Positions 1 to 36,749 of a stretch of DNA of 36,749 nucleotides are shown piece by piece (the first letter of the stretch is position 1; the number at the start of each line of letters is the position of its first letter). The notes beneath the pieces were generated by a model, which saw nothing but the letters and a program-made list of their open reading frames with translations, had not been told where the DNA came from and searched no databases. Position numbers and translations under genes: made by a program. The DNA comes from a virus: IMG/VR virus record IMGVR_UViG_3300042731_006647, positions 1-36,749 of that record. One strand, given 5' to 3'.

Positions 1-311
1 TTGAGCTGATTCGATTAATGGCTATTGCCGAAAGGTCAGGTGCTATGTCACCTAGAAGGGCGGATAGAATCGTTAGGGATGTGTTTGGCGATGACGTCGG
101 AAGATTGCCTCAGGGAATTGACCTTGATAAACCGTTTTCAATTACATTCGCTGAAGCCCAGAAAGGTGGGGGTATGGGGGGCGCTCAAGGTTTAGAGGCT
201 GGGGGAGATCCAGCGAAAGGAGTTTTACAGAATCTTGTTAGTCTAAGACACAGTATTGAAAAAGAACTTGATGATCGGTTTTTAACTGACTTGGAGGAAG
301 GTAATGAATAA
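1..311 (+). CDS. Phage portal protein, C-terminal end (partial)
   Basis: The frame is open from the left edge and ends at 311, so only about the last 100 residues are present. An ATG at 18 lies inside the reading frame and is probably not the start. The visible text (LIRLMAIAERSGAMSPRRAD, then a Pro-Phe-Ser-Ile-Thr stretch and a Gly-rich tail) resembles the C-terminal region of phage portal proteins, where a helix that selects partners by 'gamMsPr.a' is followed by a low-complexity tail. The portal is the dodecameric ring at the capsid vertex through which DNA is packaged. Position supports this: in many phages the portal precedes a Mu gpF-like protein, a protease, a scaffold and the capsid gene, and all of these follow here. 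The stop overlaps the next start (304) by eight bases. The family call comes from a short fragment plus context, so it is moderate. Confidence 0.55.
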   Translation, partial: ELIRLMAIAERSGAMSPRRADRIVRDVFGDDVGRLPQGIDLDKPFSITFAEAQKGGGMGGAQGLEAGGDPAKGVLQNLVSLRHSIEKELDDRFLTDLEEGNE

Positions 312-870
312 AGAGTTTGTGGTCGTTCAAAAAATGGAGTTGCTTCCTAACGAGGAGCTTATGGACCTTGTTGACAAGGTGTGCCAGTGTGTTGGTGAGT
401 TCCGCACTAAAAGCGAAAGAAAAGTTAACTTGATTGGTATCTTTGATGATCATATTGTCGTCAAAGATTTTGACACCGGCAGATGCTTCAAAATGCAAAT
501 GGAGAGGGCGGAAGATGGTACAGTTAAGGTAGATGGCCAAATGGTTGAGGTGAGGCAAACGTTTGTTGAAGTGGGTAAAGGAAAAGATAAAGACACGGAG
601 GGTGGAAAAGATCACGGTAAAGACAAACAAGAGGTCGGCGTGCAATGCTCTAGCTGTGATTATAAAGGGAAGGGGGAAGTTGGAGGGAAGTGCCCCCAGT
701 GTGGCGCTAAACTCGCTGCAATGGCGGAGGAGGGGTCTGAAGGTGCGAAGGATAAAAAGCCCACAGAAGATAAAGAGGATGAAAAGACAGAGAAGAGGGC
801 TACACCGCATTTCACAATTGTACCTATTGCCAAGTCAACGGAGTCCCTTTGGAAGGGTGTACTTTTCTAA
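304..870 (+). CDS. Zinc-ribbon phage protein, possibly related to the N-terminal part of XkdF-type proteins
   Basis: A 188-aa protein starting at ATG 304 behind a GGAGGAAGG ribosome site. Residues about 1-90 form a compact domain with 'IFDDHIVVKDFDTGRCFKM' and 'GQMVEVRQTFVEV', a pattern I associate with small phage proteins that accompany or precede XkdF-type prohead proteases. Residues 91-110 are a Lys/Gly/Asp linker. Residues 115-133 form a zinc ribbon with C115-x2-C118 and C130-x2-C133. A second charged linker follows. The last residues (HFTIVPIAKSTESLWKGVLF) read like the opening strand of an XkdF domain (compare 'KLIPIDKK...IAFGVVLEP' in the 776-aa protein downstream), but the frame stops there. 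The stop overlaps the next ATG as TAATG at 870. Function is unknown; a structural or assembly role is inferred from position. Confidence 0.6.
   Translation: MNKEFVVVQKMELLPNEELMDLVDKVCQCVGEFRTKSERKVNLIGIFDDHIVVKDFDTGRCFKMQMERAEDGTVKVDGQMVEVRQTFVEVGKGKDKDTEGGKDHGKDKQEVGVQCSSCDYKGKGEVGGKCPQCGAKLAAMAEEGSEGAKDKKPTEDKEDEKTEKRATPHFTIVPIAKSTESLWKGVLF
849..857 (+). repeat. 9-bp direct repeat at left border of the free-standing methyltransferase gene
   Basis: TTGGAAGGG at 849-857 recurs at 1736-1744, at the right end of the same gene. In both places it lies in the final codons of a gene (encoding WKG near the C-terminus) just before a stop. It may be chance, a shared gene-end, or a trace of insertion. 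Confidence 0.5.
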
Positions 871-1754
871 TGTCATCAAATGATATTATAAATAGTGCCG
901 TTAGTTTGGTACGTAGCATCAAACTTGAGAAATCCTTTCATGAAATTATCGAGCCTATATTTGGTAGTTTCATGGAAAAAAGGAATGGTGCTCTTTGGGG
1001 GTCGGCTGCGGGTAAAAGTCATATCGCTGATAAATTAATTCGGTTATTTCCAAGTTCATCGATTTATGTAGAGCCTTTTGCTGGGGGCGCTGGGGTATTT
1101 TGGGCGAAAGAGAAGCAGGGGACTGAGGTCTTAAATGATATAGATGTATTAGTATCTGGAGCGTTTAAGTTTCTGAGGGATCTTACAGATAGTGACATTT
1201 CGGATCTAAAGAAATTGGATTGGACAGTATCTAAGGAACTTTATGATAGATTGAAACGATCTAACCCTTCAAGTTTGTTAGAAGCATTTCATAAAACAGT
1301 TATGATTAGGTATGCAAGTTTTAGGATTCAGTGTGGGTCAATTGATCGCTCTGTGATTGGAAATACAATATTAGATCGTGTACTGAAAAGTTTGGACAAT
1401 GCCAAAGAGCGGTTACGGGGGGTAAAGATTTATGGTGAGGATTATAGGAAGACAGTGTCTCGGTATGATTCGAAAGACACGTTATTATTTTTAGATCCAC
1501 CATATGTAGAAACAAACGTAAGAGTTGGAGAGAAGGATTTTGATCACAAAGCATTTTTTGATTTTTTGGGGCAAGTAAAAAGTAAATTTTTAATTACTTA
1601 TGATAAGCCTGACCCTACGGGCAAATTTAAAACAAATAAGTTAAACCATAGTGCGTGGAGGGGTACAAACGTTGGGACCACAAGTCACACAACCTATATA
1701 ATAACGAACTATGAAATTCAGAAAAAGAGTGTTTCTTGGAAGGGGATCATTTAA
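870..1754 (+). CDS. D12-class (Dam-like) DNA N6-adenine methyltransferase
   Basis: A 294-aa protein. I prefer ATG 870, which overlaps the previous stop (TAATG) and has GGAAGGG 12 bases upstream; a TTG at 849 would add seven residues. It has the alpha-group order of D12 methyltransferases: an N-terminal 'AAGKSHIADKLIRLFP' helix, SAM-binding motif I around residues 66-75 (YVEPFAGGAGVF), a helical target-recognition region, and catalytic motif IV DPPY at residues 209-212. The expected reaction is SAM-dependent N6 methylation of adenine in phage DNA; the recognition site cannot be read from sequence. It is clearly paralogous to the second methyltransferase domain of the 776-aa fusion protein (LFPS.AGK, EPFAGGA, EKxFDHKAF, and NYxIQKxS near the end). 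No restriction enzyme gene is nearby, so protection from host restriction or timing of packaging or replication are the likely roles. Confidence 0.9.
   Translation: MSSNDIINSAVSLVRSIKLEKSFHEIIEPIFGSFMEKRNGALWGSAAGKSHIADKLIRLFPSSSIYVEPFAGGAGVFWAKEKQGTEVLNDIDVLVSGAFKFLRDLTDSDISDLKKLDWTVSKELYDRLKRSNPSSLLEAFHKTVMIRYASFRIQCGSIDRSVIGNTILDRVLKSLDNAKERLRGVKIYGEDYRKTVSRYDSKDTLLFLDPPYVETNVRVGEKDFDHKAFFDFLGQVKSKFLITYDKPDPTGKFKTNKLNHSAWRGTNVGTTSHTTYIITNYEIQKKSVSWKGII
1736..1744 (+). repeat. 9-bp direct repeat at right border of the free-standing methyltransferase gene
   Basis: This is the second copy of TTGGAAGGG (first at 849-857). It also forms the TTG start region of the Mu gpF-like gene, so its conservation may partly reflect translation-initiation needs. 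Confidence 0.5.
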
Positions 1755-2746
1755 TAAACCTTAGTTCCCTCTCAGATTTGGAGCTAGGGAGCCTTGCTCA
1801 TGAGGTGGACAGGACTCTGTGCGTCGTATTAAAAGTTAGCCCCAGAAAAGAATCCGAGTTAATTGAAAACCGCATGGCAAAACTGACTACTAAAGTATGG
1901 AAGTCAGTAGCTAACTCAACCATGTTGTCGGGTTTAAAAACGCTTGTCTCGAAACCCTACACCTCTAAATCAATAGGTGCCTTCTTAAAGAAATTTGGGT
2001 TAAAACTTTCTGAGCCACTGACGGATGGTCAGATAAAGGTGCTAGGCAATAACCTAAAGTCCATTTGGAAGATTGGCAAAAAACTAGCTGCACAAGAAAC
2101 CAAGACAGCGTTTAGTTTTGCGTCGGTGGATGCAAAAGCCATCGCCACAATTAATAAGCATCAAGTTTTTTGGATTGGTGATTTCTACTCTGACAAGTTA
2201 TCCGCGAGAGTCCGTGCTGTGACTGAGGATGTACTATTGCGACGAGGATTTGATCACGTCGAAGCTGGTGATGAATTGCAAAAAGCTTTACGTAGAGAGT
2301 TTGGTATAACTCCGGGGCATAGAGTTTCGACATTCGCCCCAAATGTGCCAGCAAGGTACGCAGCAAACCCAGACCTCTATTTCCAGCAACTCGCCTCTAC
2401 TGTAGGTCACCAGGCTAGGACGTTTGGCAAAATGCAGCAATTTAAAGAGCATGATGTTATTACGTACCGTCTGATTAATCCAATGGATGAAGTGACCGGG
2501 CAAATCTGCCAGCAAATGCATGGAAAGACATTCACAATCAGCGCTGGCATGAAACAGATGAAAGACGTGTTAAACGCCAAGTCACCCAAGGAAGTTAAGG
2601 ATGTGTCTAAGTGGCTGTCTGCGAATGAGATTGAAACGAAGTTCAGCAAAGGTGGGGCGCAGGCCTTAATCGATGCAGGTGCAACCATAATTCCACCATT
2701 TCACCCGAAGTGCAGAACTGAGCCGATAGTGGGGAAAATGAAATGA
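1736..2746 (+). CDS. Mu gpF-like minor head (head morphogenesis) protein
   Basis: A 336-aa protein. The C-terminal third carries the hallmark of the SPP1 gp7 / Mu gpF family: 'D-E-V-T-G-Q-I-C-Q-Q-M-H-G-K' with C258, and a final 'PPFHPKCRTE' with C326. Members are minor capsid proteins near the portal, often brought into the procapsid by it. The first roughly 200 residues are helical and unassigned. The best start is TTG 1736 with a weak AG-rich site (about 1720-1727), overlapping the methyltransferase end by 19 bases; in-frame ATG 1874 would lose 46 residues that look like genuine protein. The stop overlaps the next gene as ATGA. Between portal and this gene, where direct adjacency is usual, sit the zinc-ribbon and methyltransferase genes. 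Confidence 0.8.
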   Translation: MEGDHLINLSSLSDLELGSLAHEVDRTLCVVLKVSPRKESELIENRMAKLTTKVWKSVANSTMLSGLKTLVSKPYTSKSIGAFLKKFGLKLSEPLTDGQIKVLGNNLKSIWKIGKKLAAQETKTAFSFASVDAKAIATINKHQVFWIGDFYSDKLSARVRAVTEDVLLRRGFDHVEAGDELQKALRREFGITPGHRVSTFAPNVPARYAANPDLYFQQLASTVGHQARTFGKMQQFKEHDVITYRLINPMDEVTGQICQQMHGKTFTISAGMKQMKDVLNAKSPKEVKDVSKWLSANEIETKFSKGGAQALIDAGATIIPPFHPKCRTEPIVGKMK

Positions 2747-3021
2747 GTGTCATAATAAAACGGTATGTGATTCAGACATTGATTCTTTCTAAAGAGAGAT
2801 TCAAGACATTAACTGATGCAAAGAAGTGGGTTAAGGATCACCATTTTAAAGTGCCTGGTCAAAAACTGAACGTTCTAAAACCAGAGATTGACGAAACGAA
2901 TACTTCCTACAGATTTCGGCAACGACCACCATCGGATTTTGTGCAGGGGAGTTTTAGAACCATTTCTGTTACTAATGGTGTAAAGGCTGTAATTGGCCAG
3001 TTAAAAACGGGTAAGAAATAA
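2743..3021 (+). CDS. Small phage protein of unknown function in head-assembly context
   Basis: A 92-aa protein whose ATG overlaps the previous stop as ATGA, which implies coupled translation. The sequence has a recognisable two-part pattern: 'ILSKERFKTLTDAKKWVKDH' in the first half and 'SYRFRQRPPSDF' followed by 'GSFRT...NGVKAVIGQL' in the second half. I recall this pattern from short domains in phage head-assembly operons, sometimes adjacent to or fused with XkdF-type proteases, but I cannot name a function. There is no signal peptide, membrane segment or cysteine. It is basic at both ends. The reading frame is convincing because it fits perfectly between the Mu gpF-like gene and queD with only ten bases of spacer. 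Confidence 0.7.
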   Translation: MSVIIKRYVIQTLILSKERFKTLTDAKKWVKDHHFKVPGQKLNVLKPEIDETNTSYRFRQRPPSDFVQGSFRTISVTNGVKAVIGQLKTGKK

Positions 3022-3031
3022 AATAGAGTTT

Positions 3032-3409
3032 ATGCCTCGATTGGTCTTAGAAAAAAAGTTTGCATTTGAAGCGTCACATCAATTGATGCATCAAGAAAGT
3101 AAGTGCAGTCGTTTACATGGGCATTCATGGCATGGCAGTGTTATTTTAGAAAATAATTCACTTCAATCGAATTATTCTGACACAAGTATGGGTATGGAGT
3201 TCAGGTTTGTGGGCAATGCTCTTGAAGGTTTGGTTAACAGATATTTGAATCACCAGCATTTGAATGAGTCACTTAAAATGGATGCGCCCACATCCGCATC
3301 CGTTGCGAAATGGATTTACGACCGTTTAAAATTTGATCTGCCTTTGCTGGTTGCTGTTACCATAGAAGGGGCGTGTGATTGCAAATGGACTTATAGGGGA
3401 AATGGATAA
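3032..3409 (+). CDS. queD: QueD-like 6-carboxy-5,6,7,8-tetrahydropterin synthase
   Basis: A 125-aa protein of the PTPS/QueD family, full length for QueD (about 120 aa). It contains the zinc ligands H16 (FEASHQL), H29 and H31 (LHGH), catalytic-position C25, 'LNHQHLNE' at 72-79, 'PTSASVAKWIYDRL' at 86-99 and E112 in 'VTIEGACDCKWTYRG'. QueD converts 7,8-dihydroneopterin triphosphate to carboxy-tetrahydropterin, the second step from GTP towards 7-deazaguanines (preQ0). In phages these genes usually serve modification of guanine in phage DNA or supply of queuosine precursors. Against my memory of E. coli QueD, residue 73 is Asn where Asp precedes the catalytic His. The ribosome site is weak (AATAGAG). 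The gene overlaps the queE region directly downstream; queC and folE are not in this window. Confidence 0.9.
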   Translation: MPRLVLEKKFAFEASHQLMHQESKCSRLHGHSWHGSVILENNSLQSNYSDTSMGMEFRFVGNALEGLVNRYLNHQHLNESLKMDAPTSASVAKWIYDRLKFDLPLLVAVTIEGACDCKWTYRGNG

Positions 3410-4001
3410 AACTTACAAAGTAAATGAGATGTATTATAGCCTCCAAGGCGAAGGTGTCAGGGCTGGAATTGCACATGTATTTATTCGTTTCCATGGCTGT
3501 AATTTAGACTGTACAGAAACTAACGCTGGGTTTGATTGTGATACAAAAAACGATGCCTACAAAGAAATGTCAGCTATGGAAATATCTAAAAAGGCACTGT
3601 CTATTGTTGGCGGGGGCTGTGATTGGATACTTGTTACGGGGGGAGAGCCTTCATTACAGATAGACGGTCAACTTATCCACACGCTACACGCAAGTGGATT
3701 CAGGCTGGCCATTGAGAGCAACGGAACGCGACCATTGCCTCCTGGATTTGAATGGATTACAGTTAGCCCTAAAAAACATGGGGCTGTACTTCAAGGGTAC
3801 GCCGACGAATTGAAATATGTTATTCGTGCGGGAGATCCACTTCCGTTAGTGGCATGCCGTACCAAGAATTTTTTGTTGAGTCCGGCTTACGAGGGTAAGA
3901 AAGTCTCAAGAAAAAATTTGGAGTATTGCGTCAAGTTATGCCTTGAGAATCCTAAATGGCGTTTGTCTGTTCAGCAGCATAAATATTGGAAGATAAGGTA
4001 G
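3402..4001 (+). CDS. queE: QueE-like 7-carboxy-7-deazaguanine synthase (radical SAM)
   Basis: A 199-aa protein. I prefer ATG 3402 (MDKTYKVNEMYYSLQGEG, the typical QueE opening), although GTG 3375 is in frame and has its own AGAAGGGG. It overlaps the queD stop by eight bases. Motifs are SLQGEGVRAG (13-22), the cluster-binding region 'FHGCNLDCTETNAGFDCDT' (30-48) with C33, C37 and C46, the SAM-binding 'VTGGEPSLQ', and 'WITVSPKK' in the middle. QueE rearranges carboxy-tetrahydropterin to 7-carboxy-7-deazaguanine using SAM and a 4Fe-4S cluster. The cysteine spacing C-x3-C-x8-C differs from the common CX3CX2C; alternative spacings are known in QueE subfamilies. It is encoded with queD as a two-gene unit, so the phage supplies consecutive steps of preQ0 synthesis. 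Confidence 0.92.
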   Translation: MDKTYKVNEMYYSLQGEGVRAGIAHVFIRFHGCNLDCTETNAGFDCDTKNDAYKEMSAMEISKKALSIVGGGCDWILVTGGEPSLQIDGQLIHTLHASGFRLAIESNGTRPLPPGFEWITVSPKKHGAVLQGYADELKYVIRAGDPLPLVACRTKNFLLSPAYEGKKVSRKNLEYCVKLCLENPKWRLSVQQHKYWKIR

Positions 4002-4012
4002 GATATCAAAAA

Positions 4013-6343
4013 ATGGATCCTAAAGAGAAACAGATGGATGTTGATAGCGTGTTACAAAAAGCCAAAGATATTGTGGCGGAGAATAATTATAATTGTGTAG
4101 AGCTTTGCAAGCGAAGCATTGCACCGTGCGAGGGAATACCGGGTCAGGGCTTTTTCAATTCCTTTGGGAGTTTAACTCGCTTTGCTGATAAAATACTACC
4201 GTTGTTCCCCGAGCCCGGTTTTAAAAAGTATGTTGAGTTATTTTGTGGTAAGGGCGAAATGCTATGGTGCCATAAAAAGTCGGCAGACGAAGAGTTTATG
4301 AATGACTTGGATGATAGGATTATCCGGCTACATAAGATATGTCAGGGGATCACCGAAATACAGTTGGACTCTTTAGCTAAGATGGATTGGGTTGGTAGTC
4401 AAAAGACTTTTGAGTTATTGAAGAACGCAAAACGCCCGCAGGAAGATTTAAAGTTTTTTTATCGGGAACTTTATCTCCGCAGGTTTAGCAAGTCTGGCAG
4501 GGCGCGGCCTAGGTTTCAGGAATGGGCTGAGGGTCAAGTATGTAATTTAATCAAGCGAATAGTAAGGTGTAGGGAAAGGCTGCAAGGAGTTAGAATAATC
4601 CACGCGGATTATGCAAAAACCTTAAAGCAATTAGATAGTAAGGATACATTTTTCTTTATAGATCCACCATACCCTGATGAGGGCGGTTATTACCCAATAA
4701 AGATGCCAGATCTGGCTGTCCAGGCGGCTAACTATAAAAATGTTGCTGGGAAACTAATGATTGTAATAGAAGGTAGCAACAAGTCTTTAGCTGCGCTACG
4801 TAAGCTTAATTTTGTTGAGAAGAAATTTAAGTTGCCGCGTGGTTGGCATAATAGCCCTAAAGGGCCTGACAAAAGTTTTGTTTGGGCTAGCATATTTATG
4901 AATTACCAGCCAAATATGCTAGCCGCTAAAAAGTTCTTTATGCCCGTAATGAAAGTTGAAACTGTAGATATAACGGTTTCTGGTAAAAGTTTACGTATGA
5001 ATCATCAAAAGGCGTTAGAAAAATCACGTGATTTGATAAGGCATACCAAGATGGAAATGGCACTAGGTTTCGTTGCTGACTTGGTTCTCAGTGAGGACTT
5101 AATTTGTAAACGGTCTGATAGGCTTTTCCCTTCCACGGCAGGAAAATGCCACATTGCTAGTAGGCTTTTGTGTTTATTTCCTGATCACAATGGTTATATC
5201 GAACCTTTTGCTGGTGGCGCTGCTTTATTTTTTGCTAAAGAAAAGAAACCTGTAGAGGCATTAAATGACACCCATGCCGCTGTTATGACTTGTTATAAGT
5301 TTGTGCAGAATATAACACAAGAGCAGATTAACAAGCTGAAAAAAATGAATTGGGTTGCCACGCGGGATCACCGGAAGAAATTACAAGAATCCTCCCCAAC
5401 AGACCCTTTATTGATATTCCATAGATTAACAATGCTGAGGTTTAGCGGGTTTAATAAGAATGAAAATTCAAAAGGTATGGCGCGTGAACAAGAAGGTAAG
5501 GAATTAAAAATTATCGATAGGCTTATAGGAGCCAAAGAACGTCTAAAAAATACTAAATTATATTGTGGTGATTATCGTAAAATTATGTCCAAATACGACG
5601 GGATGAAAGACATATTTTTTTTCTTAGACCCTCCATATGTTAATGCTAACGTTGCGGACATAGGAGTAAAGGAGTTTGATCACAAGGCGTTTTGGGAGTG
5701 CGTGTATAACTTGAAAAGTAAGTATCTGGTGGCGTATAACCAGCGTGACCCAGAAAAAAAGCTTGGTGTCAAAAAAATTAAACATCTTGCTGCATCCAAT
5801 ATTGGCTCTAAAGAGTATATAACTTATGTGTTAACAAATTATGATATCCAAAAAGAGAGCAGTGTTTGGCGCGGCTTTACGAAAAATCAGTCAGAGGCTA
5901 TTGCTTTCCTACCATCTGATATTCAGGACAATCTTCGAAAAATCAATGCGACAATAGAAAAGTGCCTTGAAGTAAAGCTGATTCCTATTGATAAGAAAGC
6001 ACCGGACGATAAGCAAATTGCTTTTGGTGTTGTTTTAGAGCCTAATGAAGTTGATTCGCAGGGGGACATAATACCGGAAGCAGAAATTGAAAAAGCTGCC
6101 CACTTGTGGCTTGCACGGTATCAAGACCGTGGATTTATGCACGATAAAATAGTAAACTCTAAAATTGAGATTTACGAATCATATATAGCGCCAACAAACT
6201 TAAACATAAATGGTCAGCAGGTTAAAAAAGGAACATGGCTTTTGATGTACCACATTCTAGACTCTGAGCTTTGGAAGAAAATAAAAAGCGGTGAGCAGAC
6301 GGGTTTTTCAATGGGAGGGTTTGCAAGACGGGTCAAAGTCTAG
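4013..6343 (+). CDS. Fusion: two Dam-like methyltransferase domains plus XkdF-type prohead protease domain
   Basis: A 776-aa protein; ATG 4013 is preferred because AGGTAGGA lies nine bases upstream (TTG 3986 would add nine residues). Domain 1 (about 30-300): D12 methyltransferase with motif I 'YVELFCGKGEM' at 73-83 and DPPY at 217-220. Domain 2 (about 365-630): a second D12 domain with 'IEPFAGGAALFFAKEK' at about 396-411 and DPPY at 539-542, closely similar to the free-standing enzyme at 870-1754. Domain 3 (about 656-776): XkdF-like 'FGVVLEPNEVDSQGD...KAAHLWL', 'ESYIAPTN', 'KKGTWLL' and terminal 'SGEQTGFSMGGFARRV'. XkdF is annotated as a putative phage serine protease for head maturation. Placement directly before scaffold and capsid genes is where a prohead protease belongs. 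Both DPPY motifs are intact; domain 1 has Cys-Gly-Lys-Gly in place of the usual Ala-Gly-Gly. No stop or frameshift separates the domains, so this is a true fusion in this sequence. Confidence 0.88.
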   Translation: MDPKEKQMDVDSVLQKAKDIVAENNYNCVELCKRSIAPCEGIPGQGFFNSFGSLTRFADKILPLFPEPGFKKYVELFCGKGEMLWCHKKSADEEFMNDLDDRIIRLHKICQGITEIQLDSLAKMDWVGSQKTFELLKNAKRPQEDLKFFYRELYLRRFSKSGRARPRFQEWAEGQVCNLIKRIVRCRERLQGVRIIHADYAKTLKQLDSKDTFFFIDPPYPDEGGYYPIKMPDLAVQAANYKNVAGKLMIVIEGSNKSLAALRKLNFVEKKFKLPRGWHNSPKGPDKSFVWASIFMNYQPNMLAAKKFFMPVMKVETVDITVSGKSLRMNHQKALEKSRDLIRHTKMEMALGFVADLVLSEDLICKRSDRLFPSTAGKCHIASRLLCLFPDHNGYIEPFAGGAALFFAKEKKPVEALNDTHAAVMTCYKFVQNITQEQINKLKKMNWVATRDHRKKLQESSPTDPLLIFHRLTMLRFSGFNKNENSKGMAREQEGKELKIIDRLIGAKERLKNTKLYCGDYRKIMSKYDGMKDIFFFLDPPYVNANVADIGVKEFDHKAFWECVYNLKSKYLVAYNQRDPEKKLGVKKIKHLAASNIGSKEYITYVLTNYDIQKESSVWRGFTKNQSEAIAFLPSDIQDNLRKINATIEKCLEVKLIPIDKKAPDDKQIAFGVVLEPNEVDSQGDIIPEAEIEKAAHLWLARYQDRGFMHDKIVNSKIEIYESYIAPTNLNINGQQVKKGTWLLMYHILDSELWKKIKSGEQTGFSMGGFARRVKV

Positions 6344-6362
6344 GTAGAATATTCGGTGATTC

Positions 6363-7595
6363 ATGGATAAAGAAAAAGACAAGGACGCGAAAGCGCGATT
6401 AGAAAATTTAAGTGTGCGGGAAGTGTCTATAGTTGACCGTCCTGCCAACCAAAGGCGGTTTCTAATCGTTAAGAAGGCATCGGGAGGTGCTTCTAACGAG
6501 GTTTTGGAACTGCTGAAAACGGAGGATCACGCAATGAGAAAGGCTATTGTGCCTTCACAGGCAGCCCAACACGGGATCGTGGTTAATTACGACACTTCCG
6601 ACAACCAGGAGCCCATAGAAAAGAACGCTGAGTTTTCCAGCTTTCTTGATGTTTTAGGGATAATCGATGATAATGCAGAAGATTCTGAACGTTCAGAAGA
6701 CGACCATGTGGAAGTATCTGCTGATATTGAGGCCGAATTGATCCCTATTACAAAAGACGTCAAACAGACAGCTCTTGGTGAAGCAACCAAAATTCTTGAA
6801 TCGCTAATGGCGTCTGTGAACCAGGCTAAAACAGATGGTGACGTAAACGACAAAGTGAAAAGCACCGTGCAAAACGTGTCTCAAGCTATCAAAAACTTAG
6901 CTTCTAAACTCGGCGGGAAAGACACGGGCAGTAATCAACCAACGGATAAGGGCGGGGACGTTGTTAGTAAGCTCACCGCAGCCCTTGAAAAGTTGATCGC
7001 GATAGTAGAGAAGATCAAAAAACTTGATGATTCAGTAGATCAAGTTCCAGGGGATATTATCCAAGAGCTGAACGCCCTTAGCGCTGCATTGGCGGGCATG
7101 CTTCAACCCCAGGCAAAAGAGCCACCGCAGGAAGAGAAACAAGAGAAAGCTCAGGTTGGAGCAGGCGATACAGCGGTTGAGATATTCACTAGGGATATTG
7201 AAAACGATGTGGCAGTGGTTTTGAAAGCCGGTTCTAAAATGAGTAAGAGCCGTTTAAGCTCCCTCAAAAAAGCCGTTGAAATTTTATCATCGATAATCAC
7301 TGAAATTGAAGGTAGCCCAGAAGATAAGAAAGATGATAAAAAGGATGTAAAGAAAGTTGAATCTCCACCACCTATTGATGAGACCAAAATCATAGAGGAG
7401 GTCAAAAAATCACTAGGTGAAGATATCACAAAGCAGTTGAAGGAATTAGTGAATACAGTAAGTGTAAGGTTTGAAGCAATCAAGAAACGAATTGACGATA
7501 TAGAAGACGCGAGACCAGCAGGTAACACGGATTTTGATCCACCTGCTAAAGTCGAGAAAAAGAGATCGCTGTTTTCTAACATTATCCCAATATAA
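6363..7595 (+). CDS. Capsid scaffold-like protein with prohead-protease tail motif at its N-terminus
   Basis: A 410-aa, highly charged, helix-rich protein between the protease fusion and the major capsid gene, the usual place for a scaffold. Residues about 12-38 contain 'LSVREVSIVDRPANQRRFLI', a motif commonly seen in phage prohead protease/XkdF-type proteins after the catalytic domain. The remainder alternates predicted coiled coils (for example 'ETKIIEEVKKSLGEDITKQL' and 'VSVRFEAIKKRIDDIEDA') with acidic and Pro/Glu/Lys linkers, consistent with a scaffold that is cut and released during maturation. No cysteines are visible. ATG 6363 has no strong ribosome site, so translation may depend on coupling to the gene 19 bases upstream. 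Scaffold function is inferred from composition and position, not from a named family. Confidence 0.65.
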   Translation: MDKEKDKDAKARLENLSVREVSIVDRPANQRRFLIVKKASGGASNEVLELLKTEDHAMRKAIVPSQAAQHGIVVNYDTSDNQEPIEKNAEFSSFLDVLGIIDDNAEDSERSEDDHVEVSADIEAELIPITKDVKQTALGEATKILESLMASVNQAKTDGDVNDKVKSTVQNVSQAIKNLASKLGGKDTGSNQPTDKGGDVVSKLTAALEKLIAIVEKIKKLDDSVDQVPGDIIQELNALSAALAGMLQPQAKEPPQEEKQEKAQVGAGDTAVEIFTRDIENDVAVVLKAGSKMSKSRLSSLKKAVEILSSIITEIEGSPEDKKDDKKDVKKVESPPPIDETKIIEEVKKSLGEDITKQLKELVNTVSVRFEAIKKRIDDIEDARPAGNTDFDPPAKVEKKRSLFSNIIPI

Positions 7596-7598
7596 GAT

Positions 7599-7620
7599 GG
7601 CGTGATCGGATACCCACGCC
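7599..7620 (+). other. GC-rich hairpin in the leader of the major capsid gene
   Basis: A perfect 6-bp inverted repeat, GGCGTG (7599-7604) and CACGCC (7615-7620), with a 10-base loop lies just after the scaffold stop and 34 bases before the capsid start. No T-run follows, so it is not a typical rho-independent terminator. It may stabilise or process the abundant capsid mRNA. Confidence 0.4.
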
Positions 7621-7654
7621 TCAAAAGAGAAAATCCAAATTAGGAGGAATTGAC

Positions 7655-8851
7655 ATGACAAACGAGGAACTAATCCGAAAAGCGACCATCACCACGGATC
7701 AAATGGCCAGTGCTGGTCTTCTTAACGCAGAACAATCATCGAAATTCATTGATTACGTGATTGATGAAACATCGATGAAAGAAAAGGTGCGGGTGGTTAA
7801 GTTCAAACCATCCCAGATGACCATTGAAAAATTGAACGTTGCAAATCGCGTTGCCGTAGCAAAAGCACAAGCAACGGACCCTGGATTACGAAGAGGTGTC
7901 AGCACGTCAAAAGTGACGTTGGAGCACCACGAAATTATGGTCCCATTTGAGATTGGTGACACAGTAAAAGAGGAAAATATCGAGGGGGATAATGTAGAGG
8001 ACCATATTATTAAAATGATGGCAACCGCTCTGGCGAATAACTTGGAGGAAGGTTACTGGGACGGTAACACAACGGGCCATGCTGTTTTGGAAAGCGAACT
8101 CCTAGAAGGTGGTTCAAGTTCACTTTACATCAAAGATCAATATCTAGCCCTTTACAATGGTTGGCTGAAAAACGCTGAGTCTGGTCATGTGGTGGATGCA
8201 GCCGGTGCCGCTATCAGTAAAGGAATTTTCAGCCAAGCATTAAATGCTATGCCGAGAAAGTTCAAAAAAGACAAAAGCAAACTAAAGTTCATGCTGTCAT
8301 CCGACCATGAACAGGAATACCGTGACTTTATTTCCAGCCGTATTGGAAAAGCAGCGGATGATGCCTTAGAAGGTAAGGGAACGCTTCCTGCCTATGGTGT
8401 TGATTTAATGCCTGTTCCACTTTTAAGCCCAACGCCTATTTACACCGAGAACGTGGCTGCTAATTCTGATGGTACTAGCTCCACTAGCCTGTCCTATGCT
8501 CCAATCACGAACCTTGTGATTATCCCAACGACCTTGGCGGATAACCCATTAGCGAAGTATGTTATCACGACGGATTATACACAAGATTTAGCAAATGGAA
8601 CGTGGATCCGTGAAACGGCTGGAGCAATCCCAAGTGGTGGCACCGTAAAATGCACGTACAACACGGGTGGAAGAATCCTCCTAACGAACCTTAAGAATAT
8701 GATTGTAGCTATTGGCAGAGAGATCCGCATTGAAAGGGCAAGGAATATTTTCCGCACCGTAAATGAATTTGCTATCACAGTTAAGACTTTTGCCACGTTT
8801 GAGGAGACGGACGCCGTTGTGTTGGTGAAAAATCTGGCTGTGCCAAGCTAG
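7655..8851 (+). CDS. Major capsid protein (HK97 fold)
   Basis: A 398-aa protein behind the strong site TAGGAGGAATTGAC. Length and order (protease, scaffold, capsid) match HK97-fold major capsid proteins. Visible elements are the N-terminal helical arm (residues 1-40), an 'HEIMVPFEIGDTVKEENIEG' strand typical of the E-loop/P-domain boundary, a helix with 'HIIKMMATALANNLEEGYWDG' in the spine-helix region, a P-domain segment with 'KLKFMLSSDHEQEYRDFI', and a C-terminal beta-rich A-domain ending 'TFATFEETDAVVLVKNLAV'. A long proteolytically removed N-terminal delta domain is not evident, which agrees with a separate scaffold gene. It assembles the icosahedral shell. Cysteines are almost absent. 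No family-specific motif is diagnostic at this distance, but position, size and composition agree well. Confidence 0.85.
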   Translation: MTNEELIRKATITTDQMASAGLLNAEQSSKFIDYVIDETSMKEKVRVVKFKPSQMTIEKLNVANRVAVAKAQATDPGLRRGVSTSKVTLEHHEIMVPFEIGDTVKEENIEGDNVEDHIIKMMATALANNLEEGYWDGNTTGHAVLESELLEGGSSSLYIKDQYLALYNGWLKNAESGHVVDAAGAAISKGIFSQALNAMPRKFKKDKSKLKFMLSSDHEQEYRDFISSRIGKAADDALEGKGTLPAYGVDLMPVPLLSPTPIYTENVAANSDGTSSTSLSYAPITNLVIIPTTLADNPLAKYVITTDYTQDLANGTWIRETAGAIPSGGTVKCTYNTGGRILLTNLKNMIVAIGREIRIERARNIFRTVNEFAITVKTFATFEETDAVVLVKNLAVPS

Positions 8852-8881
8852 GCTAATAGTTGAAGCTAAAATTGAATCTAA

Positions 8882-8895
8882 TCTAGTTATCTAGA
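8882..8895 (+). other. Small inverted repeat beside the ribosome site of the gene at 8909
   Basis: TCTAG (8882-8886), loop TTAT, CTAGA (8891-8895) sits directly before ACAGGAG. It is a 5-bp AT-rich hairpin that could modulate translation or mark the end of the capsid transcript. Weak evidence. Confidence 0.2.
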
Positions 8896-8908
8896 CAGGA
8901 GTGCTTTT

Positions 8909-9235
8909 ATGCAAGCGGAAGTTACGTATAATAACGGCGTAAGTTACAGGATCAAGAAATTTGTTTTTAAGCGTGGAATAACACAAACTATTTCTGATTC
9001 TGAGGTCATCGAACACCTATCTAACACAGTTGGCTTTGCCGTCAGGATTTTAGAGCGTGAAAAAAAGGTGGTTCGGAAAGCAATCACACCACCAGCACAG
9101 CCCGTTAAACAGCCCCCCGTGGTAAAGTCATCTATTCCCACGGGCGCAGAGGAAGCTGCTCTCACTATCGAGTCAAAAAAGATAGTTAAAGAGCCTACTG
9201 GTTCTGTTACGGGAAAGAAAAAACGCAGGGTATAA
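8909..9235 (+). CDS. Small basic virion-associated protein, function unknown
   Basis: A 108-aa protein with an ACAGGAGTG site seven bases before ATG 8909, immediately downstream of the capsid gene. The first half (about 1-60) looks folded: 'VSYRIKKFVFKRGITQTISD' then 'VIEHLSNTVGFAVRILER'. This pattern is common in short phage proteins encoded after capsid genes, where a beta hairpin is followed by a helix that decides a 'position' argument. The second half is a Pro/Lys/Val-rich, probably disordered tail ending in KKKRRV. Such tails are seen in capsid-inner-surface or decoration proteins, but no function can be assigned. It is the first gene of the accessory structural block that runs to 17783. 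Confidence 0.7.
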   Translation: MQAEVTYNNGVSYRIKKFVFKRGITQTISDSEVIEHLSNTVGFAVRILEREKKVVRKAITPPAQPVKQPPVVKSSIPTGAEEAALTIESKKIVKEPTGSVTGKKKRRV

Positions 9236-9258
9236 TCGGCATTTGCTAGTCATGGGAT

Positions 9259-9609
9259 ATGATCATTGCCAATCTTACGAATGGTCAGAGTGTCTCGTTT
9301 AATATTACTGTTGAACATGAGTTCAATAAACTCAAACAGCATATTAAAAAGGGACGCATAAGCGCACTAGCCTTACACTGCAATGGTGTAAGGACGTGTC
9401 TCCCACCGCCTAAAAAAATAAAACCAAAACCTGTCTATGGCGTCGAGGTACTCAAAAACTCGAAAGGTGCGAGTATTGGCGAAGTAATCTATACTCAAGC
9501 TGGTAATGTTCGAGTATGCTTGACCTCAACGTTTAATAGCTCGGTAATTAGGTGCGATCTCTTGAAAACCGGTTTGATGCGATTTAACCCACATAATAAG
9601 GTGCCCTAA
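9259..9609 (+). CDS. Hypothetical protein in head region
   Basis: A 116-aa protein starting at ATG 9259; its stop overlaps the next start as TAATG. It begins 'MIIANLTNGQSVSFNITVEH', continues with a basic segment rich in Lys and Pro (KPPPKK-like, 'LPPPKKIKPKPVYGVEVLK') and ends in short beta-like stretches. Three cysteines are spread without a metal-binding spacing. I do not recognise a family. It may be a minor capsid or adaptor protein because it lies in an uninterrupted structural gene run. The ribosome site is weak, so expression is expected to be lower than for the capsid protein. Confidence 0.6.
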   Translation: MIIANLTNGQSVSFNITVEHEFNKLKQHIKKGRISALALHCNGVRTCLPPPKKIKPKPVYGVEVLKNSKGASIGEVIYTQAGNVRVCLTSTFNSSVIRCDLLKTGLMRFNPHNKVP

Positions 9610-10025
9610 TGCGTTTAGTTTATCCTGGCAATATCCCCGCACCTGAAACTTTCCCAGCCTATTGCTTTGTCACTGATACGGTTGGAGATATCGTTTACAT
9701 AATGGGGCCGAAAGTTGGCAATTACTATCAAGTAACTAAGGTAAATTATGATGATTCTGATTGGGTTAAAAGCGTTGGAATCGGTATAATTCGTGAAAAA
9801 CCTCTTAACTCTGAAGCTATCGTTCAGGTGTCTGGTGAATTATCAAACATTTATACTGGCCTCACACCAGGGGCTACATTGTTCACAGGATTTGGGGCCC
9901 GTCTTGTCGAAACCGTAGAGAGACCATTTTTAGGAACTCGGGTTGTCCAACCGATTGCATATGCATTAAGTACAGATACGTTAATTATTAATATTCAGAG
10001 GCCCTTCAGAATTGGTATAGCATAG
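9609..10025 (+). CDS. Beta-rich virion surface/fibre-type protein
   Basis: A 138-aa protein with start TAATG overlap. The second half shows the pattern 'AIVQVSGELSNIYTGLTPGA' followed by 'RVVQPIAYALSTDTLIIN'. This is the layout 'G-x-L, gLtPG, G/A-x-L, ...vQ.iG.AlS...l.i' found in small beta domains of many phage head-fibre and tail-fibre proteins, and a similar domain ends the 487-aa protein downstream. No catalytic residues or signal peptide are visible. The role is probably capsid decoration or head-fibre formation; the specific family is not identified. Confidence 0.6.
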   Translation: MRLVYPGNIPAPETFPAYCFVTDTVGDIVYIMGPKVGNYYQVTKVNYDDSDWVKSVGIGIIREKPLNSEAIVQVSGELSNIYTGLTPGATLFTGFGARLVETVERPFLGTRVVQPIAYALSTDTLIINIQRPFRIGIA

Positions 10026-10036
10026 GCTTTATTTTA

Positions 10037-10056
10037 ATAGATAGATAATCTATACT
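10037..10056 (+). promoter_or_regulatory. Possible promoter/operator-like AT-rich element before the lysine-rich gene
   Basis: The 81-base spacer at 10026-10106 is one of the longest in the window. It contains ATAGAT-AGATA-ATCTAT (10037-10053), a 6-bp inverted repeat, overlapping TATACT (10051-10056), which resembles a -10 box. No convincing -35 box stands 16-18 bases upstream. The call is tentative. Confidence 0.2.
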
Positions 10057-10106
10057 ATTTTAAATCACCCATAAATGCACGCGTACAAGCTCAATGGATT
10101 TTAGTT

Positions 10107-10562
10107 ATGCCCAAAAAGAAAGCTAGTAAGAAGTCTACACCCACAAAGAAAAAGAGCGTTAAGAAATCCCCCTCGAAATCTAAACCCAATGGAAAAGGAA
10201 GAAAGAATAAGAAAGAAGGCGATCCCGCAGCAATGCGAATGACCGGGATTTTGTATTATCAGTTTAAAAGTGCATTCGCTGAAATGATGGAAACAAGAGC
10301 TAGGCATCACCTTTTATCCGCACAGGTACAGCAAGAGAAAGCAAAAGAAAAGTACAAAACGTTGGTTTTAATGATGAGAAATGAAGAGGCGACACATAAA
10401 GTGGCTGTTGAGAAACAAAAAGAGTTTGCAGCAATTCAACAAGTGATTGCTAAAAAATTTAATATTCCAGAGACAGAAATTGCTAATTGGAGTTTTGATA
10501 CTGATAGTGGGATGCTTTATCCACCTGGGGAGGTGCCTAAGGAAACGCACTCGCTTAATTAA
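10107..10562 (+). CDS. Lysine-rich basic protein with histone-tail-like N-terminus
   Basis: A 151-aa protein. The first 38 residues contain 16 Lys and one Arg, mixed with Ser, Pro and Thr (PKKKASKKSTPTKKKSVKK and so on), resembling histone H1-like tails or polyphosphate/nucleic-acid-binding tails. Residues about 45-125 are predicted helical, with 'MMETRARHHLLSAQVQQEKA' and a Gln/Lys/Glu-rich heptad-like run that may form a coiled coil. The C-terminus is short and neutral ('NWSFDTDSGMLYPPGEVP'). Inferred roles are binding of packaged DNA inside the head or bridging of DNA and capsid; no enzyme motif is visible. The ribosome site is weak. The family is not recognised. Confidence 0.6.
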   Translation: MPKKKASKKSTPTKKKSVKKSPSKSKPNGKGRKNKKEGDPAAMRMTGILYYQFKSAFAEMMETRARHHLLSAQVQQEKAKEKYKTLVLMMRNEEATHKVAVEKQKEFAAIQQVIAKKFNIPETEIANWSFDTDSGMLYPPGEVPKETHSLN

Positions 10563-10594
10563 AGCGAGTTAACAAATAATGGAGGAAAGTTCAA

Positions 10595-12058
10595 ATGGCC
10601 CTTGTCAAATTTTTTAAGTTTGATGCCCAGGGGCATCAAATAGAATCAGATCCCACCACTGATGAATTGTCCATTTTAGGCATTCAATTAGGGGCAAACG
10701 GTGCTAGTTCTTCGGGTGATATTGCTTTAACTGGTGGCGCAGAAGTTACTGGATTACCTACTGTGCCTAGTGGAGATACCGCGGCTGGATCGAAAGCATA
10801 TATTGACAAGGTTGCCTCCAATATGCGACCTAAAACGGCTTGTGACGCCGCCACTACAGCCGATTTGGCAAGTTATGTAGCAAGCGGTTCTAAAGTTGGA
10901 AAAACATTGACGGCACCTACCAACGCATCAAGTCACAATACAATTGATGACGTCTTGTTAGCCGTAAATGACCGTGTGCTGGTCAAAAATCAAGGTGGAG
11001 GTGCAAGCCACGCTGACAACGGTATTTATAAAGTCACAGCTCTTGGAAATGACACAGACACCTCGTTTGAGTTAACTAGAGCAATTGATTGCGATGAGGA
11101 CACGGAAGTAACGACTGGTATTACCACATTTATTGAGGCTGGAACCACTAATCAAAAACGGTTCTACTCTTTGGTAACACCTGACGATATTACAGTTGAT
11201 ACAACGGCACAGGAATGGAGTATATTCGGAGGACCAGGACAAAGCCACGATTCTCTAACCGATGTAAGCGCAGACGACCACCATAATCAATCACACGTTC
11301 TTGATGGTGGAGATCATACGGTTTCTGGCTTAACTGCTGGTCATGCTCTTCGGGCGACTGGAGCAACAACCTTTGCCTTTGGACAAGTTAGTCACAGTGA
11401 TCTAGGGGGTGTTGGAACAGACGACCACCATAATCAATCCCATGCAATTGATGGAGGTGATCACTCAGCTTCTGGGTTAACAACTGGTCATGTGCTAAGA
11501 GCTAGTGGTGCTACGACGTTTGCATTTGCTCAGCTCGCCCATACTGATTTGGGATCAGTTGGAACAGACGACCACCATAACCAAGCTCACGCAATTGATG
11601 GTGGTGATCATACAGCCGCAGGTTTGACAACGGGACACGTATTGACCGCCACGGGAGCCACAACGTTTGCATTCCAAGCTCCAAGTGCAGATTCGCCCTA
11701 CACTGAATTTGATGCAACTGCTGATGTGTCAATATCCAAGGGCGATCCCGTTTATGTCAGCGCCTCCGGGGAAGTTAGCCCATGTGATAACACAAATGAT
11801 AACACTAGAAAGTATGTTGGAGTTGCTGAAGCGGCTGCGGCTGCGGATGCGGCTGTAGTGGTTCAGCAGGACGGAGTTTTGGATAGTGTGACAGTTGGTG
11901 GAACACCTGCTGTAGGTGATATCGTTTGGCTAGCTGCAACAAATGGATTAACTGTTACCCTTCCAACGGGATCAGGAACTCATAGGCTAGTGATTGGAAA
12001 AATGCTTACTACAAGCAGCTTGATTATCCAACCACAATACATGGGTAAGTTAGGATAA
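10595..12058 (+). CDS. Repeat-containing head/tail fibre protein
   Basis: A 487-aa protein behind a strong GGAGGAAAG site. Residues about 60-215 contain a fibre domain widespread in phages: 'NMRPKTACDAATTADLASY', 'DVLLAVNDRVLVKNQ', 'NGIYKVTALG' and 'EWSIFGG'. Residues 217-363 are three tandem 49-residue repeats (11243-11683), each with DDHHNQ.H, DGGDH, GLT.GH and LxATGATTFAF. The remaining C-terminal part resembles 'VYVSASGEVSPCD...YVGVAEAAA' and 'GDIVWLAATNGLTVTLP', the small beta domain seen also in the 138-aa protein. The His/Asp-rich repeats suggest metal-stabilised trimeric fibres. It is most likely a surface fibre attached to the capsid, given its place after the capsid gene, but a tail location is not excluded. 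Confidence 0.78.
   Translation: MALVKFFKFDAQGHQIESDPTTDELSILGIQLGANGASSSGDIALTGGAEVTGLPTVPSGDTAAGSKAYIDKVASNMRPKTACDAATTADLASYVASGSKVGKTLTAPTNASSHNTIDDVLLAVNDRVLVKNQGGGASHADNGIYKVTALGNDTDTSFELTRAIDCDEDTEVTTGITTFIEAGTTNQKRFYSLVTPDDITVDTTAQEWSIFGGPGQSHDSLTDVSADDHHNQSHVLDGGDHTVSGLTAGHALRATGATTFAFGQVSHSDLGGVGTDDHHNQSHAIDGGDHSASGLTTGHVLRASGATTFAFAQLAHTDLGSVGTDDHHNQAHAIDGGDHTAAGLTTGHVLTATGATTFAFQAPSADSPYTEFDATADVSISKGDPVYVSASGEVSPCDNTNDNTRKYVGVAEAAAAADAAVVVQQDGVLDSVTVGGTPAVGDIVWLAATNGLTVTLPTGSGTHRLVIGKMLTTSSLIIQPQYMGKLG
11243..11683 (+). repeat. Three in-frame tandem repeats of 147 bp
   Basis: Units begin at 11243, 11390 and 11537, each exactly 147 bases (49 codons). Shared blocks include ACGACCACCATAA and the coding sequences for DGGDH and TGATTFAF. 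Units 2 and 3 are most alike (both have VGTDDHHNQ and HAIDGGDH). The exact length and shared codons point to duplication within the gene. Confidence 0.9.
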
Positions 12059-12062
12059 TAAG

Positions 12063-12374
12063 GTGGCTGCTCCTAGAGATCGTGTTCAAGTACTCAAAAA
12101 CGAGTCCCCTTCAGAAGGGGGTACAGAAGACGATCTCGGTTTTCCTGTAACAATTAATCCAAACACAGACGCCCCTTCTGTAGCTGGTGTTTTTGTCCAG
12201 TCCCCCCACCCGTCAACGTCAAAAGATGAATTGGTCTATCTTACCCGTGACGCCTCTGGTAATATGATTTTCCGTGACAATGTAGACGGAACGGAACGAA
12301 CCCTTACTGAATTACTAGGTGAGCAAGTGGTTGATCTTGGTTGGCGAAGACACTTTTTAACCATGGGTGGATAA
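12063..12374 (+). CDS. Small virion structural protein
   Basis: A 103-aa protein with GTG start 12063, five bases after the previous stop. It has a mixed, Pro/Asp-rich N-terminal half, then 'DELVYLTRDASGNMIFRDNV' and 'TLTELLGEQVVDLGWRRHFL'. This two-part pattern (short beta segment reading 'dGnm.f.D...G...tL.eLl', then an amphipathic tail with WRRHF) is familiar from small structural proteins encoded among phage fibre genes, but it has no assigned activity. The absence of a strong ribosome site suggests translational coupling to the fibre gene. Confidence 0.6.
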   Translation: MAAPRDRVQVLKNESPSEGGTEDDLGFPVTINPNTDAPSVAGVFVQSPHPSTSKDELVYLTRDASGNMIFRDNVDGTERTLTELLGEQVVDLGWRRHFLTMGG

Positions 12375-12379
12375 TCTAA

Positions 12380-12709
12380 ATGACAGAAACGCTGAAAGTA
12401 TTGGGTCAGAGTAGTCCAAGCGCAACAACCTTAACCGCGTTGTATACTGTGCCCTCTGCAACATCAGTAACAGCTTCAACATTAGTTATTTGTAATAGAG
12501 GCGGGTCTACTATCACGGTTCGTGTTTCGGTCGCTGTGGCGGGGGCGTCGGATAGTTTGGAGCAGTATATTTTATACGATAGAAAAATATTAAAAAATGA
12601 CGCTGAATTTTTAACAATAGGTTTGACTCTAGCCGCGACTGACGTTGTCAGAGTTTATACTAGCGCAGCTACGGCGTCATTTAGTTTATATGGGGTAGAA
12701 GTCACATGA
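12380..12709 (+). CDS. Beta-sandwich virion protein
   Basis: A 109-aa protein. It shows the pattern 'ALYTVPSATSVTASTLVICN', 'TVRVSVAVAGAS', 'YILYDRKILKNDAEFLTIGL' and 'LAATDVVRVYTSAATASFSL', which recurs in many short phage structural proteins and fits a single jelly-roll or Ig-like beta sandwich of decoration type. There are no enzyme motifs, signal peptide or membrane segment. Its stop overlaps the next start (ATGA at 12706), so it is co-translated with the 338-aa protein. The probable role is capsid decoration or fibre base; the family is recognised by pattern only. Confidence 0.7.
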   Translation: MTETLKVLGQSSPSATTLTALYTVPSATSVTASTLVICNRGGSTITVRVSVAVAGASDSLEQYILYDRKILKNDAEFLTIGLTLAATDVVRVYTSAATASFSLYGVEVT

Positions 12710-13722
12710 GTGCCGAACGATCCCTACAGCCTTTATACCTAACTGATGACAATGGGAATCCTGTTGGTGTTATTCTAGATGGTAGTGTTTATCGTCTTCA
12801 AAGCCTCGGTAAAATCTTAAATGCGTCGGGAACACAGATAGATCCTGCCACTGAAGGTAAACAAGACGACACAATAACGAAATTGACCAGCATTGATGGC
12901 AAAGACTTTGCGACTCAAACAACGTTAGCCGCAGCCGATACGAAATTAGGGACAATCGACGGGGTTTTAGACTCAATAAAAGACACCGATGGTGTTAAGA
13001 AAATTACGGATGCATTACCCGTAGGTGATAATACGATAGGACGTGCAAAGATCACTGACGGCACAAACGTAATGGACGTTTTAGACGACTCAGGCGTTTA
13101 TCGCGGTAGAGTTGAAGCCAAGATTGCATCCGGTGGAGCTAACCAAAAGGCAGTTTTAGTTGACGGTGTAAACACAGTTGAGTTGGCTGTTGTAGATGGA
13201 GCGTTGTTGCCTGCTAACACACGGGGGATAACATTTGCTGGAATTGACGACGAAGGAAAAACACAATTTATAGCTCTTGAGGCTGACGGTAAATTAAAAT
13301 CAACATCCGTTCCGCCCACGCCTCCAGCTAACACGATTGAAACCGTTTATGCTCAGGAGGAATCAGATTTAGAAGTTGTGACGCCTTCTGGTAATCCACA
13401 TAACACGGATTTTATAATTCCAACAGGAAAAACGTTTTACTTACAGTTTTTCTCCGGCGGATCCGAGGGTGACCCTTCAGAAAAAGGAAGTAAGTTTGAG
13501 TTGTTTTATATTGATTCATCCTCAGTCTCTCATATCGTTACGCGGCAATATTTATACGGTCAAAGTTTATCAGGAACATTTCCTGATACTGCAAAAGCCA
13601 GGGATGGAACAACTATGGTAGGGAATGGCTCTACAACTAAAATGAGAATTCGACGAGAACGCTTGTCAAATGCCACGGGTGAAATAGATGTGGAAGTTCG
13701 TGGCTATTTAAAGGATACATAG
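12706..13722 (+). CDS. Virion structural protein with helical N-terminus and beta C-terminus
   Basis: A 338-aa protein. The start opens 'SLQPLYLTDDNGNPVGVILDG', then come short Asp/Lys/Thr-rich heptad-like segments ('KQDDTITKLTSIDGKDFATQ', 'LAAADTKLGTIDGVLDSIKD') that could form a trimeric coiled coil. Repeated beta hairpins follow ('AKITDGTNVMDVLDDSG', 'KAVLVDGVNTVELAVVDG'), a Pro-rich hinge at about residues 200-210, and a C-terminal beta domain of about 120 residues ('FIIPTGKTFYLQFFSGG'...'EIDVEVRGYLKD'). This is the architecture of a phage fibre: attachment end, shaft, globular tip. No enzymatic motif is visible. It lies in the accessory structural block. Confidence 0.65.
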   Translation: MSAERSLQPLYLTDDNGNPVGVILDGSVYRLQSLGKILNASGTQIDPATEGKQDDTITKLTSIDGKDFATQTTLAAADTKLGTIDGVLDSIKDTDGVKKITDALPVGDNTIGRAKITDGTNVMDVLDDSGVYRGRVEAKIASGGANQKAVLVDGVNTVELAVVDGALLPANTRGITFAGIDDEGKTQFIALEADGKLKSTSVPPTPPANTIETVYAQEESDLEVVTPSGNPHNTDFIIPTGKTFYLQFFSGGSEGDPSEKGSKFELFYIDSSSVSHIVTRQYLYGQSLSGTFPDTAKARDGTTMVGNGSTTKMRIRRERLSNATGEIDVEVRGYLKDT

Positions 13723-13723
13723 A

Positions 13724-14560
13724 ATGCCCGTACAAACCGAGGGGAATATGACCCTAGAGGTGTTTTTAGTTGATGGAAACATCAAACGCCACGCCGACCC
13801 TCTAAATATTGTAATTGATTCATTTAAGTATGATATCGGCGGAAATCGCGGTACATATGCAGGAGTCGCTAAACAAGCAGTTACAGACGATGATACGAAT
13901 TATGTTTATATTAATTCTGAAGGAGACCTGCAAGTAAATGTCACTGGATACCCAACAGAGATAACGTATATTGCTCTAGGTCGTGTTGTTTGTGCCAGTG
14001 GGGAAATCACAACTATTATCAATGAGAAAGTTGTGTTGGCATCAAGTGCGGCTGCAATAGGAGTATGCAGAATTGGGTTTCCTGTAGATTCTGGGGTGCG
14101 TGGGGGTAATAGTGGCGCAAGTTCTAACAATTTAATTGCTTCTATTACGTTCGATGACGTTGGTGAAAGCAGGAATCGATGGAACTGTAGGCCGCCACAG
14201 AATTACACGTCTGGAGATTTAACATTGTCTTTATTGTGTAGCGTGGCGGGAACTCCCGGCTCATGTAATACATGGTGGCAATTAGAATGGGGGTTCCTAG
14301 ATGTAACCGATTCTTTACCTAGCAGTTACCCTTATAGTACAAATCAAACATACGACATGAGTAGCGTATCAAATGACACGTTATTTAAAATCGATTTTAC
14401 AATATCCTCGTCAAATTTTGATAAAACAAAAGACATGATGAGCTTTTATTTACAAAGGGATGGTGACAACGCAAACGACGATTGCTCGTTGATGGTACAT
14501 ATCCACTTGATCGAACTGAAATACACAGGCTATAAAGTAGCTGGACAAGCAGGGCAATAA
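13724..14560 (+). CDS. Beta-rich virion structural protein
   Basis: A 278-aa protein starting one base after the previous stop. The N-terminal half includes 'FKYDIGGNRGTYAG' and 'NYVYINSEGDLQVNVTGYP', followed by 'IALGRVVCASGEITTIINEK', a module found in diverse phage fibre and head-surface proteins. The C-terminal half resembles a jelly-roll ('SITFDDVGESRNRWNCRPPQ', 'GDLTLSLLCSVAG', 'MMSFYLQRDGDNANDDCSLM') of the type used in phage receptor-binding or decoration domains. Several Cys and Trp are present. No catalytic residues are evident. It is followed by a 45-base spacer with a hairpin that separates it from the lipoprotein gene. Confidence 0.6.
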   Translation: MPVQTEGNMTLEVFLVDGNIKRHADPLNIVIDSFKYDIGGNRGTYAGVAKQAVTDDDTNYVYINSEGDLQVNVTGYPTEITYIALGRVVCASGEITTIINEKVVLASSAAAIGVCRIGFPVDSGVRGGNSGASSNNLIASITFDDVGESRNRWNCRPPQNYTSGDLTLSLLCSVAGTPGSCNTWWQLEWGFLDVTDSLPSSYPYSTNQTYDMSSVSNDTLFKIDFTISSSNFDKTKDMMSFYLQRDGDNANDDCSLMVHIHLIELKYTGYKVAGQAGQ

Positions 14561-14566
14561 TTTAAC

Positions 14567-14586
14567 TTTTTTGACCAATCAAAAAA
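14567..14586 (+). other. AU-only hairpin before the lipoprotein gene
   Basis: TTTTTTGA (14567-14574), loop CCAA, TCAAAAAA (14579-14586): a perfect 8-bp inverted repeat in the intergenic spacer. It is AT-rich, so weak as a terminator on the + strand; on the opposite strand its T-run would trail the stem. It marks the left border of the gene at 14606. Confidence 0.35.
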
Positions 14587-14605
14587 ACTAAAGGGAGTGT
14601 TTGTT

Positions 14606-15616
14606 ATGAAGATTTTAACAGGAGTTTTGTGTCTTTTTTTATGCTCATGCGGTGGTGAAGATGATATGACTTTTGGAAGGTTTCAAATTTCAAAAAAAGT
14701 ACAAAAAGCAACATGTTCTGGATGGGATTGTGAAATTGATGTTTTAAAAGCAAAATCTGAAATGTCTGACCTTATCGGATATGGCGAACGTATTCGAATG
14801 GATCCAGAGCTTGCGTCGAATATTGGTGCGGCTGTGGGACAGCAAGTTAAAATACGTGTTAAAGAGGATTCCGACAAGTATGCCATCTATACAATATCAG
14901 CCTTTTATCAAGATGGTACTGACGATAATGACGTGCGAATGGCATTGGATGGAAGACAGCGATTAGATCAATCGGATGCGTTTGACGGCTGTGTTAATGA
15001 AGAGGCTGTACTTACAGGCGAAACGTTGGTTTGGTTAGAATCGAATGATGAATATGGAGAGTTTTTAGACGAGACGTCCACATCGCATACTGACGTTGTG
15101 GTTTGTGCTCCTCATGGTGGAATCATCGAGAACTACACTGATGATGAGGCCAGGTGGTTTTATGACAGGATAAATACGTACCATAGCAAAGATGTAACAG
15201 CTTGGTATGCAGCTGGGTGGCAAGGCGAGATCGGGGCCTATGATGCTTGGCATATTACATCCACTGAGATTAGCCGTGACAGCTTCACTAAACTGGATCA
15301 AATCGGAGATAGAGGGTTTATGTACGCTGTCTCATTTCATGGATATTCTGGCAGTGACATACTTGTAGGTGGAGGGGCTTCTTTGGCTTTAAAAAATGAA
15401 GTGAAAGAAGCCATAGAAAATGCCGTAAATAATACATATACAGTGACAGTGGTTACCTCGGGCCCCTACGCTGGTACAAGTTCAGCGAACTTTGTAAATT
15501 GGTTAACTGACAGTGGGGATAATGGCATTCAAATTGAGCAGCCTTATGGGGCTCGTAGAGATTATGGACAGAGTATTGCGGAAAAAGTGGCAGACGTTTT
15601 CGCAGAAAAAATTTAA
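14606..15616 (+). CDS. Predicted lipoprotein, poly-gamma-glutamate hydrolase family
   Basis: A 336-aa protein. ATG 14606 is chosen because AGGGAG stands eight bases upstream and the next residues form a signal peptide (MKILTGVLCLFLCSCGG) with lipobox L-C-S-C15; GTG 14597 is in frame but less likely. The rest matches the phage PghP / DUF867 family, zinc-dependent gamma-PGA hydrolases with a carboxypeptidase-like fold: 'APHGGIIE' with H170 and E175, 'HITSTEISRDSF', 'SFHGYSG' with H245, 'ILVGGG', and 'IQIEQPYGARRD' with E311. The family cleaves poly-gamma-glutamate capsules or slime that block adsorption. An additional domain of about 130 residues precedes the catalytic core. The lipobox predicts export and lipid anchoring in the host envelope, unexpected for a virion depolymerase. 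It stands inside a structural cassette but has its own hairpin-containing spacers on both sides, so it may be a separately acquired cargo gene. Confidence 0.8.
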   Translation: MKILTGVLCLFLCSCGGEDDMTFGRFQISKKVQKATCSGWDCEIDVLKAKSEMSDLIGYGERIRMDPELASNIGAAVGQQVKIRVKEDSDKYAIYTISAFYQDGTDDNDVRMALDGRQRLDQSDAFDGCVNEEAVLTGETLVWLESNDEYGEFLDETSTSHTDVVVCAPHGGIIENYTDDEARWFYDRINTYHSKDVTAWYAAGWQGEIGAYDAWHITSTEISRDSFTKLDQIGDRGFMYAVSFHGYSGSDILVGGGASLALKNEVKEAIENAVNNTYTVTVVTSGPYAGTSSANFVNWLTDSGDNGIQIEQPYGARRDYGQSIAEKVADVFAEKI

Positions 15617-15622
15617 AACAAA

Positions 15623-15638
15623 TTCTGATCGTTCAGAA
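15623..15638 (+). other. Small hairpin after the lipoprotein gene
   Basis: TTCTGA (15623-15628), loop TCGT, TCAGAA (15633-15638) is a perfect 6-bp inverted repeat seven bases after the lipoprotein stop. No T-run follows. With the hairpin at 14567 it brackets the lipoprotein gene. Confidence 0.3.
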
Positions 15639-15649
15639 ACAACAATCCA

Positions 15650-16336
15650 ATGTTAAGCCGCATTGTAAATAATGGGTCGGAGATTATAACCGCTCTGATT
15701 TTAGACCGATACTTAAACCCCTTAACTGCAAAAGATGATATCAAAGTAAGGATCTGGCGATTATCTGACGGTCAATACTTAGATTGGTCAGATATGCAGT
15801 TTAAAGCGGGTGTATCCGTAGTAAAAATCCTTCAAGCCCTGTCCCCTATCGATAACACGTGGTCACCCGGCGAATATAAAGTGACCTTCAATTTGGCATC
15901 AATTACTGGGGTTGTGGACGATGACACGTATCTGGTGACCGTGGTTCAAGATGGGGATAGTGACGCGGCGAATGTGCCGCAAATAGGCGAAATACGAGCA
16001 GGGCAGTGGGTGGATTCATTACTAACGAAATCTGACTACCACGTACTCCAAAGCTTTGCCTATGACGGTAACACATTAATTTTGACCGCTCGGGTTTGGG
16101 TAGAGCAAGGTAACATGGTTTTATCAGGGGTGACAGATTGTGAGACACGCCTTTATGAAGAAGACGGATCTATTCTAAAAACCATGACTGACAGCACCCC
16201 CGATGCCCAGGGGTTCTTTCTATTAAATACTTCGGTATCCTTGGGAACAAATCGAAGCTATTACGCGGTTTCAACTGTAACGGTAACTGGGGTTGGATCA
16301 ATGAGTGCGGGTAAGGGTATGTTTACGGTCGGCTAA
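15650..16336 (+). CDS. Virion structural protein with two Ig-like beta domains
   Basis: A 228-aa protein. Segment 1 (about 1-105) shows alternating strands ('EIITALILDRYLNPLTAKDD', 'VRIWRLSDGQYLDW', 'YKVTFNLASITG') like BppU-type or Ig-like domains at the base of phage receptor-binding structures. Segment 2 (about 135-228) has 'NTLILTARVWVEQGN', 'CETRLYEEDGSILKTMTDS' and a closing 'AVSTVTVTGVGSMSAGKGMF'. No enzyme signature. Spacing and codon use match its neighbours. It overlaps the next gene as TAATG at 16336. The proposed role, linker or platform for fibres, is inferred. Confidence 0.6.
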   Translation: MLSRIVNNGSEIITALILDRYLNPLTAKDDIKVRIWRLSDGQYLDWSDMQFKAGVSVVKILQALSPIDNTWSPGEYKVTFNLASITGVVDDDTYLVTVVQDGDSDAANVPQIGEIRAGQWVDSLLTKSDYHVLQSFAYDGNTLILTARVWVEQGNMVLSGVTDCETRLYEEDGSILKTMTDSTPDAQGFFLLNTSVSLGTNRSYYAVSTVTVTGVGSMSAGKGMFTVG

Positions 16337-16947
16337 TGGCAGCTACCTTTAATCACGTTATTTATGGCTTGTTTGATTATGGGAACCAAATTCCTGGTGG
16401 ATATTATACAGGTGAGGATGGAAATGTCGTTTTAGTTTGCTCTGGGGATCCTGCTAGTCAAAGTTTGCACGTTTCGCCAACACTTTATTACCACGTAGCC
16501 GCCTATGACGTGGGTAATCTTCAATCGCAGATATTATTTATTTTCACCGCTGAAGAAATCATTTATGATTCATGTAAAATTATTCCTGTGGCTCAGGATG
16601 CGGCTTTCACACTCACAATTGGGCCTGAAGCTGCTTATAACCTATTAATGAACGATAATGCTAGTATACCCGTTACACTGGAAACAGAAGGTGAAAGCTC
16701 CGTAACGGTGGAAGATTCGGAAGACGCCAGTGTGAATGAACCGCCCATGGCATCGATAGATTTAAGCTTTGCTTCACAAGCCGAATTCTCTATCACGTTA
16801 CCTGAAGAGGCCGACGTCCCTGTGAGTGTCCCTCAGCAGGCTGACGTGGTTTTAGGCCTTTTAATTGAAGCTGAGGCCCATGTCACTGCGGAAGAAAATG
16901 AGGATGTGGACATTGTTTCCCCAATTTGTGAAAGGTGCGAACAATGA
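16336..16947 (+). CDS. Acidic virion protein with decapeptide-like repeats
   Basis: A 203-aa protein. The N-terminal about 85 residues resemble a small beta domain ('FNHVIYGLFDYGNQIPGGYY'...'LYYHVAAYDVGNLQS'). Residues about 88-198 form degenerate repeats of about ten residues with Ala and an acidic residue at the start and alternating aliphatic residues after it (ASIDLSFASQ, AEFSITLPEE, ADVPVSVPQQ, ADVVLGLLIE, AEAHVTAEEN). This periodicity suggests a beta-solenoid or extended beta shaft. The repeats are strongly acidic and nearly free of Lys/Arg. The protein ends with C-E-R-C-E-Q. Family not recognised. The stop overlaps the next ATG (ATGA at 16944). Confidence 0.6.
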   Translation: MAATFNHVIYGLFDYGNQIPGGYYTGEDGNVVLVCSGDPASQSLHVSPTLYYHVAAYDVGNLQSQILFIFTAEEIIYDSCKIIPVAQDAAFTLTIGPEAAYNLLMNDNASIPVTLETEGESSVTVEDSEDASVNEPPMASIDLSFASQAEFSITLPEEADVPVSVPQQADVVLGLLIEAEAHVTAEENEDVDIVSPICERCEQ

Positions 16948-17351
16948 GCGTTAAACATGACATAACGGAAGAAAACTTAAGATTAAATTCATTCAGAGTA
17001 CTTCACGCCGGTGATGACTACGATTATCGATTTGTGATTAGTGAGGGCAGCTCAGTAATGGATTTAACGGGCGCCAAGGTGTGGTTCACGATGAAGGAAT
17101 CAACGTTAGAATCCGACGCAGCCGCTAAGCTTCAACTAACTAGTGATGACACGGATGAAGTTGAGATTGTTGCTCCTGCGACCGATGGGGTTATCATTAT
17201 TAAATTCAAAAGTAGTGGGGCTAAAAGTACTGAAAACCTTGAGGGTATATGGGATTATGACGTTCAGATTTTAACCGCGAGTAATAGGGTTATGACAGTT
17301 GCGGCAGGTAAAATTGAATTTCTGCCTAACCTGACACGATCAATTGCATAA
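16944..17351 (+). CDS. BppU-like baseplate/fibre-platform domain protein
   Basis: A 135-aa protein; ATG 16944 overlaps the previous stop as ATGA with AAAGG upstream (GTG 16935 is an in-frame alternative). It follows the N-terminal BppU pattern of phage baseplate upper proteins: 'GDDYDYRFVISEG', 'DLTGAKVWFTMKEST', then 'GVIIIKFKSSGAK', 'GIWDYDVQILTASNRVMTVA' and the closing 'GKIEFLPNLTRS'. In lactococcal phages this fold anchors receptor-binding proteins. Here the gene stands between the capsid and connector genes rather than next to the baseplate, so the same fold may be used on head fibres. No other domain is present. Confidence 0.65.
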   Translation: MSVKHDITEENLRLNSFRVLHAGDDYDYRFVISEGSSVMDLTGAKVWFTMKESTLESDAAAKLQLTSDDTDEVEIVAPATDGVIIIKFKSSGAKSTENLEGIWDYDVQILTASNRVMTVAAGKIEFLPNLTRSIA

Positions 17352-17363
17352 AAGGACGATCTA

Positions 17364-17783
17364 ATGATCAATAACTTGTTTGCTAAACCTGATTATAATC
17401 AGCATAGGGTGATCGCCTCTCCAGGTGTTGACGCCGCAAACCTCGTTACCCTAGTAGGGACCCATTCGCGAGCGGCTATTGATTGCTCTGGATTTAAAAC
17501 CGTTAAGGGGTTGGTTCGATTGACTGGGGGAACTACGCCCACAATAACGCTAATCCCTCTTGAACTGGCTCGGTATTATACTGCTGTGGGAGCCATCGAG
17601 TATTCTTTTATTGCAGGAACGGCCACAGCCGCCCTTAGCGACCGGGGAACGTTTGATGTGACTATTAATGGGGGGTATTTATTTATGAGGGTACAAGCTG
17701 TTACAGGCAATCCCACGGAGGCGCAAATTTTACTAGCGGGAGCTGAAACTATGCCGCTTGGTCGGAAGGATAGGCGAAAGTAA
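17364..17783 (+). CDS. Small beta-rich virion protein
   Basis: A 139-aa protein with ATG 17364 behind AAAGGACG. It has a long run of beta-forming segments ('GFKTVKGLVRLTGGTTPTIT', 'FDVTINGGYLFMRVQAVTG') with Gly/Thr/Ala turns, and a basic end (GRKDRRK). This is the profile of a single-domain jelly-roll decoration protein, the last gene of the accessory block before the connector genes. It overlaps the unlikely TTG start of the next frame, but I place the next gene at ATG 17788, five bases after this stop. No catalytic motif is visible. Confidence 0.6.
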   Translation: MINNLFAKPDYNQHRVIASPGVDAANLVTLVGTHSRAAIDCSGFKTVKGLVRLTGGTTPTITLIPLELARYYTAVGAIEYSFIAGTATAALSDRGTFDVTINGGYLFMRVQAVTGNPTEAQILLAGAETMPLGRKDRRK

Positions 17784-17787
17784 CAAT

Positions 17788-18504
17788 ATGGGAAATTATG
17801 CAACTGTAGATGATGTTCGCCTAGAGGGAGTCCCCGCTTCTTATAGCGACCAGCTGATTAACTTACGGATCGTGAAGTGGGAAAAGCTCATTGAGAAAAT
17901 GACACGTCAAGTCTTTTATGAGGTTGAGCCGGGTGAATTAACTTTTGATGGAAATAACTCGGCGATATTACATTTTAACTTGCCTTTGATTGAGGTGACC
18001 TCTTTAAAAATTAATGGTGAGTCAATCGAGCTTCCAACCGATGAGTACCGGGCATATACAGGAAGAACACCTCCGCAGGATGACAGAGGAAACCCTAGAA
18101 TTAAACTCACTCCTATTCGTGCCACAATTTTTAGGACTCACCCGGGAATGTTTGTAAAAGGGTTGGACCAAAAAATCACGGCAAAGTGGGGGTATCTTGA
18201 ATCAGATGACACAACACCAAAACCAATCACTGATTCAGTGGTAAAACTAGTTGTGCTTGATCTTAATAAGCACTTTGAAAGTGCTGGCGCACCTACTGGC
18301 GTAACAGCCTTAAAACGCGAAAGAACAGACGGGCATGAGGTTGAGTACATGGATTTGGAAGAACAAAAACTGTATTGGGATATGATGCCTAATGACATTG
18401 CAAGCGTCTTAGCCTTATATCGTGCCCCACTTGCCATTGGAGCCCCTGAGCCTATTAGATGGGATTATGATCCGGGCATTGAAACGGAAATCATAGGTTT
18501 CTGA
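17788..18504 (+). CDS. Head-tail connector (adaptor) protein, gp6/gp15-like
   Basis: A 238-aa protein; ATG 17788 follows AGGCGAAAG by a few bases (TTG 17758 is in frame but overlaps the previous gene by 26). The first 40 residues 'ATVDDVRLEGVPASYSDQLI...IEKMTRQVFYEVEPG' are the signature of phage head-tail connector proteins: a helix bundle in which 'y.t.edvr..g.p....d..i...i......ie..tg..F' is typical. A beta segment follows ('LEVTSLKING'), then 'KITAKWGY' and a helical C-terminal part ('ITDSVVKLVVLDLNKHFESA'). The protein would form a ring under the portal. The genes after it (joining, completion) agree with this order. Confidence 0.75.
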   Translation: MGNYATVDDVRLEGVPASYSDQLINLRIVKWEKLIEKMTRQVFYEVEPGELTFDGNNSAILHFNLPLIEVTSLKINGESIELPTDEYRAYTGRTPPQDDRGNPRIKLTPIRATIFRTHPGMFVKGLDQKITAKWGYLESDDTTPKPITDSVVKLVVLDLNKHFESAGAPTGVTALKRERTDGHEVEYMDLEEQKLYWDMMPNDIASVLALYRAPLAIGAPEPIRWDYDPGIETEIIGF

Positions 18505-18505
18505 T

Positions 18506-18928
18506 ATGCACTACCCTAGATTGATTCATCCAATCGCAGTGTACATACGGAAAAAGGAAGTCGAGTTTACCGCTGTTATGGATGATAACCTGCATGAACC
18601 TGTCGGGCAGGTACGACGACCTAAAAAACCAGTAAAGCTTATGTGCCAGCACAAATCTATGTCGGCAGACGAGTTAAGAGCCGCGTTTGGTGGCGCAATT
18701 GAGCAAGCTGGTGGGTATTGTTTGTTCTTAACAGCAGACTTAACAAAGGCACGTGTGACGATTGAATCCGGTGATCGAATAATCCAAATAGGGGACGCAC
18801 CAAATAAGCTTGATGTGGATTACTACATAAACCGTTTACAGCATTTAGGGCATTACCATTTTGCAAATGGGCCTACGTTACTCCGCGCCTATTATGAAGA
18901 CCGCGAACCTACACGGCATAGGGAATAA
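18506..18928 (+). CDS. Head-tail joining / head completion protein
   Basis: A 140-aa protein two bases after the adaptor gene and overlapping the next one as TAATG. Features are 'PIAVYIRKKEVEFTAVMDDN', 'EPVGQVRRPKKPVKLMCQ', 'GGYCLFLTADLTKARVTIES', 'GDRIIQIGDAP' and 'YYINRLQHLGHYHFANG'. The order of strands (type of link, then 'D.i..ig') is that of small phage stopper or head-closure proteins with an SH3-like beta barrel. Its position between adaptor and tail-completion genes supports this. The family is not firmly identified. Confidence 0.6.
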   Translation: MHYPRLIHPIAVYIRKKEVEFTAVMDDNLHEPVGQVRRPKKPVKLMCQHKSMSADELRAAFGGAIEQAGGYCLFLTADLTKARVTIESGDRIIQIGDAPNKLDVDYYINRLQHLGHYHFANGPTLLRAYYEDREPTRHRE

Positions 18929-19512
18929 TGGCCAAAAAACCAGTGTTCGAAATCATTGGATTCAGAGAACTGAAAGATAAGCTTGACCCTGTTAAGTTTG
19001 AACGTCGGTTTGTTCGGCATGTTAAACGAGCCACAGAAAAAAATGCAATGATCGGTCGATCAAAAGTTGTCCAGAATATTTACTCTGGAAAGGGACTTAG
19101 GAAACTATCAGATTTAACGATCACCTTAAAACTAAAAGGGCAGGCTCCAGGGGGGTCTGTAAGGCTTGTTGGCAGCGGTTTATTAGTAAGCTCTATTCAC
19201 GGTGAGGCTGTCAGTTGGCATGAAGCGCATATTGGCGTTTTAAAAAACCGTCCCAGAGGCAATAAAGATGCCTTCATGATTGCTAATGTTCTGCATAACG
19301 GTGCTAAAATTCCAGTCACCAATAAGATGCGGCGATTGTTTGCATTTTGGGCCAGAAAGTATGGTACAAACCCATTAAAAGCCAGCACAAAAGTCATTGT
19401 GTTACCAAAACGACCGTTCTTAAAAGTCGTTTTATGGAAAGCGAATATTGAAATTTATAAGCGGAATTGGGATAGGGCCGTACAGAAATCTATGAGCGGG
19501 AAAGATAGATGA
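18928..19512 (+). CDS. Virion morphogenesis / tail completion protein (Mu gpG / P2 gpS-like)
   Basis: A 194-aa protein. The start 'IIGFRELKDKLDPVKFERRF' is a helix typical of phage tail-completion proteins. Further motifs are 'RSKVVQNIYSGKGLRKLSDL', 'LVGSGLLVSSIHGEAVSWHE', 'VLHNGAKIPVTNKMRRLFAF' and 'VIVLPKRPFLKVVLWKANIE'. 'HNGA.IPVT.KMRR' and 'PKRPFL' are diagnostic for the phage virion morphogenesis (gpG/gpS) family, which caps or terminates the tail at the head-proximal end. Basic composition is usual. The stop overlaps the next ATG as ATGA at 19509. Confident on family, less so on exact step. Confidence 0.8.
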   Translation: MAKKPVFEIIGFRELKDKLDPVKFERRFVRHVKRATEKNAMIGRSKVVQNIYSGKGLRKLSDLTITLKLKGQAPGGSVRLVGSGLLVSSIHGEAVSWHEAHIGVLKNRPRGNKDAFMIANVLHNGAKIPVTNKMRRLFAFWARKYGTNPLKASTKVIVLPKRPFLKVVLWKANIEIYKRNWDRAVQKSMSGKDR

Positions 19513-20774
19513 ATCAAAAGCTTTTAAAGCAATTCATTTTTAAACGTTCAAATTATGGTCTTGTGACCCTTAGCAATACTAATAAAATACGTTTAAATGT
19601 TGATGCAAATCAGCTTGAATTAAAGATCTTGAGCTATAACAAGGCTACCGGAGCGGCTATTTATTCAACGGATACGGATTTAACAGCCACAACATGGGTA
19701 ACGAATCCCGAGACATTAAAACAGTGGTTAACATTTGCAGCAGACCCTATGCCAGCCCAGCAACCGGACAACACGCAAGTTAGATATAAACTTAATGATG
19801 GTACGAATGATATGTATTGGGACGGTGGGACGTGGTCTGTGGCGGGTGCTACGGATTGGAATGATGAGGCAACGGTCGCGAGTAACATTGAAACGTTTCC
19901 TGCTACTACCAAGTCATTGGGTTTAGTAATAAACTTGGTTACCACAGATCCGTCTGTTACTCCTACGTTAAAGCAAATCGATGTTTTAATGCTTTGTGAC
20001 GTTGATTATATACGGTCCCTAGTTGCTGATTCTTTAATTCCTTCATTGCGTGAGGGAATGAGGTTTACAGTTGATTTTGCAATGATGGCACCTGGAGGGA
20101 CAGCGGTTAATCTGCGGGATATTGAGACCCCTCATAACATCACAGGGATTCATGCTGTCTATGATCACACTATGGACTCTAATCATTTTACTAACCTTTA
20201 TAGCTCTTATGAAACCGATAGTAAGACAGTCTTTTTAAGTTCAAGTGTGAGTCGCGGAAATAAATTGTGGATTGAATTTATTTCTGAGCCCGAAGTTTAC
20301 TTGAATTTTGGGAGCCAGGATTACACAGAGGTTAGCAAGGTTCCTGCTGTGGTTATTGATACTGTAGAGATATCTGGCAATCAGACGTATGGAAAACAGA
20401 TCGCTCGGAAATCAACCACCCAAGCCAACGTCCGGCGATTCCCCTTTAGACTTCGGTTAGATATTGGGGTAATATTGTTGGCTGAAGGAAACCGATCACT
20501 ATTAGAGATGATTGACAAGTCAATGGAGCATGCGGCTATTACTCCCAGTTTGCATTGGGACGCGATTGACGAAAGTATATCAATGCAAATGATTAACGAG
20601 GGATCTTTTAATCCAAGGCCAGATTTGAGTCAAGCCAATAGCTCCAGTTATACTTTACGATTACAAGATATTTATTTGTGGTTACTGCCTGATGAGGACA
20701 AATATCTTGTTCAGGAGATAACACATTCTGTTTCAGTCCCTGGGTTAGAGGGCGGCCCAAATTGGACGCAATAA
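19509..20774 (+). CDS. Tail-region structural protein upstream of the sheath
   Basis: A 421-aa protein ahead of the sheath gene. It starts with a short basic segment and then reads like a beta-rich structural protein ('YSTDTDLTATTWVTNPETLK', 'VRYKLNDGTNDMYWDGGTWS', 'LGLVINLVTTDPSVTPTLKQ'). The middle contains 'YIRSLVADSLIPSLREGMRF' and later 'VVIDTVEISGNQTYGKQIAR' and 'RFPFRLRLDIGVILLAEGNR'. Similar proteins are common before the sheath in large myoviruses and may act as a tail terminator or neck component, but I do not recognise a named family. No transmembrane segment or enzyme motif is present. Confidence 0.6.
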   Translation: MNQKLLKQFIFKRSNYGLVTLSNTNKIRLNVDANQLELKILSYNKATGAAIYSTDTDLTATTWVTNPETLKQWLTFAADPMPAQQPDNTQVRYKLNDGTNDMYWDGGTWSVAGATDWNDEATVASNIETFPATTKSLGLVINLVTTDPSVTPTLKQIDVLMLCDVDYIRSLVADSLIPSLREGMRFTVDFAMMAPGGTAVNLRDIETPHNITGIHAVYDHTMDSNHFTNLYSSYETDSKTVFLSSSVSRGNKLWIEFISEPEVYLNFGSQDYTEVSKVPAVVIDTVEISGNQTYGKQIARKSTTQANVRRFPFRLRLDIGVILLAEGNRSLLEMIDKSMEHAAITPSLHWDAIDESISMQMINEGSFNPRPDLSQANSSSYTLRLQDIYLWLLPDEDKYLVQEITHSVSVPGLEGGPNWTQ

Positions 20775-20813
20775 TAACACTAGTAGACGATGCCCTAAAC
20801 TAGGAGGAAACAC

Positions 20814-23171
20814 ATGGCTCAAAAGCGATTTGGCCCTACTCTGGACGCAGGAACAGTGATCATTGAGCAGGATGCAGAGAAATCAATAGAGCCCTCTGCA
20901 TTAGGCTCGGCTGCTTACGTCGGAGTCCTCGAACGTGGGGCTGTAGGAGAATTAATAACCACCATTAGTAAAAAGTCTTTGTTGAAAAAAACCGGGGGGT
21001 ATATCCCTGATAGCCTACTTCCCGATGCCTGCAAAGACTTTTGGGACGAAGGAAATGGAGCGGGTACGCTTTTCCTATATCGTGTCACGGATGGCACTGA
21101 GGAAAAGTCTCAACTAACTTTGTGGGATCGAAGTAGCGCTAGAAACAAAGTTATTAAAGTAGAAGCAAAAAATGGTGGATGGTGGGGAGGTCGAAAAGAC
21201 ACTGTGATCTGTGACGTAGATAACGTGACAGACGTTGGCTATGGTAGTGATGAAACAAAAATTAAACTTCCCGATGCATTAGTGGTAAAAAAGAATAAAT
21301 GGAAAAACGGGACGGTAACAATCCATGGGCAGAGCGGGGATGTCACTTATAATGTTGTTAGTAATACATCTGGTGATGGGGTTTCCGGTGCGGTGTTAAC
21401 TCTAGCATCGGATAGCCTCGCTGACACTGACTATGGAACTTCGACAGATCAAGAGATTGTGTTGAATACAACTTCCGTTGATGCGTGGGGGCAAGACAAA
21501 AAACTTGCGGTTCAAATAAGCGATGGTCAAGTTTATCCAAGTTCGGAATGGGGCTTAAAATTATTCCTTCATGGCGACTTGGTTATGGAATGGCCTAACC
21601 TTTCATCTGATCCTAACTCAGATAAGTATTTCGTAAACATCATTAACGATGATAATTCAAACGAATATATTACTGTCACTGATTTGTGGGCGGGTGCTGT
21701 AACAGCTTCAACTCGCCCAGCGAACTTTTATTGTGCTCTTGCTAGCACCTCAATTGCTGCCACGACGATTACACTCTCACCTTGTATGGTAGTGGTTGAT
21801 TCATCACAAGCAGGTGCTAACACAATTGGAACGTTCACTTTTGGTGCAAACGTTATTCCAGACACCTACGAATTGACGTATGTTCTAGGAACCACCGATT
21901 GGACAGTCGCGAGTACAGGACAGCAGACTGACCATACGTTCGCACGAGCTGAAGACGGCGTGGCGTATACAGCGGATAACGCTTATTCAATCGGTTTTAC
22001 AATAACAGAAAGCGCACCATCTGACGGTGAAAAGTTCACTGTGTATGTAATACCACTTTATATGGATGAAGCAATTGGTGGAAAGATATTCTTTCCAGAC
22101 GAGTCATTTGCTCCAGCGACCGGGTGGAGTATTTCAGATAACACCCGTGTAGCCGCAACTATTGCAAGCGGTGACATGACAAACGGTGGTGTGATAACGG
22201 GTGACATTAACGTGATGCTGTCCTATCCTCAAGAGTTGAGTCAGGGGCATGAGGGGATTTGGGACATTGGCACATCCGATTTTCAACCAGCCTTTGACAC
22301 CAATATTAGCCCGTTTATTGATTTAGACGATCAGGGTTATGGGTTAGTAAAATTCGCCACCCCAGGGATCCAAGAATTGATGTCCGCTGGAAATGCCTTG
22401 ACGGTTCAGCAAGCCGGTATTGCATATGCGGAAGCAAAAAACCATCAATTCAGAGTTGAATTCCCCTCAAATTATACGGATGAGTCATCCGCCAAAACCT
22501 GGGTTAATGATACTCTTGGTAGAAGTGATCATATAAAGATATGTTTTCCAAGTTACGCCAAAGTTGCGGACCCAATTAGAAAGGGACTTTTAAAAACGGT
22601 TTCTTTGACGGGCATGATTATGGGTGAGGAGGCTAGGATTGCAAAAGACTATGACGGCTATCATAAAGTAGCTGCTGGAATTGATGCGAAGCTTTCTAAG
22701 ATTCGTGAATTACCAACACTAGAACGAAAACTGAACGGTGAAATTTTGAATCCGGTTGGTATTCAAAGAATCATTATTAAGAAAGGAAACTTTGTTATTT
22801 GGGGGGCCCGAATTCCTTACACAGATCCCGCGTTCACTTTCTGCCAGCACAGAGAATACCTCTCCCATATTGAACACACGTTACAAGAAAGTTATGACTG
22901 GATCATATTCGCTATTAATGACGAGGAGGAACGACCAAAAGCACTAGCCGCTGCCCAATCCTTATTTCTGCCTGAATGGAGAAAAAGAGCTATCAGAGGC
23001 AACACGCTAGAGGAAGCAGCCGCGGTTAAAATTGATGATGAAAATAACACCACTGTCGCAATGGCAGCAGGTGAAATGCACATGGAAATTAAATTGCGGG
23101 TAGCTGACACCGTAGAACAATTCATTATCACAATCGGTAAACAAGGAATCTTTGAAACCACGGCTGCTTAA
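20814..23171 (+). CDS. Contractile tail sheath protein (enlarged)
   Basis: A 785-aa protein with strong TAGGAGGAAACAC site. The N-terminus has the usual sheath start ('PTLDAGTVIIEQDAEKSIEP', 'SAAYVGVLERGAVGE', 'FLYRVTDGTEEKSQLTLWDR'). The C-terminal about 200 residues match the conserved sheath core: 'NPVGIQRIIIKKGNFVIWGA', 'REYLSHIEHTLQESYDWIIF', 'FLPEWRKRAIRGNTLEEAAA', 'VADTVEQFIITIGKQGIF'. This C-terminal domain handles inter-subunit strand exchange and contraction. It is longer than most sheaths (about 400-500 aa; T4 gp18 is about 660). The extra length lies around residues 300-480 and is beta-rich, probably a surface domain. The tube gene follows. Confidence 0.92.
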   Translation: MAQKRFGPTLDAGTVIIEQDAEKSIEPSALGSAAYVGVLERGAVGELITTISKKSLLKKTGGYIPDSLLPDACKDFWDEGNGAGTLFLYRVTDGTEEKSQLTLWDRSSARNKVIKVEAKNGGWWGGRKDTVICDVDNVTDVGYGSDETKIKLPDALVVKKNKWKNGTVTIHGQSGDVTYNVVSNTSGDGVSGAVLTLASDSLADTDYGTSTDQEIVLNTTSVDAWGQDKKLAVQISDGQVYPSSEWGLKLFLHGDLVMEWPNLSSDPNSDKYFVNIINDDNSNEYITVTDLWAGAVTASTRPANFYCALASTSIAATTITLSPCMVVVDSSQAGANTIGTFTFGANVIPDTYELTYVLGTTDWTVASTGQQTDHTFARAEDGVAYTADNAYSIGFTITESAPSDGEKFTVYVIPLYMDEAIGGKIFFPDESFAPATGWSISDNTRVAATIASGDMTNGGVITGDINVMLSYPQELSQGHEGIWDIGTSDFQPAFDTNISPFIDLDDQGYGLVKFATPGIQELMSAGNALTVQQAGIAYAEAKNHQFRVEFPSNYTDESSAKTWVNDTLGRSDHIKICFPSYAKVADPIRKGLLKTVSLTGMIMGEEARIAKDYDGYHKVAAGIDAKLSKIRELPTLERKLNGEILNPVGIQRIIIKKGNFVIWGARIPYTDPAFTFCQHREYLSHIEHTLQESYDWIIFAINDEEERPKALAAAQSLFLPEWRKRAIRGNTLEEAAAVKIDDENNTTVAMAAGEMHMEIKLRVADTVEQFIITIGKQGIFETTAA

Positions 23172-23204
23172 TTTTCTCTGAACTCTTTTTAGGAGGTAAT
23201 AAAA

Positions 23205-23651
23205 ATGGCTATCAAAAACGTGATTCAGGAAAACCGAGCGCAGATAAATAAGTTTTCCTTGTCCTTCACACCTGGGGTTGGAGCGCCCACTTTTGTTTCT
23301 GTAAGTGGCCTTGAAGAGGAACTTGACAGGACAGAATTACCTGACAGAACAACCCGAACAGGTGGCAGAAAAAAATCGATAGAGTTTGAGGTTGTTCAAC
23401 CTGCTCACCATGATATCGAAGTTGCTGCGATGACCAATTGGTATCAGGAGTGCCAAGACCCGGTTTCCCCCACCCACTTAAAGGTAGGGTCGTTGATTGT
23501 TTATGACACCGTTGGTTCACCAAGAGTTAAACGAACGCTTATGGGCTGCTGGCTTAGTAAGCGAGTCGATTCTGATCTAGATTTAAATGACGATGGAGCC
23601 CAGGCAACGATTACATGGACTGTGAACGCTGACGAAATGTTACCAGCGTAA
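23205..23651 (+). CDS. Tail tube protein (T4 gp19-like)
   Basis: A 148-aa protein behind TTAGGAGGTAATAAAA, the strongest-looking ribosome site here, as expected for one of the most abundant proteins. Motifs are 'FVSVSGLEEELDRTELPDRT', 'GGRKKSIEFEVVQPAHHDIE' and 'AAMTNWYQECQDPVSP', the usual gp19-type tube signature (VsGLe.e.d....pDr....g....i.....H....a...W). It forms the inner tube that the sheath surrounds. Sheath and tube are adjacent, as usual. A hairpin followed by a T-run lies between this gene and the chaperone gene and may reduce read-through. Confidence 0.9.
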   Translation: MAIKNVIQENRAQINKFSLSFTPGVGAPTFVSVSGLEEELDRTELPDRTTRTGGRKKSIEFEVVQPAHHDIEVAAMTNWYQECQDPVSPTHLKVGSLIVYDTVGSPRVKRTLMGCWLSKRVDSDLDLNDDGAQATITWTVNADEMLPA

Positions 23652-23674
23652 CGTCCTTTTCATCTCCTCGGGTC

Positions 23675-23715
23675 GTCCTCAACAAACGTTGCACGTAATT
23701 GGGAGGACATTTTTT
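23675..23715 (+). terminator. Nested hairpin with T-run after the tail tube gene (attenuator-like)
   Basis: Outer stem GTCCTC (23675-23680) pairs with GAGGAC (23703-23708). Within the loop, ACGT (23686-23689) and ACGT (23693-23696) can form an inner stem. Six Ts (23710-23715) follow immediately. This resembles a rho-independent terminator of moderate strength. The right arm also contains the GGGAGG ribosome site of the next gene, so it may restrain translation as well. Confidence 0.45.
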
Positions 23716-23718
23716 AAA

Positions 23719-24573
23719 ATGTATACCACTACAATAAAAGAACTAGGACAAAAGCTCCCTATTGGGTTTTTGGTTAAGGGGGAGCTTTGCAAGGATTTTA
23801 CTCTTAGACCTTATAAAAGCCGTGTCGATAGACACTTAAATGCTTGGAGGGAAGCAAACGAAGGAAAAAGTTTAGCACATTTGACAGCAAAGTATTTGTC
23901 TCTAATTGTTTCAGAGGCTGGCGGTAAAGCCTACGTACTAACAGATGATGGTGGGAGTACAGCCGACCAAGAATTTAAATTCCATCTCTGGAATTATGCA
24001 GACGTGATTTACGCCTACTTGTATTCAAGGATCGTGAATATTGATAATTGGATTAATGTTTCTTACGTTTGCCCTAACTCTTCCTGCAATACGCGTGGCA
24101 CGATGAAAGCTGATTTGTATTCAACCGAAGTACGTGTTTTAGACGAGCCGCAGGAGATGACCCATTGGGTAAAACTAAAACGCGGGTTTAAATTAAGAGA
24201 TGGAAAAAAGTGCGTTGGTTTACGTTTACGACCGATCACTTTTCAGGCACAGCTTGGGGTAGGGGCGGGAATGACGAGTATGAATTCTATTGGGTACCAT
24301 CATTTTAGGGAGGCCGTTGATCAAGTAGAAACCAATGCTAGTGGTGAGGGCAAAAAACGATTTGATTATGTTTTAACGAATGAGGAGATTGACGAGATAG
24401 AAAAAATTGATGTGTTAGTGATAGATAGGCAAGCTGACAAAATAGCGGCTGGTCCAGACTTAAGAACTCATTTAGAATGTCCTAAATGCGGAATTAAAAT
24501 TTTGAACGCTCTGAATTGGAGTTTTGACCATTTTTTCGATCTCTCGGTCCCTATGGGGGTGCTGATGCCCTAA
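23719..24573 (+). CDS. Tail assembly chaperone, frame-0 product (gpG-like)
   Basis: A 284-aa protein; ATG 23719 with GGGAGG 12 bases upstream (TTG 23689 is in frame, unlikely). It stands directly before the tape measure, the standard place for the two-part chaperone that coats it. Features are 'IKELGQKLPIGFLVKGELCK', 'YKSRVDRHLNAWREANEGKS', a four-Cys pair ('CPNSSC' near residue 120 and 'CPKC' near residue 255) that can bind zinc, 'HYHFREAVDQVE'-like helices, and the end 'NWSFDHFFDLSVPMGVLMP'. A slippery heptamer near the end provides a -1 frame extension (next entries). The frame-0 product is expected to be the major one. Length is larger than lambda gpG (about 140 aa), similar to chaperones of large myoviruses. 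Confidence 0.78.
   Translation: MYTTTIKELGQKLPIGFLVKGELCKDFTLRPYKSRVDRHLNAWREANEGKSLAHLTAKYLSLIVSEAGGKAYVLTDDGGSTADQEFKFHLWNYADVIYAYLYSRIVNIDNWINVSYVCPNSSCNTRGTMKADLYSTEVRVLDEPQEMTHWVKLKRGFKLRDGKKCVGLRLRPITFQAQLGVGAGMTSMNSIGYHHFREAVDQVETNASGEGKKRFDYVLTNEEIDEIEKIDVLVIDRQADKIAAGPDLRTHLECPKCGIKILNALNWSFDHFFDLSVPMGVLMP
24531..24537 (+). other. Programmed -1 frameshift site T TTT TTC
   Basis: The heptamer TTTTTTC is phased in frame 0 exactly as X XXY YYZ (CAT TTT TTC, codon starts 24529, 24532, 24535), the arrangement for simultaneous slippage of two tRNAs. It lies 12 codons before the frame-0 stop. After -1 slippage the frame stays open for 61 codons. A small stem (GGG/CCC around the end of the frame-0 gene) and AGACA/TGTCT (about 24580-24595) may act as stimulators. 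Confidence 0.75.
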
Positions 24574-24722
24574 ACGAAGACATTCATTGTCTGTGCTACT
24601 TTGGTAGCGGGTTTTCATTTGGTGATGTGTTGGACATGACATTGAAGGAACGGGAATGGTTTTTAAACCGTCTCCTTAAACAACTTAAACAGGAAGCACA
24701 ATGGCGGAAAACGTCGGGTTAA
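24537..24722 (+). CDS. Frameshift extension of the tail assembly chaperone (gpGT-like T domain)
   Basis: Reading from C24537 in the -1 frame gives RSLGPYGGADALNEDIHCLC, YFGSGFSFGDVLDMTLKERE and WFLNRLLKQLKQEAQWRKTS-G, 61 codons ending at TAA 24720-24722. The segment has the 'G.fs..dv..Mt..Er.wfl.rL' pattern of C-terminal chaperone parts that contact the tape measure. It has no ATG with a good ribosome site at its beginning, which agrees with translation only by frameshift. The fusion would have 334 residues (273 from frame 0 and 61 from the -1 frame). It overlaps the tape-measure start at 24701 by 22 bases. Confidence 0.75.
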   Translation, partial: RSLGPYGGADALNEDIHCLCYFGSGFSFGDVLDMTLKEREWFLNRLLKQLKQEAQWRKTSG

Positions 24723-26971
24723 GAGCACGGTTAAGTTTTTACGGTGACAGTGCAATTCAAGGTATGAGACGCGCTGGTAAAGCCATGACAAAAATGGGCA
24801 TGAATGCCCAGATGGCAAAACAAGGCGTACAAGACCTTCAGCGCAGTTTTGCTGGTGCGGGATTGGCCACGGCTGGTATTGGTGCGGGTGTCGTTGCGAC
24901 CGTAAAAAAGTTTGCCGATTTTGAAGGTCAAATGGGAGCGGTTAAGGCTGTGCTAGGTAAAGAGGCCGCACCTAGTTTCGCCCGCTTAGAAGCCCAAGCG
25001 ATGATGTTAGGAGCCACCACTTCCTTTACTGCCAAACAGGCCGCTGAGGCTATGGAGAACCTCGCAAGATCTGGAATGAACTCTGCCGACATAATGTCAG
25101 CTATCGGCCCTACGTTGGCGGCTGCGGCGGCCGATGGGATGGATTTAGGAACCGCTGCGGATATTGTCGCGTCCAACATGAAAGCATTCGGTCTTCAAGC
25201 TCAGGATGCTACCCGAATTGCAGATGCCTTAGCTTTCGTGAGTGCCAAAACAAATACCAACATGGTTAGTCTACAAGAGGGCTTAAAGTTTGCCGCCCCG
25301 GTTGCAAAAAATATGGGCGTTGAACTTGAAGCAACCGCCGCCTCACTAGGTGTGTTGGCTGACATTGGGTTAAAGGGAACTCTTGGAGGAACTGCACTTA
25401 AAAATGCCTTATTGAAAATAGCTGAGAGTGCAAAAAAAGGAAAGTTACCCGTTGGCGATCTAAGTGCAAAAATCGAGATGGTTGATAAAGACACTCTCGA
25501 TTTATCTAAAACAATGGAAAATATCGTTGGCAAATTAGGAGCAATAAAAGATCCATTAAAACGCGCCCAAGCCTCAATGGATCTTTTGGGTATGCGTGGT
25601 ATGGGTGCGGCGGCGGCATTTGAAGCACTTGGGAAAGGGACGGCTAAAAGCAACACCCTTTTCAAGGACATGCAGAAAAATGCTAGAGGCACAGCCGCTA
25701 CAATGCAAAAAATGCGATTGGATAACTTGCACGGTGATATGGTGCGGTTGTCATCCGCTTGGGATGGTTTCACGAATTCAATGGGTAAAGCTTTTAGGCC
25801 CATTGCCGAGGAAGTGATTGCAGGACCAAACGGTTTAATCACGATGTTTGGTGACGCGGCAAAAGCGTTTGAAGTGCTAGCCAATGACGCTGGTTTAGGT
25901 TCTGATCAAATGAATAAAAAACTGAGTGAGCTTAATCAAACGGCTGTTCAGTTTGCTTCTGGGTTTAAAGAGGGAATAGAAGGCGCTAAATGGGTGTTTG
26001 AGCAATTTGTTGCCGCTGTTAAAACGCCCTTTATTTTCTTACAGAAAATGTTAGGTCCATTAGGTCTTTTTGGGGAAAGTGGTCCAGGCATTAAGGGAAT
26101 AACGGCGCTTACGATGAAGTTCTTAGCCTTTGGTGCAGCCGCGAAGGTTGGAACCGTTGCGTTTAGAATGCTTCGTGGGACAGGTAGATTAGCGGGTGGT
26201 TTACTGCCTATGTTTGGGAGACGGGGAAAAGGTGCGGGGGGTATAGGGGGAAATCTTTTAGGCGCTGCGGGTGCCGCTGGTGCGCAACCTGTACGCGTTG
26301 TTAATTTCCATGAAGCTGGCGGGGCGTTTGGTGGCGGTGGGACAGGCGATTTTATTGGGCCTCAACAGCAAACAGGTCCAGGTTTTTTTGGCAAAAAAGT
26401 TGGTAGGGGAATGTTTGATGGCATGTCCAAATTAGGAAAAGCCGCAAGTGTGGCAGGAACTGGTTTAAGCTTATTTGGAGCTGGACTTGCAGGCTTCCAA
26501 TTAGGATCTGCATTAGATGAGGCTTTTGGGATTAGTGATTGGATTGGCAAACAGTCAGGGGCATATAAGGAAGCTCAGGCAAGGGCGAAAGAAAATGTAG
26601 CAAAGTACGAAAAAGCAGGATTCGCCCGGCAAGTGGCCATGTTCGCAAACCTTCAATCCAAAGGAATGCAAATTGACACTGGAAAAGGCAAACGCGAGCA
26701 AGTGACAAGGGAGCTTGTTATTGAACGAATGAAACAAGGAATTATGAAAGATAAGACAGCGACGGAGCAAGCGGCCATTTTGAAATCCTTGGGGCCGATC
26801 CTTAACACTATAAAAACCACCGCAGAATTAAAATCTACTCAACCCATAAACCTTAAAGTAAATATTGAGGGCAAAGAAGTTGCTAAGGCAATAGCTGTCA
26901 CGCGAGAGGAAACGGATGCCAGGAGGGGCAAAAAGGTCAAACCGTCTACACGCCGGGAGAATAGAAGTTAA
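24701..26971 (+). CDS. Tail tape measure protein
   Basis: A 756-aa protein with the phage tape-measure (TP901 family / PhageMin_Tail) core: 'FAGAGLATAGIGAGVVATVK', 'FADFEGQMGAVKAVLG', 'EAQAMMLGATTSFTAKQAAE', 'AMENLARSGMNSADIM', then 'LQEGLKFAAPVAKNMGVELE' and 'AASLGVLADIGLKGTLGGTA'. Residues about 40-65 and 450-620 contain hydrophobic, Gly/Ala-rich helices typical of the membrane-inserting part; the end is basic ('KKVKPSTRRENRS'). It sets tail length: at about 0.15 nm per residue a tail near 110 nm is expected. The start overlaps the chaperone extension by 22 bases; the stop overlaps the next gene as TAATG. Confidence 0.93.
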   Translation: MAENVGLRARLSFYGDSAIQGMRRAGKAMTKMGMNAQMAKQGVQDLQRSFAGAGLATAGIGAGVVATVKKFADFEGQMGAVKAVLGKEAAPSFARLEAQAMMLGATTSFTAKQAAEAMENLARSGMNSADIMSAIGPTLAAAAADGMDLGTAADIVASNMKAFGLQAQDATRIADALAFVSAKTNTNMVSLQEGLKFAAPVAKNMGVELEATAASLGVLADIGLKGTLGGTALKNALLKIAESAKKGKLPVGDLSAKIEMVDKDTLDLSKTMENIVGKLGAIKDPLKRAQASMDLLGMRGMGAAAAFEALGKGTAKSNTLFKDMQKNARGTAATMQKMRLDNLHGDMVRLSSAWDGFTNSMGKAFRPIAEEVIAGPNGLITMFGDAAKAFEVLANDAGLGSDQMNKKLSELNQTAVQFASGFKEGIEGAKWVFEQFVAAVKTPFIFLQKMLGPLGLFGESGPGIKGITALTMKFLAFGAAAKVGTVAFRMLRGTGRLAGGLLPMFGRRGKGAGGIGGNLLGAAGAAGAQPVRVVNFHEAGGAFGGGGTGDFIGPQQQTGPGFFGKKVGRGMFDGMSKLGKAASVAGTGLSLFGAGLAGFQLGSALDEAFGISDWIGKQSGAYKEAQARAKENVAKYEKAGFARQVAMFANLQSKGMQIDTGKGKREQVTRELVIERMKQGIMKDKTATEQAAILKSLGPILNTIKTTAELKSTQPINLKVNIEGKEVAKAIAVTREETDARRGKKVKPSTRRENRS

Positions 26972-27729
26972 TGACACATATAAAGATCCCCACGGAGTGG
27001 CAGATTAAAAACCTCGATGAGGACGAAGTTATTTTGCCCCCTTACCCTATAAGTGAAAATGGGGTGAGGATATCAGGAGTAGGTGGAAATATTGTCAAAC
27101 AAGAGCGTATGGGGTTTCAAAATCCTATTGTTCAATGGACTAGTGGTTTACATAAAACAATAACGTTTACCTCGGTTCTTTTTGCAGAGGATACGGAAGC
27201 TGATATTAAAAACGAGTTGGTGCAGTTTGAAAACTTAACGTTAAGAAATGACAAACTAGGTAGACCCCCTATTTGTGTTTTCAGTCTTGGTAGCCAAATT
27301 TCTGAAACGGTTATTGTAGAGAGTATTGATCAGGATATATCCCCTGTACGCCCAGAGGGAAAACTAAGACAGGTCACGCTTGATATTACCCTCGTCAAGT
27401 ACAAGCCCTTCAGTCAAGTTCAGATTGATGCAACGAAGCCTGGCAAAGAAAGTTACTATCTAGTCGTAACACGTGCTGAGGCATCTTATGAGGAGATAGC
27501 GAAACGGTATTATGGAAATCCTTTGCAAGGAGATAGACTAAGAAAACGTCACCCAGAAATGCCTTTGATGCCTACTGTAGGATCAACTGTTAATGTTCCT
27601 GCAAAATCAATTATCCTTAGAGAGGTGGTAGAGCCAGAGTTTCACGCTTTGAGTTTAACGAATGAGGATGCCGTTGCAAGGTTTGAAAGCATCCTAAAAA
27701 CCCGTGCTACTAGAAAGGCATATATTTAA
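26971..27729 (+). CDS. Baseplate protein with LysM domain (gp53-like)
   Basis: A 252-aa protein. The first about 150 residues resemble the myovirus baseplate protein that follows the tape measure ('VEDEVILPPYPISENGVRIS'-like N-terminus, 'QWTSGLHKTITFTSVLFAED', 'GRPPICVFSLGSQISETVIV'). Residues about 162-212 form a LysM domain: 'YYLVVTRAEASYEEIAKRYY', 'GDRLRKRHP' and 'VGSTVNVP'. LysM domains bind peptidoglycan; in phage baseplates (T4 gp53, P2 gpX, Mu-like) they attach the wedge or hub. The stop overlaps the next ATG (TAATG). Confidence 0.82.
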   Translation: MTHIKIPTEWQIKNLDEDEVILPPYPISENGVRISGVGGNIVKQERMGFQNPIVQWTSGLHKTITFTSVLFAEDTEADIKNELVQFENLTLRNDKLGRPPICVFSLGSQISETVIVESIDQDISPVRPEGKLRQVTLDITLVKYKPFSQVQIDATKPGKESYYLVVTRAEASYEEIAKRYYGNPLQGDRLRKRHPEMPLMPTVGSTVNVPAKSIILREVVEPEFHALSLTNEDAVARFESILKTRATRKAYI

Positions 27730-29063
27730 TGGCTCATATGCCTTCAGCAAGAACTTTATTGATAGGGCAAGACGTCGCTCCAGAATTCGAACTTACGATA
27801 TCAGGAAAAGATGCTGGTAAAGGTACCCAATTATTTGATGCAGTCCGTCCTCTTATCTCCTCCGTTATTTATGAAGAGGATGAGGAAATGTCCGCGTTAT
27901 TTGAACTACGTGTCATCAACCAGCCGGATGACATTTACGGCCAGCCCTCGGACTGGACTGCTGTATTAGAGTCCAAGGCTTTTCAGGAGGGTAACTTTAT
28001 CGATTTGTGGATGGGCTATGGTTACCGTCAAGCCTATATGGGTAGAGTCGAAATCGTTAAATGGCTACCTAAGTATCACCCGGATGGGGCTGTAGATTTC
28101 ATAATACGTGGGTTTGATGGTCGCCATAGAATGACCCTAGGAAACCAATTTAAAGTCAAGCAAAGTGGAAAGCAACGGAAGCGAAAAACGTTTTACAAAA
28201 ACATGTCAGATGAACTTATTGTTAAACGCATTGCTGATAAGTACGGATATTCGATTGACACTGATAAGACTGAAACCAAAAAACACACTAGAGTCGATTC
28301 AGCAGGTAAAAAGAGATCAGTTTTTCCTACCCGAGTTCAGGCAAGTAATGTGACGGACTGGGAGTTTTTACAACGTATCGCCCAGATTAATAGGTTTGAT
28401 TTATGGGTTGACTACCGTTTGTCAAAAAAGAATTTTGTGGTGAATTTTAAAAAGCGGCAAGACATAGGATCACCTGAATTCTTGTTTACCTATAACGGGC
28501 GTGATGGAAGTTTAATTGAGGCTGAACCTGACTTTGCTATAACAGATCAAGTTACTGACGTTGAAGTCCTGCACTTTGATCATAGGAAACGGAAAATTGA
28601 ACGTTCAATAATCAGTGATATTAATCCCTCTGAGGACGTAAAGCTAACGTCTGCATCCCCTGGTAGATTTAAAGTTAACAAGGCATTAGATGTTGGAGCC
28701 CGAGTAAGGTTCTCTGCGTTCGGTCAAGTAATGGAAGCATTTAGTGACAGACCTTTTAAGAGTAAGGCTGAAGCTAAAACGTTTGTTACGAACTGGCTAA
28801 AAGAACGTGAGAGTGACATGATTATTTTATCAGGTCGTGTAGTGGGTGTTGAAACCCTAAGACCTCGACAGGTGCATCAAATAGAAGGACTAGGCAAACG
28901 TATTGATGGGCTCTACAGATTTACTCAAGTCAGACATGATATGTCACCGGGTAAAATATATGACTGCAAGTTTGTGGCTTACAAAGTATTATCACAAGAT
29001 ATCGCAAGACGTAAAGCCACAACCAAAGTTGTAACGAAATCTAAACCACAAGCGGCTGGGTAA
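27729..29063 (+). CDS. Baseplate hub protein, gpD / T4 gp27-like
   Basis: A 444-aa protein. It contains the phage late control D / gp27 hub pattern: N-terminal beta barrel ('FELRVINQPDDIYGQPSDWT', 'WMGYGYRQAYMGRVEIVKWL'), then 'FIIRGFDGRHRMTLGN', 'DELIVKRIADKYGYSID', and the characteristic 'TDWEFLQRIAQINRFDLWVD' that precedes the second barrel. 'DVEVLHFDHRKRKIERSIIS' and 'GRVVGVETLRPRQVHQIEGL' mark the later barrel and closing part. It forms the trimeric hub that joins the tube to the spike. It overlaps both neighbours as TAATG, and is followed by the spike gene, as in many phages. Confidence 0.87.
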   Translation: MAHMPSARTLLIGQDVAPEFELTISGKDAGKGTQLFDAVRPLISSVIYEEDEEMSALFELRVINQPDDIYGQPSDWTAVLESKAFQEGNFIDLWMGYGYRQAYMGRVEIVKWLPKYHPDGAVDFIIRGFDGRHRMTLGNQFKVKQSGKQRKRKTFYKNMSDELIVKRIADKYGYSIDTDKTETKKHTRVDSAGKKRSVFPTRVQASNVTDWEFLQRIAQINRFDLWVDYRLSKKNFVVNFKKRQDIGSPEFLFTYNGRDGSLIEAEPDFAITDQVTDVEVLHFDHRKRKIERSIISDINPSEDVKLTSASPGRFKVNKALDVGARVRFSAFGQVMEAFSDRPFKSKAEAKTFVTNWLKERESDMIILSGRVVGVETLRPRQVHQIEGLGKRIDGLYRFTQVRHDMSPGKIYDCKFVAYKVLSQDIARRKATTKVVTKSKPQAAG

Positions 29064-29743
29064 TGAGAACTAAATCTATTAAAGCTAAAGTTGAGAGTGT
29101 AGATGATCCGAGTAAGTCAGGAAAGATCCTGGCATCACTCGCAGATATGGATGGTAATGCATACTCCGAATGGATTGGACCTGTTTTTCCTGCTAGTTGG
29201 ATTGCTATGCCTGAACCTGGCGATACGGTTGAAGTAGTAATGCCTGCTGAGAACACGGACCTAATCGAATTCCCAGAGGAGGTTAGGTACAGAGGAAAAA
29301 TATTAACCGATGCCTATCCCGTACCCGATGAGTTTAAAACAAATTACCCTAAGCGTAGAGGGTTTAAAACTGCGGCTGGGCATATTTTAATTGTTGATGA
29401 TGAGGCTGGAACCGTATCACTATCTAATGGGAAAAGTGGCGATGTAATTGAAATGAGCGAAAGTGGTGAGATATCTTTAACGGCAGGAACGAAAGTGCAT
29501 TTGAATTCTAACCGTTCAGATTTAAGCTCAGGTTCAGATAGTTGGATTTTAAAAGGTGATATTGTCAAGTCATCCCTAGCAACGTTTATTAGTGGGTGGA
29601 CTTCGGCGTTATCAGCCTTGTCAAGTAGCGGTGGAACACCTGCGGGGGTTGTGGCCTATGCTGGGGCAATGCCCGGTTTATTAACCACCCTGCTTACGAG
29701 TATCAACACCTTGTGGTTAAGCACGAAGGTAAAGACAGGATAG
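29063..29743 (+). CDS. Baseplate spike protein, gpV / gp5-like
   Basis: A 226-aa protein. The N-terminal OB-fold ('IKAKVESVDDPSKSGKILAS', 'EWIGPVFPASWIAMPEPGDT', 'VEVVMPAENTDLIEFPEE') is that of phage spikes. 'FKTAAGHILIVDDEAGTVSL', 'GDVIEMSESGEISLTAGTKV' and 'HLNSNRSDLSSGSDSWILKG' show the short repeating strands of a beta-helical needle. The last about 55 residues are hydrophobic and helix-like ('SSLATFISGWTSALSALSSS'...'GLLTTLLTSINTLWLST'), a frequent tail of gpV-type proteins. No lysozyme domain is present, unlike T4 gp5. Confidence 0.83.
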   Translation: MRTKSIKAKVESVDDPSKSGKILASLADMDGNAYSEWIGPVFPASWIAMPEPGDTVEVVMPAENTDLIEFPEEVRYRGKILTDAYPVPDEFKTNYPKRRGFKTAAGHILIVDDEAGTVSLSNGKSGDVIEMSESGEISLTAGTKVHLNSNRSDLSSGSDSWILKGDIVKSSLATFISGWTSALSALSSSGGTPAGVVAYAGAMPGLLTTLLTSINTLWLSTKVKTG

Positions 29744-29749
29744 AAGTAA

Positions 29750-30124
29750 ATGGCTCAAGGAATCGGATTACCATTGAAAGAAAAAAATGGACGTTTGGTA
29801 AAACTCTCTGGTGACGATTACATCTCTCAGTTGGTTAACACGGGATTAAAGGGCTCAGAGAGTAACAACCCGTTTCAAGATCTTGGACTCGGTGAGTTTA
29901 TGATCTTTGGAATTAATGATGTGTTAGTGGAAGGAGAAATACGTCAAGGTGTTGAAAGAGTCTTTGACTCGTTAAAGGCTGATCAATTAGCAGAAGTGGT
30001 TAGTCCATCGCGAGACATTTCTTTTGAGTCGGAAGGTCACGAAAAGAAAATGCATGTGTTTTATAAAAATATGGAAACCCAAGAACGGGATGAAATAGAA
30101 GTACCTATTCCTACAGGAGCATAA
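29750..30124 (+). CDS. Baseplate wedge protein, gpW / gp25-like
   Basis: A 124-aa protein directly between the spike and the gpJ-like gene, the normal place for the gp25-type wedge. The pattern agrees: 'DDYISQLVNTGLKGSESNNP', 'EFMIFGINDVLVEGEIRQGV' followed by 'RVFDSLKADQLAEVVSPSRD' and a C-terminal beta segment 'KMHVFYKNMETQERDEIEVP'. Members of this family have a lysozyme-like fold name in databases but act structurally. Spacing to the neighbours is a few bases only. It anchors the wedge between sheath base and gpJ/gp6-like protein. Confidence 0.75.
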   Translation: MAQGIGLPLKEKNGRLVKLSGDDYISQLVNTGLKGSESNNPFQDLGLGEFMIFGINDVLVEGEIRQGVERVFDSLKADQLAEVVSPSRDISFESEGHEKKMHVFYKNMETQERDEIEVPIPTGA

Positions 30125-30127
30125 AAC

Positions 30128-32593
30128 ATGACCACAACTATTTCGGTCCCTGACATAAATTTTACTGGATTTTATTATCCAGAAATACTAAGGGAACTGC
30201 TCCTATATTTTAGGCAGAATAGAAATACTCTTGGGCTCACAGATGAAAATGAGTACGAAGTCCATGTTCAGCTATTAAGAGCCTTTGCTCTTGTCGGCCA
30301 CTTAAATAATTGTCGTGTTGACTCTATAGCCTCTGAGATGGTGTTCGAGTCTATGAGCTTGCTAGAGAGCTTAAAACGCGTGTTGAAGTTCATCGGGGTT
30401 ACTTTAAACAGTGCTTCGCCTGCGGCTGCTGATGTGCTTTTAAAACTATCCGAGGTTACCTCTAGCGCCACAACGGGATTTATCCCCGAGCTTGCTGAAT
30501 TCGCTACTGAGAGTTATCCACCCATTTCTTATGAACTACTTACTGAGGGTGGGATGGATTTGGATAGGACAGATCAAGTCTCCTATGTTTATGGCATGCA
30601 GATTTATAAACATAGTGATGATGGTAGCCCCGGGGGAACTGTTACACCATCGGCCCCAGACGTGTTTACTAGGTCAGGTTCAGACGATGTATTTGACTCG
30701 GGCACGATAGACAAATACCTATTTGTTTTTGGTGGATCAAACAATAATGGTGGCGAGTATCGAGTCACAGAATATATTGATGCTAATAATGTGAGAGTTG
30801 CCAAGATTCCATCCACCGCACCATCTGGATTTGTTGCCGAGACTGGTCTTAAGTGGCTTGTTATGGATTATGGAACAAACCACAAAACGGCTGCTAACTC
30901 AACAGGGTCTTATTTCTCCCCTTGGAGTTCAACGCCAGAAGTTGGGGACATGATTTATATCGGTCACAATCACGTAATGCCAACACAGGTTGACTTCACG
31001 TTTGAGACGTTTGCAACAAATATTCTCGGTATGGTGCTAGAGTATTACGATGATGAGTACTCAAGATTTTACCCTACAGATGTTGTGGATAACTTGGATG
31101 GAACGATCACGTTTGATATAACCACATTATCAGGATCAGGCAATAGAGCTGGGATAAATGTGACAGTCAAACATTTATCAACCGGGGTAAAAGAAAGAAT
31201 TGAATCTGTGTATAGTGGTGGGGCAAATAAAATCACCACATCTGGGTTACTAGGTCAAGTAGCTGTTAGTCTGGTTGAAGAGGACTATCATATTTATGGT
31301 GAATGGATACCGTTTGAAAACCAAGAAGACAACACACTTAAATTCACTCAAAATGGAAGTATCACTTTCAATATTCCTCAAGATGCTTATAGGAAATGGG
31401 TTAAATCAGAGTCGAAAGCGAACACCGCTTATTTTGCACGTCTTAGAGTAACCGAGCTTGATACATCCCCTACGGCTCCCTCAGTTGATAGGATCCGTAT
31501 TGATCAAGGTGATCAATATATTTTGGGAACTGTGACACAAGGGGAAACAATTGGACCTCAAGTTTTAGGTAGTAGTGATGGCAGCGCTAATCAAACGTTC
31601 ACGTTGCCTGAGACACCGTTCCTAGATTCTACAGAGATAATTGAAGTGGAGGAGGCTGGGGGAGGAACTTGGACGCAATGGGAAAGAGTTACTTCATTTT
31701 TGTCTAGCATTGAAACAAGCCGCCACTACATGATCTCAACAGACGCTGAAGATCAAGCTACAATAGTAACAGGCGATGGCACAAACGGAAAAATAATACC
31801 CGTTGGAACTGACAACGTAAGAGCTACGTATAGGACCGGGGGGGATATAGACGGTAATGTTGGCATCGATGAAATAGTTACCAATGCTGATGGTGTCTCT
31901 GGAATTTCGAACGTTACGAATCCTAGACCGGCTTCGGGATGGAGGATGAAGGACGGCGGCACCTCAGAGGATATTGAACGTTTAAAAAGGGATAAACCGG
32001 CTGAACTTAGGATAAGAGAAACCGCCACATGCCCGGCTGACATTGCTTACCTAGCAGTTAATTATTTTACAGATAGCAGCGGTATTAAACCCGTTGTCAG
32101 AGCAACTGTATTCGAAGAGGCGTTTGGAATTAAAACCGCAAAGCTTTTAGTGGTGGGGGAAGGCGGCTCTATTCTTTCTGACACTCAGATTGAAAGTTTA
32201 GAGGAATACTTCAACGGTGACAGATACGCCCGGCCACCTGTTTATGGTAAGCTGGTAATGAATCAAAAAGTGACCGTTGTAAATTTCGAACCCCAGCTAA
32301 TTACAATAAATGCCGTTGTGACGTGGGATGGAGGAAATGTTGAAAGCATTCGAAATGCATTATTGACGTTGATAGACCCCTTAGCACTTGAGGATGATAA
32401 CTTAACCTATGTTTGGAATTACGAGGGCAGTGTTAGTTTATCTAGAGTGTATTCAGAAATTCACGCGGTAGATCCTGGGATTGAGGACGTGTCTAGTTTA
32501 TTATTGAACGGATCTGCCACTAGCGTTAAATTGATCGGAAATAGATTACCCTATACTACAGCCGCTAATATTGTTGTGACATTGACGGAATAA
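30128..32593 (+). CDS. Baseplate wedge protein, gpJ / T4 gp6-like (enlarged)
   Basis: An 821-aa protein. The start 'FYYPEILRELLLYFRQNRNT' and 'DSIASEMVFESMSLLESLKR' is the usual N-terminal helix region of large gpJ-like proteins. The conserved Baseplate_J core lies in the last half: 'DVLLKLSEVTSSATTGFIPE' and 'GTDNVRATYRTGGDIDGNVG', 'EIVTNADGVSGISNVTNPRP' with 'GGTSEDIERLKRDKPAELRI', then 'DIAYLAVNYFTDSSGIKPVV'. 'PQLITINAVVTWDGGNVESI' closes with the usual beta-rich end. It is longer than P2 gpJ (about 300 aa) because beta-rich insertions fill about residues 170-450. It joins wedge to fibre. Confidence 0.85.
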   Translation: MTTTISVPDINFTGFYYPEILRELLLYFRQNRNTLGLTDENEYEVHVQLLRAFALVGHLNNCRVDSIASEMVFESMSLLESLKRVLKFIGVTLNSASPAAADVLLKLSEVTSSATTGFIPELAEFATESYPPISYELLTEGGMDLDRTDQVSYVYGMQIYKHSDDGSPGGTVTPSAPDVFTRSGSDDVFDSGTIDKYLFVFGGSNNNGGEYRVTEYIDANNVRVAKIPSTAPSGFVAETGLKWLVMDYGTNHKTAANSTGSYFSPWSSTPEVGDMIYIGHNHVMPTQVDFTFETFATNILGMVLEYYDDEYSRFYPTDVVDNLDGTITFDITTLSGSGNRAGINVTVKHLSTGVKERIESVYSGGANKITTSGLLGQVAVSLVEEDYHIYGEWIPFENQEDNTLKFTQNGSITFNIPQDAYRKWVKSESKANTAYFARLRVTELDTSPTAPSVDRIRIDQGDQYILGTVTQGETIGPQVLGSSDGSANQTFTLPETPFLDSTEIIEVEEAGGGTWTQWERVTSFLSSIETSRHYMISTDAEDQATIVTGDGTNGKIIPVGTDNVRATYRTGGDIDGNVGIDEIVTNADGVSGISNVTNPRPASGWRMKDGGTSEDIERLKRDKPAELRIRETATCPADIAYLAVNYFTDSSGIKPVVRATVFEEAFGIKTAKLLVVGEGGSILSDTQIESLEEYFNGDRYARPPVYGKLVMNQKVTVVNFEPQLITINAVVTWDGGNVESIRNALLTLIDPLALEDDNLTYVWNYEGSVSLSRVYSEIHAVDPGIEDVSSLLLNGSATSVKLIGNRLPYTTAANIVVTLTE

Positions 32594-32623
32594 TCAAGCT
32601 TGTAATGCTTATTGGGAGATAAC

Positions 32624-35600
32624 ATGTCTGAAGAACGCCCATGGTCAAATAATTATCCGGCTACCCTTAATGACGACACCAGTATGCCCGACGTCGAGGA
32701 TTACGTTGTCGTTATACGTGCCAGTCATCTGAACTCGGTAAAGGCGGCTATAATTGCACTAGAAACGTTTATGGGTAAGGAGACAGATCCCGCGGCTGGG
32801 AGTTGCAGGAAACGGCTAACGGATTTAGAGGCTACATCTGGTACTGATGAGAAAGTAAAAATAACAACTGATGACACGACACAAGGGTTCCTTTGGGACA
32901 AGTTGGTTGTGTCAACTGGGCTCACTAGAACAAAGTTAAATGCTGCGGCTAACGAGCAATTACAACTTGAAGTGTCAGGATTACAGGCTGTCGATTTTAA
33001 TGAAGAACAGTTTGTCACAGATGGCTTAGAAACTCCGGGCACCACGGTCACTCATGATTTAACTAACATGCCTATTAGTTCGTCTAACTCGTTATCTGGA
33101 AAAGGTATTGATGTATACCGTAACGGTAGACGTTTAGAGTATAACGCAACGCCAACCGAATATGATCAATACAATTACAACGCGGGTTCTAATCGAGTTG
33201 AAGTCTTGGCAGCAGGTGAGGCCGACGAATACGAGGTGGTCTATATCTCTGGTGGGAGTCAGACACCTGCTTCCTTCCTTGAACTTTCTGACTCCCCTGT
33301 ATCCTACGCTGGATCTGGTGGATACTTCGTAAAGGTAAACCCTGAAGCCGATGCCCTAGAGTTCAGTTCCTCATGTGGTATATCTAATTTTGTTGATCTG
33401 GGTGATACCCCTGCAAACTATACTGACAGAGGGAGCGCTAGCCTTCGGGTAACTTCAGGTGCTGATGGGGTAGAGTTTATAAAAAATAACTTGACTGCTG
33501 TGGTCGCTCCGACGGTGGATGATGATGCGGACGCCGGTTACTCTGTCGGGTCACTTTGGTTAGATACAAATTTAAATGACGCGTGGTACTGTTTTGATAA
33601 TACAAATGGCGCGGCTGTTTGGTCTAAAGGTACAGCGTTTTGGGAACTAACGGATACGCCCCCTAGTGCTGGCTCGCCCAATTATGTTGGTTATGAATTA
33701 AACTCAGTAAGAATTAATGCGGCTGGTGATGGTGTTGAATATCAAAAACATAAGCTGGACGCAACCGCCGCGCCTACTGCTGATAACGATGTGAGTGAAA
33801 ATTACACGGTGGGATCGCGCTGGTTGGATGTATCGAATCAAAAAGAATATGTCTGCCTGGATAACACCGATGGAGCCGCCGTTTGGTTAGAAGGAGGTGG
33901 CGGAGGTGGCGGAGGTACATTTGCAAGTCTAACCGATACACCCGCTAATTTTACAGGTGCGGGATTAAACACAGTCCGCGTTAATTCGGGTGAAGACGGG
34001 GTGTCTTTTCTAAAACACAAAATGGATGCAACCGCTGACCCTACTGTAAATGATGGGGCCGGGGATGGTTATGAAATTGGCAGCCGATGGCACAGAGTAG
34101 ATGCAGGTAACGAAAAAATATTTATTTGCTTAAAAAACACAGATCCCGATCAGGCTATTTGGCAGGAAGTTGGGGGCGGTGGCGGTGGAGCTGGCTCACT
34201 TGATGAGGCTTATGATGGCGGTTATAGTATAACCGTCGACGGCAATCCAGTAACACTAAACAGAACACAATCTACTGATGATCAAGAGTCACTAGAGATT
34301 AATCATGATTTTAATGACAATAAAGGCGCAGTTTTAAAAATAACAGGAACTAATTCAGGTGATGGAACAGCAAACGACGAAACAGTTTATATATCAAATG
34401 TTTCCGTTGAGAAAAAAGTACCCGCCGTTGAATACAAATTTGTTGTTGGATCATCGGATGGGGCGGCATTTAGAAAAATAGCTGATGGTTCTTGGGAAAA
34501 TATTACTCCGTCTGGAACGGGGGTAATCACTAGTATAGATGGATTAGATAATAATAATATTTGGATTTGTGGTACACTTCCATCTTCTAATGGTTATATA
34601 GCCAAATCAGAAGATGGAGGAGATACTTGGATAACAAATCCTGGCGGGCATCCACGATATAATGCTTATCAGTCTGGCATCTATCATGTTATGGCGATTA
34701 GTTCAGATGAAGTGTATGCATATTCTAGAGGTATAAATGATTATCATTATGTTATACACCGCTATAATGGATCTGCTTGGACCGAGATTTCAGATGAGGA
34801 TTGTGGTAGACCATCTGGTGGGGGAAAGATCGAAAACACAATAGTATATGGTACTGGATATGGCATTATTTATACAACAAACGCAAATGATCCACTTCCC
34901 ACGTGGACCATGTACGGAGGTTTATCATCCAATTCTAGGTGTCATGTTACGGTAGATCCTTCTACAAATAAATTCATTGTTGTCTCTAGAAACGATCCAG
35001 CAAATCATATACGAATGTGGCGGGGATTGCCTGGGGCATGGGGAAGTCCAATTATGGATTACACGGTTAGCGGAGGTTTAAGTTTTAATAATACAGAAAA
35101 CAATAACCGTTCAGGACATGCGGCGGTTTGGGTATCGCCATCTGGTGGTATTTTTCTTACATACAAAGCAGATCCTGCTGGGACATACTATTTACTCTAC
35201 AATCCAGAAAGCGGCCCCGATATTTATAATGCAGGATCCTATAGAATCGGAGTTCCATTTGGACTAACTGATACAAATATTTTGCTTGGATCGACTGCCG
35301 AAGAATCTGAATCTGATGTTCTATATCACTGGAATGGTGCGATAGTTACACAGATAAATACTGGATTTAGTGCAGGGAAAAAATTAATCACTCCATGGAT
35401 ATACGAAAGCGCAAGTGGTACGGGTACTTTTGGTGGCCATAAAGTTTCATTTACGGGACAGGATATTCCCAATGACGCAATAGCTTATGAAGTTGGTGGT
35501 GGTGCAACTCATGCTGTAAAGGCACAGTCGGGAAGTATAGAGCTTGATAACGGTGTTGTAATACTAGGAAAACAGACCGAAACACCTGCAACCCCAACAG

Positions 35601-36749
35601 ATAAAGGCATTGTTTATACCAAAGAGGTAAGTGGTGAAACAGAATTCTTTTATCTTGGTACAGACGGTAATGAGATTCAATTAACATCCGGCGGAAAACT
35701 TATTGCCGGCATTTTAAAAGAGACAGGTGGCCCAACGAATCTAGCTCTTGGAGCAATCGTAGACGGGGAGTTTTTAAAACGCTCTGGTTCTACAGTTATT
35801 AGCGATACTATATCACTTGATACTTCTTATGACGGTGGTTACAGTATTACTGTCGACGGCAATCCAGTAACACTAAACAGAACACAATCTACTGATGATC
35901 AAGAGTCATTAGAGATTGCCCACGATTTTAATAGTAGCCAGGGAGCAATTATTAAAATTACTGGATCTAATTCTGGTGACGGAACCCCAAACGACGAATA
36001 TGTGGGGGCACTTAGTATCTCTGTAGAAAAGAGATTACCTTCGGTAAAGTATTATTACGCTGTCTCAGAGAATGATTTCGGGGTCAAGGTGGGTGACGGG
36101 TCGTGGGATTGGTCTACTTCACTTCCTGATAGCCCAAATGATTTGGCTTACGTTCATGGTACATCAAATACAGATCTTTGGGTCTGTGGTCAAGGTTCGA
36201 GTGTTGGGTATATAGCGCATAACACAGGATCTGGGTTTGTTAGAGATACCACGCATCCGATGAACGGCATTAACGCTACAATATTTTCTGTATTTGCTGT
36301 TAGTAGCGATGAAGTATGGACAGTAACGCAGGACAGGACTGGCGGAGGCTTTTACGATTATCGCATCCATAAGTGGACAAGTGGAACAGGCTGGGTCCAG
36401 AAATATAGTGTTGGTGGGTCTACATCCGCTCTATATCGTCGAATTGTCAAAGTTGGCGATCATATGGCAACGGGTTCTTCGTCAGCTCTTGTGTATTCTA
36501 ATGACGCTGGTGAAACATGGGCTAGAGATACAAGTACACCGTTTCAAAATAGAGATGGTGACTGTGGAACAAATCCTGTTACGGGCAGACTTAGGGTAGC
36601 GGCGAAAGATGGAGCGAGTGGTATTATTTTATGGGAGGGTTTTACAGGCGGGACTGGGGGAGATGCTTGGACGGAAATAGGTAGTTATTCACCAGGAAAT
36701 CCTAACTCGACTGGCACTGTGTTATGGACAAGTCAAGGTGGAAATGCGT
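32624..36749 (+). CDS. Giant modular tail fibre / receptor-binding protein (incomplete at right edge)
   Basis: From ATG 32624 (TTGGGAGAT site ten bases upstream) the frame is open for at least 1375 codons and leaves the window; I checked all in-frame codons and saw no stop. Residues about 1-210 form an N-terminal attachment part ('DVEDYVVVIRASHLNSVKAA', 'IDVYRNGRRLEYNATPTEYD'). Residues about 218-465 carry four copies of a 'LxDTPAxY...VxVN...DGVxF' motif and three copies of a 'VGSxWxDxxxxxxYxCxDNT' motif, ending in two poly-Gly linkers. Two larger modules follow, each starting 'SITVDGNPVTLNRTQSTDDQ' (from 34226 and 35843) and each with an Asp-box (SEDGGDTW at 34607, SNDAGETW at 36497), pointing to propeller-like domains. 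Between them lies a small domain common to phage fibres ('TPTDKGIVYTKEVSGETEFF'). It most likely recognises the host. Confidence 0.85.
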   Translation, partial: MSEERPWSNNYPATLNDDTSMPDVEDYVVVIRASHLNSVKAAIIALETFMGKETDPAAGSCRKRLTDLEATSGTDEKVKITTDDTTQGFLWDKLVVSTGLTRTKLNAAANEQLQLEVSGLQAVDFNEEQFVTDGLETPGTTVTHDLTNMPISSSNSLSGKGIDVYRNGRRLEYNATPTEYDQYNYNAGSNRVEVLAAGEADEYEVVYISGGSQTPASFLELSDSPVSYAGSGGYFVKVNPEADALEFSSSCGISNFVDLGDTPANYTDRGSASLRVTSGADGVEFIKNNLTAVVAPTVDDDADAGYSVGSLWLDTNLNDAWYCFDNTNGAAVWSKGTAFWELTDTPPSAGSPNYVGYELNSVRINAAGDGVEYQKHKLDATAAPTADNDVSENYTVGSRWLDVSNQKEYVCLDNTDGAAVWLEGGGGGGGGTFASLTDTPANFTGAGLNTVRVNSGEDGVSFLKHKMDATADPTVNDGAGDGYEIGSRWHRVDAGNEKIFICLKNTDPDQAIWQEVGGGGGGAGSLDEAYDGGYSITVDGNPVTLNRTQSTDDQESLEINHDFNDNKGAVLKITGTNSGDGTANDETVYISNVSVEKKVPAVEYKFVVGSSDGAAFRKIADGSWENITPSGTGVITSIDGLDNNNIWICGTLPSSNGYIAKSEDGGDTWITNPGGHPRYNAYQSGIYHVMAISSDEVYAYSRGINDYHYVIHRYNGSAWTEISDEDCGRPSGGGKIENTIVYGTGYGIIYTTNANDPLPTWTMYGGLSSNSRCHVTVDPSTNKFIVVSRNDPANHIRMWRGLPGAWGSPIMDYTVSGGLSFNNTENNNRSGHAAVWVSPSGGIFLTYKADPAGTYYLLYNPESGPDIYNAGSYRIGVPFGLTDTNILLGSTAEESESDVLYHWNGAIVTQINTGFSAGKKLITPWIYESASGTGTFGGHKVSFTGQDIPNDAIAYEVGGGATHAVKAQSGSIELDNGVVILGKQTETPATPTDKGIVYTKEVSGETEFFYLGTDGNEIQLTSGGKLIAGILKETGGPTNLALGAIVDGEFLKRSGSTVISDTISLDTSYDGGYSITVDGNPVTLNRTQSTDDQESLEIAHDFNSSQGAIIKITGSNSGDGTPNDEYVGALSISVEKRLPSVKYYYAVSENDFGVKVGDGSWDWSTSLPDSPNDLAYVHGTSNTDLWVCGQGSSVGYIAHNTGSGFVRDTTHPMNGINATIFSVFAVSSDEVWTVTQDRTGGGFYDYRIHKWTSGTGWVQKYSVGGSTSALYRRIVKVGDHMATGSSSALVYSNDAGETWARDTSTPFQNRDGDCGTNPVTGRLRVAAKDGASGIILWEGFTGGTGGDAWTEIGSYSPGNPNSTGTVLWTSQGGNA
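34235..34300 (+). repeat. 66-bp near-identical repeat, copy 1, in the fibre gene
   Basis: GTCGACGGCAATCCAGTAAC begins a 66-base block that recurs at 35852-35917 with a single difference (CTA versus TTA, synonymous Leu). Distance 1617 bases (539 codons), so both copies are in frame. The flanks are more diverged. Confidence 0.95.
35852..35917 (+). repeat. 66-bp near-identical repeat, copy 2, in the fibre gene
   Basis: This is the second copy of the block described at 34235-34300, 65 of 66 bases identical. It opens the second large module of the fibre, which has its own Asp-box at 36497-36520. Confidence 0.95.

Follow-up and report, generated by a model that had tools for sequence, protein, structure and literature searches.

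Organisation of the locus

The window, by which we mean the whole stretch of DNA analysed, spans 36,749 bases and corresponds to a linear virus record. Starting from its left end, it carried the end of a portal gene (recognised by its resemblance to L003), a zinc-ribbon-like ORF, a free-standing D12 methyltransferase gene (D12c), a MuF-like gene, a small ORF, QueD- and QueE-like genes, a long ORF in which two D12 domains are fused to an XkdF domain, a scaffold ORF and a capsid protein gene (Table 1). The XkdF domain was thereby placed between the portal/MuF-like and the scaffold/capsid genes. Genes for tail sheath, tape measure and baseplate followed downstream of the capsid gene, which identifies the virus as a contractile-tailed phage. 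At the right end, the window breaks off within a long open frame that probably encodes a tail fibre. The virus infects bacteria or archaea; tRNA and Rfam searches of the window returned no match.

Table 1. Features of the head-gene region of the window (position 1 is the first base of the window).
Feature	Position	Strand	Basis and remarks
D12c, free-standing D12 methyltransferase	849..1754	+	Pfam, tree; nearest relatives are D12b and the L002 fused D12
MuF-like minor head protein	1736..2746	+	Profile matches
Small ORF, 92 aa, SFRTI..GVKAVIG motif	2743..3021	+	Translations compared by eye; without Pfam match
QueD-like 6-pyruvoyl-tetrahydropterin synthase	3032..3409	+	Profile matches
QueE-like radical SAM enzyme	3375..4001	+	Profile matches
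Fused ORF, D12a - D12b - linker - XkdF, 776 aa	4013..6343	+	ORF and Pfam
D12a, first D12 domain (predicted N6-adenine methyltransferase)	4145..4927	+	Profile, motifs, tree
D12b, second D12 domain, AGK-type	5087..5872	+	Pfam, PDB sequence match, motifs, tree
Linker between D12b and XkdF	5873..5977	+	Domain borders; putative site of proteolytic release
XkdF / Peptidase_S78_2 domain (PF14550)	5978..6340	+	Pfam; conserved His/Ser
Scaffold ORF, separate, starts ...VREVSIVDRPANQRRFLIVKK	6363..7595	+	Matches phrog_3017 (head maturation protease) in the C-terminal part that follows XkdF
Capsid protein gene	7655..8851	+	phrog_1623, virion structural protein

The myxococcal counterpart of the capsid protein also matched the phrog_10 major head protein. 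Relatives of the small ORF were found as an internal domain of two D12-XkdF fusions, L002 (3979-6378) and L016 (2407-4971). The QueD- and QueE-like genes (3032-4001), which belong to the 7-deazaguanine precursor pathway, were located within the head module, directly upstream of the fused ORF. FolE, QueC and DpdA were not identified among the window proteins searched, so that deazaguanine modification of the DNA is possible but unproven.

Domain content of the fused ORF

The fused ORF is open for 776 codons from the ATG at 4013, with a TTG at 3986 as an alternative start that would extend it to 785 codons. In Pfam searches, MethyltransfD12 was matched across two stretches with a total of 104.1 bits (cut-off 22) and Peptidase_S78_2/XkdF with 103.6 bits (cut-off 24), the latter at residues 670-783 of the 785-aa frame. 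An earlier note on this DNA had described two D12 domains and an XkdF domain in a single uninterrupted frame. Reading of the ORF and profile scores above the curated cut-offs confirmed this description, both domain assignments being upheld. The motifs lay exactly where the note had put them, motif I at residues 74-81 and 396-403 of the translation (given there as about 73-83 and 396-411) and DPPY at 217-220 and 539-542. The XkdF part carried the motifs FMHD (708-711) and GFSMGG (764-769).

Inspection of the fused-ORF sequence between the second D12 domain and XkdF revealed no start codon with a Shine-Dalgarno-like stretch, and thus no sequence sign that XkdF is translated separately. A frameshift or read-through linking the fused ORF to the scaffold ORF was also considered, and rejected because a TGA (6357-6359) lies in the scaffold frame just before its ATG at 6363. 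The full-length AF2 model of the fused protein (pLDDT 59.7) was too poor for use.

As the fusion contig comes from a single virus record, an assembly or sequencing artefact might have joined separate genes. However, the D12-D12-XkdF order recurred in L074/L075, which are independent contigs, as well as in chromosomes of myxococcal genomes, and the architecture was found in chromosomes assembled as single contigs. An assembly error is therefore very unlikely, and this explanation, to which we give next to no weight, is refuted in practice.

Two D12 domains of different kinds

Scored singly against MethyltransfD12 (PF02086, cut-off 22), D12b reached 73.5 bits, D12c 59.6 bits and D12a 37.2 bits. 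In sequence searches of the PDB, D12b matched DpnM (2dpm, E 3e-9) and Dam-type DNA adenine methylases, and for D12a the match was with 7m6b (E 5e-4), which is a site-specific adenine methyltransferase. The second domain displayed motif X (TAGKCHIA, 5135-5158), motif I (IEPFAGGA, 5198-5221), whose FAGGA is common to fused relatives, and DPPY (5627-5638). D12a exhibited motif I (VELFCGKG, 4232-4255) and FFFIDPPYP, with DPPY at 4661-4672; at the place where the GK of motif X is usual it had FGSLTRFA, whereas motif X was kept in both D12b and D12c.

In the tree, D12b and D12c grouped with the D12 domain of L002 (support 100/98). D12a was divergent, on a long branch, and grouped with moderate support (82/77) with "GGS-type" D12 domains, which are the partners of an AGK-type domain in other tandems. 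A sister pair of D12a and D12b was rejected (p-AU 0.0195), ruling out D12a as a plain duplicate of D12b, while a position of D12a within the AGK clade was not rejected (p-AU 0.22). The two D12 domains of the earlier note are thus both present, with the refinement, based on the tree and the AU test, that they are of different kinds and did not arise by simple duplication. An AGK-type domain was paired with a GGS-type one in 12 of the 13 tandems that we collected, a count in which the GGS assignment of D12a is not independent, since D12a was among the sequences used to build the GGS profile. The idea that GGS-type D12 domains are confined to tandems was rejected: they occurred alone in four fusions and in several XkdF-less proteins, and the AGK/GGS pair is therefore not obligatory.

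By analogy, the D12 pair of the window recalls M.FokI, its closest functional model. In this enzyme, two adenine methyltransferase domains are carried by one chain, one for each strand of the asymmetric site GGATG/CATCC (PMC5974420). M.FokI differs from the window protein in being a restriction-system enzyme, without a protease or phage head context, and the likeness lies in the presence of two unlike methyltransferase domains per chain. As in M.FokI, the two unlike D12 domains would most simply serve both strands of an asymmetric site.

The XkdF domain and the linker

His710 (codon 6140-6142) and Ser766 (codon 6308-6310) were invariant in 52 aligned XkdF sequences and are candidate catalytic residues. 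The AF2 model of the XkdF domain (pLDDT 86) had no match among the solved structures of the PDB (best E 0.12); the protease fold thus stands without structural confirmation, and only the His and the Ser can be named. A fold search matched the model to viral XkdF and prohead protease models, with E values down to 4e-16. XkdF-like models were also found in viral proteins named as zeta toxin domain or ChaB proteins (A0A6J5PIT0, A0A6J5KKZ6, and A0A6J5M6S8), predicted structures hinting at still other cargo domains.

Two layouts of XkdF genes were distinguished. In the first, found in Bacillus, Lactococcus, and Enterococcus phages or prophages, a ..HVSYVDKAANxKxFFxxK.. motif, XkdF and a scaffold tail form one chain. 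In the second, which includes the window, XkdF is preceded by 7 to more than 1,400 residues and closes the ORF to within a few residues of its stop; motif and scaffold are encoded by the next gene, whose product carries an ..EVS.VD..AN.. motif. We had considered the EVSIVD..AN motif of the scaffold ORF as the last strand of the protease; this candidate was dropped, as class A proteins have the motif before XkdF.

Among 18 myxococcal proteins, median dN/dS (from pairs that are not independent) was 0.20 (D12), 0.13 (XkdF) and 0.65 (linker); the linker was also variable in length. The D12 and XkdF parts of these relatives are therefore under purifying selection, and the D12 motifs are retained. 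To judge from these sequences, conserved ends with a loose join are as would be expected of a tether or processing zone.

Selection on the D12 parts also bears on whether these domains are active. D12a may be inactive, given its lack of the motif X GK and its long branch, and one or both D12 domains, D12a above all, might have lost catalysis and serve instead in DNA binding or assembly, for instance as a hold on DNA or on the portal. The divergence of D12a would fit such a role, as would the fact that simple single-D12 versions are enough in most relatives. However, DPPY and motif I are retained in both D12a and D12b, and the purifying selection and retained motifs of the myxococcal D12 parts also speak against it; we regard this explanation as improbable.

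Fusions to XkdF in other genomes

When viral contigs were scanned for close relatives of the entire window protein, there was no match; XkdF-only and profile scans were therefore used. Fusions were sought in viral contigs, genome contigs, and 195 Myxococcota genomes, and were counted as distinct when their XkdF domains were less than 90% identical (L150 and L152, which are the window itself, were counted once). This search for the architecture described in the earlier note yielded 62 distinct D12-XkdF fusions, a sample drawn with D12 and XkdF queries, so that the counts are not natural frequencies. Of these, 45 had a single AGK-type D12, 4 had a single GGS-type D12 (with one of the four truncated at the 5' end), and the other 13 contained two or three D12 domains. 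With at least 62 distinct fusions, the arrangement is not unique to the phage of the window. In the collection of isolated phages, none matched more than 80% of the window protein or of a myxococcal D12-XkdF protein.

XkdF was detected in 31 of the 195 Myxococcota genomes, where most such loci hold a D12-XkdF frame, and intact copies were present in about 25 genomes, some of them in single-contig chromosomes and some in two copies. The order of the myxococcal operon was portal, MuF-like, D12-XkdF, scaffold, capsid protein, and tail sheath. At loci L183 and L186-L190, D12-XkdF lay in prophage-like operons of the contractile-tail kind, of which some chromosomes had two.

Other enzymes were found in front of XkdF: a C5-methyltransferase with an ATP-dependent DNA ligase (L070); a D12 domain with a ligase (L061); three D12 domains with a ligase (L185); and a ligase with a D12 domain (L204, L222, and L296). 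Stretches resembling a nucleotidyltransferase and a LigD phosphoesterase were also recognised there, by eye only. In L320 (1292-5542), a 1416-aa protein combining NUDIX, ATP-dependent DNA ligase, uracil-DNA glycosylase, and D12 domains was encoded immediately upstream of a D12-XkdF gene. In the ANMV-1 virus, the same ligase-type protein stops where XkdF would start. As this ligase module lacks XkdF and D12c is free in the window, such enzymes need not be fused.

One XkdF fusion (L014, 3814-6417; also L013) was interrupted in its N-terminal part by a Hint/LAGLIDADG-like insert that is probably an intein. A Vsr-like endonuclease ORF, recognised by eye, adjoins the C5-methyltransferase/ligase/XkdF fusion of L070 (1003-1431, minus strand).

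Possible role of the fusion

The head-maturation proteases of HK97 and T4 enter the procapsid with the scaffold, and cut themselves and their neighbours. Since such proteases enter with the scaffold, a domain fused in front of one would be carried in with it. The recurrence of unlike DNA enzymes in the XkdF slot points to a function connected with the packaged genome, of which delivery would be the simplest form. As these enzymes all act on DNA or nucleotides, delivery with the genome also fits better than a chance coupling of expression. Their presence in this slot in many uncultured viruses and in Myxococcus-type prophages suggests that they are packed in the head and delivered with the DNA.

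The reading that we prefer, with a probability of roughly 0.45, is that the window protein is a protease-anchored polyvalent protein. In this late head-module protein, the N-terminal pair of unlike D12 N6-adenine methyltransferases would be the cargo, and the C-terminal XkdF domain the carrier. The XkdF part would join the scaffold, encoded by the next ORF, inside the procapsid, bringing the methyltransferases along. At maturation, the protease would cut the flexible linker, leaving the methyltransferases in the head, to be ejected with the genome; they could then methylate the incoming DNA, or complete its methylation, against host restriction. The earlier note had already proposed the protease as the vehicle by which the methyltransferases would reach the procapsid. 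Its domain reading was correct, and the recurrence of unlike DNA enzymes in the slot and the fast-evolving linker between two conserved domains add to it, making this the best-supported option; from sequence, we infer entry, release by cleavage, retention, ejection, methylation and its target, and the activity of the protease itself.

A serious rival, albeit a less probable one, is that the methyltransferases work in the cytoplasm before packaging, as phage Dam enzymes usually do. The fusion would then only tie their expression to the late genes, the protease might cut them off as from a polyprotein, and nothing active would be delivered. The free-standing D12c in the same operon and the free D12 genes of many phages are consistent with this. 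However, it offers no obvious reason why several unrelated DNA enzymes, ligase included, should have repeatedly and deeply retained a fusion to a head protease, simple co-expression being already provided by adjacent genes.

The same domain and operon evidence would accommodate methylation at the procapsid, with the fusion holding the methyltransferases at the packaging site, DNA being marked while it is threaded in, and the enzymes then being cut and lost. This would explain the anchoring to a protease, and also that the enzyme could be dispensed with afterwards. Nevertheless, the catalytic parts would lie inside the shell, where packed DNA is poorly accessible, and a ligase in the XkdF slot better fits entry into the next cell; we consider methylation at this stage rather unlikely.

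Returning to carriage into the head with delivery, the same could tentatively be extended to XkdF proteases in general. These may carry a broad class of virion-delivered polyproteins for DNA modification and repair, with methyltransferases of the N6-adenine and C5 kinds, ATP-dependent DNA ligase, and further enzymes of nucleic acids. The domain that matures the capsid would also load this cargo into the procapsid and free it by self-cleavage, as an entry protection and repair kit for phages of many hosts. If the cargo reading is true, one widespread capsid-protease family would explain how methyltransferases and ligases enter with the genome in many uncultured phages, and fusion to a protease that is obliged to enter the procapsid would be added to the mechanisms of enzyme loading. 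Virion-borne enzyme entry has so far been tied to few cases, such as P1 DarB and T4 Alt. The intact fusions in Myxococcota prophage-like operons make the cargo reading testable in a laboratory host.

Comparison with known systems

P1 DarB, MuF and portal fusions, and T4 Alt are head-associated, multidomain polyvalent or antirestriction proteins with DNA-modifying enzymes, which are thought to be delivered with the DNA (PMC5512222); P1 DarB sets a precedent for a DNA methylase borne in the virion. Like the polyvalent proteins, the window fusion combines several enzymatic domains in one protein among virion genes, but it is built on XkdF, whereas their basis is MPTase, ArdC, MuF, or portal domains and SNF2-coupled methylases. 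The hub domains MPTase, ArdC, MuF, and SNF2 were absent from the Pfam matches of the window protein, while the N6A methylase, also a hub, was present. The window protein would work like a polyvalent protein, but it lacks most hub domains and its virion location is presumptive, and we do not file it as a member. The text of PMC5512222 names a prohead protease only in its reference list, and no description of an XkdF anchor was found; the single mention of XkdF in a jumbo-phage survey is as a head peptidase.

A literature search of open-licence PMC papers found no published description of a methyltransferase-XkdF or ligase-XkdF fusion. Single D12-XkdF proteins are already known, collected without a function in PHROG 13242 (450 aa, unknown function), which spans a D12 domain followed by XkdF and matched the 785-aa frame from residue 380 to residue 783 (345 bits). 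This family has only one D12 domain, whereas the window protein has an additional, different D12 in front. The Bacillus/Lactococcus-type XkdF protease (phrog_3017; L050 and L052) resembles that of the window in its invariant His and Ser and in its place before the capsid genes. It differs in uniting motif, XkdF, and scaffold in a single chain, whereas in the window XkdF closes the methyltransferase ORF, and motif and scaffold are separate.

In PaP1-type Pakpunavirus (PaP1 gp048, 156 aa), XkdF ends the ORF and is followed by a separate scaffold-sized ORF, as in the window; unlike in the window, almost nothing precedes XkdF and there is no methyltransferase domain. PaP1 gp048 (L049, 4025-4495) and the XkdF-only proteins of about 156 aa in many other Pakpunavirus records are annotated as "DNA methyltransferase", a label apparently carried over from fusion proteins (phrog_1530). 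This annotation can be corrected, as Pakpunavirus XkdF proteases such as that of PaP1 have no methyltransferase domain despite their label.
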